A DNA stretch of 64,000 nt from Halomonas halmophila (GTDB lineage Bacteria > Pseudomonadota > Gammaproteobacteria > Pseudomonadales > Halomonadaceae): NCBI RefSeq assembly GCF_006540005.1, contig NZ_BJOC01000019.1:62001-126000 (forward strand). Direction: 5' to 3'. Position numbers and translations under genes: made by a program. The notes beneath the pieces were generated by a model. That model ran no database searches, was not told where the DNA came from, and was given only the letters and a program-made list of their open reading frames with translations. Each line of letters begins with the position of its first letter. The stretch's first letter is position 1. Below, piece after piece: positions 1 through 64,000 of the stretch.

Positions 1-308
1 AGCGAGACCCGCAGGCCATAGAGAATCGTCGACAACAGGTCACGGCCCTGGGCATCGGTGCCCATGAGGTACATGGGGTCGCTGCCATCCACCCAGAAGG
101 GCGGCAGTTCTGAAGCCAGAATATTGATCTGCGCCAGATCGTAAGGGTTCATCGGCGCCAGCCAGGGAGCCAGCAAGGCGGCGCCGACCAGCAGAATGAA
201 TACCAGCAGGCTGACCTGGGCAATCAGATCGCGCTTGAAGCTGTAGAGCAGATAGGAGTCGCGAAAGCGTTCCCAACGGCTCGTCTGTCGAGTCGTCAGC
301 GTGGTCAT
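1..308 (-). CDS. Dipeptide-type ABC transporter permease, DppC-like (partial)
   Basis: This is the N-terminal ~102 residues of an inner-membrane permease; the rest lies beyond the left window edge. The start is ATG at 308-306, and its ATGA overlaps the TGA stop of the upstream permease gene by 4 nt, which implies translational coupling. A basic, soluble N-terminal stretch is followed by one hydrophobic segment and then by a periplasmic-loop sequence with NPYDLA and GTDAQGRDLLS, which is typical of the OppC/DppC family. It would pair with the permease at 305-1351 to form the channel for the binding protein at 1494-3071. The exact substrate cannot be read from the sequence. Confidence 0.9.
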   Translation of the reverse strand, partial: MTTLTTRQTSRWERFRDSYLLYSFKRDLIAQVSLLVFILLVGAALLAPWLAPMNPYDLAQINILASELPPFWVDGSDPMYLMGTDAQGRDLLSTILYGLRVS

Positions 309-1351
309 GCGGGTTTCCCTGTCAGCTTGACGGTGGGATTGATCAGGCCATAGATCAGATCGACCAGGGTGTTGGTGATCACGAAGATCAGCCCGACGAT
401 CATCAGATAGGTCACGATCAGCGGTATGTCGGAGCGCTCGATGGCATCCAGGAACATCAGCCCCATGCCGGGCCACTGAAACACCGTCTCGGTCAGGATG
501 GTGTATGCCACCAGGGTGCCGATCTGCACACCACCCACGGTGATCACCGGCAACATGGTGTTCTTGAGCGCATGCAGGAAGTAGATACGCCGTGGGGAAA
601 TACCCTTGGCGCGGGCGAACTTGACGTAATCGGACTGCAGTACCTCGAGCATTTCGGCACGGATCAGGCGGATGAACAGCGGCAGCATGATCGAGGCCAG
701 CGAGATGGCGGGCAGCACCAGGTAACTCAGTCCCTCGAGAGAGGCGAAATTGGTCTCCCAGGTGCCGAACACCGGTATCGGGTTGCCGCGACCGTAGGCC
801 GGCATGCCGCCCTGTGTACTGACCAGTTCATTGAGCCAGCTGCCCCAGCCGGTATCCGTCGGAAAGGGCGACCAGGAGACACCAATGGCGAAGATCTGGA
901 TCAGCACGATGGCGGTGAGAAACACCGGAATCGAAATGCCGACGATCGAGGCGCCCATGAAAAAGCGTGACAGCCAGGCACGTGGCTTGATGGCACTGTA
1001 GACCCCGATGGGCACCGACAGCACGATGATCAGGAAGGTCGTCGCGGCCACCAGCTCCAGCGTCGCCGGCAGGTGGCGCATGATGACCTGAGTGGTCGGC
1101 TCATTGAAGATATACGAATAGCCGAAATCGAACTGGGCGGCGTTGGCGACAAAACGCATGTATTGCACCGCGAAGGGATCATTGAGACCCAGCTCTTCAC
1201 GCAGGGCTTCGCGCTCGCTCTCCGGCACGGACTGGCCGACCATCTGTTGGATGGGGTCACCCAGGTTGTCCTGGATGGCGAAGGAGATCAGGCTGATGAC
1301 GAACATCACCAGCAGCGCATGAAAAAGGCGCTTGATCAGAAAAGCGATCAT
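305..1351 (-). CDS. Dipeptide-type ABC transporter permease, DppB-like
   Basis: A 348-aa integral membrane permease of the DppB/OppB family, encoded between the binding-protein gene and dppC-like. I chose the ATG at 1351, giving an N-terminus starting MIAFLIKRLF; this is the classic DppB opening with the first membrane helix at once. The longer frame adds 16 unlikely residues. Hydrophobic helices recur through the protein, and the EAA-loop region (YVKFARAKGISPRRIYFLHALKN) is well preserved for contact with the ATPase. The ATPase subunits are not in this window, so they are either downstream to the left or elsewhere. Confidence 0.93.
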   Translation of the reverse strand: MIAFLIKRLFHALLVMFVISLISFAIQDNLGDPIQQMVGQSVPESEREALREELGLNDPFAVQYMRFVANAAQFDFGYSYIFNEPTTQVIMRHLPATLELVAATTFLIIVLSVPIGVYSAIKPRAWLSRFFMGASIVGISIPVFLTAIVLIQIFAIGVSWSPFPTDTGWGSWLNELVSTQGGMPAYGRGNPIPVFGTWETNFASLEGLSYLVLPAISLASIMLPLFIRLIRAEMLEVLQSDYVKFARAKGISPRRIYFLHALKNTMLPVITVGGVQIGTLVAYTILTETVFQWPGMGLMFLDAIERSDIPLIVTYLMIVGLIFVITNTLVDLIYGLINPTVKLTGKPA

Positions 1352-1405
1352 GAGTGGCGTTCCATTATCTTGGAGGCCTGAGCCTGAGAAGCCGGGCACG
1401 CGATA

Positions 1406-1430
1406 ATACGTCCCTCGGAGAGGGACGTAT
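1406..1430 (-). other. Perfect intergenic hairpin between binding-protein and permease genes
   Basis: An 11-bp perfect stem (arms 1406-1416 and 1420-1430) with a 3-nt loop lies in the 142-nt gap between dppA-like and dppB-like. No T-run follows on the minus strand. In binding-protein ABC operons such hairpins commonly stabilise the upstream message or partly terminate, so that binding protein exceeds permease; that role is inferred here. Confidence 0.7.
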
Positions 1431-1493
1431 CACGCCTGGAGTGTTGAATCCCCGGTCCTGTCCTGGTTGGCTCAGGCACCGGCTGGAGGGTGG

Positions 1494-3071
1494 TTACTCT
1501 TCATCCTCGATGACGAGATCGCCCAAATAGGGGAAGTTCATCACGTTGACGACCGGCTCGATGTTGACATTGGTGTCACTGGCCCAGGCGAGATCCTGCC
1601 AATGCAGCGGGATGAAGGCAGCCTCGTCGTACAGCGTCTGTTCCATCTGCTGCAGCATTTCAGCGCGTTTCGCCTGATCGAGTTCGAGGTTGGCCTCAGA
1701 GACCAGCTTGTCGACCTCCGGGTTGCAGTAATTGCCGGCGTTGTACTGACCAGCGCCAGTCTCGGCATCCGGGCAGGCAGTGAGGTACTGGTGAAAATTG
1801 GCCGAGTCCTCGGTATCCGCATGCCAGCCGATCATCATCATGTCGGCGGCCCGATCGTCATACTCGCCCCAGTACTGAGCCTTGGGCAGCGTCTTGAGGT
1901 CCACCTTGACATTGATGCGCGCCAGCATGGCCGCGACCGCCTGGGCGATCTTGGCATCGTTCACGTAACGGTTGTTGGGCGCCATCATGCTGATCGTGAA
2001 GCCATCCTCGTAACCGGCCTCGGCCATCAGCTGCTTGGCCTTCTCGACGTCATAGCGGGGCTCCAGCTCATCATTGTGACCTGCATAGCCCTCGGGCGAG
2101 AGCTGAGCGGCCGGGGTGGCAAAGCCCTTCATCAGACGGTCGGCGATGGCCTCCTGATTGATGGCATAGGCAAAGGCCTTGCGCACGCGCGGGTCCTCGA
2201 ACGCCTCGACACGTTCCTGATTCATATGAAACAGGATGATGCGCGTCCCCGACATGGTGACCAGCTTGACACTGTCGTCCTGGCGGACACGTTCCAGATC
2301 GTTGGGGGGGACCGGAGCAATGAGGTCGACGTCGCCGGAGAGCAGGGCGGCCACGCGGGTGGCATTCTCACCGATCGGCTTCAACACGATCTTGTCGACG
2401 TTGCCCGGAGACGACTCGTCCCAGTAGTCGTCGTTGCGCTCGAAAACGACGCGTACGCCTTGCTGCCGTTCGGTGACCTCGAAGGGGCCGGTACCGGACA
2501 TGTGGCTTGACGCGTAGGAGTTGCCGTTCTTGACGATCTCGTCCTTGGGGTCCCCGTCACTATCCTTGCCGGAATAGAACTGGCTATCCATGGGGAAGAT
2601 ATAGGTCGCCAGGTTGAGCAGCAGGGGGTAGGGCTTCTCTGTCTTGATCTCGACGGTATGCTCGTCGACCGCTGTGGCACTCGAGATCGGCTCGAAGATC
2701 GCCTTGAAATCAGGGCTGCGCTTGAGGCGCTCGATGGTCCAGACCACGTCTTCGGCAGTAAAGGCGTTGCCGCTGTGAAATTCGACATCCTCGCGCAGCT
2801 TCATGCGCAATGTGGTGTCGTTGACCTGTTCCCAGGACTTGGCCAGACGCGGCTCGATCTTCAGGTCCTTGGTCCAGCGAACCAGCGGGTCGAACGTCAT
2901 GTGCGACAGTTGCAGGATGCCACCCGACAACTGTTCGTGGATATCCAGTGATACCGGGTCGGCATCATAAGCCATGCGCAGGGTGTTTTCCGCCAGAGCG
3001 GCCGGGGCAATAGCAGCGGAGGTCATGGCGGTGCCGATGACGCTAGCCAGAAGAGTCTTCTTGATTGTCAT
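1494..3071 (-). CDS. ABC transporter peptide-binding protein, DppA-like (SBP_bac_5)
   Basis: A periplasmic solute-binding protein of about 525 residues, first gene of the importer operon. I took ATG 3071 (MTIKKTLLAS) because a GGAACGAG ribosome site precedes it; an alternative ATG lies four codons upstream. A Sec signal peptide ends with an ALA cleavage motif near residue 27. The mature part shows family-5 features: DPVSLDIHEQ, a LAKSWE segment, FHSGNAFTAEDVVWTIERL, and a GTGPFEV stretch. It should capture a peptide-like ligand and deliver it to the two permeases encoded downstream. The ligand cannot be assigned from sequence alone. Confidence 0.92.
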   Translation of the reverse strand: MTIKKTLLASVIGTAMTSAAIAPAALAENTLRMAYDADPVSLDIHEQLSGGILQLSHMTFDPLVRWTKDLKIEPRLAKSWEQVNDTTLRMKLREDVEFHSGNAFTAEDVVWTIERLKRSPDFKAIFEPISSATAVDEHTVEIKTEKPYPLLLNLATYIFPMDSQFYSGKDSDGDPKDEIVKNGNSYASSHMSGTGPFEVTERQQGVRVVFERNDDYWDESSPGNVDKIVLKPIGENATRVAALLSGDVDLIAPVPPNDLERVRQDDSVKLVTMSGTRIILFHMNQERVEAFEDPRVRKAFAYAINQEAIADRLMKGFATPAAQLSPEGYAGHNDELEPRYDVEKAKQLMAEAGYEDGFTISMMAPNNRYVNDAKIAQAVAAMLARINVKVDLKTLPKAQYWGEYDDRAADMMMIGWHADTEDSANFHQYLTACPDAETGAGQYNAGNYCNPEVDKLVSEANLELDQAKRAEMLQQMEQTLYDEAAFIPLHWQDLAWASDTNVNIEPVVNVMNFPYLGDLVIEDEE

Positions 3072-3139
3072 GTCTCGTTCCATGCCGGATGGATTGTTAT
3101 CGGTCTCGCGGCTCGGGTCCGGTGAACCTCGAGCGTCTC

Positions 3140-3152
3140 GACCATTATGGTC
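3140..3152. promoter_or_regulatory. 13-bp palindrome upstream of the peptide-binding protein gene
   Basis: GACCAT-T-ATGGTC is a perfect palindrome about 70 nt upstream of the dppA-like start codon, in the only gap before the operon. The size and place suit a dimeric repressor or activator site. No cognate regulator is visible nearby, so the role is inference. Confidence 0.35.
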
Positions 3153-3263
3153 CAGTCATCAACATAGAGAGGTCGACGGGAAAAGGACAATCGAAATTAT
3201 GAGACGTCGCCATGCGTCCGACGAATAGCCGTGCCGGACGCAGGGGCAGTGGGGGTAGGGGCC

Positions 3264-3917
3264 TCAATCCTCACCGGCCGGCGTGGCGCGGTCGATGCGA
3301 TACAGGGTGGAAACCTGGTCGAGTCCTGTCACGCTGCAGTCCAGGTCGGTGGCGAGGCCATCGCTGAGACCATAGACCCAACCGTGCACGGCCAACGGCT
3401 GGCCCCGTTGCCAGGCGCGTTGCAGGATCTTGGTACGACACAGGTTGTTGACCTGTGCCTTGACGTTGAGCTCGCACATGCGATCCACCTGCTGGTCCAG
3501 CGGCAGGTGCTCCAGGTCGGGACGATTCAGGCTGTAGAGTTCACGCACCGAGTGCAGCCAGTAATCGACGATGCCGCACTCGCCGCCGGTGACGGCCGCC
3601 TTGACCCCGCCACAGCCGTAATGACCGACGATCATGATGTGCTTGACCTTGAGCACGTCGACGGCGAATTGCACCACCGAAAGCGCGTTCATGTCATTGT
3701 GATGAAGCAGGTTGGCGACGTTGCGGTGAACGAAGACCTCGCCGGGCGGCAGGTCGATGATCTGGTTGGCCGGGACTCGCGAGTCGGAGCAGCCGATCCA
3801 CAGATAATCCGGATTCTGCTGCTCGGAAAGGCGCGCGAAGAAGTCGGGATCCTCGCGGTTCACGCTTTCCGCCCACTGGCGATTGCGCTCGAGGAGCTGC
3901 TTCATTTCATTTTTCAT
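3264..3917 (-). CDS. can: Beta-class carbonic anhydrase
   Basis: Cytoplasmic zinc enzyme (217 aa) interconverting CO2 and bicarbonate. I chose ATG 3917 (MKNEMKQLLERN), which matches the length of E. coli Can (220 aa); an in-frame extension of 26 residues upstream lacks family similarity. The zinc and catalytic residues are all present: C43, D45 and R47 in CSDSR, and H99 and C102 in GHYGCGG. The C-terminal HGWVYGLSDG segment is also typical of this subfamily. The ribosome-binding site is weak. The gene diverges from gor across 150 nt and is probably transcribed alone. Confidence 0.95.
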   Translation of the reverse strand: MKNEMKQLLERNRQWAESVNREDPDFFARLSEQQNPDYLWIGCSDSRVPANQIIDLPPGEVFVHRNVANLLHHNDMNALSVVQFAVDVLKVKHIMIVGHYGCGGVKAAVTGGECGIVDYWLHSVRELYSLNRPDLEHLPLDQQVDRMCELNVKAQVNNLCRTKILQRAWQRGQPLAVHGWVYGLSDGLATDLDCSVTGLDQVSTLYRIDRATPAGED

Positions 3918-4067
3918 GTGGAGAGAGTCTCTTGTGATCAGGCTGACTGACGCGGAATATTTTTTATTACCGGCATAGTGCCGGTCAATGGCCAAGCCCC
4001 TCCCGGGGCCTGTCGGGCGCTGGTATCATCGTGCCATCTTCACTCTCGCATCCTTCAGGAGAAGCCT

Positions 4068-5429
4068 GTGTCCGAGTTCGATTATGATCTCTTCGTCATC
4101 GGGGCGGGATCCGGTGGTGTGCGCGCCGCCCGCACGGCCGCTGCCCAGGGCGCCCGCGTGGCCGTGGCCGAGGACCGCTACCTGGGCGGCACCTGTGTCA
4201 ATGTCGGTTGCGTGCCCAAGAAGCTGTATTCGTATGCCGCGCATTTCCACGAGTCCTTCGAGGATGCCGGCGGCTTCGGCTGGCAGCTCGGCGAAGCGCC
4301 ACGCTTTGACTGGGCCACTCTGCGCGACAACAAGATCGGCGAGATCAAGCGGCTCAATGGCATCTATGGCCGACTGCTCGACAATGCCGATGTTCGCCTG
4401 ATCAATGGCCGCGCCAGCGTCGTCGACGCTCATCATGTCGAGGTCGGCGGCGACACCATCAGTGCCGACAAGATCCTGGTGGCGGTCGGTGGCTGGCCCT
4501 GGGTACCCGACTTTCCGGGCAAGGAGTTGACCGTCAATTCCAACCAGGTCTTCGATCTGGACGAATTCCCGCGACGCTTCCTGGTCCTCGGCGGCGGCTA
4601 TATTGCCGTCGAGTTCGCCAGCATCTTCAATGGCCTGGGCAGCGAGTCCCACCTGGTCTACCGCGGCGATCTCTTCCTGCGCGGGTTCGACAACGAGGTG
4701 CGCGAATACACCCGCAACGAAATGGCCAAGAAGGGCGTCAATCTGCACTTCAACACCAATATCGACGCGATCGAAAAAGTCGCGAACGGCCTCAAGGTCA
4801 CACTTACCGACGGTCGCGTGCTGGAAGTCGACGCCGTTCTGGCCGCGACCGGCCGGCGGCCGCATCTGGCCGGGCTGGGTCTCGACCGGCTCGACCTGGC
4901 CACCCACGACGATGGTGCGCTCGAGGTCAACGAGCGCTTCGAGACCTCGGTGCCTTCGATCCTGGCACTGGGTGATGTTACCGGCGGCCCCGAGCTGACA
5001 CCGGTGGCGCTGGAAGAGGCCATGAAGCTGGTCGAATATCACTTTGGCGAGACCACGCCCGAACCGCTGGACTACACGCGTATCGCCACGGCGGTATTCT
5101 GCCACCCGAATATCGGCACCGTCGGCTTGTCCGAGGAAGCGGCCCGCGAGACGTATGACGCGATCCGTGTCTACAGCGCCGACTTCCGCCCCATGAAGCA
5201 TACGCTCTCGGGCAGCAGCGAGCGCTGCCTGATGAAACTGATCGTCGATGACGCCACGGATGTCGTGGTCGGTGCCCACATGGTCGGCGAGGAGGCCGGG
5301 GAGGTCATCCAGGGCATTGCCATAGCCGTGCGTGCCGGACTGACCAAGGCACAGTTCGACCAGACAGTGGGCATCCATCCCACCGGGGCCGAAGAATTCG
5401 TCACCATGCGCACTCCCAGCCGCCATTGA
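4068..5429 (+). CDS. gor: Glutathione-disulfide reductase
   Basis: FAD-dependent cytoplasmic homodimer (453 aa) reducing glutathione disulfide with NADPH. The start is GTG 4068, set by the AGGAGAA site at 4057-4063; the open frame extends 30 codons further upstream without a ribosome site. The order is the FAD-binding [10 protein letters not shown] (residues 12-22), the redox-active C43/C48 pair in GGTCVNVGC, the NADPH-binding [10 protein letters not shown], the second FAD motif near ALGDVTGG, and the C-terminal HPTGAEEF carrying the catalytic His of the partner subunit. A strong terminator follows at once. Confidence 0.96.
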
Positions 5430-5467
5430 GATCGGCAGCCCCGACGTCATCTTCACGTCATCTCGGC

Positions 5468-5491
5468 AAGCCACCCTCAGGGGTGGCTTTT
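5468..5491 (+). terminator. Rho-independent terminator of gor
   Basis: AAGCCACCC (5468-5476), a TCAG loop and GGGTGGCTT (5481-5489) form a perfect 9-bp stem running into a short T-tract, 38 nt after the gor stop. It separates gor from the ectoine promoter region. Confidence 0.9.
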
Positions 5492-5616
5492 CACGTTTAC
5501 GGCCAGGCATTCACGCGCCCCTGACGAACGCGGACGCTCGAGTCGCTATCCAGATCCCGAGGCCGGTTCAGGCGAGGGCGGCATGTAGATCATAATTCTG
5601 CATTATGGATATTCGG

Positions 5617-5635
5617 AAGCTGGATAAACCAGCTT
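5617..5635. promoter_or_regulatory. Inverted repeat abutting the ectA -35 box
   Basis: AAGCTGG (5617-5623), a 5-nt spacer ATAAA and CCAGCTT (5629-5635) form a perfect 7-bp dyad whose last base touches the -35 hexamer of the ectA promoter. The position fits an activator or repressor site for osmotic control. A hairpin function is unlikely because it lies upstream of the predicted transcription start. Confidence 0.5.
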
Positions 5636-5664
5636 TTGAAATAAGATGAAGCGGTTGTTATGAT
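5636..5664 (+). promoter_or_regulatory. Sigma-70-type promoter of ectABC
   Basis: TTGAAA (5636-5641), a 17-nt spacer and TATGAT (5659-5664) make a near-consensus vegetative promoter 33 nt upstream of the ectA start. From the literature on H. elongata, ectABC has an osmotically controlled promoter region with sigma-70 and sigma-38 type elements; only the sigma-70-like one is clear to me here. The surrounding AT-rich stretch (about 5580-5680) supports promoter use. Confidence 0.75.
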
Positions 5665-5696
5665 GGCTAACGAATTCGCTACAGCGAACCCTGAAC

Positions 5697-7623
<1,927 letters not shown>

Positions 7624-7657
7624 TCGCCACGCAGCTGCCTTGATGGCATTCTATCCA

Positions 7658-7684
7658 GAGCCGGCCGTAGCTTGCGGCCGGCTC
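7658..7684 (+). other. Strong hairpin between ectB and ectC
   Basis: GAGCCGGCCG (7658-7667), a 7-nt loop and CGGCCGGCTC (7675-7684) form a perfect GC-rich 10-bp stem in the 86-nt ectB-ectC gap. No T-run follows, so full termination is unlikely. It may act in mRNA processing or differential stability of the ectC message. Confidence 0.7.
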
Positions 7685-7709
7685 GTTCACGAATCACCGG
7701 AGAGTCGAC

Positions 7710-8099
7710 ATGATCGTTCGTAACCTCGAGCAGGCCCGTCAGACTGAGCGCCTCGTCACCGCCGAAAACGGCAACTGGGACAGCACCCGCTTGTCGCTGG
7801 CAGAAGACGGCGGCAACTGTTCCTTCCACATCACCCGCATTTTCGAGGGTACCGAGACCCATATCCACTACAAGCATCACTTCGAAGCCGTCTACTGCAT
7901 CGAAGGCGAGGGCGAGGTGGAGACCCTGGCCGATGGCAAGATCTGGCCCATCAAGCCGGGTGACATCTACATCCTCGATCAGCACGACGAGCACCTGCTG
8001 CGAGCCACCAAGACCATGCACCTGGCCTGTGTCTTTACGCCGGGCCTGACCGGCAATGAGATTCATCGCGAGGACGGCTCCTACGCCCCCGCGGAGTGA
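7710..8099 (+). CDS. ectC: L-ectoine synthase
   Basis: Cupin-fold, iron-dependent enzyme (129 aa) that cyclises N-gamma-acetyl-diaminobutyrate to ectoine with loss of water. The cupin core shows [27 protein letters not shown], providing the metal-binding region, and then [21 protein letters not shown] 7710 has a GGAGAG site 7 nt upstream. It is the last gene of the cluster: a hairpin follows and the next gene is unrelated. No ectD hydroxylase is present in this window, so hydroxyectoine synthesis, if any, is encoded elsewhere. Confidence 0.98.
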
Positions 8100-8132
8100 T
8101 CCGGCCGCTCCCGCCATCGTGTTGCGCCATCC

Positions 8133-8160
8133 GAGCCCCTGGCCATAAGGTCCGGGGCTC
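8133..8160 (+). terminator. Likely terminator of ectABC
   Basis: GAGCCCC (8133-8139) and GGGGCTC (8154-8160) form a 7-bp GC-rich stem with a 14-nt loop, 33 nt after ectC. The following CGTTGCTT is only weakly T-rich, so efficiency is uncertain. Confidence 0.6.
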
Positions 8161-8184
8161 CGTTGCTTCAGCAGGAGGGGTTTC

Positions 8185-9405
8185 GTGGACCACAACCACC
8201 GCCTTTGCCTGACCCGTGCCGATGCCCGGCGTGTCTTGAGTCAGCTGCATGGCCAGCAGCAATCCCTCGACAGGGTCATCCAGCGCCTGGGTACCATTCA
8301 GTACGATCCCCTGGCGCCCGTGGGCACCAATCCGGACCTGGTATTGCAGTCACGGGTGCCCGAATATCGGCAGGGCGACTGGCAGTCGGCCGCCTACGAG
8401 CGTCGTCTGCTGGTGGATGGCTGGGACAAGCAGGCCAGCCTGATCGGTACACAGGACTGGTGGGCCCAGGCGCCATTTCATGAATGGTTCGCCGCGCGCT
8501 GGCGGCGGCGCGGCATCGATGTCGAGTCGCGAGAGGCCGGCGAACTCGTCGAACAGGTAGCACGCCAGGGGCCATCCACCAGTCTCGAGCTGGGGGATCA
8601 GCGTTCGGACCCGGCATTGCGTGGCCACTGGTACGGGCCCAGGCGCTCGCGACACCTGCTCAAGGCACTATGGGACACCGGCCGTCTCATGACCCATCAT
8701 CGAGTCAAGGGGCGCCATGCCCATGATCTGCCGCAACGCGTCCTGCCGCAGCCATCCAGCCATCAGCCCGGCGACACCGATGATGCCCTGGAACGCCTGA
8801 TTATCCGCCGCGTTCAGGCCGTCGGACTGCTGCGGCCGACCGCCGATGCGGCCGTATGGTTGCTGCCATGCACGCGGCGCGAACGTGACCGGATCGCCCG
8901 CCGGGCCATCGACAAGGGCCGGCTGATCGAAGTCGACATCGAGGGGCAAGCCTTCTGGGCCAGCCCGGCGTTGATCGCGAGTCTCGATGGCGCCGGCACG
9001 GCGCCGGATCCGCGGCTTCGCTTCATCGCGCCGCTCGATCCTTTGATGTGGGACCGCAAGGCAGTGTTCCGCTTGTTCGGTTTCGATTATGTCTGGGAGG
9101 TCTACAAGCCGGCAGCACAACGCCGCTGGGGCTATTACGTGCTGCCGGTGCTGTGGGGCGAGCGCTTCGTGGCCCGCTTCGACGCCGATTGTCGGCACGG
9201 CGTGCTCCAGCTACACGCCTGGCACTGGGAGGCGGACATTCGACCGGCGAGTTTGCCGTGTGGCCTGGCCGAAGCGCTGGAAACGACGGCACGACACTTC
9301 CTGGCGTACCTCGGGGCGCAGCGCGTGATCCTGCCGAGAGGCCTCGGACAGGCTGCCAGACGCGCCTGGCAGCGGGCCACGCGATATCCGGAATCGACGC
9401 GCTGA
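8185..9405 (+). CDS. Winged-helix DNA glycosylase family protein, YcaQ/AlkX-like (HTH_42)
   Basis: A 406-aa member of the HTH_42 family, which includes E. coli YcaQ, an interstrand-crosslink and alkyl-adduct DNA glycosylase. The start is GTG 8185, preceded by GGAGGGG at 8174-8180. The N-terminal motif Q39-Y-D41 corresponds to the QxD signature of the AlkX subgroup rather than the QxQ of AlkZ. The later block RFIAPLDPLMWDRKAVFRLFGFDYVWE and the WGYYVLPVLWGERFVARFD stretch are typical of the family C-terminus. Substrate preference is inferred from the family only. It is monocistronic by layout, with a 350-nt gap after it. Confidence 0.85.
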   Translation: MDHNHRLCLTRADARRVLSQLHGQQQSLDRVIQRLGTIQYDPLAPVGTNPDLVLQSRVPEYRQGDWQSAAYERRLLVDGWDKQASLIGTQDWWAQAPFHEWFAARWRRRGIDVESREAGELVEQVARQGPSTSLELGDQRSDPALRGHWYGPRRSRHLLKALWDTGRLMTHHRVKGRHAHDLPQRVLPQPSSHQPGDTDDALERLIIRRVQAVGLLRPTADAAVWLLPCTRRERDRIARRAIDKGRLIEVDIEGQAFWASPALIASLDGAGTAPDPRLRFIAPLDPLMWDRKAVFRLFGFDYVWEVYKPAAQRRWGYYVLPVLWGERFVARFDADCRHGVLQLHAWHWEADIRPASLPCGLAEALETTARHFLAYLGAQRVILPRGLGQAARRAWQRATRYPESTR

Positions 9406-9762
9406 TAAGTCCATGGACAGGCTACGCACAACGAGAAACGAGAAACGAGAAACGAGAAACGGGCAGAGTATAGACAGCAGCTCCGGGCTTCATGCACGGT
9501 CGATCAGGCTGGCTGGATCGACATTTGCAATTCTTTTCATTCCTTCATTTAACATAATATACATTCTACGAAATGATATTCAGCTCGACTGGCTTGTCGA
9601 TTCCGTGTCTCCGCCATCGTGCATCATGAACGATACTGTAGTATCGACATCGGTTTCACGGCACATGCTGGAAACTCCGGCGTGGACACCACCTGATCGC
9701 CTCCTTATCATCCATGCAGCTTGAGCATTTTGTACTCCCTCAGTGCTAAGGACACCCTCGAC
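9406..9762. other. Intergenic stretch without a recognisable gene
   Basis: This gap holds a heptanucleotide tandem repeat near its left end and an AT-rich part at about 9520-9640 that may contain promoters for the downstream operon. A short open frame crosses it but shows no recognisable protein features and ends at 9724. Confidence 0.6.
9432..9459. repeat. Heptanucleotide tandem repeat, four copies of CGAGAAA
   Basis: Four perfect consecutive copies of the 7-mer CGAGAAA, followed by CGGG. It sits 27 nt after the glycosylase stop codon, outside any gene. Such repeats can vary in copy number through slipped replication. Confidence 0.9.
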
Positions 9763-10611
9763 ATGCCGAAACGCCCGTCCCTGATGTTAACGCTACTCGG
9801 CGCTACGGCATTGCTTGGCGGCTGCGCCTGGCTGCCATCCCAGCAGGAGCCTGCGCCACCGCCCGTCACCTCGGCCGAGTTCCAGGTCGGTCTTCAGCAA
9901 CTCGAAAGACGTGTCATGGCGCAGTGTGACGATCACGCCGAGCGCCTCGCGCAGCAACGCCAGGGACAACGCACGCTGACGGCGGATGTGCGTGAGGTCG
10001 GACGGCTGGTCCGCGACTTGAGCGCCGACATCGAACAACTCGCGCGTGACAGCCACCAGCAGGACACCACGCGTGTCATCACCGAATGCCGCACAACGGA
10101 TGACCGCCTGGCCAACAAGGCACTGCTGGGCCGCGCCGAATGGGTCGGCTTGCCCAATATCGGTACCTTCCTTAAGGCACGGGTCGACTCAGGGACCGAT
10201 ACGTCCTCGCTGAGTGCCCGCGACATCACGCCTTTCGAACGCGATGGCGAAGACTGGGTCCGCTTCAAGCTCGGGATCACGAAAGACGATGCGGTAGCCA
10301 AAACCGCACGCGACGGCTGGCAGGAGGCACCCATCGAGCGGCGCGTGCGCGTCACCCAGGCTGCCGGTGAAGTGTCGCGTCCGGTCATCGAACTGTTGAT
10401 GACGCTCGGGCCCATTCGCGAGCCCGTGCAATTCACCCTGACCGATCGCCGTGACCCGGAATATCCGGTGTTGCTGGGACGACGCTTCCTGATGGACATC
10501 GCCATCATCGATGTTGCCAAGGAATTCGTGCATGACAAGCCCGAGATGCCCGGCACCGCCGCTGAGTCCGCGGACAGCGAGGAAGACGCGACCAGCGACG
10601 CGTCGTCCTGA
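9763..10611 (+). CDS. Lipoprotein retropepsin-like protease (ATP-dependent zinc protease family, COG4067)
   Basis: A 282-aa predicted lipoprotein: signal peptide with lipobox LLGGC (Cys21), a proline-rich linker, a helical segment (about 40-110), then the COG4067/pfam05618 domain. That domain has the aspartic-protease-like VDSGTDTSSL motif and a closing YPVLLGRRFL block. ATG 9763 is preferred over an upstream TTG because AAGGA precedes it and a lipoprotein signal follows. It begins a three-gene operon with the 7TM inactive transglutaminase and the ATP-grasp ligase. Some annotations link this trio with osmotic-stress tolerance (Rlo naming). Its substrate is unknown. The C-terminus is acidic, as expected in a halophile. 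Confidence 0.85.
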   Translation: MPKRPSLMLTLLGATALLGGCAWLPSQQEPAPPPVTSAEFQVGLQQLERRVMAQCDDHAERLAQQRQGQRTLTADVREVGRLVRDLSADIEQLARDSHQQDTTRVITECRTTDDRLANKALLGRAEWVGLPNIGTFLKARVDSGTDTSSLSARDITPFERDGEDWVRFKLGITKDDAVAKTARDGWQEAPIERRVRVTQAAGEVSRPVIELLMTLGPIREPVQFTLTDRRDPEYPVLLGRRFLMDIAIIDVAKEFVHDKPEMPGTAAESADSEEDATSDASS

Positions 10612-10655
10612 TTCCCCGACGTCTGGCCTCCCCATGATTCTCCCAGGAAGTTGAC

Positions 10656-12167
10656 ATGTCCCGACTGCCCTTCTATTTGATTGTCGTGCTGCTGCTGGTA
10701 ATCGGCATCGGCATGAGCCTTCACCGTCACGTCCAGTTCGAGGTGCCCTGGACGCCCGGCGAACAGCGGCAGGTCTGGGAAATCGAGGCACAGGTCAATT
10801 TCATTGCCGACGGAGGACCGGTCAAGGTGGAGATGGCATTGCCTTCCACTCAGCAAGGCTTCCGCCTGCAGGATGAGCACACCGCCTCGCCGGGCTATGG
10901 TCTTTCCTTCATCGAGGAGAACGGTACTCGACGAGCCCTCTGGACGAAGCGCGACGCCACGGGTAGCCAGCAGCTGTACTACAGCGCCCGCATGCAGGTC
11001 ACGCCCCGCGCTCAGGCTGCCCCGGTGCCTCCCCCCTCACCCGACGACGACACCGTCTGGGAGCGCCCTTATGACACCGCGGCCAGCCAGGTCATCGAGC
11101 GCGCCTGGGCACGCAGTGCCGACGCCTTCACTTTCACCCGGGAATTGATACGCGACTTCAGCGATGAGCGTCAGGGAGAAAATGCGCGCCTGTTGTTGAC
11201 CCAATTCGACCGTGTCCCTCTGTTGGTACGTCTGCTCAATCAGGCCGGAGTCGCGGCACGCGCCGTCAGCGGCCTGGAGCTCGAGCACGGGCGCCGCCGG
11301 CAGACCCTGACGCCGTGGATTCAGGTATATGACGGCGACGATTCGGCCATCTTCAACCCCCGGACCGGGACAAAGGGGCGGCCGGACAATCTGTTGCTCT
11401 GGGAACGTGCCGGGCAATCGGTGCTCGAGGTTCAGGGCGGCACCAACTCCGGCGTCACCTTCTCCATGCTCTCACGCACCCAGCCCGCCGAAGCCCTGGT
11501 ACGTGAGCGGGTTACCGAATCGTCGGGCACCCTGCTCAACTTCTCCATTCACAGCCTGCCGCTGGAGGAACAGGCGCTCTTCCAGACTATTCTGCTGATC
11601 CCCATCGGCGCCCTGGTGGTGGTATTGCTGCGGGTCCTGGTCGGCATCAAGACCTCCGGCACCTTCATGCCGGTGCTGATCGCCCTGGCCTTCATCCAGA
11701 CCACCCTGGCGACCGGCCTGATCGGCTTTTTGCTGGTCGTTGCGGTAGGACTGGTGATCCGCAACTATCTGTCGTACCTCAACCTGCTGCTGGTGGCCCG
11801 GGTCACGGCGGTGATCATAACGGTGATCGCGATCATTTCGCTGTTCTCGGTGCTTTCCTACCGGATGGGCCTAAATGCCGGCCTGACCATCACTTTCTTT
11901 CCGATGATCATCCTGTCCTGGACCATCGAGCGCATGTCGATCCTGTGGGAGGAAGAAGGCCCCAAGGAAGTCCTGATCCAGGGTGGCGGCAGCCTGGTGA
12001 CCGCCGTACTCGCCTACCTGGCGATGAACAACCCATGGATTCGCCATATCACTTTCAACTTCCTTGGTGTGCAGTTGATCCTGATGGCACTGATCCTCAT
12101 GCTCGGCAATTACACGGGCTATCGTCTGCTCGAATTGCGTCGCTTCAAGCCGGTCACGGAGGATTGA
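10656..12167 (+). CDS. Inactive transglutaminase fused to seven membrane helices
   Basis: A 503-aa inner-membrane protein. One N-terminal helix (about residues 5-22) anchors a periplasmic domain of about 270 residues related to transglutaminases but lacking an evident catalytic triad. From about residue 308, a run of hydrophobic helices forms the 7TM_transglut domain (pfam14400/14402 pair). It lies 44 nt after the retropepsin-like lipoprotein and 4 nt before the ATP-grasp ligase. This order is conserved in many proteobacteria. The likely role is a membrane platform or sensor for a peptide-modifying system at the envelope; this is inference from gene context. Confidence 0.87.
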   Translation: MSRLPFYLIVVLLLVIGIGMSLHRHVQFEVPWTPGEQRQVWEIEAQVNFIADGGPVKVEMALPSTQQGFRLQDEHTASPGYGLSFIEENGTRRALWTKRDATGSQQLYYSARMQVTPRAQAAPVPPPSPDDDTVWERPYDTAASQVIERAWARSADAFTFTRELIRDFSDERQGENARLLLTQFDRVPLLVRLLNQAGVAARAVSGLELEHGRRRQTLTPWIQVYDGDDSAIFNPRTGTKGRPDNLLLWERAGQSVLEVQGGTNSGVTFSMLSRTQPAEALVRERVTESSGTLLNFSIHSLPLEEQALFQTILLIPIGALVVVLLRVLVGIKTSGTFMPVLIALAFIQTTLATGLIGFLLVVAVGLVIRNYLSYLNLLLVARVTAVIITVIAIISLFSVLSYRMGLNAGLTITFFPMIILSWTIERMSILWEEEGPKEVLIQGGGSLVTAVLAYLAMNNPWIRHITFNFLGVQLILMALILMLGNYTGYRLLELRRFKPVTED

Positions 12168-12171
12168 CGCG

Positions 12172-13149
12172 ATGAACTGGACGACCCCCGGCAAGCTGCG
12201 CGCCAAGGGCATCATTGGCATGAATCGGCGCAATATCCACTATATTGGCCGCTACAATGACCGACGGCTCTACCCACTGGTCGACGACAAGTTGCAGACC
12301 AAGCTGCTGGCCCAGCGTTACAACATCACTACCCCGGCCTTGATCGGCACCGTCTCGACCCAGTTCGGCGTCAAGCACATGCGCCGTATCCTCGACGGCC
12401 ACAGTGGCTTCGTCATCAAGCCGGCCAAGGGCAGTGGCGGCAAGGGCATTCTGGTGATCGAATGCATCGAGGGGGGACACTATATCAAGCCCAGTGGCAC
12501 GCACCTGACGCTGCCCGACGTCGAACGCCATGTCTCCAACATCCTGTCGGGACTGTATTCCCTCGGCGGCTCGCCGGATGTGGCACTGGTCGAGGGCTTG
12601 ATCGATTTCGACGAGTCCTTCAGCGCCTACACCCATGAGGGCGTACCCGACATTCGTGTCATCGTCTTCAAGGGCTACCCCGTGATGGCCATGATGCGGC
12701 TTTCCACGGCGGCCTCGGACGGCAAGGCCAACCTGCATCAGGGCGCCGTCGGCGTGGGCATCGACATTGCCTCGGGGCAGGCCATTCGCGGCGTCCAGTT
12801 CGATCGAGCGCGCCACGATCATCCGGATACCGGTCATGAGCTCGCCAGTCTGCATATCGACAACTGGCGGACCCTGCTGGAATTGGCGGCCAGCTGCTAC
12901 GAAATGACCGCGCTGGGCTATCTGGGTACCGACATGGTGCTCGACCGCCAGCATGGCCCCATGCTGCTGGAGCTCAATGCTCGTCCTGGCCTGGCCATCC
13001 AGATGGCCAATGGCGAGGGGCTGCGCAATCGCCTCGACCTCATCGAGCAACAGGCCAACGGCGCTGCCCCGGCGCAACGTGTCGATTTCGCCCAGCATCA
13101 CTTCGCCCGCCGCAGCGAACTCGTGAGCACCGGGGAGGCCACGGCTTGA
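12172..13149 (+). CDS. Alpha-L-glutamate ligase-like ATP-grasp protein (RimK-related)
   Basis: A 325-aa ATP-grasp enzyme related to RimK and glutathione synthetase types, predicted to form amide bonds between an amino acid and a peptide or protein carboxylate. The ATP-binding lysine region is FVIKPAKGSGGKGILVI (about residues 78-95), and the metal site is in LLELNARPGLAIQ near residue 265. The GGAGG ribosome site overlaps the end of the previous gene, 4 nt upstream of the start, which implies coupling. The substrate is unknown; the neighbours suggest an envelope target processed by the retropepsin-like lipoprotein. Confidence 0.88.
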   Translation: MNWTTPGKLRAKGIIGMNRRNIHYIGRYNDRRLYPLVDDKLQTKLLAQRYNITTPALIGTVSTQFGVKHMRRILDGHSGFVIKPAKGSGGKGILVIECIEGGHYIKPSGTHLTLPDVERHVSNILSGLYSLGGSPDVALVEGLIDFDESFSAYTHEGVPDIRVIVFKGYPVMAMMRLSTAASDGKANLHQGAVGVGIDIASGQAIRGVQFDRARHDHPDTGHELASLHIDNWRTLLELAASCYEMTALGYLGTDMVLDRQHGPMLLELNARPGLAIQMANGEGLRNRLDLIEQQANGAAPAQRVDFAQHHFARRSELVSTGEATA

Positions 13150-13210
13150 GGCCGCGCCTGGCAGTGCGGGCACGCGACGCGTAGAATGAGTCCTTTACTC
13201 CAGAGAGCGC

Positions 13211-13672
13211 ATGGCTAGCATGACCGATTCCCGAGCCCTGATGGATCAGGCCGAGCGCCAGTGTCGCCAGCGCGGCGTACGCTTCACGCCGATTCGCCAA
13301 CGCGTGCTGCAGATGATCGCCGACACCCGTGGGGGCCTGAAGGCTTATGACCTGCTCGACCGTTTGACCACCGAACACGCTGCGGCCCGCCCGCCGACCG
13401 TCTATCGCGCCCTGGAATTCCTGATCGACCAGGGGCTGGTACATCGCATCGAATCGCTGAATGCCTATGTCGCCTGCCCCTGCCCGGAACATGCCCATGG
13501 CTTTCAGTTATTGATCTGCCGCGACTGCGGCCGTGTCGAGGAACTCCACCTCGACACCATCAATGAGCAGCTCGGCCGCCGAGCCCATGAGCTGGGGTTC
13601 ACGGTCCAGCGCCAGACCATCGAGCTGCTGGGCCGCTGCGATAGCTGTCACCAGCAGGCCCAGACCTCCTGA
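13211..13672 (+). CDS. zur: Fur-family regulator, Zur-like
   Basis: A 153-aa metal-sensing repressor. The N-terminal winged helix runs from about 10 to 85 (FTPIRQRVLQMI, RPPTVYRALEFLIDQGLVHRI). The C-terminal dimerisation domain has two CxxC zinc pairs, CRDCG and CDSC. The sequence resembles Zur more than Fur: it is longer at the N-terminus, begins with a QAERQC-type segment, and has HAHGFQLLICRDCG. The next gene encodes a zinc enzyme (HisI), which fits a zinc regulon. ATG 13211 has GAGAG upstream; ATG 13220 is possible. I did not find a clear Zur box by eye. Confidence 0.72.
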   Translation: MASMTDSRALMDQAERQCRQRGVRFTPIRQRVLQMIADTRGGLKAYDLLDRLTTEHAAARPPTVYRALEFLIDQGLVHRIESLNAYVACPCPEHAHGFQLLICRDCGRVEELHLDTINEQLGRRAHELGFTVQRQTIELLGRCDSCHQQAQTS

Positions 13673-13688
13673 CCGTCACGGAGTCCTC

Positions 13689-14126
13689 ATGTCAGACGTG
13701 TTCAAGGCGCTGGAAGGCGCCACTGCCGACAGTACTCGGCCGCTGACCGATATCCTCGCCGCCGCGCGTTTCAACGACGCCGGCCTGATGCCTGCCATTG
13801 CCCAGCAGCACGACAGCGGCGAGGTCCTGATGATGGCCTGGATGAATCGTCGGGCACTCGAGGAGACTCTGAGCACCGGGCGTGTCTGCTACTGGTCGCG
13901 TTCCCGGGACCGCCTGTGGCGCAAGGGGGAATCCTCCGGCCAGCAACAGCATCTGGTCAGCGCGGCGTTCGATTGCGATGGCGACACCCTGCTGCTGCAG
14001 GTCGACCAGACCGGGCCCGCCTGCCATACCGGGCGGCGCAGCTGCTTCTACGTCGCGCTGGAAGGCGAGCAGGCCAGGATCGCCTCGGCGCCACTGCTCG
14101 ACCCGGATAGCCTCTACTCGCGATGA
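13689..14126 (+). CDS. hisI: Phosphoribosyl-AMP cyclohydrolase
   Basis: A 145-aa zinc/magnesium enzyme opening the adenine ring of PR-AMP, the third step of histidine synthesis. Family motifs are complete: [28 protein letters not shown], the metal-binding [11 protein letters not shown] and [13 protein letters not shown] with the zinc cysteines. No HisE domain is fused. The start is ATG 13689 with a CACGGAG site. It lies 16 nt after the Zur-like gene and 16 nt before yidD, far from other his genes in this window. A second copy elsewhere in the genome is therefore possible and would make this a zinc-responsive paralogue. Confidence 0.93.
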
Positions 14127-14142
14127 GCCTGCTGGCTGCCTT

Positions 14143-14463
14143 ATGACCGCCCTGCTCTCCGGCATCAGCCGCCTGTGCCGATATCTGCTGACTCTGACGC
14201 TCGTCGCCCTGGTCAGGCTCTATCAGTGCTGCCTGAGCCCCCTTCTGGGGCCGAGATGCCGTTACTGGCCGAGCTGCTCGCAATATACACTGGAGGCCCT
14301 GCGGGTACAGGGGCCGTTCAAGGGCGGCTGGCTGGCCACCAAACGCATCCTGCGCTGCCATCCCGGCGCGTCCGGCGGCATCGACCCGGTGCCCGGCGGC
14401 CCCAGCGAACAGCTGTGCAAGGAAGACCCCGAACTGGATGACGACTTCCGGTGTCGCCATTAA
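14143..14463 (+). CDS. yidD: Membrane protein insertion efficiency factor YidD
   Basis: A 106-aa small membrane-associated protein that helps YidC/Sec-dependent insertion. The hallmark block is present: [31 protein letters not shown], with the conserved cysteines, then a [18 protein letters not shown] motif. The N-terminal ~20 residues form an amphipathic or short membrane segment that is a little longer than in E. coli (85 aa). The usual site is between rnpA and yidC at the origin; here it follows hisI, so this may be a displaced or extra copy. A hairpin cluster lies downstream. Confidence 0.92.
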
Positions 14464-14506
14464 GGAAACACTGCTTAAATGCTTACGCATGCAAATCGAT
14501 GCGCTA

Positions 14507-14672
14507 TAGCCGCCATTCTTGGCGGCTACCCTGCGGGCCCGTCTAAAGACGGTTCAAATTCGCTCCTGGCGAATTTGTGCGCGGTGCTGGTGCGCTAGCC
14601 CGGTCGAAAGCTCGCCTAACTAATTGTCATGTCTCGCTTTCTTCGCTCCGTGCACTGATGTCTGGACATCAG
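14507..14672. repeat. Cluster of four stem-loops between yidD and the Fic gene
   Basis: Four dyads follow in series: TAGCCGCC/GGCGGCTA (14507-14528), CCGTC/GACGG (14539-14552), CAAATTCGC/GCGAATTTG (14555-14577) and CTGATGTC/GACATCAG (14655-14672). The stems are perfect at 8, 5, 9 and 8 bp. The convergent genes yidD and fic end on either side, so some may terminate transcription. The tight packing looks like a palindromic mobile or structural repeat unit. Confidence 0.75.
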
Positions 14673-14678
14673 GGTTAA

Positions 14679-16232
14679 CTAAATATTGCCCTTCAGGTCA
14701 TGAAACCCGTTTTCGACTTCCTGCACCAAGCGTTCCGCCAGTTCCTCGTCCTGAATCACGGGAAACTCCTTGATCAGCTTGCCACTGATGCCACCGCTCT
14801 GTCGTACCGAGCGAATGATTCGGTCGATATGCTCATCGGGACCTTCCAGCCAATCCTTGATGGCCAGCCGGGTCCGATACCAGGCACGCTGGAAAGCCGC
14901 CTGTTCATGCATCTCATACTCCAGCGTATGCTGGACCACTTCCTGAAGATACTCGACTTGCCGGGTCAGGTCAGGATACCTCCATGTTGGAGCTGCTTGA
15001 TCATACGCAGAAAATTGGAAATCGGACGCAATGCCATCAGCGTAGCGGTGACGCTTTTCCGAGAAGCTCACCGCTTCAGTGAAAACTTGCATCAGGGGTT
15101 TGGAGTAGCATTCAAGAATACGGTCATACTCGGCTCGCCGAATCGCTGTCGACGTGATGGTCGCCGATACGGGGAGGATAAATGGCTCGGGGATCTGGCC
15201 GTCCCTACGCAGCACGTCATTGACCAGAAAGCGCGATACTCGTCCATTGCCATCGGCGAGAGGATGCAGAAAGACAAAGCCAAAGCTGGCGACAGCCGCC
15301 CGAATCAGCGAGGATTCCTTCTCGGTAGCTGCGAGGAAATGGCGTAGTCCATCGAGCATCCCGGCGAGCCATTGCCAGTGCGGGCAGACATAGTGAACCA
15401 CCGAGCCGTGCTGAAGCGAATTGCTCCCAACGAAAACCGGCGATTGCCGCAAGCCTGGTTGTATCGTGGAAAGCCCGAGGATGGCACGCTGGAGTTCGGA
15501 AAGCGCATGTGAATCCAGAGAGTCATCCAGATTGCCGCAATAGTGCTCCATGGCTTGCGCAAAACGCTGAATCCGGTCCCGGCGCTGCCCTTCATGTTCG
15601 ATCACGAAGCTTGCCCGACTTTCCTTGATAGTCAGCCAGACCGCACTCCTGAGCAAAATATCAGCACCGAATTCGCCTTCCATGGTGTCGAGTTCAGCGC
15701 TGATATCAAAATGCCGGAATGCCTCGACAATTTCGGTTTTGCGCACCAACGGGCAATACTCCGGTGTTCCCGGTAAATTGTCATTGATGCGCCATCGCCT
15801 GTTTCGAACCGGGTGGCTCCTTGTCACATAGTAGCGAGCATCAAGGGCATCACGGTAATTGCCGCCGACTTCAGCGATATCCAGCTCACGACGAGTCAAC
15901 CACTCATAGAAGAACCCCGCTCGACGGGCATATTGCCCGGTCGGTTCGCGGTGCACCCACGCCGTCAACTCCTGTTCGGACATGACGCCAAACAGACGGG
16001 CCAGGAACTCCAGGTGCAGCCCTTCATGTTTCATGGCAAAGGCGAGATGGGCTGTCGGCGTATCGGCAGGACGCATGGCCTCCAGATACGTTTCCTGGCG
16101 TCCACTCTCATGCTCGTGGGTATGCCGCGTGCGCCCGATACAGCTCACCACATGAAATGGCTGAACCACTCGTATGTTGAAGTATCGGGCAAGCCAGCCA
16201 TAGCCGATTACATCCTGCTCTTGAGCCGTCAA
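14679..16232 (-). CDS. Fic family protein (predicted AMP transferase)
   Basis: A 517-aa Fic/DOC protein, predicted to transfer AMP or another nucleotide moiety to a target side chain. The Fic core carries HPLADGNGR with the catalytic His near residue 323, and is preceded by a domain of about 200 residues with the family signature near the N-terminus (IGYGWLARYFNI) and EPTGQYARRAGFFYEWL. The best start is TTG 16232, because GGTGAG lies 9 nt upstream and no in-frame ATG exists before the conserved start. I did not find a clear inhibitory (S/T)xxxE(G/N) motif by eye. Three AAAATGATTA repeats cover the start region. Probably accessory DNA. Confidence 0.88.
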   Translation of the reverse strand: MTAQEQDVIGYGWLARYFNIRVVQPFHVVSCIGRTRHTHEHESGRQETYLEAMRPADTPTAHLAFAMKHEGLHLEFLARLFGVMSEQELTAWVHREPTGQYARRAGFFYEWLTRRELDIAEVGGNYRDALDARYYVTRSHPVRNRRWRINDNLPGTPEYCPLVRKTEIVEAFRHFDISAELDTMEGEFGADILLRSAVWLTIKESRASFVIEHEGQRRDRIQRFAQAMEHYCGNLDDSLDSHALSELQRAILGLSTIQPGLRQSPVFVGSNSLQHGSVVHYVCPHWQWLAGMLDGLRHFLAATEKESSLIRAAVASFGFVFLHPLADGNGRVSRFLVNDVLRRDGQIPEPFILPVSATITSTAIRRAEYDRILECYSKPLMQVFTEAVSFSEKRHRYADGIASDFQFSAYDQAAPTWRYPDLTRQVEYLQEVVQHTLEYEMHEQAAFQRAWYRTRLAIKDWLEGPDEHIDRIIRSVRQSGGISGKLIKEFPVIQDEELAERLVQEVENGFHDLKGNI

Positions 16233-16290
16233 AATGATTATCTCACCGATAAAATGATTACATCTTCCAGCATTGATTCAAAAATGATTA
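16231..16290. repeat. Three direct repeats AAAATGATTA over the fic start
   Basis: The 10-mer AAAATGATTA occurs exactly at 16231-16240, 16251-16260 and 16281-16290. The spacing of 20 and 30 bp is close to two and three helical turns. The first copy overlaps the TTG start codon and the second flanks the ribosome-binding site of the fic gene, so bound protein could block expression. Confidence 0.8.
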
Positions 16291-16321
16291 TGGCAGGATG
16301 CCGGGCTGGCGGCTAGCCGAC

Positions 16322-16744
16322 TCAGGCGGCTTCCTGTTCGGCGACACGATAGATGCGTTCGAGCATGGAATGTAGGCCATTGCTGCGGGTCGGTGACAGG
16401 TGCTTGTCCAGGCCCAGGTCCGTCAGGAAATGCGGACTGGTGTCACGAATGTCCTGCGGGCGCCGATCATTGTAGATACGCATCAGCACCGCAATCAGAC
16501 CGGAGACGATGGCCGCATCGGAAATGGCCTGGAAATGCAGGCTGTCGCCATCGCGCTGATGGTGCATCCAGACATTCGACTGGCAGCCCTGGATCTTGCG
16601 CTCCTCGGTCTTCCACTCGTCGGGAAAGGTCGGCAACTGCTTGCCCAGGTCGATGATGTACTGGTAGCGATCCATCCAGTTATCGAACATGTCGAATTCC
16701 TCGACGAGTTCCTGTTGAGCCTGCTCGGCGTTCATGGTCGTCAT
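16322..16744 (-). CDS. sufE: SufE family sulfur-acceptor protein
   Basis: A 140-aa cytosolic protein that accepts persulfide sulfur from a cysteine desulfurase for Fe-S cluster assembly. The sulfur-accepting Cys lies in KIQGCQSNVW near residue 55, and the SGLIAVLMRIYN and LSPTRSNGLHSML blocks are typical. I chose ATG 16744 because GAGGAGAC precedes it; the open frame upstream is not family-like. No sufS or sufBCD is adjacent; nfuA, another Fe-S factor, lies 2.7 kb away beyond the recombinase and KfrA genes. Confidence 0.9.
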   Translation of the reverse strand: MTTMNAEQAQQELVEEFDMFDNWMDRYQYIIDLGKQLPTFPDEWKTEERKIQGCQSNVWMHHQRDGDSLHFQAISDAAIVSGLIAVLMRIYNDRRPQDIRDTSPHFLTDLGLDKHLSPTRSNGLHSMLERIYRVAEQEAA

Positions 16745-16773
16745 GCAAGTCTCCTCGATTCGGTTGACGTCCA

Positions 16774-17994
16774 TTATAACGCTTGCGTCCCGCCGTCGTC
16801 CGCCCCCGATGCGGGCAGACCATGGCCGGACTGCTGACGATGCCACTCTTCGGCCTCGGCATGCAGGTAGCGGGCCGTGGTGTCGAGTCGTGAATGGCGG
16901 GCCGTCTCGGCCAGATAGCGCAGCTCGATGCCCGCTTGCGCCTGGTGGGTCAGCGCCGTATGGCGCAGCCAGTGCGGCGTGGCGCGACGCAGCTGCTGTG
17001 CCTCATGCTGGGCCTCGCCATCCGCCGACAGTCCGCGGGCATCCGCCGCCCGGGCGAAGGTGGCACGCATCAGTCGATAGACCTGGTTCTCCCCCAGGCC
17101 ACGCCGACCATTCAGACCACGCAGCACCGGCATCTCCTCGTCCGCCGCCGGTCGTGGCGGCAGGCCCAGCCCCTGTCGCCAGTCGGCCAGCAGCTGCAGC
17201 ATGTCCGGCGGCACGGGGATGCTCGCCAGCTTGCCGCCCTTCCCCGTCACCTGCCACCACCAGCGCCCCTCGCGGCGCTTGAAATCATTCATGCGCGCCG
17301 CTGCCATCTCGCCGATACGCGGCGCGAGCAGATAGGCAAAGCCGAACAACAAGCGCTGACGACGCCACTCGAACTGCCGGCGTCGGGACGCATCCTCCTC
17401 CGGCGGCCGATTCAGCCACTGCCATAGCCACTGCCACAGGGGCCGCTCCAGATAGCGCTCGACACTCGACTGGCGATTGTCCAGGCGGCGACGCTTGTCG
17501 CGCATCAGCCGAAAGGGGTTGTGCTCCAGCCAGGCCGCCTCGACCAGCCAGGCAAACAGCCCCTGGAGGATCACCAGGCTCTGGCGACGACTGGAGGGCG
17601 ACAAGGGACCGCGAAAGGGACGCCAAGCGGGGTCGTGGCGGGGCCTGGTCGGCCCGACCCAGCGCTCCCGGGGTCGCGGATCGGCCAGAAAAGCCTCGAA
17701 GTCATCCAGGTCGCGACGTTGCAGGTCCTGAAGTGACCGCCCTGCTTCGCGCAGCCACAGCAGCAGCCGCTCGGCCTCGCGCCGATAGGCACGCCGGGTA
17801 TTGGGGCTGGCGCGGTACTCGGCCAGCCAGCAGGCCACCGCCTCGGTATCGCTGGAAGCCTGGATGCGCCCGGATGACGACACAGGCAGCGCCGGGCTAT
17901 CCGCGGACGCATACAGCAGTCTACCGACCTCTTCGGCGACCGGTCTGGCCGCCGCATCGGACGCTGAATTAACAGGCAGCGAGTCGTCTTCCAT
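16774..17994 (-). CDS. Tyrosine recombinase / site-specific integrase
   Basis: A 406-aa DNA strand-exchange enzyme of the phage-integrase family. A SAM-like core-binding domain (VACWLAEYRASPNTRRAYRREAERLLLWL) precedes the catalytic domain with the first Arg in LLAPRIGEM, the Lys in TGKGGK, HWLRHT, and the Tyr in TTARYLH. All key residues are present, so it should be active. I chose ATG 17994, where an AGGAA site lies 7 nt upstream; a longer TTG-started frame would run into the palindromic operator. It diverges from the KfrA-like gene and lies 30 nt from sufE. No tRNA or att site is nearby, so it is not an obvious island integrase. Confidence 0.88.
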   Translation of the reverse strand: MEDDSLPVNSASDAAARPVAEEVGRLLYASADSPALPVSSSGRIQASSDTEAVACWLAEYRASPNTRRAYRREAERLLLWLREAGRSLQDLQRRDLDDFEAFLADPRPRERWVGPTRPRHDPAWRPFRGPLSPSSRRQSLVILQGLFAWLVEAAWLEHNPFRLMRDKRRRLDNRQSSVERYLERPLWQWLWQWLNRPPEEDASRRRQFEWRRQRLLFGFAYLLAPRIGEMAAARMNDFKRREGRWWWQVTGKGGKLASIPVPPDMLQLLADWRQGLGLPPRPAADEEMPVLRGLNGRRGLGENQVYRLMRATFARAADARGLSADGEAQHEAQQLRRATPHWLRHTALTHQAQAGIELRYLAETARHSRLDTTARYLHAEAEEWHRQQSGHGLPASGADDGGTQAL

Positions 17995-18122
17995 GGGGCA
18001 TTCCTGTGAGTGGTCGCGATCCTGGGTGATGCCCGTGCCTTTCGGCGCTGCGGGCACTGCCCTGCCCTTGCCTCGGTCCGGTTGGCACATCGGCTCGCCC
18101 AGTGTGGCGCTACACGGACAAT

Positions 18123-18199
18123 AATTCAAGATAAGACGCGTAATCTTGAATTTATCGACAATAGTGTAAATATATTTACGTAATACACCATTATGTAAA
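18123..18199. promoter_or_regulatory. Dense operator region between recombinase and KfrA-like genes
   Basis: AATTCAAGAT (18123-18132) and ATCTTGAATT (18143-18152) form a perfect 10-bp dyad with a 10-bp spacer. GTAAATATATTTAC (18166-18179) is a perfect 14-bp palindrome, and TTTACGTAA / TTATGTAAA (18175-18199) is a near-perfect dyad. A further palindrome, GCTGCC-A-GGCAGC, lies at 18237-18249. The divergent gap (17995-18340) is strongly AT-rich against its surroundings. By analogy with KfrA of plasmid RK2, which represses its own promoter, this is a candidate shared operator. Confidence 0.65.
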
Positions 18200-18340
18200 A
18201 CTCTTTATTTCAGCACCGGAACGCGCTATCCTGCGCGCTGCCAGGCAGCATCGGACACACGCCAAACAGGCCGGCACACACCAGCCATGGCCTGCTTCGG
18301 CTACCAGGGAAAACAACACGGGCCTTCACGAGGAGATCAC

Positions 18341-19387
18341 ATGGCACGCAGCGGTGTGCGATACGAGGATGTACAACGCGCCATCGACGCCCTGATGGCA
18401 CGCGGGGAAGCCCCCAGCGTGCACAAGATTCGTGAAGCCCTGGGCACAGGCAGCTTCACGACCATCAGCGAACACTTGCGCGAATGGCGCCGGCTGCGCG
18501 AGGAAAACCGCGATGTTCCGCCTCCTCAGGGCATGCCCACCGAGCTTCAGGCACTGGCCGAAGCGCTGTGGAGCCAGGCCCAGGAAGCCGCCAATGACGC
18601 CCTGGTGCATTATCGCCAGGAAGCCGATACCCGCGTGGAAGAGGCCCATCAGCAGGTTGCCGGGGCCGAGCGCCGTGCCGAGGACGCCGAACAGCGAGAA
18701 GCCGCCCTGTCCTCGCGCCTGACGGAACTCGATCAGCGTCTCGATGAGCGGACCCGTGAACAGGCGCAACTACAGGCCGAACACGATGCCCTGCAGGAGC
18801 GGCTGACCCGCGCGCAACAAGAGGTCGAGACCCTCCAGTCGCGATTGGAGGCCGCCAGACAGGAAGCCCGTGAGCAGGAGCAGGCCCACCAGCAGGCACT
18901 GGAAGCGCTGCAAACGAGCCTCGAGCAACGCCTGCAGCAGGAAGAGGAGCGCAATGAAAGCGCCGAGGCTCGCCTCATGGGCCTGCTGGATGAGGCCCGA
19001 CAGGAGCGCCAGGCGGCCGAGAAGGCCCATGCCGGACGCGAACAGCGGCTCGAGCGTCAGCTGGAAGATGTCCGGGCACAGCACAAGGCCCGCGAACAGG
19101 AGCTGTCCGAGGCCCAGCAGGCGCGACACGAGGCCGAACGGGCCCAAGTCACGGCACAGGAAAGAGAAACTGAGCTGCAGCGGCAGAATGAAGAACTGGC
19201 CGGGCGTATTACCGAACGCGATCGCCAGCTGGCCGAGCAGGCCGAACACTGGCAACAACGCGAGCAGCAGATGGAGGAGCGGCTATGGGCTTCGCTGGAA
19301 GCCTTGCGCAGCGAGTGGCGGGATGCGCGGGAGCGAGCCGAGGATACAACGGACTCACCTGCTCCGGAACGCGAGGACCCCGCCTGA
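18341..19387 (+). CDS. KfrA-like DNA-binding coiled-coil protein
   Basis: A 348-aa protein. The N-terminal domain (about residues 1-65; VRYEDVQRAIDALMARGEAPSV, GTGSFTTISEHLREWR) matches the KfrA_N DNA-binding domain. From about residue 75 to the end it is an almost unbroken Gln/Glu/Arg/Ala-rich heptad coiled coil. KfrA on plasmid RK2 binds DNA through the N-terminus and self-assembles through the tail. ATG 18341 has AGGAGATC upstream. The gene is divergent from a tyrosine recombinase, sharing a palindrome-rich control region. The role on a chromosome is unknown; nucleoid organisation or recombinase control are possible. Confidence 0.82.
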   Translation: MARSGVRYEDVQRAIDALMARGEAPSVHKIREALGTGSFTTISEHLREWRRLREENRDVPPPQGMPTELQALAEALWSQAQEAANDALVHYRQEADTRVEEAHQQVAGAERRAEDAEQREAALSSRLTELDQRLDERTREQAQLQAEHDALQERLTRAQQEVETLQSRLEAARQEAREQEQAHQQALEALQTSLEQRLQQEEERNESAEARLMGLLDEARQERQAAEKAHAGREQRLERQLEDVRAQHKAREQELSEAQQARHEAERAQVTAQERETELQRQNEELAGRITERDRQLAEQAEHWQQREQQMEERLWASLEALRSEWRDARERAEDTTDSPAPEREDPA

Positions 19388-19415
19388 ACGGGACCGGCTC
19401 GCGCGAGCGGATGGA

Positions 19416-19447
19416 TGCCTGCCGCGGCCACCCGGCCACGGCAGGCA
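19416..19447. terminator. Bidirectional hairpin between kfrA-like and nfuA
   Basis: TGCCTGCCG (19416-19424) and CGGCAGGCA (19439-19447) form a 9-bp stem, with an inner GGCC/GGCC pair. It sits in the 67-nt gap between two convergent genes, the usual place for a shared terminator. T-runs are absent. Confidence 0.6.
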
Positions 19448-19454
19448 CCGGGTC

Positions 19455-20042
19455 TCAATAGTAGGCGTTGGTGGTATCCGTGTGGTCGGTGATGTCCCGG
19501 ATGCCGCTGAGCTCTGGAATACGTTCCTTCAGGGTCTTCTCGACGCCATCCTTGAGCGTGATGTCCACGGCAGCACAGCCCTGGCACCCGCCGCCGAAGG
19601 ACAGCACGGCGACCTGCTCCTCGGTCAGCTGCACCAGGCGGACCTCACCGCCATGCGCCGCCAGACCGGGATTGATCTCGCTGTGCAGGACATAATTGAC
19701 CTGATCCTCGAGCGGGCTGTCGGCATTGACCTTCGGCATCTTGGCATTGGGCGCCTTGATCGTCAGCTGGCCGCCCATGCGGTCGGCGTTGAAGTCGACC
19801 ACGGCCTCTTCGAGGAAGGGCACGCTGTTGCTGTCGAGATAGACGGCAATCTTCTCGAGTTCGAGCCGCTCATCGCTGGGCTCTTCCTCGCCGGGCCGGC
19901 AATAGGCCAGGCAGGTCTCGGCGTAGGGCGTACCCGGTTGGGTGATGAAAATACGCACAGCGATACCTTCGACGTTCTGCTTGGCCAGCAGCTCGGCAAG
20001 GTAATCCTGGGCACTGTCGGTGATCTGGATGCTGTCACTCAT
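19455..20042 (-). CDS. nfuA: Fe-S biogenesis protein NfuA
   Basis: A 195-aa carrier delivering [4Fe-4S] clusters to apo-proteins, important under oxidative stress or iron shortage. The N-terminal degenerate A-type domain covers about residues 1-95, and the Nfu domain follows with the cluster-binding CxxC in [23 protein letters not shown] near residue 150. Length and organisation match E. coli NfuA (191 aa). It is probably transcribed alone. Fe-S enzymes in this window that could depend on it include the sulfite reductase at 25.5 kb. Confidence 0.95.
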
Positions 20043-20299
20043 GATGCTCTCACTGGTCTGGCCCCGACCCGGGACGAAGTGGACGGATGCGAGTCAGGAT
20101 ATCGGTGTTTTCCCTCATGGTAAGCGAGCCTTGCCGCCAAGACAATCCCGAGTGTTTTGGTGGGTCTTTCCCACCCTGCCGCTGACGCCCGGCATTTGCT
20201 ACCATGTTGCACCATCCGGCTCCCCGCACAGGGCGAATGCCGCATGACACAGCCCATAACAACGCTCGATTCACGACCTCCCGGAGATCTTCCCGACTC

Positions 20300-24000
<3,701 letters not shown>

Positions 24001-24001
<1 letters not shown>

Positions 24002-25365
24002 TGGCCGGGAGTGCCACCAGACGTGATACGCCCCGCCTGCTGCCCGAAGGCAAGCGGCGGCGTACCATCCTGCGCATCGCCCTGCCGATCATTGGCGGCA
24101 TGCTCAGCCAGAGCCTGCTGAATCTGATCGATGCCGCCATGGTCGGCATGCTCGGCGCGGTCCCGCTGGCCGGCGTGGGCATCGGCGGCTATGCCATTTT
24201 TCTGGTCACGGCCGTGGTCTTCGGCCTGTCATCCGGTGTGCAGGCTCAGACGGCCCGGCGGCATGGCGAGCAGGCCTGGGGCGATCGCGGACAGGCCCTG
24301 AATGCCGGGCTGCTGATAGCCCTGGCGATCACCCTGCCCTTGACCCTGCTGTGTCTGTGGCAAGCGTCCCCCCTGCTGGCAATGATCAACCAGGATCCGG
24401 CGGTGCAGGCCGATGCCGTGGCCTACTTCCGCTGGCGAGTGGTGTCGCTGGCGCCCGTGGCCTTGATCTTCTGCTTTCGCGGCTTCTGGAACGGCATTCA
24501 GCGCACCGGCCTGTATCTGCGCATCATGCTGGTGATGCATGTGATCAATATCGTGACCAGTGCCGGCTTGATCTTCGGCCTGTTCGGACTGCCCGCCATG
24601 GGGGCGTCCGGTGCCGGTGCCGGTACCACCCTGTCGCTGTTCGCGGGACTGGCCCTCTGGGCCGCCTACAGCCTGCGCCATGCCACCGCGAGCGGTTTTC
24701 TGGGCGGCTGGCCCCCGCTCGGCACCCTGACGACCACGCTGAGGCTCGCCGTGCCGCATTCCTTCCAGCAGATCTGGTTCGCGGCGGGCTATGCGGCGCT
24801 GTTCTGGATCCTCGGACAGATCGGTACCGCCAGCGTGGCGGTCGGCCATGTGCTGGTCAATCTGTCCTTGATGCTGATACTGCCCGGCGTCGGGCTCGGC
24901 ATGGCCGCCATGAGCCTGGTCGGCCAGTCACTCGGTCGCCAGGATCATCGGGACGCCACGCGCTGGGGCTGGGACGTGGTGCGCGTGGCCATTGTCTGTC
25001 TGCTCGTCCTCGGGGGGCCGCTGGTGGTGTTTCCCGAGCGCGTGCTGGGCTGGTTCCTGCATGACTCCGCCCTGATCGCCATGGGGCATCTGCCGCTGCA
25101 GTTGACGGCCCTGATGATCGTCATGGATGCCGCGGCCCTGGTGCTGGCCCAGGCGCTGCTGGGCGCCGGTGCCAATCGCACCGTCATGCTGACCACCCTG
25201 GGGCTGCAGTGGCTTCTCTTCCTGCCGCTGGCATGGTGGGTCGGTGTCCAGCAGGAATTCGGCCTCATCGGCATCTGGTGGCTACAATTGGCCTATCGTG
25301 GCCTCCACTCCCTGTGGTTTGCCATCATCTGGCAACGCCAGCGCTGGACGACGGTGGTGGTATGA
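24001..25365 (+). CDS. MATE family efflux transporter
   Basis: A 454-aa inner-membrane antiporter of the multidrug and toxic-compound extrusion type, usually driven by Na+ or H+. About 12 hydrophobic helices occur in two halves; the first starts with IALPIIGGMLSQSLLNLIDAAMVG, the family's opening helix, and the second half repeats the pattern (RLAVPHSFQQIWFAAGYAALF). The ATG overlaps the metH stop as TGATG, so the two may be co-transcribed. The first ~25 residues are Arg-rich and cytoplasmic. The substrate is unknown. Confidence 0.92.
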
Positions 25366-25529
25366 GGGACAACGTCGACCGCCGATGACGGCGCCACCCG
25401 GCCATGGCCGGGCAGACACTCTCATTCCATTTCGAATATGAAATATGCACATTTATTCTTTTATCGTATAAAGCTCGGCCGGTAGACTAGTCGCAACCGT
25501 GCCACTTCCCTATCGAAGGAAGGCGTCGA

Positions 25530-27182
25530 ATGTATCGCTATGACAACCATGATCAGACCCTGGTAGATGAACGCGTCGCGCAGTTCCGCGATCAGATGCG
25601 CCGCTACCTGGAAGGCAAGATCAGCGACGAGGAGTTTCTGCCGCTGCGCGTGCAGAACGGCCTCTATGTGCAACGCTATGCGCCCATGCTGCGTATCGCC
25701 ATCCCTTACGGCATGCTGGCGTCCTACCAGCTGCGCAAGCTCGGCGAGATCGCCGCACGCTATGACCGTGGCTACGGGCACTTCACCACGCGCACCAACC
25801 TGCAGCTGAACTGGCCGAAGATGGAGGATGTTCCCGACATCCTCGCCGACCTGGCGAGCGTGCAGATGCACGCCATCCAGACCAGCGGCAATGACATCCG
25901 CAACACCACCACCGACCAGTTCTCCGGCATTGCCGCCGACGAGGACGTCGATCCGCGCCCCTGGTGCGAGCTGATCCGTCAGTGGTCGACCTTCCACCCG
26001 GAGTTTGCCTACCTGCCGCGCAAGTTCAAGATCGCCGTTACCGGCGCCGAGGAAGACCGCGCGGCCATCCAGGTACACGATGTCGGCCTGCGTTTCTGGC
26101 GCAACGAGGACGGCGACGTGCGGGTCAAGGTACTGGCCGGCGGCGGTCTCGGTCGCACGCCGATGATCGGCAGCGTGATCCACGAGGATCTGCCCTGGCA
26201 GCATCTGCTAACCTATCTGGAGGCCCTGGTCCGGGTCTACAACCAGTTCGGCCGCCGCGACAACAAGTTCAAGGCGCGCATCAAGATTCTGGTCAAGGCG
26301 CTGGGCGCCGATGAGTTTCGCCGCCGGGTCGAGGAAGAATGGGCCCACCTCAAGGACGGCCCTCAGACCCTGACCGACGAGGCCATCACTGCCGTGGCCG
26401 ACCACTTCGTCGAGCCACCGCGTCGCGCGGTTGCCGAAGCGGCCATCCAGCACTATGAACAGATGCGCGCGGACAACCGTGCCTTTGCTCGCTTCGTCAC
26501 CAACAACGTGACGGATCACAAGGTGCCCGGCTACAAGGCCGTGACCCTGTCGCTCAAGCGCCATGATCACTCGCCGGGTGACGTCACCTCGGACGACATG
26601 AGTGCCGTCGCCGACCTGGCGGATGAGTTCGGCTATGGCGAGCTGCGCGTCACCCACGAGCAGAACCTGGTGCTCACCGATGTGCCCGTCGACCAGATGG
26701 AGGCGCTCTGGCAACGCCTGGAAGAGCTCGACATGGCCAACCCGACCGTGGGCACGCTCGCCGACCTGATCTGCTGCCCCGGCGGGGACTACTGCTCGCT
26801 GGCCAATGCCAAGTCGATCCCGGTGGCGCAGGAAATCCAGCAACGCTTCGAGGACCTGGACTTCCTCTACGACCTGGGCCCGCTGGAACTCAATATCTCG
26901 GGCTGCATGAATGCCTGTGGCCACCACCATGTGGGCCACATCGGCATCCTCGGGGTCGACAAGAAAGGCGAGGAGTACTATCAGATCTCGCTGGGCGGCA
27001 GTCAGGGCAATGAGTCGTCCCTGGGCAAGATCCTCGGTCCCTCCTTCTATCGTGAAGATGTGACCAATGTCATCGACAAGCTGCTGAAGGTCTATGTTGG
27101 CGAGCGCAACCCGGACGAGACCTTCCTCGACACCTATCGACGCATCGGAATGAAACCCTTCAAGGAGCATGTGTATGCCTGA
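25530..27182 (+). CDS. cysI: Assimilatory nitrite/sulfite reductase, hemoprotein CysI type
   Basis: A 550-aa siroheme and [4Fe-4S] enzyme reducing sulfite to sulfide (six electrons) for cysteine synthesis. The cluster cysteines C416, C422, C459 and C463 lie in CCPGGDYC and GCMNACG. The substrate-side motif THFTTRTNLQLNW is present as GHFTTRTNLQLNW. It is followed with 8 nt overlap by a DUF934 gene, as in pseudomonads, where this pair replaces the E. coli cysJI arrangement. No flavoprotein subunit is encoded here, so electrons probably come from ferredoxin or another donor. The AT-rich 164-nt region upstream probably holds the promoter. Confidence 0.93.
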   Translation: MYRYDNHDQTLVDERVAQFRDQMRRYLEGKISDEEFLPLRVQNGLYVQRYAPMLRIAIPYGMLASYQLRKLGEIAARYDRGYGHFTTRTNLQLNWPKMEDVPDILADLASVQMHAIQTSGNDIRNTTTDQFSGIAADEDVDPRPWCELIRQWSTFHPEFAYLPRKFKIAVTGAEEDRAAIQVHDVGLRFWRNEDGDVRVKVLAGGGLGRTPMIGSVIHEDLPWQHLLTYLEALVRVYNQFGRRDNKFKARIKILVKALGADEFRRRVEEEWAHLKDGPQTLTDEAITAVADHFVEPPRRAVAEAAIQHYEQMRADNRAFARFVTNNVTDHKVPGYKAVTLSLKRHDHSPGDVTSDDMSAVADLADEFGYGELRVTHEQNLVLTDVPVDQMEALWQRLEELDMANPTVGTLADLICCPGGDYCSLANAKSIPVAQEIQQRFEDLDFLYDLGPLELNISGCMNACGHHHVGHIGILGVDKKGEEYYQISLGGSQGNESSLGKILGPSFYREDVTNVIDKLLKVYVGERNPDETFLDTYRRIGMKPFKEHVYA

Positions 27183-27690
27183 ACAGCAACGCAGCCTGAT
27201 CGTGGATGGCTCGGTCGTGCCGGATGAGTGGACACGCCTCGATGCAGACGCCGAACGTCCGGCCGACGCCGCCGTGATCGTGCCGCTGGCCGATTGGCAG
27301 GCGGCGCGGGGGCCGGCCGTCGCGCCCCTTCTGGCCAGCGACACTGAGCTGACACGCGAACTCGCCGCCGAGTTGCTCGAGGCCCCCTTGATCGCCATCG
27401 ACTTTCCGAAATTCACCGATGGCCGCGGCTACAGCATCGCTCGTCTGCTGCGCGAGCGACATGGCTATGCAGGGCAGATCCGCGCGGTAGGTGACGTCCT
27501 GATCGACCAGCTGTTCTACATGTCGCGTTGCGGTTTCAACGCCTTCTCCCTGCGCGAGGACCAGATCGTCGAGGATGCCTTGAACGCCCTGGATACCTTC
27601 AGCCTCAGCTATCAGCCGGGTACCGACACCGGCGAGCCCTTGTTCCGTCGGCGCATGCGCGAAGCCGCCAGGCAACGCGACGTGGCCTGA
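27175..27690 (+). CDS. DUF934 family protein linked to sulfite reduction
   Basis: A 171-aa cytosolic protein of DUF934 (COG3749), commonly coupled to cysI. I chose ATG 27175, 8 nt after an AAGGAG site; ATG 27169 lies too near that site. The start overlaps the cysI stop by 8 nt, showing translational coupling. The family core is visible: IDFPKFTDGRGYSIARLLRERHGYAGQIRAVGDVLIDQLFYMSRCGFNAF. The function is not established; a role in electron delivery or assembly of the reductase is inferred from the fixed pairing. Confidence 0.9.
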   Translation: MPEQQRSLIVDGSVVPDEWTRLDADAERPADAAVIVPLADWQAARGPAVAPLLASDTELTRELAAELLEAPLIAIDFPKFTDGRGYSIARLLRERHGYAGQIRAVGDVLIDQLFYMSRCGFNAFSLREDQIVEDALNALDTFSLSYQPGTDTGEPLFRRRMREAARQRDVA

Positions 27691-27718
27691 ACGCGAGCCA
27701 GTAACCGCAGGTTGCAGG

Positions 27719-27756
27719 CCCGGAAGCCGGTCCACGAGGATCGGCTTCCGGGTTTT
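27719..27756 (+). terminator. Terminator after the sulfite reductase operon
   Basis: CCCGGAAGCCG (27719-27729) and CGGCTTCCGGG (27742-27752) make a perfect 11-bp stem followed by TTTT. It lies between convergent genes and may serve both strands, although the T-run favours the plus strand. Confidence 0.92.
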
Positions 27757-27782
27757 CACGGCTGCACGTCACCCGCCACTGC

Positions 27783-28376
27783 CTAGCCGCGCCGCTTTTG
27801 CTGGCGCTCCCGATTGGCCGCCCTGGCCCGCTCGCTCTTGCGCAGCATCACCCAGGTCGCGCCGATGCCACCATCGCCCTGTGTCGCCGATGTGTAGGCT
27901 TGAACCTCTTCCAGGGCACTCAGCCACTTGGCCAGATACGAACGCAGCACATTGGCTGCACTGTCGATCTCCCTGCCACGACCATGCACGATCAGCACCG
28001 AACGCAGATCACTCTCGCGCGCTTCGCGCACAAAGACCGGCAAGGCACGGCGACACTCTTCCAGTGGCCGGCGGAGTAGATGCAAGCTGGCCTGGGCCGG
28101 ATAGCCGCCATGGCGGAGGCGCTCGACGACACCTCGCTGAATGCCGTCGCGCCGCCATTCCAGGGGATCGAAGGGCGGCACCAGATCGACAAAATCATTG
28201 GACAGCCCCCAGCGCGTCTCATCCTCTGCCTCGGCATTCTGGCGTCGCGCCAGCTGGGCCTCACTGGGATCGGTTCGCGGCCGGCCTGGATCGGCGCGAT
28301 CCGTGCCGCTGCGCAATGGCTGAACGTCATCCATCAATGCCCGAAAATCCAGGTCTTCACGCTGTGACTCGGTCAT
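27783..28376 (-). CDS. Smr domain protein (SmrA/YdaL-like endonuclease family)
   Basis: A 197-aa cytosolic protein. The N-terminal ~80 residues are polar and probably disordered, then the Smr domain covers about 95-185 with LHLLRRPLEECRRAL (a variant of the LDLHG motif), SVLIVHGRGREIDSAANVLRSYLAKWL and the final VMLRK. Stand-alone Smr proteins of this type have nicking endonuclease activity in E. coli. ATG 28376 is preceded by GGAGGTG. The substitution in the LDLHG motif leaves activity uncertain. Confidence 0.88.
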   Translation of the reverse strand: MTESQREDLDFRALMDDVQPLRSGTDRADPGRPRTDPSEAQLARRQNAEAEDETRWGLSNDFVDLVPPFDPLEWRRDGIQRGVVERLRHGGYPAQASLHLLRRPLEECRRALPVFVREARESDLRSVLIVHGRGREIDSAANVLRSYLAKWLSALEEVQAYTSATQGDGGIGATWVMLRKSERARAANRERQQKRRG

Positions 28377-28519
28377 GGGACACCTCCGACAGGCACGTCA
28401 ACTGAAAGCTTGATCGCTTCATGTTAGCGTCAGCCTCCAATGGATCAAAGCCGTCCGATGAGGGAAATATGCCCCGCATGACCCTCTACTGCCCGGATTC
28501 GCATTACAGGGGTCTCTAG

Positions 28520-28942
28520 ATGCGTAAAGCGCTTCGCTATGGTGTCAGCGCCGGACTCGCCGCACCGCTGGTCATGGCTGCCGGGTTCTGGCTGGTGTGG
28601 TTGAGCCCCTGGACCTATGACCGCCCGCCCGCATTGCCCGAGGTGTCCGAGGGCCCGCACCAGGTCTTCGTCTATGGCACGCTGCGCCATGCCAGCGTGC
28701 GCTGGATCGTCTATGGTCGCGCCGGGTCTCCATCACCTGCCAAACTGAAGGGGTATGCGCGCAACGACCTGGACCTGAGCCGCGCCAAGGGCGCCAGCGT
28801 CGACGGTCTCCTGCTGACGGTCGATCGCCAGGAACTTCAGCAGCTGGATCGCTATGAACGCCTGGGGATCCGTTATTCGCGAGAACGCGTGGAGCTTGCC
28901 GATGGCCAGCAGGCCTGGGTCTACCAGCGCCTGGATGATTGA
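28520..28942 (+). CDS. Membrane-anchored gamma-glutamylcyclotransferase-like protein
   Basis: A 140-aa protein with an N-terminal hydrophobic anchor (about residues 9-30) and then an AIG2/GGCT fold: FVYGTLR near residue 50, and the acidic active-site region with LDRYERLG. Cytosolic relatives cyclise gamma-glutamyl groups to 5-oxoproline. The anchor, followed by a WLSPWTYDRPP stretch, would place the domain in the periplasm, which is unusual for the family. No ribosome site stands out at ATG 28520. Confidence 0.8.
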   Translation: MRKALRYGVSAGLAAPLVMAAGFWLVWLSPWTYDRPPALPEVSEGPHQVFVYGTLRHASVRWIVYGRAGSPSPAKLKGYARNDLDLSRAKGASVDGLLLTVDRQELQQLDRYERLGIRYSRERVELADGQQAWVYQRLDD

Positions 28943-29048
28943 CGTCCCGGGTATTGGCACCGATCAAATGACTTTTGTGGGATAGATAACGGTATAAATT
29001 CTGGTGGATGACATGACGTCAAGGCCCCTTGCCTGTAGGCTGATGCCC

Positions 29049-29510
29049 ATGGATAACGAACTGACATTGCTCGAGATGTTCACCCGTCTCTGCGCCGCCG
29101 CCGGACTGGCTCTGGTGCTGGGTTGCGAGCGAGAGTTCCGCCGCAAGCCCGCCGGCCTGCGCTCCCATATGCTGGTGGCCCTGGGGGCCGCGGCCTTCCT
29201 GCTGGTCGGGCTGGAAATCCTGTTTGCGACCGGCGAAGGCGACCCCTCGGCACGTATCGATCCGACGCGTATTGTCGAAGGTGTCATCGGCGGCATTGGC
29301 TTCCTCGGGGCCGGCAGCATCATTCGCAGTGGCACCAATGTGCAAGGCATCACCACCGGCGCCTCGATATGGCTGGCCGGTGCCATCGGTATCGCCGCCG
29401 GCGTTGGCGATCTGGCGCTGGCCGCCATGGTCACGCTGCTGGCCTTGATCATCATGACCGTACTGGGTGCCATCGAACGAGCCCTGCCCTGGCACAAGCG
29501 CGATGATTGA
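29049..29510 (+). CDS. MgtC/SapB family membrane protein
   Basis: A 153-aa inner-membrane protein with about four helices. It shows the MgtC N-domain signatures: GLALVLGCEREFRRKPAGLRSHMLVALGAAAFLL and GGIGFLGAGSIIRSGTNVQGITTGASIWLAGAIGIAAG. The C-terminal soluble domain of Salmonella MgtC is missing, so it resembles the shorter SapB type. The start is uncertain between ATG 29043 and 29049. The family is linked to Mg2+ limitation, acid and virulence; here only a general envelope or ion-stress role can be inferred. Confidence 0.9.
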   Translation: MDNELTLLEMFTRLCAAAGLALVLGCEREFRRKPAGLRSHMLVALGAAAFLLVGLEILFATGEGDPSARIDPTRIVEGVIGGIGFLGAGSIIRSGTNVQGITTGASIWLAGAIGIAAGVGDLALAAMVTLLALIIMTVLGAIERALPWHKRDD

Positions 29511-29594
29511 GCCTCCCGACAGGCTGTTGTAGGCCTCTGTGCCCCCGGCCTACAATGGCCGCATGCCGTTCGTCATCACCCATGAGGCCCTTCG

Positions 29595-30999
<1,405 letters not shown>

Positions 31000-31218
31000 C
31001 GAAGCGCTGCTGCATGGTCGTGAACAAGGCGCGACTGGTCGCCAGTACTGGCATTCGCAACACAGCGGAGAAGACGCCCGAACACGGCCAAAGCACTATA
31101 CATCCGAGTCCATGCGGATCTTGATCGGACTCGCGGCTGATTCAACACCGCCTGGGCAAGCACAGTCGTTTATCAATACCCTCTTAGCCCATTCGTTTAC
31201 AGCTGTCAGGAGAACCCC

Positions 31219-31860
31219 ATGACACGAGATATTGCCGACATTAGGCGCGACTACGAAGGTGGTCGGCTTGAAGAAGATCAGGTGCCCAACGAGCCCATGC
31301 CGCTGTTCGACGAGTGGCTGACCCTGGCACTGGATAGCGAAGGCGATGATGGCAATGTCATGACCCTGGCCACGGTCGACAGCCAGGGCATGCCGCATGC
31401 CCGCATCGTGCTGTTGAAGCAGGTCAGCGAGGCCGGTCTGGTGTTTTACACCAACTACCAGAGCCACAAGGGCAGCGAGCTGGCCAACTCGCCGCATGCC
31501 GCTCTGGTGTTCTGGTGGCCATCCCTGGGCCGTCAGGTGCGTGTCGAGGGGCCGGTCGAGAAGGTCAGCGCGGAGGAGTCCGACAACTACTTTGCCGGCC
31601 GCCCGCGTGCCAGCCAACTGGGCGCCTGGGTGGCGACCCAGAGTGTGGTGATCCCCGGTCGCAGTTGGCTCGAGGAACGCGAACAACGCTTCCAGCACGC
31701 CTACCAGGGCCAGGATATCCAGCGCCCCGGCCACTGGGGCGGTTATCGGGTCAAACCGGAGATGATCGAGTTCTGGCAGGGCCAGCCCAGCCGGCTGCAT
31801 GACCGCTTGCGCTACGAGCGGCGTGGCCACGGGTGGCAATGCTTCCGTCTGGCACCCTGA
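31219..31860 (+). CDS. pdxH: Pyridoxine/pyridoxamine 5'-phosphate oxidase
   Basis: A 213-aa FMN enzyme making pyridoxal 5'-phosphate, the last step of vitamin B6 synthesis and salvage. Family blocks include MTLATVDSQGMPHARIVLLK, GLVFYTNYQSHKGSELA, and the C-terminal PEMIEFWQGQPSRLHDRLRYER that binds FMN and substrate. AGGAG lies upstream of ATG 31219. The PLP product is needed by EctB in the same window. It converges with the acetyltransferase gene, leaving 10 nt between the stops. Confidence 0.97.
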   Translation: MTRDIADIRRDYEGGRLEEDQVPNEPMPLFDEWLTLALDSEGDDGNVMTLATVDSQGMPHARIVLLKQVSEAGLVFYTNYQSHKGSELANSPHAALVFWWPSLGRQVRVEGPVEKVSAEESDNYFAGRPRASQLGAWVATQSVVIPGRSWLEEREQRFQHAYQGQDIQRPGHWGGYRVKPEMIEFWQGQPSRLHDRLRYERRGHGWQCFRLAP

Positions 31861-31870
31861 CACCCGACGC

Positions 31871-34639
31871 TCACTGCGCCGCCATCGCCTCCAGGCGGTG
31901 GCGCTGCCATTCGTTTTGCGGTTCATTGAGCCTCAGCACCGCATCCACCACCTGCTCTTCCATGTTGTAGCGCTGGCGAAAACCAAGGTATTTCATCAGC
32001 GCGCGCATGGGGTGATTATCGGCCATGATCTGGCCCACCATCTCCAGGGTGCCGACGCTCTTGCTGTAGCGAATCATGCGCTCCATCAGCAGTTTGCCGA
32101 TTCCCAGCCCCTGCAGATCATCGCGAATGATGATCGAGAACTCGGTGCGGATATTGTCCGGGTCGTTCCACACACGCACCACGCCCAGCATTTCCTTGCT
32201 GCCATCCGCCCGGGGATGCTCGGCGATGAAGGCCATCTGGCGGTCATAATTGATGTGGGTCAGCATCGACAGGTCACGCTGGGACAGATCGGCCTTGTGG
32301 TGGAAATACCGGAAACGGATGCTCTGCTCGGACAGGCGACCGTGAAAACGCTCGATGAGGGGCGCATCCTCGGCGCGTACCGGGCGCACCTCCACGCCCC
32401 AGCCATTGCGCAGTGTCACCCACTCACGCAGTTCCTCCGGATACGGCATGATGGCAAAGCGAGCCGGCTTGCCGAGATCCATGGCGTAGTCCACGGCCAG
32501 GACGCCGTCACGATTGAGCAACACCGGGTTGAGCTCGAGCCCCTGCAGCTCGGACAGGTCACTGGCCATCTGGGACAGCTTGACGAGCAGCTCGCAGATG
32601 CGCGTGATGTCCCGCTGAGGGTCACTCGAATGTTCACGGATCAGCCGTGCCGCATGCGTCCGCCCCACCACATCGGCGGCCAGCGACATGTTGAGAGGTG
32701 GCAGGGCTACCTGACGGTCGGCCAGGACATTGACCTTGTAGCCCCCGATGCCGAAGACGATCAAGGGGCCGAACACCGGATCACGCGTTACCCCGGCACA
32801 CAGCTGCATGGAGTGCTTGCCACGCTGCATCGCCTGAAGGCAGTACTCGCGGACCTCGAGCCCGGGAAACTTCTCCCTGACCTTGTCGCCCAGCCGATCG
32901 ATGCCCTCGGCGACCTGCTCTGCCGTCATCAGGTCCTGCAGCAGGCCGGCCGACAGCTTGTGCGGATGGCGTCGATAACGAAAGGGGCGACAGTTGGCTT
33001 CATGCACGATCTTCAGGGCCATGGGCCCATGGAAGTCACTGGCTGCTTCACGGGCCTCCGCCGGACTCGTCAGATAACGGCTGCGGGCCGATGGAATGCC
33101 ATAAGCCTCGAGAACCTTGGCCACTGCCGAATGATTCAGTGTTTCCCGTCCCTCTGCCTTCGCTCGGTCGATGAGCTCCCGGCATTCACGGCGGATGGCC
33201 GGGGTCGTGGCGAATGGCAGGCTGGGCGGCGTTTCCTGAAGCAGGGACTGCACACCTTGATAGTCGACCATGTGCATGAACGCCTTGACGGCCTTTTCTG
33301 GCGATATATAGGTTGGAATGCCGGCCTGGTTGCACTCGTGGCGCGCCGACAGCGCCTCACCCAGCCCCATCCAGCTGGTCAGCAGGTTGCGCCGGAAACG
33401 CTTGCGGGCGTCGATGACCGCCCTGGCCGTCTCCAGCGATGCCGCCAGCCGCGTCGGCGCATGGACGACCAGCACGGCATCGACACCGGGGTCGGCGGCC
33501 ACCAGCTCGATGGCTTCGACGAAATGCCGTGGCGTCGCCAGACCTCCCAGGTCCACCGGGTTTTCGCCGGGCTTGGTGCGATCCTGATGTTCCTGCTGCA
33601 ACAGCGCCTGGGTGCTCGGCTCGAAGGCCGCCAGCCGCCCCCCGGCACTGATGAGCTTGTCGATGGCCAGCATCGCCGGTCCCAGCCCGTTGGATACCAC
33701 CGCCAGGCGATCCCCGCGCAGGGGCCGCATGCGTGACAGGGTTTCCAGGGCATCGAAGAGCTCATCGGAATCATCGACCCTGACCACGCCTGCCCGGGCA
33801 AAGGCGGCATCGAAGACCTGGTCACGGTTGGCGATGCCCGGCGTCGGCGGCAACCCGGACATGTCCGACTCGGCCGTGCGCCCGCTCTTGATGGCCAGCA
33901 CCAGGCGATGACGCGAGGCATCACGCAGGGCCGTCATGAAATGCTGGGCGTCGAGAATGCGCTCCAGGTGCAACAGGATGGCCTTGGTCGGCGCATACTG
34001 GTTGATGTAGTCGATCAGGTCCGGCAGCAGCACATCCACGCTGTCGCCCAGTGTCAGCAGATGCGAAAAGCCGATCCCGCGGCCAGCCGCCCAGTCGATC
34101 ATGGCATTGCCGAGCATGCCCGACTGGCCGAGATAGGCCACTCGGCCACGCTTGACCGGCTGGCTGGAATAGGAGGCATTGAGACGCCGCCCCGGCACGA
34201 TCAGCCCCATGCATTCCGGTCCCAGGACACGCAGGCCCGATGCGCGGGCCGCGCCGAGGATGCGCTGGCGAATCGAGGCCTGACCCTCGGGCACAGTATC
34301 CAGCTGGGCCCCACCGGACAGCACCAGCGCGGCGCGCACGCCATGCTGGCCCAATGCCTCGATCCAGCCCGCCACGGCCTCGACCGGCGAGCAGATCACC
34401 GCCAGGTCGGGAGTCGCGGACAGGTCGCTGACATCATCGAGGCAGGGCTCGCCATACACCCTGCCGTGATTCGTTGCCGTGTCTCCTGGCTGGTCATGCA
34501 TGGCCCAGATCGGCCCTCTGAAGCCGCCATCGCGCAGGTTACCGATGACCATTCCGCCCATGGAATCCGGCTGTTCGGATGCCCCGACCACGACGATGCT
34601 GTGGGGCTCGAAGAAATAATCCAGAAAGCGGGTGCTCAT
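31871..34639 (-). CDS. Pat-type protein lysine acetyltransferase (NDP-forming acyl-CoA synthetase-like + GNAT)
   Basis: A 922-aa protein with the architecture of PatZ/Pat. An acyl-CoA synthetase alpha-like part (CoA-binding FFEPHSIVVVGASEQPDSMGG at the N-terminus, then a succinyl-CoA ligase-like fold) is followed by an ATP-grasp-like beta part (about 500-720) and a C-terminal GNAT domain (about 745-900). The GNAT domain contains the acetyl-CoA loop QGLGIGKLLM. In enterics such proteins acetylate acetyl-CoA synthetase and other targets. I chose ATG 34639 for its GGAG site. It is divergent from a deacetylase-family gene, which suggests reversible acetylation. Confidence 0.9.
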   Translation of the reverse strand: MSTRFLDYFFEPHSIVVVGASEQPDSMGGMVIGNLRDGGFRGPIWAMHDQPGDTATNHGRVYGEPCLDDVSDLSATPDLAVICSPVEAVAGWIEALGQHGVRAALVLSGGAQLDTVPEGQASIRQRILGAARASGLRVLGPECMGLIVPGRRLNASYSSQPVKRGRVAYLGQSGMLGNAMIDWAAGRGIGFSHLLTLGDSVDVLLPDLIDYINQYAPTKAILLHLERILDAQHFMTALRDASRHRLVLAIKSGRTAESDMSGLPPTPGIANRDQVFDAAFARAGVVRVDDSDELFDALETLSRMRPLRGDRLAVVSNGLGPAMLAIDKLISAGGRLAAFEPSTQALLQQEHQDRTKPGENPVDLGGLATPRHFVEAIELVAADPGVDAVLVVHAPTRLAASLETARAVIDARKRFRRNLLTSWMGLGEALSARHECNQAGIPTYISPEKAVKAFMHMVDYQGVQSLLQETPPSLPFATTPAIRRECRELIDRAKAEGRETLNHSAVAKVLEAYGIPSARSRYLTSPAEAREAASDFHGPMALKIVHEANCRPFRYRRHPHKLSAGLLQDLMTAEQVAEGIDRLGDKVREKFPGLEVREYCLQAMQRGKHSMQLCAGVTRDPVFGPLIVFGIGGYKVNVLADRQVALPPLNMSLAADVVGRTHAARLIREHSSDPQRDITRICELLVKLSQMASDLSELQGLELNPVLLNRDGVLAVDYAMDLGKPARFAIMPYPEELREWVTLRNGWGVEVRPVRAEDAPLIERFHGRLSEQSIRFRYFHHKADLSQRDLSMLTHINYDRQMAFIAEHPRADGSKEMLGVVRVWNDPDNIRTEFSIIIRDDLQGLGIGKLLMERMIRYSKSVGTLEMVGQIMADNHPMRALMKYLGFRQRYNMEEQVVDAVLRLNEPQNEWQRHRLEAMAAQ

Positions 34640-34789
34640 CGGCGACTCCAACGGCTAAGGGGGCAAGCATGGCAATGCCTGGCGCCACTTGCGATGACGA
34701 CAGCATACCCTGCTTGTTTACGACTTATGGCCACTTTCATGCAAGGGGCGAAGGCCTCTAGGGTAGTGGTTCGCCAGCGGAGGGCCGAC

Positions 34790-35725
34790 ATGATCACCGC
34801 CTATATCACGCACCCGGACCACCCCAGGCACTTCATGGGCCCCGGGCATCCCGAGTCGCCCGAGCGCCTGGATGCCATCCGGGCACGCCTGCAGCTCACG
34901 GGCCTGCTGCAACAGACCATGCAGTGCGAAGCCGTCGAGGCCACGCAAGCCCAGCTGTGTCGTGTTCACCCCGCCGCCCATCTTCACCACCTGGAAGGCT
35001 GTGCCCCCGTCGAGGGAATCCGGTCACTGGATGGCGACACCCTGATGACCCCGGATAGCCTGCGTATCGCCCGACTGGCCGCTGGTGCGGCCATCAAGGG
35101 CGTCGATCGCGTCTACCGCCAGCAGGCCGACAACGTCTTCTGTGCCATGCGTCCGCCCGGTCACCATGCCGAGGCCAGTGACGCCATGGGCTTCTGCTTC
35201 TTCAACAACGTGGCCGTCGCCGCCGCTCATGCACGGTGGGAACATGGTGCGCAACGCGTGGCGATCCTGGATTTCGATGTTCATCAGGGCAACGGCACCA
35301 TCGATATCTTCCAGAATGATCCTGATGTGCTGGTCTGCAGCAGCTACCAGTCCCCCTTCTACCCGTGGCGCTACCTGGAAAGCAGTGCCCCCAACATCGT
35401 CAATACCCCCTTGCCGGCCGGCACCGCCGGGCCGGCATTTCGGCGCGCCATCGAGCGCGACTGGCTGCCCGCCCTGCATGATTTTCAGCCGGACCTGGTG
35501 CTGCTTTCCGCCGGTTTCGATGCCCATCGTGAGGACCCGTTGGGCGAGCTCTGCCTGGAGGATGAAGACTTTTACTGGGTCACCCGCCTGGCCATGGAGG
35601 TGGCCGAACGCTACGCCGAACGTCGCCTCGTGTCAGTGCTCGAGGGCGGCTATGCCGGTGCTGCCCTGGGACGCAGCGCCGCCGCCCATCTCAAGGCCCT
35701 GCTGGGACTGCCCGAGGCAGCATGA
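34790..35725 (+). CDS. Histone deacetylase family protein (acetoin utilization/acetylpolyamine type)
   Basis: A 311-aa zinc amidohydrolase of the class II HDAC-like bacterial group. The general-base histidines are H125 and H126 in RPPGHHAE, and the zinc ligands are D163 and H165 (DFDVHQGNGT) and D244 (GFDAHREDP). All catalytic residues are present. ATG 34790 has GGAGGG just upstream. Members deacetylate proteins, acetylpolyamines or other acetyl-amides. The divergent Pat acetyltransferase across 150 nt favours a protein-lysine or acetyl-CoA-balance role, but this is inference. Confidence 0.92.
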   Translation: MITAYITHPDHPRHFMGPGHPESPERLDAIRARLQLTGLLQQTMQCEAVEATQAQLCRVHPAAHLHHLEGCAPVEGIRSLDGDTLMTPDSLRIARLAAGAAIKGVDRVYRQQADNVFCAMRPPGHHAEASDAMGFCFFNNVAVAAAHARWEHGAQRVAILDFDVHQGNGTIDIFQNDPDVLVCSSYQSPFYPWRYLESSAPNIVNTPLPAGTAGPAFRRAIERDWLPALHDFQPDLVLLSAGFDAHREDPLGELCLEDEDFYWVTRLAMEVAERYAERRLVSVLEGGYAGAALGRSAAAHLKALLGLPEAA

Positions 35726-35852
35726 CCCCCCGGCAACCCTGGTCGCGGATGGCGTCATGTCGTCGGGCCGCAACCGCGCGTCGTCGGGACTAGCCGATGC
35801 CTCGGGACGATATGCTAGTCTGGCGCTTATTCGTTTCCTATAGTGAACTCAC

Positions 35853-36485
35853 ATGACCGCCAGCCATGATCAGGACGCTGCCCTGCGCATTGCCTCGGGG
35901 CGCAAGCCCTTTGTCGAACCCCTGCGCCTGGGCGAGCGACTCAAGGAGATTCGCCTGGCCAACGAGTGGACCCTGAGCGATGTCATCCAGCGGACCGGCC
36001 TGGCGCGCTCGACCCTGTCGAAGATCGAGAATGGGCAGACATCGCCCACGTTCACTGCGGTCCAGAAACTCATCGGCGGGCTGGACATCGATCTGCCGCA
36101 GCTGCTCAGCCAGCCTCAGACCCGGACCCGCACCATGGGCCGTCGTGACCTGACGCGCCGTGGTTCGGGGCAACTGCACCCGACACCCACCTATGAGCAT
36201 GAGCTGCTCAGCTGCGAGTTGGCGCAAAAGCGCATGATCCCCTTCAAGACGATCGTTCGCGCTCGCCGTTTCGAGGAGTTCAGCGAATGGGTACGCCACG
36301 ACGGGGAAGAGTTCCTGATGATTCTCGAAGGCGAGATCCATCTGTATTCCGAATTCTACGAGCCCCTCCAGCTGACCGCTGGCGACAGTATCTACTTCGA
36401 CAGCGATATGGGCCATGCGCTGGTCTCGGTCAGCGATGAAGATGCCGTGGTGCTGTCGGTATGCACACCCCGCGATGGTGCCTGA
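35853..36485 (+). CDS. XRE-family regulator with C-terminal cupin domain
   Basis: A 210-aa predicted regulator. The helix-turn-helix lies at about 27-80 (LGERLKEIRLANEWTLSDVIQRTGLARSTLSKIENG), and a cupin fold at about 125-205 (DGEEFLMILEGEIHLYSE, LTAGDSIYFDSDMGHAL) probably binds a small ligand. This PuuR/HipB-like class often controls amine, amino-acid or acyl catabolism genes. Its targets may include the deacetylase just upstream or itself. The cupin metal residues are incomplete. Confidence 0.9.
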   Translation: MTASHDQDAALRIASGRKPFVEPLRLGERLKEIRLANEWTLSDVIQRTGLARSTLSKIENGQTSPTFTAVQKLIGGLDIDLPQLLSQPQTRTRTMGRRDLTRRGSGQLHPTPTYEHELLSCELAQKRMIPFKTIVRARRFEEFSEWVRHDGEEFLMILEGEIHLYSEFYEPLQLTAGDSIYFDSDMGHALVSVSDEDAVVLSVCTPRDGA

Positions 36486-36532
36486 ACCGGTCCCACCGTT
36501 CGGGGTTCTGAAGACCAATACGGAGCCATATC

Positions 36533-36856
36533 ATGCAGGATCTAGACGACACGACCCGCACCGAACTGGAAGCGGCGGCCTTTCGCCGTCTCCTGCGCCA
36601 CCTCGACGACAACAAGGACGTGCAGAACATCGACCTGATGATCCTCGCCGACTTCTGCCGCAACTGTCTTTCCAAATGGCTGGTTGCCGAGGCCGAGGCA
36701 CGTGGTGAGTCCCTGGATTACGAAGCGGCACGCGAGTATGTCTATGGCATGCCCTACGCGGAGTGGAAGGCGCTCTACCAGCCCGAGGCCACGCCGGAAC
36801 AGCTGGCCGCACTGGAAGCCCGTCAGGCCGGGAAGCAGCGCGGAGAGGGCGAATGA
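36533..36856 (+). CDS. DUF1244 family protein
   Basis: A 107-aa small cytosolic protein. The DUF1244 signature is clear: FRRLLRHLDDNKDVQNIDLMILADFCRNCLSKWL, with a CxxC in FCRNCLSKW. The family's structure is helical and its function unknown. GGAG precedes ATG 36533. Its last four bases overlap the moaB start, so it may be co-expressed with molybdenum-cofactor genes, although family members occur in many contexts. Confidence 0.92.
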   Translation: MQDLDDTTRTELEAAAFRRLLRHLDDNKDVQNIDLMILADFCRNCLSKWLVAEAEARGESLDYEAAREYVYGMPYAEWKALYQPEATPEQLAALEARQAGKQRGEGE

Positions 36857-37374
36857 GCGAACCGCTGATACCGCTCCAGGTGGCCGTGTTGACCATTTCC
36901 GACACGCGCACCGACACCACCGACAAGAGCGGTGAATGGCTGGTGCAGTCCCTGGAAACCGCGGGTCATCGGCTGTACGAAAAGGCCATCGTCCGCGATG
37001 ATGTCTATTCGATCCGCGCCCGGGTGGCCACCTGGATCGCCGATCCACGGGTTCAGGTGGTACTGACCACCGGCGGCACCGGCTTTACCGGCCGTGATTC
37101 GACGCCGGAGGCCGTCGCGGTGCTCCTCGACAAGCAGATCGAAGGCTTCGGCGAGCTTTTCCGGCACCTTTCCTGGCAGGAAATCGGCAGCTCGACCGTT
37201 CAGAGCCGTTGCCTGGGGGGGCTGGCCAACCATACCGTGATCTTCTGTCTGCCGGGCTCCACAGGGGCCTGTCGTACCGCCTGGCACGGCATTCTGGCCG
37301 AACAGCTGGACAGCCGGCACCGTCCGTGCAACTTCGCCAACCTGGTCATACCACAACGAGGCCAACATGGCTGA
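36853..37374 (+). CDS. moaB: Molybdenum cofactor biosynthesis protein MoaB
   Basis: A 173-aa protein of the MoaB/MogA family that adenylylates molybdopterin. The binding motifs [20 protein letters not shown] and [12 protein letters not shown] are intact. ATG 36853 overlaps the DUF1244 stop (ATGA), and its own stop overlaps moeA by 8 nt, so the three genes are tightly coupled. Confidence 0.95.
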
Positions 37375-38584
37375 TGCAAGCACACTGCAATCCGTGGAAG
37401 CGGGACTGGCCGCCCTGCTCGAGCATGTGGACCCCGTCCCCGCCGAAACGCTCGCCTGCGACGCCGCCATGAACCGCGTCCTGGCCGATGATGTGCCAGC
37501 AGTCCTGGACGTTCCCCCTTTCGCCAACAGTGCCATGGACGGTTACGCCCTGCGGCGCGCCGATGCAGGCCGCATACTGCCGGTATCCCAGCGCATCACC
37601 GCCGGTGTCTCCCCCGAGGAGCTGGCAGCGGACAGCTGCGCCCGGATTTTCACCGGCGGACAACTGCCCGAGGGCGCCGACGCGGTGGTAATGCAGGAAA
37701 AGGTGGAATCGACTGCGCAGGGCATTCGCTTCCCCGATAGCATCGACCTCCACAACAATGTGCGTCCACGCGGCAGCGATGTCGAGGCCGGCAGCCGGCT
37801 GCTCAAGGCAGGCATGCGGCTGGATGCCGCCGCCCTCGGGCACCTCGCCGGCCAGGGCATCACCCGAATCGCGGTGCGTCAGCGCCCGCGCATCGCCCTG
37901 CTATCCACCGGTAATGAAATCGTCGAACCGGGTCAGCCGCTGCGCGCAGGGCAGATCTACAACAGCAACCGCCCCATGCTCAGGGAACTGCTCGAGAGCT
38001 TCGGCGCCGACGTCACGCAACTGACATCCGTACCCGATGATGCCGAAGGCACTCGACGCCATCTGCGCAAGGCCGCCGAGCATGCCGATGTCGTCATCAC
38101 CACCGGGGGCGTCAGCGTCGGCGAGGAAGACCACGTCAAGGCCGCCGTCGAATCCCTCGGCCAACTGGATGTCTGGCGACTGGCCCTCAAGCCGGGCAAG
38201 CCGCTGGCACTCGGTCGACTGCCCGACAGTCGCGGCGGCACGGCCGTCTTTGTCGGCCTGCCGGGCAATCCGGTCTCCAGCTTCGTCGGCGCCTGGCTGT
38301 TCCTGCGCCCCCTGATGGGCGCCATGCTCGACTGCCCACATCTGCGCGAGCTGCCCCGCATAAGGGCCAAGGCCGATTTCGCCACACGCACCGGGCCCAG
38401 GCGCCACTACATGCGAGTCTCGCTGACCTTCGAGGCCGGTGGCATCCGGGCGCAGGCCTACCCGGATCAGAATTCCGGCGTACTCTCGTCCTGCGTGGGA
38501 GCCGACGCCCTGGCGGTGATCCCGCCGGATGCCAGTATCGAGAACGGCGACGTCATCGACTGCCTCTGGCTCAGCGCCAATTGA
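37367..38584 (+). CDS. moeA: Molybdopterin molybdenumtransferase MoeA
   Basis: A 405-aa enzyme inserting molybdate into adenylylated molybdopterin. The order is typical: FANSAMDGYALR, a GGQLPEGADAVVMQE block, the MoCF-binding domain with STGNEIVEPGQPLRAGQIYNSN and TTGGVSVGEEDHVK, then PGKPLALG and GLPGNPVSSFV. The C-terminal domain IV is present. Together with MoaB it completes the last cofactor steps; the early moa genes are not in this window. Confidence 0.96.
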   Translation: MADASTLQSVEAGLAALLEHVDPVPAETLACDAAMNRVLADDVPAVLDVPPFANSAMDGYALRRADAGRILPVSQRITAGVSPEELAADSCARIFTGGQLPEGADAVVMQEKVESTAQGIRFPDSIDLHNNVRPRGSDVEAGSRLLKAGMRLDAAALGHLAGQGITRIAVRQRPRIALLSTGNEIVEPGQPLRAGQIYNSNRPMLRELLESFGADVTQLTSVPDDAEGTRRHLRKAAEHADVVITTGGVSVGEEDHVKAAVESLGQLDVWRLALKPGKPLALGRLPDSRGGTAVFVGLPGNPVSSFVGAWLFLRPLMGAMLDCPHLRELPRIRAKADFATRTGPRRHYMRVSLTFEAGGIRAQAYPDQNSGVLSSCVGADALAVIPPDASIENGDVIDCLWLSAN

Positions 38585-38598
38585 AACGCGAGGCGGGC

Positions 38599-39153
38599 TC
38601 AGCCGAGCGCCGCCTCGAGATCTCCCCAGAGGACCCGGAAATCCGCCGCCAGTCGGGCGTAATCGGCCTGCATCCACGGAATCAGCCGAGCCAGTTGATT
38701 GGGCCCTGTCAGACGCCTGCCGATCCCGGACACCGCCCGGCAGGTAAAGTCGAAATCGGCATAGCCGCGTAACCAGTCCTGCCGGATCATCACGGGCATC
38801 ATGGGCTCCAGCCTGTCCGGCGCCTCACGCGCGCCGAGCAGGCGATAACAACGCTCGATCAGCTCATCCCGCGCCGCCAGGTCCAGTTCGTTGGCCAGAA
38901 AGTGATCCCAGACCAGGTCCAGCGCAATACCGGCATAACGGCGTTGCGGAGATGGCGCCCGCGCCCTGGCCCCGCTTACCGCGGGATGTCCGTCGACGAA
39001 GGCATCCACACGCCGATGGTGACGAATCCCTTGGGCGACCCTGTCCGGCCAGGATGCCAGGTCGGCGCCCTTGACGCCGTCCGCAATCAGATTGCCGTAC
39101 AGGAAATCATTCGAACCGGCTCTGGCCAGCCATCCATGCGCAAGAAAATTCAT
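38599..39153 (-). CDS. acpH: Acyl carrier protein phosphodiesterase
   Basis: A 184-aa HD-like hydrolase removing 4'-phosphopantetheine from acyl carrier protein. Family features: the MNFLAHGWLA start, GNLIADGVKG, a GIRHHRRVDAFVDGHP metal-binding segment, and DHFLA in LDLVWDHFLANEL. It converges with moeA with only 14 nt between the stops. It may share transcription with the tus genes, which lie upstream on the same strand. Confidence 0.9.
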   Translation of the reverse strand: MNFLAHGWLARAGSNDFLYGNLIADGVKGADLASWPDRVAQGIRHHRRVDAFVDGHPAVSGARARAPSPQRRYAGIALDLVWDHFLANELDLAARDELIERCYRLLGAREAPDRLEPMMPVMIRQDWLRGYADFDFTCRAVSGIGRRLTGPNQLARLIPWMQADYARLAADFRVLWGDLEAALG

Positions 39154-39244
39154 CGCGCTCGTCCTATGGACCCTGCCGGGATGGTCAACTGCACGCGATT
39201 GGGTCTCGGGAGGTTGCCTGGGGCCGGTGTCGACAGGCAGGCGA

Positions 39245-39601
39245 TCACAGGCAGTTCGCCGGCTTGGGCAACCCCGCCAGCCGTGCGGCCACCTTGGCGG
39301 GACTGCCCGGGAAAAGCCGCATCAGGTAGATGGAGCGGCCCTTTTCAGGCCCCAGCGCCTTGCCGACCGCCTTGACCAGGGGACGCATGGCCGGCGCCAT
39401 TTCGTATTGGCGATAAAAATCCCGCAACACCTCGATGACCGCCCAATGGTCGTTTTCGAGACTGATGGACTCTTCTGCGGCCAGACTGCGCGCGACATCC
39501 GGCGACCACTGCTCCATGTCGACAAGGTACCCTTCTGGATCCAGCGCTACTCGATGATCTTGTGCCACACATAGATAACGGTATATTTCAGCGGTTGCCA
39601 T
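39245..39601 (-). CDS. tusE: Sulfur relay protein TusE (DsrC family)
   Basis: A 118-aa sulfur carrier that takes persulfide from TusBCD and passes it to MnmA for 2-thiolation of tRNA wobble uridine. The conserved penultimate Cys is present (KPANCL at the C-terminus). Also typical are DPEGYLVDMEQWS, the DHWAVIEVLRDFYRQY segment and KGRSIYLMRLFPGSPAK. ATG 39601 overlaps the tusB stop as TGATG. It ends the tusDCBE cluster. Confidence 0.95.
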   Translation of the reverse strand: MATAEIYRYLCVAQDHRVALDPEGYLVDMEQWSPDVARSLAAEESISLENDHWAVIEVLRDFYRQYEMAPAMRPLVKAVGKALGPEKGRSIYLMRLFPGSPAKVAARLAGLPKPANCL

Positions 39602-39891
39602 CAGTACCAACTCACGGTTTTATCCGCCTGCTCGGTGAGGCTGACGAAGCCCTCGATATCCACCACAGCAAAACGTTCATCCTGCCGGGCCAGCAGGCCG
39701 CGCGACTCCAGATCCTCGCGGAGCACGTAACAGCGTCCCGGCAGCCCCGCACAGCGGTCCGCCAGGGCCGGCAAGGACCCCAGGACGCCATCCTCTATCA
39801 ACAGCAGACTGTCATCGCCCGACATGGCGGTCAGCACCTGCTCCAGCGTCTTGCCGGTGTCCGGGGCTTTATTGACAACATGCAGTATCAC
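39601..39891 (-). CDS. tusB: Sulfurtransferase complex subunit TusB
   Basis: A 96-aa subunit of the TusBCD heterohexamer. I chose GTG 39891, so the protein starts VILHVVNKAP, as in E. coli TusB (95 aa, MLHTLHRSP); the frame extends 17 codons further without family similarity. It keeps the LLLIEDGV block. It overlaps tusE by one base and follows tusC by 102 nt. Confidence 0.88.
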   Translation of the reverse strand: MILHVVNKAPDTGKTLEQVLTAMSGDDSLLLIEDGVLGSLPALADRCAGLPGRCYVLREDLESRGLLARQDERFAVVDIEGFVSLTEQADKTVSWY

Positions 39892-39993
39892 GATTGTTTC
39901 ACCACCAGTTTCTCTTCCGCGCCATCTGTCGCGCTCCATCATGATCCGCTGGCCACGGAATCATCGCGACACCCTCAGTGTCGACCAGCGCGA

Positions 39994-40386
39994 CTAGAAC
40001 GTCAGCACCAGGTCATGATGTTTCAATAAGTCGGCGATCGCTGTTTCACCCACCCGCTCGGGCGTCAGCAGAAGATCGGCCTCTGCCACAGCGAAACGAG
40101 ACATGGCAGCAGATTCGGCATAGAGCGCATCGACATCATACATCTCCAGCATCTGCAGCGTCGGGTGAGTCCCCTTCTGCCCCAGTGCCCCGCTGGTCTG
40201 GCCACTCAGCAGCGCCAGCACCCCTTCCCCCATGAACAGCAGCGACACCTTGCGATCGAAGGCAGCCCCTACCAGGGCGATATCCAGACCCTCACGAAGC
40301 CAGCTGCTGCCATGCGGGGCATGACGCAACACCAGCAGAATGTCGCCCTCTCGTTGGTTGCCCTCGATTGCCTCTGTGCTTTCCAT
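39994..40386 (-). CDS. tusC: Sulfurtransferase complex subunit TusC
   Basis: A 130-aa subunit of TusBCD. Signatures: RHAPHGSSWLREGLDIALVGAAFDRKVSLLFMGEGVLALL and the closing DLVLTF. ATG 40386 has a strong AGGAAGGTGGG site. It lies 13 nt after tusD. Confidence 0.92.
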   Translation of the reverse strand: MESTEAIEGNQREGDILLVLRHAPHGSSWLREGLDIALVGAAFDRKVSLLFMGEGVLALLSGQTSGALGQKGTHPTLQMLEMYDVDALYAESAAMSRFAVAEADLLLTPERVGETAIADLLKHHDLVLTF

Positions 40387-40399
40387 CACCCACCTTCCT

Positions 40400-40792
40400 T
40401 CAGGGACCGAAGGTCACCAGCCGATCACAATCGAGCCCCAGGTCGACAAGCTGACCGAGACCGACAAGTTCAAAGGGTGCTTCCACACTATAGCCCGCTT
40501 TGCCATGCCGGCTGGCTTCACGCTGGTCCATCAAACCTCGACGCAGGGCTGCTGCTATACAGACCTGCAGGCTGACGCCATGTTCCGTGTGCAGGGCTAT
40601 CCAGCCGTCGACGAGATGGGGCTCATCCTGGGGAGGCGCGGCCAGTCGGGCGGCGTTGTGCACCCCATCGTGGTAGAAAAAGACACACTCGAGACGATGT
40701 CCTCTGGCTACCACGGCCCTTGCAAACCTGAGCGCCGAGTGGCTCGCCTGAGTGCTGTAGGGAGCCCCCATCAACAGGATCGCATAACGCAT
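40400..40792 (-). CDS. tusD: Sulfurtransferase TusD
   Basis: A 130-aa catalytic subunit of TusBCD that receives sulfur from TusA through an active Cys (here in LQVCIAAALRRG). The start MRYAILLMGAPYSTQASHSALRFARA is characteristic of the DsrE fold. GGGAGAG precedes the ATG. The set yccA-tusDCBE next to serT resembles the E. coli yccA-tusE-serT neighbourhood. Confidence 0.95.
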   Translation of the reverse strand: MRYAILLMGAPYSTQASHSALRFARAVVARGHRLECVFFYHDGVHNAARLAAPPQDEPHLVDGWIALHTEHGVSLQVCIAAALRRGLMDQREASRHGKAGYSVEAPFELVGLGQLVDLGLDCDRLVTFGP

Positions 40793-40863
40793 GAAACCAC
40801 TCTCCCAACAAACTGGCCCCGCCGAAGCGGGGCCAGCTGGACCTCGATAGTTCGCCGCCCGGA

Positions 40864-41532
40864 TCAGTCCTGGCTCATGATCCCCAGAATGGAGAGCAGG
40901 CTGACGAAGAGATTGTAGATCGATACATAGAGGGTAATGGTGGCGAGAATGTAGTTGGTCTCGCCGGCACGGTGGATGATCTCACTGGTCTGGTAGAGGA
41001 TGGCAGCGGAAGAGAACAGCACGAAGCCGGCAGACACCATCAGCGAGAGGCCGGGGATCTGCAGGAAGATGCTCGCCACCATGGCCAGGACCAGCACGAT
41101 GGCACCTGCCAGCAGAAAGTTGCCGAGGAAGCTGAAGTCCTTGCGGGTAATCAGCGCCACGGCCGAAAGCCCGAGGAATGTCAGCCCTGTCATGCCCAGC
41201 GCCGTCATGATCAGCTGCGCCCCGTTGGGCAGCGTCAGATAGGCGCTGAGCAACGGCCCCAGGGTGAAGCCCATGAAGCCGGTGAAAGCGAAGGTGGACA
41301 ACAGCCCCCAGGCTGAATTGGCTGTCTTGTGCACCAGGAACATCAAGCCATAGGCTCCGATGAAGAACACGAAGATGTTCAATTGCTGAACGCCCATTGC
41401 CATGGCGGCACCCGCTGTCACGGCCGAGAACAGCAATGTAAGCGACAGCAGCCCATAGGTGTTACGCAGCGTCTTGTTGGCACTGACGCCTTGTGACGAC
41501 TGCTGTGTCACATGAGTATCTTGATAAGCCAT
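40864..41532 (-). CDS. yccA: Bax inhibitor-1/YccA family membrane protein
   Basis: A 222-aa inner-membrane protein with seven predicted helices, starting after a ~20-residue polar N-terminus (MAYQDTHVTQQS). In E. coli YccA modulates FtsH proteolysis. The TGLTFLGLSAVALITRKDFSF block and the final YVSIYNLFVSLLSILG are typical. I chose ATG 41532 for its AGGAGCG site; the longer frame is not family-like. It leads the tus cluster on the same strand and is divergent from serT. Confidence 0.93.
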   Translation of the reverse strand: MAYQDTHVTQQSSQGVSANKTLRNTYGLLSLTLLFSAVTAGAAMAMGVQQLNIFVFFIGAYGLMFLVHKTANSAWGLLSTFAFTGFMGFTLGPLLSAYLTLPNGAQLIMTALGMTGLTFLGLSAVALITRKDFSFLGNFLLAGAIVLVLAMVASIFLQIPGLSLMVSAGFVLFSSAAILYQTSEIIHRAGETNYILATITLYVSIYNLFVSLLSILGIMSQD

Positions 41533-41702
41533 TGATCTAGCGCTCCTGTATAAGATGATCCAGGCAATTCCCACAGAATGCCCCTTCAAGGTTCTCGACG
41601 CAAGCATTCGCCCTTTCGAGCAGCCACCGTCGTGCCGGACCCTCCCGCACAGTATATGCCATTCCCAGGTGCTGCGGATAACATCTTGATCGGTCGATGG
41701 TC

Positions 41703-41730
41703 TTGACGTCGCGTCAAAAATTGATAAGAT
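41703..41730 (+). promoter_or_regulatory. Promoter of tRNA-Ser
   Basis: TTGACG (41703-41708), a 16-nt spacer and TAAGAT (41725-41730) lie 15 nt upstream of the mature tRNA start. TTGACG-TCG-CGTCAA (41703-41717) is also a dyad overlapping the -35 box. Confidence 0.75.
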
Positions 41731-41745
41731 ACATCGCCGTGAGCC

Positions 41746-41835
41746 GGAGGGATGGCAGAGTGGTTGAATGCACCGGTCTTGAAAACCGGCGAAGGTGCGA
41801 GCCTTCCCAGGGTTCGAATCCCTGTCCCTCCGCCA
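41746..41835 (+). tRNA. serT: tRNA-Ser (anticodon UGA)
   Basis: The acceptor stem pairs GGAGGGA (41746-41752) with TCCCTCC (41825-41831), then discriminator G and an encoded CCA. The anticodon stem is CCGGT/ACCGG, with TGA at 41780-41782. The long variable arm (AAGGTGCGAGCCTT) marks a class II serine tRNA, and GGTTCGAATCC is the T-loop region. The sequence closely resembles E. coli serT. Its last 14 nt are part of the 56-bp attachment repeat. Confidence 0.98.
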
Positions 41836-41877
41836 CCTTCTTCAAGGGAATCAGCTACTTAGCTGGTTCCCTTTTTC
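41822..41877. repeat. Left 56-bp attachment repeat (attL-like)
   Basis: This segment is identical over all 56 bp to 46894-46949. It starts in the T-stem of tRNA-Ser, includes the CCA end, and runs through the tRNA terminator. Integration at a tRNA 3' end that regenerates the gene is the standard pattern of islands and prophages; here the shared block also regenerates the terminator. Confidence 0.93.
41844..41876 (+). terminator. Terminator of tRNA-Ser
   Basis: AAGGGAATCAGCTA (41844-41857) pairs with TAGCTGGTTCCCTT (41860-41873), a 14-bp stem with one G-U pair, followed by a T-run. A second intact copy lies inside the right 56-bp repeat at 46916-46948. Confidence 0.9.
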
Positions 41878-41903
41878 ATTTCAGCCCCTCCAAAAACGCG
41901 TTT

Positions 41904-41935
41904 TCTATAACGTCTATAACAGCCTCCGTTATAGA
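41904..41935. repeat. Two direct plus one inverted TCTATAAC next to attL
   Basis: TCTATAAC occurs at 41904-41911 and 41913-41920, with the inverted copy GTTATAGA at 41928-41935. The set starts 27 nt from the end of the 56-bp repeat. The layout matches integrase or excisionase arm sites and is mirrored by 46977-47006. It lies 187 nt upstream of the ImmA/IrrE gene, so a role as its operator is also possible. Confidence 0.7.
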
Positions 41936-42121
41936 GAATCGCCCAGCCCGGTGCATAAACGACTTTTTTCGACGAAAGTATGAAGCAAGCTCAGCGAACG
42001 AGAGTCAGGCCCCAACCTGCGGACACCTGAACCATTTGTGCCGCATGAGCCTCAGGCGCTATGCTCTATACATTGCAAAAAGATACACCGATACTCGAAA
42101 GCGGTGAGGCTAGGAACAGAC

Positions 42122-43294
42122 ATGGCCAAAGCAAATCCAGAAATTCTCGTTTGGGCAAGAGAAACTGCCGGCCTAAGCCTTGAGCAAGCGGCTAGCAAGC
42201 TGGGCCTGGGCAGCAAGAACACGCCAGGACCAGACAGGCTGGCAGCATTCGAATCAGGCGATAGTTCTCCGAGTCAGCCTCAACTGGTAAAAATGGCCAA
42301 GCACTACCATCGCCCATTTATTACCTTTTTTCTTCCAGCCCCGCCGCGCAACGCTTCAATGGGTGAAGATTTCCGTCGTCTCCCAGAAGCAAAACGAGAA
42401 GAAAATGAAGGCAGCGTAAACGCTCTTGTTCGCGATATCTTCCTTCGGCAATCCCTTGTAAAAGATGCACTCATCGATGCTGAAGAAGACGAAATAGTCG
42501 AATTTGTAGGCATGGGTCATGGCATGCCAGATGTAGATGATGCCTGCAGAGCGATCCGGGAATACTTTGAGATCGATATCGCCTCATATCGTGACATGAG
42601 AGATGCCCACGAGGCATTCAGCTACCTCCGAAGCAAGATTGAGAGCAAAGGCATTTATGTGTTGCTCATCGGCGACTTGGGTAGCTACCACTCTTCTATC
42701 AGTACCGAAGCCTTTCGTGGCTTTGCCCTATCTGATCAAGTCGCTCCATTCGTAGTCGTCAACCAGAATGACTCCAAGTCAGCCTGGTGCTTCACCCTAC
42801 TCCATGAGGTCGTACACTTGTGGTTGGGGAAAACCGGAGTCAGCGCGCAAACCCACGAACACAAGGTAGAACGTTACTGCAACGATGTAGCCAGCCATAC
42901 CTTGATCTCCGCTCATGAAGTTCGAGAACTCTATGAAGCGGCCATGAGATCGGACGAGGCCTTTGTACCCGCACTGCAACGGGAGGCTGGCAGCCTCAAT
43001 ATTAGCGCGTCACTGGTTGCCTACCGACTTTTCCGTGGAGCTCTCCTTGATCAAGCGCAATGGGAGAAGGCGAGCACTGAGCTTCGAGAGCTGTGGATAC
43101 AAAGTAAATCCCAGCCCAGAGGAAACGGCTCTGGCTCAAGCGGGAACTTTTATAACACGCAGCGCCATCGCGCAGGGGGCGCTCTTATCAGCCTGGTTCG
43201 TCGATCACTGCATGGTGGTGTTCTGACTGAAACTAAGGCAGGACGGGTTCTGGGAGTCAGCCCGGGAAATGTCGCGGAAATGGTAGGGTTGTAA
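42122..43294 (+). CDS. XRE-ImmA/IrrE metallopeptidase (antitoxin-like partner)
   Basis: A 390-aa fusion. The N-terminal helix-turn-helix covers about 8-65 (ILVWARETAGLSLEQAASKLGL), a family linker with MGEDFRRLP follows, then a zinc-peptidase domain with HEVVH near residue 230 and a downstream acidic ligand region. This HTH-ImmA/IrrE architecture is a common partner of toxin-like genes on mobile DNA and can act as a regulator cleaved or activated by stress. ATG 42122 has TAGGAA upstream. Its TAA overlaps the DUF4411 start by one base. Base composition is clearly more AT-rich than the core genes, which indicates recent transfer. Confidence 0.9.
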   Translation: MAKANPEILVWARETAGLSLEQAASKLGLGSKNTPGPDRLAAFESGDSSPSQPQLVKMAKHYHRPFITFFLPAPPRNASMGEDFRRLPEAKREENEGSVNALVRDIFLRQSLVKDALIDAEEDEIVEFVGMGHGMPDVDDACRAIREYFEIDIASYRDMRDAHEAFSYLRSKIESKGIYVLLIGDLGSYHSSISTEAFRGFALSDQVAPFVVVNQNDSKSAWCFTLLHEVVHLWLGKTGVSAQTHEHKVERYCNDVASHTLISAHEVRELYEAAMRSDEAFVPALQREAGSLNISASLVAYRLFRGALLDQAQWEKASTELRELWIQSKSQPRGNGSGSSGNFYNTQRHRAGGALISLVRRSLHGGVLTETKAGRVLGVSPGNVAEMVGL

Positions 43295-43818
43295 TGCCTG
43301 ACGAACAAAAAAAGCTGTTTCTTCTAGATGCCAATGTCATTATTCATGCTCACGATTATTACTATCACATGGACAGAGTTCCTGAATTCTGGCGTTGGCT
43401 AGAATTCCATGCTGAAAATGGTTCTATCCGCATGCCTCTTGAAACAATTGATGAGGTTCAAGGAGGTGATAAAGCGCAGCATGCTAGCTGGGCAAAGAGC
43501 CGAGAAATTCGCGACATCCTTGTATTGCAAGAAGAATTCGATGCTAATCTATTGAACAGAGTTCTAGACCATGGCTATGGACCCGACCTCAATGAAATAG
43601 AGATTGACAAAGTGGGTAAAGATCCCTTTCTAGTCGCCTACGGACTGCGCGACCCCGACAACAGGGTTGTTGTGTCCAACGAGGTGCCTAAACCTACGGC
43701 TCGACGGAAAAACCGCAAAGTCCCAAATGTTTGCGCAGATATGGGGGTCCGCTGCTGTAACGTATATTCGCTCTTGCACGAATTGGACTTTCGAACCGAC
43801 TGGCGAGACCATGTATAG
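43294..43818 (+). CDS. DUF4411 PIN-like protein, probable toxin
   Basis: A 174-aa protein with a PIN-like fold. The first acidic site is FLLDANVIIHAHDYYY, later acidic residues occur in LETIDEVQGGD and KVGKDPFLVAYG, and the VVSNEVP segment is typical of DUF4411. PIN proteins are usually metal-dependent ribonucleases. It is translationally coupled to the HTH-ImmA/IrrE gene, an arrangement predicted to be a type II toxin-antitoxin-like pair. It is AT-rich. Toxicity is inferred from family and context, not shown. Confidence 0.88.
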   Translation: MPDEQKKLFLLDANVIIHAHDYYYHMDRVPEFWRWLEFHAENGSIRMPLETIDEVQGGDKAQHASWAKSREIRDILVLQEEFDANLLNRVLDHGYGPDLNEIEIDKVGKDPFLVAYGLRDPDNRVVVSNEVPKPTARRKNRKVPNVCADMGVRCCNVYSLLHELDFRTDWRDHV

Positions 43819-43862
43819 CACTAGGCCCCACGCTTGCCCGCCTCGAACACTACACTCGCACT

Positions 43863-45331
43863 ATGCCGATATTCGACATCACTGGCCTAGCAATCTGCGC
43901 CCTAGCCCTAGGCGGCACTGACATGACACACCTCGAGGGTGGCATTGTAATAACTCCCTGGATTCTGCACACCCTACGAAGCTAAGGCGGGATGTGCTCG
44001 GGGTGCCGTATAGTCCAGAGACTGATGCGCCGCTCTTCGTTGTAGTACCAGATCCAGCCTTGGCTTGGACCAGAGACTCGAAGCGATAGAGCCAGATGCA
44101 CTCTTTCTGAAGAAGCGATCGACGAGCCCGTTCTGCTCCGAGGTATACGGCGTCGTAAACTCCTGCGTGAGACCATAGGCCTTCACCGTGCCGGTGTAGT
44201 GGCGACTGCTGAAAACGAGTCCGTTATCTGACCGAAGGGCTAACAATTGCTGAACACATCCCAGCGCTCCCAGCCGATAAATCAGTGCTGCCTCTAGCCA
44301 GGCCTTCGCTATCTTGCTGCTGTCATTGTCCGATAATCTCCAACCAAGAATCTCACGTGTGCAGCAGTCGATGATCACCGCCAGGCTGGCGCGCCGATCC
44401 TTTCCACACCACAGATGGCAGGATCGGTCGCCCATCGCTCATCAGGCCTCGAGGCGACGGATGGCAGACTCTTGGCACGAGGGCGGAAGCCCTGAGGCCT
44501 CTTGTGCACCTGCCAGCCTTTGAGCTGTAGGATGCGCTGGACCGGCTTGCGGTTCTCCCCCAGAACGCGCGCCAGGCGGCAATAGCCATAAGTGGGGAAC
44601 CGCTCCAAAACTAGCTTGACTCGGCTAGTCAGCTCCGTGTTGATCGCACGACTCCGCATCTTGGGACAGTAACACAACGTCCTCCGGGGAAACCCCAGCC
44701 ACCGGCAGAGCTTGACGAACGATACCGCATGGCCCTCTTGGGCCATATCTGCCTGCAGCGACCTTACGAGTTCTCGTCCTCGTCGAGCAGGCGCTTGAAT
44801 TTTTTTAGCGCATAGATCTGCAGATGGGCCTCGCCCAGTGCCTCCTAGTTTCCCGGCGCTCGGACTCATGCTGCTCACGGATGTCCTTGGGACGGGCCTT
44901 GAACCCGTTGTCCATGCTGCGCTGGGCCTCATCAATCCAGCCCTCGACTTCGGAGACGGTGAGATCGCACTGGCGAGCCACCTCAGCCGCCGTGGTCTGC
45001 CCTTGAAGATATGGCGGGCTTGCGCTTCGCGATCCATCGTTTGATGGGGTTGTCGTCACTCATCCTGTCCTCATGATGGCTGCACTATACCCTGCGCAGC
45101 TATGAGGGGGTCGCATCAGCATTGGCATGTGGCCTTTCATCAGCAGGAGCCATCCCTGGCTTCACCTTGGGCCCTGCCTTGCTCATCAACAAGCCGAGCC
45201 TCCTATTTGTCGCATTGATCCCCATCGGCATTATGCTCTCCAGTGGTGAGCTAGGCTTCCTGGAAAAAGGCTTCGAGGAAGCCAAGCCGGAGATTCGCGG
45301 CATACTGCGAAGGAATTACTGCTCTCGGTAG
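43863..45331 (+). pseudogene. Small membrane-protein ORF split by an IS3-family insertion
   Basis: The left part (43863-43982) encodes 40 residues from ATG (MPIFDITGLAICALALGG). The right part (45103-45331) encodes about 76 residues (YEGVASALACGLSSAG, then hydrophobic stretches and a charged C-terminus). Removing the insertion plus one copy of the duplicated AGCTA joins the parts in frame into a 116-aa protein with two or three hydrophobic segments. I do not recognise the family. It converts a seemingly empty stretch into a disrupted cargo gene of the island. Confidence 0.6.
43985..45097 (-). mobile_element. Decayed IS3-family insertion sequence
   Basis: About 1.1 kb flanked by AGCTA (43980-43984 and 45098-45102). 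On the minus strand an OrfA-like part (45.06-44.80 kb: TTAAEVARQCDLTVSEVEGWIDEA) is followed by an OrfB part with RTLCYCPKMRSR and FPTYGYCRLARVLGENRKPVQRILQ, then an rve integrase core (VIIDCCTREILGW, LRSDNGLVFSS, TTPYTSEQNGLVDRFF). The D-D-E residues can be seen but sit in different frames, so several frameshifts have inactivated it. Terminal inverted repeats are too weak to define the ends; these rest on the target duplication. Confidence 0.8.
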
Positions 45332-45347
45332 CCTGCTGGTCGCGGCG

Positions 45348-45872
45348 TCACTCTATTGCCGCCTCCAGCGACTCGACCACTACTGCTGTGCCGCTGGCGA
45401 CCAGGAACAGCATCGACTTTCCTCCGCCCGAGAACTCGCTGTAGTCCAGATCAACCGCAATCACGGCATTGCCGCCCACGTCCACAGCTTCCCGCCGCAG
45501 TTCGTTGAGGCACGTCACGCGAGCGTCGCGGAGGACCTTCTGAGATGACTGGTTGCGACCCCCGACGATGTCGGAGAGCCCGGCAAACATGTCGCGGAAC
45601 ACGTTCATGCCGAACACACACTCTGCCGTCACGATGTCGATCGTCTTGACGACGCGCTGACCCTCGATCGATTGCGCGGTAGTTACTGTCGCCTCGAGCG
45701 CTGCTCTCTCCGCAGCCTCTCGCGCTTCTCGCGCCTCATTGCGGTTGGGCATATCGCTATCGCCAGCTATGCCGCGCTTTTCGCGAACCTGCCTGTTGTT
45801 ATCAATGATGCAGTCATGGCAATAAGTGCTCATTAATCCGGCATCTGCGCCGCATGTCCTACATTTGGCCAT
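45348..45872 (-). CDS. Zinc-ribbon + YbjQ-family (heavy-metal-binding-like) protein
   Basis: A 174-aa protein. The N-terminus has two cysteine pairs (CRTCG and CHDC, residues 4-20) forming a zinc ribbon; a charged Glu/Ala/Arg-rich helix (about 40-65) links to a YbjQ-like domain (about 70-165) with [34 protein letters not shown] and [12 protein letters not shown]. The domain forms pentamers in related proteins; its function is unsettled. It lies on the minus strand, alone, within the island. Confidence 0.85.
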
Positions 45873-46030
45873 ATCACTCCCCTGCGCTGTGGCTTTGTGG
45901 CTGCCAACTCAGAATAGGGCAAGCCGCCACGCAGATGGAAGGTCGAGGTTTCCACCAGAACGCCCGCATGGTTATGTTATTGACGGGGCCTGCGGACCCT
46001 GACCACATAGGGAACTGATAAGGACCAATA

Positions 46031-46624
46031 ATGCGATACCTCGCCGCCGTGATCGTCGCGAGCGCCTTCCTTTCGGGGTGCGCCAATCAACAGACCATGA
46101 GCCGCGACGACTTCATTACCACGACGCAGCGCAAATATGACGGAGTAAGCGAGCGCGAGTTCTACAAGGCCGCCGAGACGGTGTTCAAGCTGTCGGACAA
46201 GGACGATACAGACTTCGCCTACCCTAGCGAACACGCCATGATCGTTGAACACGACTGGTCGCTCTATATGGTCCTGGCGGCAGCCAGAGGCACGCATACC
46301 TGGCAGATCAAGACCGAGCCTGCCGATACGGATCTGACAGCCAACGCCTATGTCTCCATGCAGGCAGCCAATATGACAGGAATGCCGACTGGAGGCGGTG
46401 GCGCATCAGTGATGACCTCACCTTCCATGCAGAACATGGTCAACACGCCTGCGATCTATGAGCTGTTCTGGACTCGCATGGACTACCTTCTCGATAAAAG
46501 CCAGGACTGGCCAACATGCGAGGACTGGGAAGCGAAGGTGGACCGCGGCGAAACCTACGGCACTTTCGATCCGCTATGCGTGGCAATGAACACCGACGAC
46601 CTGCTGCCAGAAGACATGCGGTAG
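46031..46624 (+). CDS. Hypothetical lipoprotein, island cargo
   Basis: A 197-aa predicted lipoprotein: signal peptide with lipobox AFLSGC (Cys17), then a soluble domain with TTTQRKYDGVSEREFYKAAETVFKL, a HDWSLYMVLAAARGTHTWQI strand region and a Gly/Met-rich loop. I do not recognise a family. It is the last clear gene before the right attachment repeat. Its N-terminal SRDDFITTTQRKYDGVS pattern is seen in lipoproteins with unknown roles in other bacteria, so it is probably real and expressed. Confidence 0.75.
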   Translation: MRYLAAVIVASAFLSGCANQQTMSRDDFITTTQRKYDGVSEREFYKAAETVFKLSDKDDTDFAYPSEHAMIVEHDWSLYMVLAAARGTHTWQIKTEPADTDLTANAYVSMQAANMTGMPTGGGGASVMTSPSMQNMVNTPAIYELFWTRMDYLLDKSQDWPTCEDWEAKVDRGETYGTFDPLCVAMNTDDLLPEDMR

Positions 46625-46789
46625 CTCTACCCTGCTGACCGATATGGGAAATCTGCACCACGGCTGATCCAAATCTGGACCAACCTCGCCACTGGCGACG
46701 TTCGCTGCCAAATGTGAGCCATGGCCACATTTACCCTGCTGGGGGATGAACGCAGACTTGCGTCCATTGCCCTCGCCGCCCTGCTGACG

Positions 46790-46856
46790 TGTATCATCGA
46801 GCATCACCCGAAAACATTTTTATGGTGTGGTGCATGGTGGGATAGCTGAAAAATCC
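46790..46856. repeat. Dispersed 67-nt repeat, copy A
   Basis: It aligns with 49862-49927 at about 80% identity with one gap. It lies 38 nt before the right 56-bp repeat. On the minus strand both copies can be read as a similar peptide around KxFSGDA, but copy A has a stop just after it, so coding is doubtful. Confidence 0.7.
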
Positions 46857-46893
46857 GCACATAAGATGCTGATTTAACAGTACATATCGCGGA

Positions 46894-46949
46894 CTGTCCC
46901 TCCGCCACCTTCTTCAAGGGAATCAGCTACTTAGCTGGTTCCCTTTTTC
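46894..46949. repeat. Right 56-bp attachment repeat (attR-like)
   Basis: Identical over 56 bp to 41822-41877: the last 14 nt of tRNA-Ser, CCA included, followed by the same hairpin terminator. The rest of the tRNA is absent to its left, as expected for the distal end of an element integrated at the tRNA 3' end. Confidence 0.93.
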
Positions 46950-46976
46950 GTTTGCGGTGGCTAAAAACGGCCAAAA

Positions 46977-47006
46977 GTGCAACGGGTGCAACGCCTGCCG
47001 TTGCAC
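46977..47006. repeat. Two direct plus one inverted GTGCAACG next to attR
   Basis: GTGCAACG at 46977-46984 and 46986-46993, and CGTTGCAC at 46999-47006. The first copy begins 28 nt after the 56-bp repeat, against 27 nt at attL, and the internal spacing is nearly the same as for TCTATAAC there. Confidence 0.75.
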
Positions 47007-47124
47007 CACACACTCCAGACCAGCAAACAATAGACTAAAGCTGTAGATTGGCCCGCCTGTACAGCTCGACCTTCGCAGGCACACGAGTCAAAAGCTACTC
47101 TTGGGTGCTGGCTTGCGCAAAAGA

Positions 47125-47146
47125 AGGCCGCCCCGAAGAGCGGCCT
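47125..47146. terminator. Hairpin upstream of the secreted repeat protein gene
   Basis: AGGCCGC (47125-47131) and GCGGCCT (47140-47146) form a 7-bp stem with an 8-nt loop. It resembles a terminator for transcription entering from the left, but it lacks a T-run. Confidence 0.5.
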
Positions 47147-47266
47147 ATCTATCCAAGTACTCGACGATGTGAAACCCTACGCCTCCCGCCCTCGTATTTA
47201 TGAGCACGCTTACCGCTTCCTCGTCTGATACGGCGGTAGTGCAGCTCACGACACGAGAGGTACATC

Positions 47267-47593
47267 ATGAATAATGCCATCAAGATTGCAGCGCTTACGG
47301 CCTCAATGATCATGCTTTCAGGCATGGCCATCGCCGACCATCATCGTGGAGATACGTCCCAGATGCACGAAAACGAAGGCGAATCCCTCGTGCAAGATGG
47401 CGGCGTACAGTCCGATCACAATGCCGAACGAGCAGATACTGGTGGCACCCTCGATGACGAACCAATCATCCAGGATGGCGGGGTTCAGTCCAACTACAAT
47501 GCCATGCGGGAGACAAAGGGCGAGTTGGAGGCCGACCCCATCGTCATGGACGGTGGCGTGCAATCAAACCATAACCCTGAGGTCAGCAACTAA
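47267..47593 (+). CDS. Secreted protein with three DGGVQS(N/D) repeats
   Basis: A 108-aa protein. A signal peptide (residues 1-23, ending AIA) precedes a strongly acidic mature part of about 85 residues. Three copies of a 9-residue motif, DGGVQS-(D/N)-(H/Y)-N, start at residues 44, 70 and 95, a period of 25-26, each preceded by a hydrophobic pair (LV, II, IV). Histidines and acids in the motif could bind metal. GAGAGGT precedes ATG 47267. I do not recognise a family. It probably acts in the periplasm or outside the cell. Confidence 0.75.
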   Translation: MNNAIKIAALTASMIMLSGMAIADHHRGDTSQMHENEGESLVQDGGVQSDHNAERADTGGTLDDEPIIQDGGVQSNYNAMRETKGELEADPIVMDGGVQSNHNPEVSN

Positions 47594-47773
47594 CTGACAC
47601 TGCCTGACTGCCGCCACAAGGCAGAGCACATCAGCAAGTGAGCCTACTCGCCCCTGTTCCTGGCAGGGGCGAATATTGTTCAATGGCAGAACCACACCCG
47701 GCTCGCCCCCCCTTGTCAATTGCCATCAGAAGTGACCCACCAGCGGTCAACAAAAATGACCCACCCGTGACTG

Positions 47774-48420
47774 TCAGCTGAGCGTCTTCTGCTTCAGCCG
47801 GTAGCTCTCCCCGCCGAGCAGGTAGAGGTGTGAGTGGTGGATGATCCGGTCGACGATCGGCACCGCCACGTTGTCGTCATGGAAGAACTCCCCCCAGCTG
47901 GTGAAGTCCTTGTTGGTGGTGATGATCAGCGACCGGTACTCGTAGAATCGGTTGATCAGTTGGAACAGCGCGTAGCGCGCCTGCCGCGCTCATCGGCAAA
48001 TATCCCAGCTCGTCAATGACCAGAGCGTCGACCTTGGCCAACTTCTGGAGTGTCTTCTTCAACTCGCCCTTCATCACGGCGATCTCCAGCTCCTCGACCA
48101 GGTGCAGGGCGTTGCGAAACAGCACTCGGTAGCCGGCCTCGATGGCCTTCTGGCCGATGCCGATGGCCAAGTGGGTCTTGCCCACCCCCGGTGGGCCGAT
48201 GAACACCAGGTTCTCGCGGTTGTCGAGGAAGGCGAAGTCGAGCAGGGCGCTGACCTGGCGCTTGGTGATGGTGGTCTGGTATCGGTAGTCGAACCCTTCC
48301 AGTCGCTTGTCGCTGGGGAAGCCGGCCTGGCGCTGGTAGAGATCGATGCGCTTCGTCTCGCGGTCTGGCGCTCGTGCTCGACCAACATGTTGGCGAAGGC
48401 CAGGTAGGAGACCTCGTTGG
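47774..48420 (-). pseudogene. istB: istB, IS21 helper ATPase (frameshifted)
   Basis: The AAA+ ATPase of IS21 transposition. The Walker A motif FIGPPGVGKTHLA and Walker B VDALVIDELGYLP are intact, but the frame breaks near 47985, after LGYLPMS, and near 48367 on the N-terminal side. The C-terminal part resumes in another frame (YEYRSLIITTNKDFTSWGEFF) and stops at 47774-47776. The N-terminus seems joined to the end of istA in one frame, which suggests a small deletion between the genes. Confidence 0.8.
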
Positions 48421-49531
48421 CCTCGGCCTGGGCCAGCAGCTCGGTGAGGTCCCCGGCGATGGCCTGCTCTAGGTCGGCTTCCTGCTGGCGGTGGTCGCGG
48501 TAGTAGTTCTCATTGCGTGAGGTGTATCCCTTGCCCAAGTGCAGGGCATGGGTGGCGATCTCCTCGCCGCTCTCCAGGTCATGGATCGCCAGGCGACCGT
48601 CCGCTTCCCGGGCGCCGACCCGCCCCTGCTGGTAGGCCATGGGCACCGAGTACCTGTTGGCCTTCCAGGCGATCAGTCCGGTCTTGTCGAACTTGCGTGG
48701 GGCCAGGCCGTCGGCGTCACGCCCCAGGCAGGCCGGCATCAGGTAGGGGAGCAGATGGGCACGCTCCTCGGCCATGAAGTGCTCTTGCGGCTGCCGGCCG
48801 GTGGTGCCGTGGAGGCGCACGTTGGCCACCTCGTCGAGCCACTGCTGCACGTGGCACCGCAGGTCGGCCTCGTCGCGGAAGGTCTCGCCGTAGAACGCAT
48901 CCTGCTTGGCGTACTTCACCCCGGCCTCGACCTTGCCCTTGCTCTCCGGGGCGTAGCCGCAGCAAGCATGGACCCGAAAGTCGGCGGTAGTGGCGTACGC
49001 ATGGAAGCGCTGGTTCACCTCCAGCTCGCGGAACTGCTCGCTGATCACCACCATCTTGGTCTGGTCGTAGACGCACTCCTCGGGCAGGCTGCCGAAGTAG
49101 CGGAAGGCCTCATCGTGCAGGCGGATCAGCGTCGCGGTGTTCAGCGATTCCAGGCTGACGCCGACTTAGGACAGGCGCGAGTAGGCGAGCACGAACACCA
49201 CAAAATAGACCGTGCGCGGCTCGCCGCCGATCATCACCTCGCGCAGTTCGCCGGGATCCACCTGGCACTGCACGCCGGGGACCATGTCCAGCACCGGCTC
49301 GTAGTAGCGGCGCTGGCGGCTGGCGACGGTGTTGCGGGAGATGCCCAGCTCCTGGCCGATGGCACAGATGGACAGGCCCTGTCCCTCATCATGTAACGCT
49401 TTGATCTTGTGAATCATTCCCCAGTCCTTTACATCTCCGCCCCGACCCTTGGCTGAGCCGATACGATAGGTGGATGGTGGCAGCGCTGCCACCTCGGGGG
49501 GGGGCAAAAGCGTTGGCCGATACTGGGTCAC
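48410..49531 (-). pseudogene. istA: istA, IS21 transposase (nonsense mutation, truncated)
   Basis: The N-terminal HTH (LSICAIGQELGISRNTVASRQRRY) and start of the DDE core (QVDPGELREVMIGGEPRTVYFVVFVLAYSR) are followed by an in-frame TAA at 49166-49168. The same frame then continues with DEAFRYFGSLPEECVYDQTKMVV and the acidic KGKVEAGVKYAKQDAF part. The C-terminus runs straight into istB-like sequence. The single stop codon plus the shortened 3' end show that it is inactive. Confidence 0.8.
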
Positions 49532-49661
49532 TTTACTTGGCCATTAACAGGCGGGAAGCTGAGCACGCCAGCGGGTTTCGCCGTAATCGCCTATAATGCG
49601 ATAAACCTTGTTAAACTGGTACACAAGAGAGCCCAGCTGGCGGCAAAGGAGGAGCAAGACG

Positions 49662-49760
49662 ATGAATAGCCTGATAATCGTGGCAGCTCTGGTCGTCCCT
49701 GTCACCGCCATCACCTGGTGGGCGATACACCACACCAACAAGGAGCTGGACGGCAAATAG
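49662..49760 (+). CDS. 32-residue single-helix membrane peptide
   Basis: ATG 49662 follows AAGGAGGAG with 5 nt spacing, one of the best ribosome sites in the region. The peptide starts MNSLIIVAALVVPVTAITWW, a clear transmembrane helix, and ends with a charged tail HHTNKELDGK. A hairpin begins at its stop codon. I do not recognise it. Small single-helix peptides of this kind often assist respiratory oxidases or transporters. It lies 129 nt outside the IS21 right end. Confidence 0.65.
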   Translation: MNSLIIVAALVVPVTAITWWAIHHTNKELDGK

Positions 49761-49803
49761 CCCCGCACCGCACTCCCAAGCCCTGGCATCCGACGGGGCT
49801 TTG
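49759..49803 (+). terminator. Terminator-like hairpin of the small membrane peptide gene
   Basis: AGCCCCG (49759-49765) and CGGGGCT (49794-49800) form a 7-bp stem with a 28-nt loop, followed by TTG. It overlaps the stop codon of the 32-residue peptide. Confidence 0.55.
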
Positions 49804-50278
49804 TCGTGTGGCGGACACCCAGCGACCAACATCGTCCTCACTCCATGGGCCTTCTCTAACATGTATCGTGAAGCATCGCCCGAGAATATTTTTGTGGTGT
49901 GATCAATGGTGGAATAGCTCAAAATCCCATTTATCATGATGGTTCCATGATGGCATGCGAACATTGGACGTCCGTCGCCCCCACAAACCAGCCAACGCTG
50001 ACCAGATATCACGTCCCGCCGCGCGACTACCTTGCCGCACCAGCCACAGGAGTGGCGCACTGCGGTAACACCTGAACCACATCAAACCGGGAAGCCCTGC
50101 TTCTCAATGGTCAACTTGTGAGATGCCTCTGGCCGAGCCAGGCAATAGGTAACTCGGCTTTCAGCATGTTTCAGATTTTGCAACTTGCCACGCATATACG
50201 GCAATGATAAACATCATGCCGCACACAGGAATCCGCGCAACCGATTAACATTGATTCATCGCTCGACAGGACGTCAAG
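49761..50278. other. Intergenic stretch with dispersed repeat copy B
   Basis: No supported gene. It contains the small-peptide hairpin and the 66-nt repeat (49862-49927), then unassigned sequence up to the EAL gene. Open frames on the minus strand overlap the small peptide gene and lack recognisable features. Confidence 0.6.
49862..49927. repeat. Dispersed 67-nt repeat, copy B
   Basis: Second copy of the repeat at 46790-46856, with about 12 substitutions and one gap. Copy A stands about 94 nt (from its AGCATC) before an attachment repeat. At about 98 nt after the same point, copy B is followed by a GTCCGTCGCC segment only loosely like the tRNA 3' end. Confidence 0.7.
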
Positions 50279-51514
50279 ATGAAGATGACTGACATGACCA
50301 CCACGCAAATCATGCGTATATTTGCCACTGTGGCAAGAAAGCAATTACAGATGGAAGTCGGTTTTGTCGGCCTCTTCGAGGGTAATAGTCGAAAGATACT
50401 GTCGTTATCGACTCACCACACCAGCACTTCTCCCATTTGCGAAGGTGACACCCACGACCTGGATGCCACCTACTGTGCTCACATTTCCAATAACCAGATC
50501 CCGGGTATTATTGTCGATACCCACAAGAACAAGGTGACCAATGCCCTGGCCCTCACGCGCAAGCTGGATATCCGTTCTTATGTCGGCGCCACCATCACCA
50601 GTGCATCCGGCCACAATCATGGCACTATCTGTTGTTATAACAACTCGCCCTTGAGAGGTGGTAAAGACAGTGTGAATGCCGAGGTTCTTAAAGCCCTGGC
50701 AGATGCGGCCGGCGCTATACTGGATTCAGGCGGCATGCAGGGCCACATCCACAAGCATGTCTTCGAGAAAATAAAATCGACCATTATCAGTAACAATGTC
50801 GAGATTCTCTTCCAGCCGATACTTCTGGTTCCCGAAAACCGTGTAATCGGCTTTGAAGCCCTCACCGGCTTTGCGCATATCGATACCACCCCTACCAGTG
50901 ACTGGTTCGAAACCGCAGCCGAATGTGGACTGGGGGTCGAGCTGGAACTCGCCTGCCTGAAACAGGCGCTGGCCTACCTGCAGCGCTTCTCCTCTGATCA
51001 GTACCTGTCAGTCAATGTTTCCCCCGAGGCGATCTTCGACCCACGGATAACCGAGCTGCTTGCAAGGCATGACCTCGAGAGGGTCATGCTGGAAATCACC
51101 GAGCATGAAAAGGTCGAGGATTATGCAACACTGAAAGCCATCCTCGCTCCCTTGAAGCACCAAGGGTTGAGGGTGGCCATCGATGACGCCGGCGCCGGCT
51201 ACGCGTCCTTGAAACATATCCTGGAGATCGATGCCGACAAGATAAAACTGGATATCTCACTGATCGAGGACATCCATCTCGACCGGCGCCGCTATGCCCT
51301 TGCCAGTGCCCTCGTAACCTTTGCCAATGCAATCGGCTCGACGGTGCTGGCAGAAGGCGTGGAGAATACTCGACAGCTGCAGGCACTCACCGGGCTCGGA
51401 GTGGAAAAGATCCAGGGCTATTACATCAGCCCACCGCTCGCCGCGGAAGCGGCCATCCGGGCTGCCTCCAACGCCAGCACCCGGTTGCGCCATGAGCCCC
51501 CGCAGCCCGACTAG
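50279..51514 (+). CDS. GAF-EAL domain cyclic-di-GMP phosphodiesterase
   Basis: A 411-aa cytosolic protein. A GAF-like sensor covers about 15-155 (FVGLFEGNSRKILSLS, YVGATITSASGHNHGTICCY), and the EAL domain about 165-400. EAL active residues are present: E193 in GFEAL, Asn in LSVNVSPEA, Glu in MLEITEHE, Asp-Asp in IDDAGAG, Lys in DKIKLDIS, Glu in LAEGVE and Gln in KIQGYY. Hydrolysis of c-di-GMP is therefore likely, despite GFEALTGF replacing the usual EALxR. AGGA precedes ATG 50279. No GGDEF domain is fused. It probably couples a small-molecule or redox signal to motility or biofilm state. Confidence 0.92.
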   Translation: MKMTDMTTTQIMRIFATVARKQLQMEVGFVGLFEGNSRKILSLSTHHTSTSPICEGDTHDLDATYCAHISNNQIPGIIVDTHKNKVTNALALTRKLDIRSYVGATITSASGHNHGTICCYNNSPLRGGKDSVNAEVLKALADAAGAILDSGGMQGHIHKHVFEKIKSTIISNNVEILFQPILLVPENRVIGFEALTGFAHIDTTPTSDWFETAAECGLGVELELACLKQALAYLQRFSSDQYLSVNVSPEAIFDPRITELLARHDLERVMLEITEHEKVEDYATLKAILAPLKHQGLRVAIDDAGAGYASLKHILEIDADKIKLDISLIEDIHLDRRRYALASALVTFANAIGSTVLAEGVENTRQLQALTGLGVEKIQGYYISPPLAAEAAIRAASNASTRLRHEPPQPD

Positions 51515-51690
51515 ATAAAGTGGCTCGAACTTTCATGTCAAGGCGGCGCCCGCTACTCCCTGGGGAATCCAGCCGCTTTCTCGCATCCCCTTGAGTCAAC
51601 GAATCTGAAGCGTCCTTGATAAGCCGGCCAACCACCCCCAGTTATTCCTGTACACTCACTCATGACTCACAGCGACGCAAAGAGAACCTC

Positions 51691-51849
51691 ATGGATATTA
51701 TCCGCATCATCTTCGCCATCCTGCTGCCACCCGTCGGCGTCTTCCTGCAGGTAGGCCTCGGCCTGCATTTCTGGCTGAACATCCTGCTGACGATTCTCGG
51801 CTATATCCCGGGCATCGTGCATGCTATCTGGATCATCGCCAGACGCTAG
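51691..51849 (+). CDS. YqaE/Pmp3 family small membrane protein
   Basis: A 52-aa proteolipid with two hydrophobic helices joined by a short loop (IFAILLPPVGVFLQVGLGLHFWLNILLTILGYIPGIVHAIWII). This is the Pmp3/UPF0057 pattern, linked in yeast and plants to salt tolerance and membrane potential. The start is ATG 51691; upstream codons are not family-like. It stands alone between the EAL and GlsB genes. Confidence 0.93.
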   Translation: MDIIRIIFAILLPPVGVFLQVGLGLHFWLNILLTILGYIPGIVHAIWIIARR

Positions 51850-52047
51850 CCGAATGAACCGTGGCCCTGACTTTCAGGGCCGAGGTGTGTCAGCCGGACA
51901 AGTCGACAAAAGGGCTTCGTTGCCCCGCATGTGGTTAATGAAATTTGTCTAAACCGGCATGGACAGCCGTGCGAGACTCGCTCAGACTCCCGCCACCTGC
52001 CCTTCTCTACTCGGGGCAGGCTTACATCAACGGATCAGGAGGACCGT

Positions 52048-52296
52048 ATGGGCATTATTGCATGGATCATCTTCGGACTGATTGCCGGTATCGCCGCCAA
52101 GTTCATCATGCCCGGCAAGGATGGTGGGGGAATCATCATCACCTGCCTGCTGGGGATCATCGGCGCCGTCGTCGGCGGCTGGATCAGCACCCTGCTCGGC
52201 TTTGGGGCCGTGGATGGCTTCAACCTGGGAAGCTTCGCGATTGCCATCGTCGGCGCCCTTGTCGTGCTCTTCATCTACAACAAGGTCGCAAAGTAA
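52048..52296 (+). CDS. GlsB/YeaQ/YmgE family stress-response membrane protein
   Basis: An 82-aa protein with three hydrophobic helices and the family loop FIMPGKDGGGIIITCLLGIIGAVVGGW. The CAGGAGGA site at 52035-52042 sets ATG 52048. Members are induced by envelope or osmotic stress, although the mechanism is not settled. It converges with the antiporter gene across a GC-rich hairpin. Confidence 0.93.
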   Translation: MGIIAWIIFGLIAGIAAKFIMPGKDGGGIIITCLLGIIGAVVGGWISTLLGFGAVDGFNLGSFAIAIVGALVVLFIYNKVAK

Positions 52297-52301
52297 CCGA
52301 C

Positions 52302-52319
52302 CCGGCCGGCTTCGGCCGG
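52302..52319. terminator. Hairpin between glsB-like and antiporter genes
   Basis: CCGGCCG (52302-52308), GCTT loop and CGGCCGG (52313-52319). It fills the 26-nt gap between convergent stop codons and probably terminates both strands. Confidence 0.75.
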
Positions 52320-52322
52320 CCT

Positions 52323-54029
52323 TCAATACAACCGCAAGCCCACCTGCGTGACCTGATTACCCTTCATCTCGCTGACAACCCAGTGAATACCGTGCCAGTC
52401 GACATCATCGCCGACGACCGGATGCCCCCCGACCCGTAGCGAAATGAATTCGGCCAGTGTCATTTCATGCTCGCCCGGGCTCAGAGTCAGTCCATAGGCG
52501 TCGGCCAGATCCCCCATCCTGACATTCCCGGCAAAGGTGAAAGCACCGAAGAAGGCCTTTTCCCGCTTGAGCGTGGCATCCCCATTGAACAGCTTGTTCA
52601 GCGCCGGCAGGTCATCGGTACGCCCTATGACGCACAAAACATCCTTGCGGCACAAGCGCGTCGAGCCCTTGGGGTGCAGCATGACACCATCCCGGAACAA
52701 GGAGGCAATCAGGGCGCCGGATGGAAAGCGCAGCAATCGAATGGGTACATCCTCCAGGTCACTGTTCTCGACCACATAGACGAACATCTCGAAATCATTG
52801 GTCGCCTGAATGCCCAGCGGCCCCCGGCGATTCGGCGTGACCATGGGCGGCAACAGCACCTTGGTGCGTCGCGCCACCCAGGGCAGGCTTCCGCCCTGGA
52901 TCAACAACGACAACAACACCACGGCAAAGGCGACATTGAAATACAGAGAGGCATTCTCGACGCCGCCGATGACCGGGAAGATGGCCAGAACGATCGGCAC
53001 GGCGCCGCGCAACCCGACCCAGGCAATAAAGATCACTTCGCGCCAGCGAAAGCGAAAAAACGGCTTGATGGCGACCAGTACCGCCAGAGGGCGCGCCACG
53101 AAAATCAGCGCCAGCGCGACGATGGTCGCCGGCAAGGCAACATCGAGCATCTCGCTGGGGGTCACGAGCAGGCCCAGCACCAGGAAGAGCCCGATCTGAC
53201 TCAGCCAGGCCAGACCATCGTGTACCGGCAGAATGAAATTGAGATGGCGGCCGGGCCGGTTGCCGATCATCAGGCCGGTCAGGTAGATCGCCAGAAAGCC
53301 GCTTCCCCCCAGAGCACTGGTCAGGCCGAAGACACAGAATCCCAGCGCCAGCGCCAGCAACGAGTACAAGCCCGGGGCCAGGTCCAGCCAGCTCAACAGG
53401 CGGCCGCTCAGCCAGCCAATACCCACACCCAACAGGATGCCCAGGCCAAACTGTTCGACGAAGAACAGCGCCGTCTCGCCGATGCCCCCCATATCACCGA
53501 CCAGAATCTCGACCAGCATCAGGGTCAGGAAAATCGCCATCGGATCGTTGGTGCCCGATTCGATTTCCAGGGTGGCGCCCACCCGCTCGTTGAGATTGAT
53601 GCCACGTCCACCGAGCATGGAGAAGACGGCGGCGGCATCTGTCGAGCCGACGATGGCTCCGACCAGCAGTCCCTGGACAAGCGTCAGATCAAAGACCAGC
53701 ATGGCAATGCCGCCCACCAGGGCACTGGTCAGGAAGACACCCAGAGTTGCCAGGCTCAGCGCCGGCTTGAAACCGACACGAAAGGTCTTGAGCCGTGTGC
53801 GCAGTCCACCATCCAGAAGAATCATCGCCAGGGCGAGATGCCCGATCAGAAAGGCCAGCGCATAATCATCGAATTCGATTCCCAGCACGCCCTCTTCGCC
53901 GGCCAGCATGCCGAGCCCGAGGAAGATGAGCAGCAACGGCACACCGGCCAGGGTGGAAAGCCGGCTGGCGAGGATGCTCAGCGCGATGAGGAACCCACTG
54001 AGCAGAAAGAGCGTATTGATCGAGTCCAT
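52323..54029 (-). CDS. nhaP2: Potassium/proton antiporter, NhaP2/CvrA type
   Basis: A 568-aa CPA1 antiporter. About 12-13 helices span residues 1-395, including the ion-site motif ESGTNDPMAIFL and GSTDAAAVFSMLGG. A cytosolic RCK_C/TrkA-C-like domain follows (about 405-490; DFEMFVYVVENSDLEDVPIRLLRFPSGALIASLFRDG), and a CorC/HlyC-like domain closes the protein. The family exports K+ in exchange for protons and protects cell volume after osmotic shifts, which fits a halophile. ATG 54029 has only a weak ribosome site. Confidence 0.92.
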   Translation of the reverse strand: MDSINTLFLLSGFLIALSILASRLSTLAGVPLLLIFLGLGMLAGEEGVLGIEFDDYALAFLIGHLALAMILLDGGLRTRLKTFRVGFKPALSLATLGVFLTSALVGGIAMLVFDLTLVQGLLVGAIVGSTDAAAVFSMLGGRGINLNERVGATLEIESGTNDPMAIFLTLMLVEILVGDMGGIGETALFFVEQFGLGILLGVGIGWLSGRLLSWLDLAPGLYSLLALALGFCVFGLTSALGGSGFLAIYLTGLMIGNRPGRHLNFILPVHDGLAWLSQIGLFLVLGLLVTPSEMLDVALPATIVALALIFVARPLAVLVAIKPFFRFRWREVIFIAWVGLRGAVPIVLAIFPVIGGVENASLYFNVAFAVVLLSLLIQGGSLPWVARRTKVLLPPMVTPNRRGPLGIQATNDFEMFVYVVENSDLEDVPIRLLRFPSGALIASLFRDGVMLHPKGSTRLCRKDVLCVIGRTDDLPALNKLFNGDATLKREKAFFGAFTFAGNVRMGDLADAYGLTLSPGEHEMTLAEFISLRVGGHPVVGDDVDWHGIHWVVSEMKGNQVTQVGLRLY

Positions 54030-54254
54030 GTAATGAAGCCTGGCGGTTGAACCACTATTCTCTCATGACCGCTGGCATGTCGCGATGCGTCCTGCGCCAG
54101 CCAGGGCTGGTCAGCCAAGGGCAAGCGCCGATAGACTACCCAGTCCTGAATGCGAATCGACCCCGGGGCGTATGCCGCTACCCGAACGTCGGCTCGAGGG
54201 CCTCTCACTCAACGCGACCCAGCCAAGCTGGACGTCATCGCTGGAGCCATTGCC

Positions 54255-55439
54255 ATGTTGTCACTTCGCCGGTCGCTATTGGTGTCAGGCCACCTCTTGC
54301 TGGGGACCAGCATGCTGATCGCGACGTTGGCCAGCGGTCAGCCGAGCGCCAGCGATGAGCATGGATTTCCGCCCCTGCAAACGGATGTCATGGTGCCGGA
54401 TCTGAACGCCATCGAGTCGGGACCGGCCGGCACTGCGCCGGCCGGCTATGCCACCCTACCCAGCGGGCCCGCCGTCGATACGCCATCGCGCCCCATTGCA
54501 CCCGCCATCGTGCAGGGGCCTCCCGAGCCCATTGCCCCGCCACCGGTCGATCACCTGCGGGTCTCCCTGGACTGGTACCCCAGTCCACGCCACGCGGCGC
54601 TTTATGTGGCCCAGGCCAGGGACATGTTTCGTCATCGCGGGCTCAGGGTCGAGATTGCCACTCCAGCCGACCCGGAAGTTCCCGCCAAGCTGCTGGCCGA
54701 CTCCCGAGTCGACCTGGCCCTGACGCGCCAGCCACTGCTGCACCTGCTGGTGGATGAAGGACTGCCCTTGATTCGGGTTGCCAGTCTGGTCAGTGTGCCG
54801 CTGGACGCCCTGATCGTCAGTCGCGAGAGTGGCATCGAGTCATTATCCCAACTGGAGGGCAAGCGTATTGGCCACGCCGACCGGGATGGCGAACAGATAC
54901 TGCTGCCGGCCATGCTCGCCGGCGCCAAGCTGACCCTGGACGACCTGGACACCCCCAATGTCCACTATCGACTCGAGGAGGCCGTCAGGGAGGGCCGTGT
55001 CGACGGCGTCATCGGCGGCAACCGTCACCTGCTGCCCCGCTCGCTGGCCAATGACGGCACCGCGACACGGAGCTTTCCAATCGAGGACCACGGGGTTCCG
55101 CTGCACGATGGCCTGATACTGGTAGCCAACCGTGAGGAACTGAGGCAACGCCGGGATGCCATCCGGCGCTTCATCGCAGCGCTGGAGGAAGCGACGGCCT
55201 GGATCCTCGAACACCCCCGGGACAGCTGGCAGCTGCTCATTGCCACCGAGCCGACACTCGACACACCGGTCAATCGTGACGCCTGGCCCGAGATCCGGGC
55301 ACGCCTGACACTGACCCCGAGTGCCCTGAGTCAGGGGCGCTATCATGCCTTCGAGCACTTCCTGGAAGAGCAAGGCCTGGCCGAGGGACAGCACAAGGTG
55401 TCACGCCTTGCCGTGGACATCAGCGCGCCAGCCCCCTGA
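54255..55439 (+). CDS. Orphan NMT1/THI5-like substrate-binding protein
   Basis: A 394-aa exported protein. ATG 54255 (MLSLRRSLLV), with GGAG upstream, gives a signal peptide ending near residue 30 (ASG). A Pro/Ala-rich linker of about 65 residues leads to an NMT1-like domain from about residue 98: VSLDWYPSPRHAALYVAQARDMFRHRGLRVEI, VDLALTRQPLLHLLVDEGLPLIRVASLV. This family binds thiamine pyrimidine precursors or similar molecules for ABC uptake. No permease or ATPase is adjacent, so the partner transporter is elsewhere or the protein is a sensor. Confidence 0.85.
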   Translation: MLSLRRSLLVSGHLLLGTSMLIATLASGQPSASDEHGFPPLQTDVMVPDLNAIESGPAGTAPAGYATLPSGPAVDTPSRPIAPAIVQGPPEPIAPPPVDHLRVSLDWYPSPRHAALYVAQARDMFRHRGLRVEIATPADPEVPAKLLADSRVDLALTRQPLLHLLVDEGLPLIRVASLVSVPLDALIVSRESGIESLSQLEGKRIGHADRDGEQILLPAMLAGAKLTLDDLDTPNVHYRLEEAVREGRVDGVIGGNRHLLPRSLANDGTATRSFPIEDHGVPLHDGLILVANREELRQRRDAIRRFIAALEEATAWILEHPRDSWQLLIATEPTLDTPVNRDAWPEIRARLTLTPSALSQGRYHAFEHFLEEQGLAEGQHKVSRLAVDISAPAP

Positions 55440-55450
55440 AGCAAGCGGGC

Positions 55451-56224
55451 TCACAGCGGTGTCAGAAACTCCTTGACCGCGCTCTGAAAGGCCTCGGGGC
55501 ATTCCGCATGCAGCCAATGCCCCGCATCCAGGGTGACGACCCGGACATCGGGCAAGACCTCATGCAGCGCCGGCAGGGCCGCATCGCTGACATAATGCGA
55601 TCTGGAGCCACGCAGCACCAGGCTCGGCCCGCGAAAGGCGCCCTCGCCGGCCGGCTCGGCCATGATGTCGGCATACCCCGCCTCGATCTCATCGAGCCCA
55701 ACCCGCAGCCGCAAGCCGCCTTGATCACCGCGCACCAGGTTGGTCGCAAGAAACATCCGTGTCGAACTCTCTGCCACGTATTCAGCCAGCATGGCATCGG
55801 CTTCACTACGGTTCGCGGGCTCCCCCTCTTCCAGCCGCCGAAGCCCGGCAAAGATGGCCTCATGGTCGTGTCCATAGGCCAGCGGCGCGATATCGGCGAC
55901 CATCAGTGAGGCCACCTTCTCCGGTGCCAGGCGGGCCATGCTCATCACCACCTTGCCGCCCATGGAATGCCCCAGCAGATGTGCCCGATCAATCTCGAGC
56001 TGCTGCAGCAGCTCCATGACATCCTCGGCCATGGCCTGATACGCCATACCATCGGTGTGCGGCGAACGACCATGATTGCGCAGATCCACGGCAATCACCC
56101 GCCAGGACTCGCGCCACTGCTTGATGTGTGAGCGCCAGTTGTCGGCACTGCCCAGCAGGCCATGCACGATGACCAAGGGCATCCCTTCGCCACCGGTATC
56201 GGTATGGTGAAGTGTCACGGGCAT
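55451..56224 (-). CDS. ybfF: Alpha/beta-hydrolase, YbfF-type esterase
   Basis: A 257-aa hydrolase. The nucleophile elbow GHSMGG carries the catalytic Ser near residue 90. An oxyanion region HGLLGSADNWRSHI and the final catalytic His in DAGHWLHAECP are present. E. coli YbfF is an acyl-CoA/palmitoyl ester hydrolase. A strong AAGGAGG site precedes ATG 56224. It converges with the NMT1-like gene and follows yhhQ on the same strand, 31 nt after that stop. Confidence 0.92.
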   Translation of the reverse strand: MPVTLHHTDTGGEGMPLVIVHGLLGSADNWRSHIKQWRESWRVIAVDLRNHGRSPHTDGMAYQAMAEDVMELLQQLEIDRAHLLGHSMGGKVVMSMARLAPEKVASLMVADIAPLAYGHDHEAIFAGLRRLEEGEPANRSEADAMLAEYVAESSTRMFLATNLVRGDQGGLRLRVGLDEIEAGYADIMAEPAGEGAFRGPSLVLRGSRSHYVSDAALPALHEVLPDVRVVTLDAGHWLHAECPEAFQSAVKEFLTPL

Positions 56225-56255
56225 TGGCTACCTCCTTGGTTGTCGAAAAGCCCTT

Positions 56256-56939
56256 TCAGGTACGGGCACGGGCCTGATGCGGTGCCATGTCGTCATCCCC
56301 GGTCACCCCCGCCAGCCAGCGGGACAAGCCACCCAGCAGTACGCCATACAGCGGCAGGAAGAGCGCCAGACTGACTCCGAGCTTGATGACATAGTCGACC
56401 CAGGCGATCTCAGGCCAGTTGGCAGCCATGAAAGGATCCGGGCTGTGATGAAACGCGATGGAGAAAAACGCGAAGGTGTCCGCCAGGTTGCCCAGCAGGG
56501 TAGACAAGGCCGGCGCCACCCACCAGGCCTGCTTACGCCGGAGCCGGTCGAACACCATGATATCCAGCAGTTGCCCGACCACATAGGCCATGAAGCTGGC
56601 CAGGGCGATGCGACCGACGAAGAGGTCCCATTGGCCCAGGGCGCCGAAGCCTGCGAAACCACCCTGGGGGAAGAGCACCGAGACGACGTAGGAGACCACG
56701 AGTGCCGGCAACATGACACGCAGGATGATGGCGCGTGCCGGCTCCTTGCCGAACAGGCGTACCGTCAGGTCCGTGGCCAGGAAAATGAACGGAAAGCTGA
56801 ATGCGCCCCAGGTCGTGTGCCAGCCGAACAGGCTGAAGGGCAGTTGGACCAGATAGTTGCTGGCCGCGATGACCAGGATGTGCAGGCTCACCAGCAACGT
56901 CAGGCAGCGCCGCCTCTGGGCGGCAGTCAGTACAAACAT
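56256..56939 (-). CDS. yhhQ: Queuosine precursor transporter YhhQ
   Basis: A 227-aa inner-membrane protein (COG1738) importing 7-cyano-7-deazaguanine and 7-aminomethyl-7-deazaguanine for queuosine tRNA modification. About six helices; the signature block is FPFIFLATDLTVRLFGKEPARAIIL, followed by SFMAYVVGQLLDIMVFDRLRRKQAWWVAPALSTLLGNLADTFAFF. I chose ATG 56939 (MFVLTAAQRRRCL), the family start, because the longer frame crosses the predicted riboswitch. AAGGA lies about 10 nt upstream inside that element, so translation should depend on its folding. Confidence 0.95.
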   Translation of the reverse strand: MFVLTAAQRRRCLTLLVSLHILVIAASNYLVQLPFSLFGWHTTWGAFSFPFIFLATDLTVRLFGKEPARAIILRVMLPALVVSYVVSVLFPQGGFAGFGALGQWDLFVGRIALASFMAYVVGQLLDIMVFDRLRRKQAWWVAPALSTLLGNLADTFAFFSIAFHHSPDPFMAANWPEIAWVDYVIKLGVSLALFLPLYGVLLGGLSRWLAGVTGDDDMAPHQARART

Positions 56940-56950
56940 GTCGGATGCGG

Positions 56951-56985
56951 TCCTTTTTGGAAGAGGGGTGAGGGAACCCTCCTGG
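56951..56985 (-). promoter_or_regulatory. Probable preQ1-I riboswitch in the yhhQ leader
   Basis: On the minus strand a 5-7 bp stem (AGGAGGG at 56983-56977 with CCCTCTT at 56967-56961) closes a 9-nt loop beginning TTCCC. An A-rich tail then ends in AAAAAGGA (56958-56951). The loop UCC can pair with the tail GGA to form the H-type pseudoknot of preQ1-I elements, and that tail is the ribosome site of yhhQ. A TATAAT box (minus strand, 57023-57018) lies upstream. The gene function matches the ligand. Confidence 0.6.
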
Positions 56986-57305
56986 CAAATGAAAGCAGGA
57001 GCAAAAGCAAGGGAAGCATTATACGCATCTGACGTCGTCAGGCCAGAGCGCCAGGCGTCCGTCCAGGCCCCATCGCTCTGACGCAGAAACAGATTGGTAC
57101 GTATAGAGACTAGCAGTTTGCTCATCACCACATTAGACAAGCGTTGATTCGCTAGTCCTTAAAAGAATGAGCTACAATAACCCAAAGCCTAATGAAGATC
57201 GCCGTGATCAGGCCGACCAAGATGAGCCAGCCTGTCATCACACACAGACCCGGTGACCAGCGAGGGATGGCGTGGCATTGGGCTCGCTAGGTATGGGAGC
57301 AAGAC

Positions 57306-57626
57306 ATGACCAACTCTCAGCGCCAGGCCAAGCGCCTATTGATCGATAGAGGCGATGAGGAAGTCGGAGAGGCCAGCGCCCTTCTCAAGGCGATGGCCAA
57401 CGATAACCGTTTGCGCATCCTGTGCTTGCTGGCAGAGGGAGAGCTCTCAGTCACAGAACTGAATCAGCAGCTCGTGCTCAGCCAGTCGGCACTCTCGCAG
57501 CATCTTGCCATCCTGCGTCGCGCTCAGCTCGTGGCGACCCGACGCGCCTCCCAGACGATCTACTATTCGCTGGAAGGTGACCGAGCCAGGACCCTCATCA
57601 CCACACTCGACCGCCTGAGCGAGTGA
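57306..57626 (+). CDS. ArsR-family transcriptional regulator
   Basis: A 106-aa winged-helix repressor. The DNA-binding helices are in ALLKAMANDNRLRILCLLAEGELSVTELNQQLVLSQSALSQHLAILRRAQLV, followed by the wing RRASQTIYYSL. Only one Cys is present and no CxC metal motif, so it may sense redox state or act without metal, like BigR or SdpR-type members. GGGAGC precedes the ATG. Its target is not apparent; sohB converges with it and yhhQ is divergent. Confidence 0.92.
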   Translation: MTNSQRQAKRLLIDRGDEEVGEASALLKAMANDNRLRILCLLAEGELSVTELNQQLVLSQSALSQHLAILRRAQLVATRRASQTIYYSLEGDRARTLITTLDRLSE

Positions 57627-57658
57627 CGCCCCTGCTGGAACAAGCCGGCGCGCCCGCT

Positions 57659-58699
57659 CTAGCGTTTCTGCCAGCGTGAGGCATCGAGCGCCTCCAGTCC
57701 ACGCTGTGCCGTGCGTTCGATGCCTCGCGACACCGAAAGCCCAAGACGCTCCATGACCCCCTGCGGCTGTTGCAGGCTGAGCGTGATCACTCTCGCTTCC
57801 TGCATGCGGTCGTCCAGATAGGCAGCGCTCGTGCCGATCTCGTCGATCAGGCCATTGTCCCTGGCCTGAGTGCCATACCAGGTCTCCCCCGTGGCCACTG
57901 CCTGCATGTCCAGCCGAGGGCGGCGCTCCGCGACATACTCTTTGAACAGGTCGTGAACCGTATCCAGTTCACCCAGGAACTTTTCCCTGCCCTCTTCGGT
58001 GTTTTCGCCAAATACCGTCAAGGTGCGCTTGTATTGACCGGCCGTGAGTACATCAACATCGATATCGTGCCGTTTCAGCAAGCGATGTACATTGGGCAAC
58101 TGCGCCACCACACCGATCGAGCCCAGCACCGCAAAGGGGGCAGCCCGCAGATGATCGGCACAACAGGCCATCATGTAGCCCCCGCTGGCGGCCACCTTGT
58201 CGACACAGACCGTGGTCTTCAGCCCGGCCTGGCGCAGGCGGTCCATTTCCGCCGCGGCATGGCCATAGGCATGCACCAGACCGCCCGCTGACTCCAGGCG
58301 AACCACCACTTCATCATCCTCGCCGGCCGCATCCAGTACCGCCGAGATTTCATCCGACAGCTTGCCCGTGGCACTGGCCTTCAGGTCGCCCTGAAAATCC
58401 AGCACCCAGACCGTGCTGCGACTGTCACCCGCCTTGTCGCTTTCCTTGTGGCGAGATTTGGCCGCGCGCCGGAAACGCTTGGCCAGTGCCTTGCGTTGCC
58501 CGGCATCGGTGGCAGCCAGGCGTAGACGTTGCTGACGGCGCTGGCGACGACGATTCAGCTCCTCCAGCCTGATCTGCGTCTTGTCTTCGCCACCCCCGGA
58601 ACGCGCCTTGACGGCTACCAGCAGGACCGCGGCGATACTCGCTGCCACGATCAGACACTGAGCCAGAAACATGCCGAGCTCACTTAGCCATTCCGTCAC
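57659..58699 (-). CDS. sohB: Signal peptide peptidase-like protease SohB
   Basis: A 346-aa inner-membrane serine protease of family S49. The start is GTG 58699, set by CAGGAG and by the protein opening VTEWLSELGMF. One helix (about residues 10-30), a charged helical segment, and the protease domain follow. The nucleophile Ser is in VAASGGYMMACCAD, and the catalytic Lys in AGQYKRTLTVFGENTEEGR. It is probably active in the periplasmic-side cleavage of membrane remnants or signal peptides. Confidence 0.94.
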   Translation of the reverse strand: MTEWLSELGMFLAQCLIVAASIAAVLLVAVKARSGGGEDKTQIRLEELNRRRQRRQQRLRLAATDAGQRKALAKRFRRAAKSRHKESDKAGDSRSTVWVLDFQGDLKASATGKLSDEISAVLDAAGEDDEVVVRLESAGGLVHAYGHAAAEMDRLRQAGLKTTVCVDKVAASGGYMMACCADHLRAAPFAVLGSIGVVAQLPNVHRLLKRHDIDVDVLTAGQYKRTLTVFGENTEEGREKFLGELDTVHDLFKEYVAERRPRLDMQAVATGETWYGTQARDNGLIDEIGTSAAYLDDRMQEARVITLSLQQPQGVMERLGLSVSRGIERTAQRGLEALDASRWQKR

Positions 58700-58852
58700 T
58701 GTATGACTCCTGTATATTGGTAAGTTGCACCTCGTCACAACCGGGCAGCAGCGTGACGCAAGGCTCACTTTCGCATGACCGACTTGATCAAAACGATCGT
58801 TTTAAATAGGCTGACGATACGCCATTCATCCTGACTCACAGGCTTCCAGACG

Positions 58853-59158
58853 ATGTCCACGTTCGACAAGTTGCATGTCCGCTTCGATCCCCAGGCAGCC
58901 GAAGGCATGCGCGAGATATTCCAGTTTCACTTCACCGATGCCGAGGATCATTACCTCAGGATCCATGATGGCGAGCTCGACATCGTCGCCGGAGAACATG
59001 ATGACCCATCCGTCAGTCTGAACCTCAGCACGGAAACCCTGAAAGGCATCATGTCCGGCGATATCAATGGCATGGCGGCTTACATGAGCGGCCGGCTGAA
59101 AGCCAGTGGCAATGTCATGCTGGCCACCCGATTGACCAGCCTGTTCCCCTCTCGCTGA
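58853..59158 (+). CDS. SCP2 sterol-carrier domain protein
   Basis: A 101-aa protein that is a single SCP2-like lipid-binding domain (residues 5-100), with IFQFHFTDAEDHYLRIHDGELDIVAGEHDDPSVSLNLSTETLKGIMSGDINGMAAYMSGRLKASGN. Such small proteins bind fatty acids or quinone-like lipids. The ribosome site is weak. It converges with nudC. The role is unknown beyond family. Confidence 0.9.
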   Translation: MSTFDKLHVRFDPQAAEGMREIFQFHFTDAEDHYLRIHDGELDIVAGEHDDPSVSLNLSTETLKGIMSGDINGMAAYMSGRLKASGNVMLATRLTSLFPSR

Positions 59159-59184
59159 TCAAATTGCTCAAGGCGGTGGGTCCA

Positions 59185-59958
59185 TCAGCGCCGGGCACCG
59201 ACCTGGGCCAGGTGGGCATCGATCAAGGCTCGCGAAATCGAATATGCCGGCGGCAGGTGTGGCAGTTGAGTCGGCGAGAACCAGGCCGCATCACTGATCT
59301 CGACACCATCGATGCGTATCCGCCGACTCGCCGCCTCGGCAAAGTAGCCCAGCATCAACGAATGCGGGAACGGCCAGGCCTGGCTGCGATAATAACGCAG
59401 GCGTCCCAGTGCCACTCCGACTTCTTCCGCCACCTCGCGCCGCACCGCCTCTTCGGCGGACTCGCCGGGCTCGATGAAGCCCGCTAGGGTCGAATAGCGC
59501 CCCGCCGGGAAGCGCGGACTGCGCGCCAGCAGCAGCGACTCGCCATGCGTTACCAGGGTGATGATACACGGCGAGATGCGTGGGTAATGGCGCTGACCGC
59601 ACTGCTCGCAGTGCATGGCAAACTCGTGATCCAGCCTGCCTGACGGTGCGCCACAACGCCCGCAGAAGCGATGGTTGCGCAGCCAGGCGGCCACCTGAAG
59701 TGCCGTCGACACCAGCGCAAACCAGTCACCCGGCAAGCGCACCAACCAATCCCGGCCATCCGGCCAGTCCTCCCCGGGAGTCTCCTCCAGGGAGAGCCCG
59801 ACGGGCTCCCCCTGCCACCAGCAGAGAGGCTGAACCGCGGCATGCCAGGGCGTCTCGGGCTGCAAGGGACCATCATTCACGCCGGGCGCGATGCGCCCCT
59901 GGGCCAGGCGAATCAGGCGACCGGATTGGGCGCGGTATGGCAGTTCCCGCTTGAGCAT
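59185..59958 (-). CDS. nudC: NADH pyrophosphatase / RNA NAD-decapping hydrolase NudC
   Basis: A 257-aa Nudix hydrolase cleaving NAD(H), and in E. coli the NAD cap of RNA. The four zinc cysteines lie in CGRCG and CEQCG (about residues 100-125). The Nudix box is GFIEPGESAEEAVRREVAEEVGV, and the NudC-specific SQAWPFPHSLM follows, with one change from SQPWPFP. I chose ATG 59958, which overlaps the dnaQ stop as TGATG. Confidence 0.95.
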   Translation of the reverse strand: MLKRELPYRAQSGRLIRLAQGRIAPGVNDGPLQPETPWHAAVQPLCWWQGEPVGLSLEETPGEDWPDGRDWLVRLPGDWFALVSTALQVAAWLRNHRFCGRCGAPSGRLDHEFAMHCEQCGQRHYPRISPCIITLVTHGESLLLARSPRFPAGRYSTLAGFIEPGESAEEAVRREVAEEVGVALGRLRYYRSQAWPFPHSLMLGYFAEAASRRIRIDGVEISDAAWFSPTQLPHLPPAYSISRALIDAHLAQVGARR

Positions 59959-60734
59959 CAGGCAGGGTCCTCTCCAACCGTGGCCCCCGGCCAGCCCTCG
60001 AGGTTGTCCCACTGGCACTGGCCGGCCGCATCGCGAATGCTGGCAAGCTTGTCATGATGCGCCTGCCATTCCGCTGCTTGCGGCTGTTGCACCCGCAGCT
60101 GGCCGCGTGACAGGGAAAGCCGACGCAGGTCCGGCCCCTCGGCACTGTCGGCCTCCTGGCGCTCGCTTTGCGTCTGCTGGGCATCCAGTGTCAGGGCGGT
60201 CTGGCCGCCGGTCATGCCCAGGTAGACATCCGCCAGGATCTCGGCATCGAGCAAGGCGCCGTGCAGGACCCGATGGCCGTTGTCGATATCGTAACGCTTA
60301 CACAAAGCGTCCAGGCTGTTGCGCTGGCCGGGGTGCTTGTCACGGGCCATGCGCAGGGTATCGAGAATCCTGCAATGTTCCGCCACCGGGCCGAGCCGAG
60401 GCTCGCTGCGTGCCTGGTTGAGCATCTTCAACTCATGGTCGATGAAGCCCACATCAAAGGGCGCATTATGAATCACCAGCTCGGCGCCCTGGATGAAGGC
60501 CCAGAACTCGTCGGCCACCTCGGCGAAGACCGGCTCGTCGGCGACCTTCTCGTTGGTGATGCCGTGGACATCGACCGCCTCGGCCTCGATATCCCGTTCG
60601 GGGTTGATGTACTGATGATAAGTGTTGCCGGTCAGGCGTCGGTTGACCATCTCGACGGCACCGATCTCGATCAGGCGGTGGCCCTCACGAGGATCGATGC
60701 CGGTCGTCTCGGTATCCAGGATAATCTGTCGCAT
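59958..60734 (-). CDS. dnaQ: DNA polymerase III epsilon subunit (proofreading exonuclease)
   Basis: A 258-aa DEDDh 3'-5' exonuclease. Exo I is LDTETTGID (D7 and E9), Exo II NAPFDVGFIDHEL, and Exo III has HRVLHGALLDAEILADVY with the His and final Asp. The C-terminal ~75 residues are Gln-rich and bind the polymerase alpha subunit. Upstream lies rnhA on the same strand, the frequent dnaQ-rnhA neighbourhood of gammaproteobacteria, here co-directional rather than divergent. Confidence 0.96.
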   Translation of the reverse strand: MRQIILDTETTGIDPREGHRLIEIGAVEMVNRRLTGNTYHQYINPERDIEAEAVDVHGITNEKVADEPVFAEVADEFWAFIQGAELVIHNAPFDVGFIDHELKMLNQARSEPRLGPVAEHCRILDTLRMARDKHPGQRNSLDALCKRYDIDNGHRVLHGALLDAEILADVYLGMTGGQTALTLDAQQTQSERQEADSAEGPDLRRLSLSRGQLRVQQPQAAEWQAHHDKLASIRDAAGQCQWDNLEGWPGATVGEDPA

Positions 60735-60776
60735 GAGCTAACTCGTCGTCGCTGATCGCTCCAGGCTGGAACGCTG

Positions 60777-61220
60777 TCAGGTGGTGGCGTTCATTTCATC
60801 GATGGCCTCGTTGGCCAGCGCATCGGCACGTTCATTGCCCGGATGGCCACTGTGCCCCTTGACCCAGTGCCACTCCACGTCGTGGCGCTGGGACTCTGCA
60901 TGCAGGTCACGCCACAACTCGGCATTCTTGACCGGCTTGCGCGAGGCCGTCTTCCAGTCGCGCTTGATCCAGCCATGAATCCATTCGGTAATCCCGCGAC
61001 GCAGGTAATCGGAATCGGTCCATAGGGCGACCCGGCACGGACGCTTCAGTGTACGCAGCGCCATGATGGCCGCCATCAACTCCATGCGATTATTGGTGGT
61101 ATGGGCCTCGGCGCCCTTGATGGCCTTTTCATGCTCGCCACTGACCAGCAGGGCGCCCCAGCCACCCGGCCCGGGATTGCCTCGGCATGCGCCATCGGTA
61201 TAGATGGTAACGTCACTCAA
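60777..61220 (-). CDS. rnhA: Ribonuclease HI
   Basis: A 147-aa enzyme degrading RNA in RNA-DNA hybrids. The catalytic acids are Asp in [16 protein letters not shown], Glu in [10 protein letters not shown], Asp in [12 protein letters not shown], and the late Asp in [11 protein letters not shown]. The basic protrusion ([18 protein letters not shown]) is present. The start overlaps the end of the methyltransferase gene by 4 nt. Confidence 0.97.
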
Positions 61221-61984
61221 TCTGGTGCCCTTCTCGCAGATGATCCAAGCCGTGTGATGCCTCCCAGAGCCGGGCCGGCGACTGGCCGTTCGAAAGCCAG
61301 CCTGCCGCGCTGAGGCTGGATCAACTGAGAGCGACGGCGCGCATGAATCATGTAGGCGTCTCCCAGCGGCAGGTTATAGCGTCGCCCGAGTGTCTCGAGC
61401 ATGGCGTTGCGTCCCGGACCGCCCGGCATGCGGAAGCCGCAATAGTCTACCCGCTGCGCTTCGAAGTCGACAAACTCCAGCCAGTCGCTCAACTGCGCCG
61501 GGCTGCGCCAGCGCCCCCCACCATGGAAGTGTCGACGCCATTCCGGGCGCACTCGCGAACAGCCCGCCGTGCCATAGGGGCTCCAGCCGAACAGCACGAG
61601 ATGGCCATCATCCGCCGTCACCCTGGCCGCTTCCTGCAGCACATGGTGGGCACTCGGCAAAACCTCGAGGAGATGATGCACCACCACCAGATCCAGGCAG
61701 CCATCGGGCAAGGCCAACTGGTCGGGAGGACAGACCAGGGTCGACTTAGACTCGGCGAGTTCCGGCGTGGGAGACCAACGCAAGGCATGCTGCACCGGGC
61801 ACATATCCGTCAGCACAGGCGCCAGACTGAGCTCGAGGGCATGGGGACCGAACCAGCGTTCGCACAACGGGCCGATGCAGGCGCGTTCGGCAGCCCAGAT
61901 ACCCTGACCAGCCTGCCCTGCCCAGTATCGGCGTCCTTCTCGAGCCAGCCTGGCCAGTGCTATCGCATCCCGCGAATTTGACAT
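61217..61984 (-). CDS. Class I SAM-dependent methyltransferase
   Basis: A 255-aa predicted methyltransferase (Methyltransf_11 type). It keeps the acidic motif-II region [29 protein letters not shown] and the following [13 protein letters not shown] strand. The usual glycine-rich motif I is weak or absent. Proteins of this type stand between gloB and rnhA in many gammaproteobacteria, and the same order is seen here. I chose ATG 61984. Its substrate is unknown. Confidence 0.88.
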
Positions 61985-62085
61985 GGTTCGCTCTTCTCTC
62001 CACAGTTTACACTTTTTGCGAATTGCCTCGAGACAAGATACTCCGGGACAGTCCGGACTCACAGAGGCGCGAGGAAACAGCATTC

Positions 62086-62853
62086 ATGTTGAGCGTTACC
62101 CCCATTCCAGCCATGAGCGACAACTATATCTGGCTGCTCCGCCAGGATACGAGTGACAGTGTCTGCGTTGTCGACCCCGGCGATGCAGCTACCGTCATCG
62201 AGTGGCTCGAGCGCGAAGGGCTCACGCTCGGCACCATACTGATCACGCATCATCATCCCGATCATACCGGTGGCCTCGCCGAGCTGATCAAGCGTTATTC
62301 GCCTCGCGTCATCGGTCCGCACAACCCGGCCATTTCAGGCATCGAAGAGCGGGTCGGAGACGGCGACGAGGTCCGTGTCATGGGACGCCTGTTCGAGGTC
62401 CTCGAGGTGCCCGGGCATACACTCGACCATATCGCGTTCTTTACCGCCGGCATACCACCCTTGCTGTTCTGTGGCGATGTGCTCTTCAGCGGTGGTTGTG
62501 GCCGACTCTTCGAGGGTAGCGCGGAGCAGATGCACCACTCCCTGACACGTCTGGCCCCATTGCCGGAAGATGCCCTGGTCTTCGCCGCCCACGAATATAC
62601 GCTGGCCAACCTGGAATTCGCCAAGGCGGCCGATCCCGACAACCGGGATATCCGCGAGGCCGAACAGGAGTGCCTGCGAGCCCGCGAGCTGGAACGCCCC
62701 ACCCTGCCCAGCACCATGGGCCGGGAACGCCGTATAAACCCCTTCCTGCGCTGCGGCGATCCCGCTATACGCAAGGCAGCAGCAGAACACGGGGCCACAG
62801 ATACCGACCTGGCGACATTCACGACGCTGCGTGCCTGGAAAGATGCCTTCTGA
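62086..62853 (+). CDS. gloB: Hydroxyacylglutathione hydrolase (glyoxalase II)
   Basis: A 255-aa binuclear zinc enzyme splitting S-lactoylglutathione to lactate and glutathione. The THHHPDHTGG motif, the HTLDHIAFF His, the bridging Asp in FCGDVLFSGGCGRLFEG and the late His in FAAHEYT are all present. AGGAAA precedes ATG 62086. It uses glutathione, linking it with Gor in the same window. It is divergent from the methyltransferase. Confidence 0.96.
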   Translation: MLSVTPIPAMSDNYIWLLRQDTSDSVCVVDPGDAATVIEWLEREGLTLGTILITHHHPDHTGGLAELIKRYSPRVIGPHNPAISGIEERVGDGDEVRVMGRLFEVLEVPGHTLDHIAFFTAGIPPLLFCGDVLFSGGCGRLFEGSAEQMHHSLTRLAPLPEDALVFAAHEYTLANLEFAKAADPDNRDIREAEQECLRARELERPTLPSTMGRERRINPFLRCGDPAIRKAAAEHGATDTDLATFTTLRAWKDAF

Positions 62854-62968
62854 GTTCGCGGCTGCCGGATCGTGCAACACCATGATCTTCCGCGAGCTTG
62901 ACTCATTGACCGCCGGACGATGGCTTGTCCGCCACACCACCAGGCCAAGGTGCCCAGGAGTTCACTGA

Positions 62969-64000
62969 ATGACCCATCATACACTGCGTCAGCGTTTGTA
63001 TGGATTTGCCGGTTCCTGTGCCTTGATGGGCGCCCTGTTACCCCCGATGGTCGAGGCGGCAAACCTGTCTGCCGGCCAGGACCCGTTTGCGGCCTCGCCT
63101 GCCCCCACTGAAAGCACTTCCAGCAGACGCTCGCCCGCCGACACCCACGCCTCGGGATTCTGGGGCGAACTGGCGCTCCATCCCGGTGATGCGTGGCAAC
63201 GTCTGCGCGCCAACTTTGCCTGGCAGGATCAGTGGCGTGCCGATGCCGGTCACGATCGCGTGCAATACTGGATCGATGAATACAGTTCGGGGCCTCGCAA
63301 CATTGCCGCAATCACCCGTCGCGCACGCCCCTGGCTGAGCTGGATCATCCAGCAGGTCGAGGCTCGCGGGCTGCCCGGCGAAATCGCTCTGGTCCCCTTC
63401 ATCGAGAGTTCCTTTGACCCTGAAGCGCGGAGCCATCGCGGTGCCTCGGGCCTGTGGCAGATCATGCCGCGCACCGGCGAAGCCCTGGGCTTGAGCCGCA
63501 ACCGCCATTGGGATGGCCGACTGGATGTCGTGCGCTCCACGCAAGCCGCCCTGGACTACATCGAGATGCAGGCCGATCAATGGTACGAGGGCAATATCGA
63601 GCTCTCGCTGGCCGCCTACAATGCCGGTGCCGGCACCGTCAATCAGGCACGCCGGGCAGCCCGTGCCCGCGGTCAGTCCGGGGATTACTGGGATCTGGAC
63701 CTGCCCTCTGAAACCATGGACTACGTGCCCAAATTGCTGGCCATTGCCGCCATCATTGCCGAGCCCGACCGATATGGCGTGACGCTGCCCGACATCCATG
63801 GTGGACCAGCCTTTGCCCGGGTCCCGGTAACGCGGCGCATCAGCCTGGACGAAGCGGCCAGCCTGGCGGATGTATCCCGTCAACGACTCGGCGAGCTCAA
63901 CACGGGCCTGCGTACCGGTATCGCACACCCGCATCAGGTCGAAGAGCTGCTGGTGCCTGCCGGCAAGGCCCAGCCCCTGCTTGCCGCTCTACGGACCCCG
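62969..64000 (+). CDS. mltD: Membrane-bound lytic murein transglycosylase D (partial)
   Basis: The first 344 codons, running off the right window edge. A signal peptide (about residues 1-30) and a polar linker lead to the SLT domain, with the catalytic Glu in LVPFIESSFDPEARS, then GASGLWQIMPRTGEALGL and SLAAYNAGAGTV. LysM repeats of MltD would lie in the missing C-terminal part; the start of such a region may be ARVPVTRRISLDEAASLADVS. CCAGGAG is 8 nt before ATG 62969. It cleaves peptidoglycan with formation of 1,6-anhydro-muramic ends. Confidence 0.93.
   Translation, partial: MTHHTLRQRLYGFAGSCALMGALLPPMVEAANLSAGQDPFAASPAPTESTSSRRSPADTHASGFWGELALHPGDAWQRLRANFAWQDQWRADAGHDRVQYWIDEYSSGPRNIAAITRRARPWLSWIIQQVEARGLPGEIALVPFIESSFDPEARSHRGASGLWQIMPRTGEALGLSRNRHWDGRLDVVRSTQAALDYIEMQADQWYEGNIELSLAAYNAGAGTVNQARRAARARGQSGDYWDLDLPSETMDYVPKLLAIAAIIAEPDRYGVTLPDIHGGPAFARVPVTRRISLDEAASLADVSRQRLGELNTGLRTGIAHPHQVEELLVPAGKAQPLLAALRTP

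Follow-up and report, generated by a model that had tools for sequence, protein, structure and literature searches.

An integrase-less 5-kb segment at tRNA-Ser(UGA) of Halomonas halmophila: a probable composite scar of phage and satellite

How does a segment of 5 kb come to lie between two identical blocks at the 3' end of a tRNA gene? The question is raised by a locus in a window (the whole stretch of DNA analysed) of 64,000 nucleotides from Halomonas halmophila, for which a preliminary description proposed a single element, either a satellite mobilised in trans or a remnant that had lost its integrase. We put at about three in four the probability that the 5 kb is instead a composite scar of successive integrations into the 3' part of tRNA-Ser(UGA), in which the left end of a family-A phage is fused to the right end of an E2 satellite. 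The tRNA and the repeats are placed as follows.

41746-41835 (+): tRNA-Ser(UGA), the integration target (ARAGORN)
41822-41881 (+): left repeat copy, the final 14 nt of the tRNA and the terminator (sequence, repeat search)
46894-46953 (+): right repeat copy, its terminator half assigned to a footprint of phage family B (repeat search, comparison with relatives)

The repeat search agrees with the description of two identical 56-bp blocks (41822-41877 and 46894-46949), which belong to the only direct-repeat family (n=1), a pair of 60 nt at a spacing of 5072 that is 59/60 identical with the first 56 positions free of mismatch; by arithmetic, an exact match of 56 bases lies far beyond chance. The left copy does start inside the tRNA, whose final 14 nt it includes, and continues across the hairpin AAGGGAATCAGCTACTTAGCTGGTTCCCTT and its T-run, as had been described. 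Conservation of both copies in all relatives, which the preliminary description had named as evidence against an element, is not what is seen: among 90 genomes of the genus the full-length block occurs in more than one copy only here and in G022, where a ~56-kb prophage separates the copies.

The left end has the features of a phage.

41844-41876 (+): phage-type terminator, hairpin AAGGGAATCAGCTACTTAGCTGGTTCCCTT and T-run, attributed to family A (matches the attL of A/B elements)
41905-41938 (+): A-type arm repeats, two direct units and one inverted (comparison with relatives)

A terminator of type AAGGGAATCAGCTACTTAGCTGGTTCCCTT stands at attL in A/B elements whose attR precedes a different terminator, and the TATAACG repeats that follow the left copy are, in relatives, the end of the ~56-kb phage family A. 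In another genus a prophage of ~56 kb (G186) occupies this tRNA; it carries an integrase, A arms lie at its attL and units of A type also precede its attR; 8/9 of its proteins submitted were matched in PHROGs, terminase, head, portal-like, RecE/RecT and replication families included. Window positions 41726-41983 are 89% identical to the left end of this prophage, and 43842-43945 shows 79% DNA identity to its positions 303-406, the first small gene by attL. Phage-type attL, arm array and neighbouring phage genes together mark the left part as a family-A prophage remnant. An exact search of viral contigs with the A arm gave 0 matches, and the A integrase compared with phage records found 86, the best at 34% identity; close relatives of this integrase are encoded on three viral contigs, on two of which (L107, L108) arm and T-loop motifs lie beyond the integrase relative.

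The genes within the 5 kb have relatives in both phages and satellites.

42122-43294 (+): XRE and ImmA/IrrE (M78) protein, antitoxin-like (Pfam, RmrA profile, G202 homologue)
43294-43818 (+): DUF4411 protein, putative toxin partner (Pfam PF14367)
43842-43947 (+): 5' part of a small gene, cut by an IS; the gene adjoins attL in the G186 A prophage (DNA identity)
43948-45118 (-): decayed insertion with rve domain, IS3-like by eye, GCATTG flanks (Pfam; boundaries by eye)
45122-45331 (+): ORF, possible 3' part of the IS-cut small gene (by eye)
45348-45872 (-): YbjQ-family gene (Pfam PF01906)
45943-46642 (+): lipoprotein-like block, satellite cargo (identity to the G007 block)

The XRE-ImmA/DUF4411 pair recurs in a B-family prophage (G202) with 69% DNA identity over 1692 bp; in a comparison with RosmerTA the XRE-ImmA protein matched the RmrA profile at 2.6e-13, and its DUF4411 partner had no PADLOC match at 0.01. 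The lipoprotein block is 94% identical over 701 bp to one in a satellite-like, integrase-bearing island beside tRNA-Pro (G007) and is also found on a G015 contig with genes that appear phage-like by eye; it is a block that moves in its own right, which counts against the composite reading.

The right end is of a different kind.

46791-46889 (+): E2-type satellite right end (profile of seven E2 ends)
46890-46907 (+): attR stub, CGGA followed at the cut by CTGTCCCTCCGCCA (recurrence in family genomes)

The right copy starts with the 14-nt tRNA stub, and the ~100 bases before it are the right end of an E2 satellite, a family with P4-type integrases (Arm-DNA-bind_3 in those of G204 and G148). A profile of seven E2 ends, from genomes picked by eye out of 29 for their resemblance to the window's right end and built with window and stub excluded, matches best at 46791-46880 with 27.1 bits (E 1.3e-7), the next best match in the window scoring 4.7 bits and shuffled windows <=4.2 bits. 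With blastn only two of the seven ends (G088 and G148) match the window, at 81-82% over ~60 bases. The stub is found at <=1 mismatch in 29/275 genomes of the bacterial family, its own included, at 30 places of which 22 are exact; a reversed-stub control gave 8 matches. Five further matches in viral contigs, none counted, are read as other phages, a terminator-like hairpin after the stub being absent in three and a weak candidate in L196 and L197. Satellite attR end and satellite cargo thus identify the right part as an E2 satellite remnant.

These observations bear on the alternative of a single decayed A prophage that lost its body and integrase, the right copy being its own attR, cut by chance to 14 nt of tRNA. 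The phage-type left end and cargo would fit this, as would the attL/attR pairs that A/B elements produce at tRNA-Ser(UGA), but the cut point between CGGA and CTGTCC is the recurrent one, the preceding bases are matched by the E2 profile, A/B attR copies retain ~61-70 nt of tRNA, and 46501-46893 contains neither TATAAC nor GTTATA. A randomly cut A-phage attR, our initial model, was dropped with the finding that the cut point is a recurring stub, and we consider the single prophage unlikely. For the composite scar, sequence comparison demonstrates which kind of element each end comes from, relatives of the cargo on both sides and, in both kinds of element, terminator-like hairpins beside the tRNA.

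Beyond the right copy lie the following.

46977-47006 (+): B-type arm repeats, two direct units and one inverted (comparison with relatives)
47877-49531 (-): decayed IS21 relic, outside the element (Pfam)

The GTGCAACG repeats after the right copy are the end of B, the sister phage family of A. A reading of this flank as native chromosome was dropped, as its layout recurs next to elements with an integrase in G011 and G022; it could be an old allele of the lineage instead of a footprint. One-copy sites, which the preliminary description had suggested seeking, do exist in G015, G064 and G085, where the tRNA, a phage-type terminator and a B array stand together with no match to the 5 kb, but they are not clean empty sites, as the phage arm remains there. 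Larger versions with an integrase, likewise suggested, were found in relatives at tRNA-Ser(UGA). On the composite reading, the 56-bp repeat looks long because a terminator of one type was deposited by each of two separate phage integrations. With A arms on the left and an attR of E2 type on the right, a pairing of the blocks as the two ends of a single 5-kb element is not supported.

The sharp ends, the antitoxin/toxin-like pair and the near-identical repeats would fit a true small satellite that lacks an integrase and depends on a helper phage for movement in trans. Neither the ORF list nor Pfam revealed an integrase between the copies, in agreement with the earlier account. Where an intact tRNA-integrated prophage or island would have an integrase and an attL and attR of one family, 41881-46894 holds only the rve domain of the IS, and A arms at the left face an E2 end at the right; neither the integrase nor the replication module of a P4-like or PICI satellite lies in the 5 kb. 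PF00589 has three matches in the whole genome (C44, C45 and C19:78849-79361), two of which, with similar matches in the other six genomes compared, we take to resemble XerC/XerD, while the third recurs upstream of tRNA-Ser(UGA) in relatives. At E <= 1e-40 the genome had no match to the integrase family that phages use at tRNA-Ser(UGA), and across the PF00589 and integrase-family searches no resident helper integrase was found. A gene inside the element is broken by the IS, the terminator of the right copy is assigned to the B footprint and a phage left end is joined to a satellite right end; a single satellite moved in trans is therefore less likely again than the single prophage. An integrase-less mobile-element remnant at tRNA-Ser, the other option of the preliminary description, is supported. 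Had the tRNA end and its terminator simply been duplicated in the chromosome, with native genes in between, 56 identical bp would be expected, but with two full copies so rare in the genus and mobile-element ends matched by both flanks this is very improbable.

For the composite scar, the order of integration, the deletion and the loss of excision are what we infer. A B-family phage would have integrated first, its terminator and arm repeats staying behind; an E2 satellite would have entered between the tRNA and this footprint, of which the right end would remain together with the stub CTGTCCCTCCGCCA; and an A-family phage would have entered beside the tRNA with terminator, arm repeats and cargo, this order being proposed because new elements enter next to the tRNA. 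A deletion, probably between 45331 and 45943, would then have taken the A phage body, integrase and far arm along with the left part of the satellite and its integrase, so that the left end of the phage came to adjoin the right end of the satellite, and the IS would additionally have struck the first phage gene. A and E2 elements side by side and undeleted were absent from the relatives' loci examined. The remnant would retain a lipoprotein gene, the antitoxin/toxin-like pair and a tRNA terminator supplied by the phage, and it probably cannot excise; no one integrase should be able to release the 5 kb.

The proposal in the preliminary description of an element with a terminator of its own holds for the relatives. 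A terminator-like hairpin directly follows the tRNA at attL in 15/15 elements compared, and random windows show such a hairpin in 22/600, by a criterion fixed after the sites were seen (an earlier pass used a looser one). In every compared element a strong hairpin with T-run lies at most ~12 nt from where the tRNA ends, and in 13/15, judged by eye, the attL terminator is unlike the one after attR. The A/B integrase family is present in 15 genomes, 8 of which enter the paired attL/attR table; left out, because a second end was lacking or the junction was odd, were G111, G201, G211, G227, G241, G253 and G256, of which G227, G241, G253 and G256 have a phage-type terminator at attL, and in G201 and G211 hairpins of other kinds follow the tRNA. 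We incline, with some reserve, to the view that, in this bacterial family, phages and satellites of tRNA-Ser(UGA) systematically swap the tRNA terminator for one carried in attP; the terminator would then move horizontally, outlive the elements as a scar and insulate them from the promoter of the tRNA, a strategy contrary to that of ICEKp1. The carried terminators presumably function as such, and the hairpins should halt tRNA transcription early. The available portions of the literature on tRNA terminators and att sites yielded no statement of a carried-terminator rule, and those of PMC2951348, PMC2784084 and PMC8022706 nothing bearing on it.

The remnant itself is an ordinary outcome of repeated integration and decay, here with both parents nameable. 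The side result is the weightier: a ready-made terminator at the tRNA end is found in elements whose integrases are of two kinds. This opens to experiment the question of how proper expression of the target tRNA is maintained by an element, and whether the element's integrase is shielded from the tRNA promoter or coupled to it. The result also calls for caution: long repeats at tRNA islands can arise where separate integrations have a terminator in common, and therefore do not prove one element.

Several known systems offer parallels, as far as the available text of each source extends. At a tRNA-Ser of P. aeruginosa, phage YA3 also restores the tRNA 3' part, its attP rebuilding the last 63 bp, but its identity block stops 1 bp beyond the tRNA (PMC7326022). 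For PICIs, tandem satellites and damaged tRNA fragments at attR, as here, are described and a prophage-PICI fusion by deletion across a lost att is weighed (PMC10111431); in that work fusion is considered possible for elongated fis PICIs, whereas the present case has both parent families at a single tRNA-Ser. A CIME, or cis-mobilizable element, lacks integration and transfer genes and retains attL and attR (PMC5704250), and the 5 kb resembles such att-flanked, integrase-less products of decay and tandem ICE/IME accretion; its two att sites, however, are of different families, from a phage and a satellite, and it should not excise whole. In ICEKp1 at tRNA-Asn, integration likewise displaces the native tRNA terminator, shifting it to the far end of the element, and stem-loops in the int leader form a potential attenuating terminator (PMC13023037); int is there driven from the tRNA promoter, whereas the tRNA-Ser elements place a hairpin and T-run near the tRNA end.

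The repeat described earlier at tRNA-Ser(UGA) is borne out, with 59 of 60 nucleotides identical between two copies that each consist of the 3' end of the tRNA (the first 14 nt) followed by a hairpin and a T-run.

41746-41835, tRNA-Ser(UGA)
41822, start of the left repeat copy
43948-45118, decayed rve-type IS copy at this tRNA hotspot
46894, start of the right repeat copy
47877-49531, decayed IS21 copy at the same hotspot

A search with the 60-mer matched 23 of the 90 genomes of the genus. Between the copies are XRE-ImmA and DUF4411 genes, a decayed insertion with an rve domain, YbjQ and a small lipoprotein-like gene; no integrase was found there, in agreement with the preliminary description. 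Overall, a composite remnant is the reading that best fits the 5-kb segment.

Among the closest relatives, the sequence behind the tRNA plus this terminator is of two types. Type A, with TATAACG repeats, also stands behind the window's left copy, and type B, with GTGCAACG repeats, behind the right. The arrays differ in sequence and have a common layout of two direct units and one inverted. Since integrase-bearing relatives carry them, A and B are ends of elements. A 56.7-kb prophage in G022 has B at attL, the end next to the tRNA, and ahead of its attR, the far end, come an integrase and an inverted unit of B type. In an element of ~14.5 kb in G011, B at attL adjoins the integrase gene, and attR is preceded by a B-type unit. 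The ~56-kb prophage of G186, a genome from a different genus in the family, carries A at attL and units of A type ahead of attR. Eight of nine G186 prophage proteins sent for comparison matched PHROGs, including terminase, head, portal-like, RecE/RecT and replication families. This prophage and the G022 element have many blocks in common (72-83% DNA identity), and A integrases share 65-69% identity with B integrases. G022 and G202 show a different stacking, in which a B prophage overlies the footprint of an A element. A simpler decay product at the same tRNA is the 2.8-kb remnant at G229 C1:2572425-2575312 (L175), which retains attL, attR and a truncated integrase. At G111 C1:2443781 (L064), the attachment region of an A/B-family element, terminator and arms included, appears by eye to be joined to an initiator tRNA's 5' part.

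Judged from sequence, the left half of the segment is phage. Window 41726-41983 aligns at 89% with the left end of the G186 prophage, and 43842-43945 matches a small gene beside that end at 79%. The XRE-ImmA/DUF4411 pair is placed between these stretches and has a homologue 4.7-6.4 kb from attL in the B-family prophage of G202 (69% DNA identity over 1692 bp); the pair therefore belongs to the cargo of this phage group. RmrA profiles hit the XRE-ImmA protein, the best at 2.6e-13, and ImmA-domain antitoxins are described for RosmerTA systems in PMC10440598. At the left end of the G202 prophage (L194), umuD/umuC-like and endonuclease-like genes precede the pair (by eye).

The right half is assigned to a satellite. 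The window's right copy keeps 14 nt of the tRNA at attR, against about 61-70 nt in A/B elements. When one mismatch was allowed, its start, CGGACTGTCCCTCCGCCA, turned up at 30 places (22 exact) in 29 of the 275 family genomes, the window's own among them; the reversed pattern gave 8 hits. Those sites that were read are stubs, short tRNA 3' remnants, followed by assorted hairpins, and ORFs that look by eye like P4-type integrases adjoin about half of the 16 stubs with upstream sequence listed. The sites with a conserved stretch ahead of the stub form a subset, the satellite family E2. By blastn the window is matched by just two E2 ends, those of G088 and G148, with 81-82% identity along some 60 bases. 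In a stronger test, a profile of seven E2 ends, with window and stub left out, scored highest in the 64-kb window at 46791-46880 (27.1 bits, E 1.3e-7; runner-up 4.7 bits), and at most 4.2 bits in ten shuffled windows. The 9.0-kb E2 element of G204 runs from the tRNA and its own terminator through repeated ATGTTGGGTA units to an integrase carrying Arm-DNA-bind_3, behind which lie Toprim, DUF3987 and ERF proteins. Window block 45943-46642 has a counterpart of 94% identity in G007, located in an integrase-bearing island beside tRNA-Pro that also encodes Toprim, DUF3987 and a type ISP restriction enzyme. The lipoprotein was found in 4 of 275 genomes, the window's own among them. A further element type uses the same tRNA in G211 (L171, L086) and G013 (L022), with TTTGTCCCA repeats and the stub GATAGTCCCTGTCCC; the G211 copy has its own hairpin behind the tRNA (both by eye).

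A newcomer recombining at the tRNA would land beside it and displace older elements outward. As the order outward from the tRNA is A, E2, B, position suggests that B integrated first, E2 second and A last. Of A, the integrase and far arm are absent, and of E2 the integrase and left end, so a deletion would have fused the A and E2 remnants, probably between 45331 and 45943; none of the loci retrieved shows the undeleted array. In G015, G064 and G085 the tRNA and phage-type terminator are followed by a B array, and the 5-kb segment has no match at these sites. The region of a secreted repeat protein gene (window 47071-47705) is 89% identical in G007, directly behind an A footprint there and behind the B footprint in the window. 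Elsewhere in the window, a 451-aa tyrosine recombinase (16774-18129, minus strand) lies beside a coiled-coil protein (18287-19387, plus strand) that we take to be KfrA-like. Several of the relatives checked have a PF00589 match at a distance of about 23-36 kb from tRNA-Ser, which makes the recombinase look chromosomal.

More interesting than the composite remnant is the replacement of the terminator. The earlier proposal that the element brings its own terminator gains from a terminator-like hairpin at attL in all 15 elements compared in relatives. Its 56-bp block is made up of 14 nt of att core and, for the rest, a phage-type terminator that occurs twice, next to A at the left copy and B at the right. 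Because attL and attR differ at some elements, the donor can be identified: G186 and G011 have the phage-type hairpin at attL and a different one behind attR. The paired-end set comprised eight A/B elements (G011, G022, G090, G097, G186, G202, G229, G237) and seven E2 elements (G045, G088, G134, G148, G204, G244, G261), the two ends lying on separate contigs in G097 and G045. A hairpin and T-run, predicted to be a terminator, starts no more than 12 nt from the CCA at attL in 15/15 (14 in the paired table plus G186) and in 22/600 random windows from relatives, by a criterion fixed only after the sites had been seen. Behind attR a different terminator was recognised by eye in 13 of the 15, the exceptions being G022 (same phage type) and G202 (none recognised). 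Seven of 15 integrase-bearing genomes are absent from the paired table; two of the seven, G201 and G211, have other hairpins behind the tRNA, which shows that the A/B integrase family is not always accompanied by the phage-type terminator.

Of 275 family genomes, 28 have the phage-type hairpin, the window's own among them (reversed control 0), and it stands directly behind the tRNA-Ser 3' end at 27 of 28 loci, one per genome, that of G186 being judged from the prophage-end comparison. The exception is G185; a third copy in G022 is likewise without a tRNA end. The G007 tRNA-Pro island has unlike hairpins at its two ends (by eye). Variable arms differ between attL and attR in G011 and G022, those at attL matching relatives (G075; G026 and G015); a single exchange would therefore place the crossover downstream of the variable arm and, for G011, upstream of the terminator. 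Some 'native' terminators may themselves derive from older elements.

In the literature, covered for few subscription papers, no statement was found that attP supplies a tRNA terminator, although older work may hold one. According to PMC12884075, attP often completes the target gene, and PMC10111431 describes long identity blocks, satellite damage to tRNA fragments, tandems and possible fusion by deletion.
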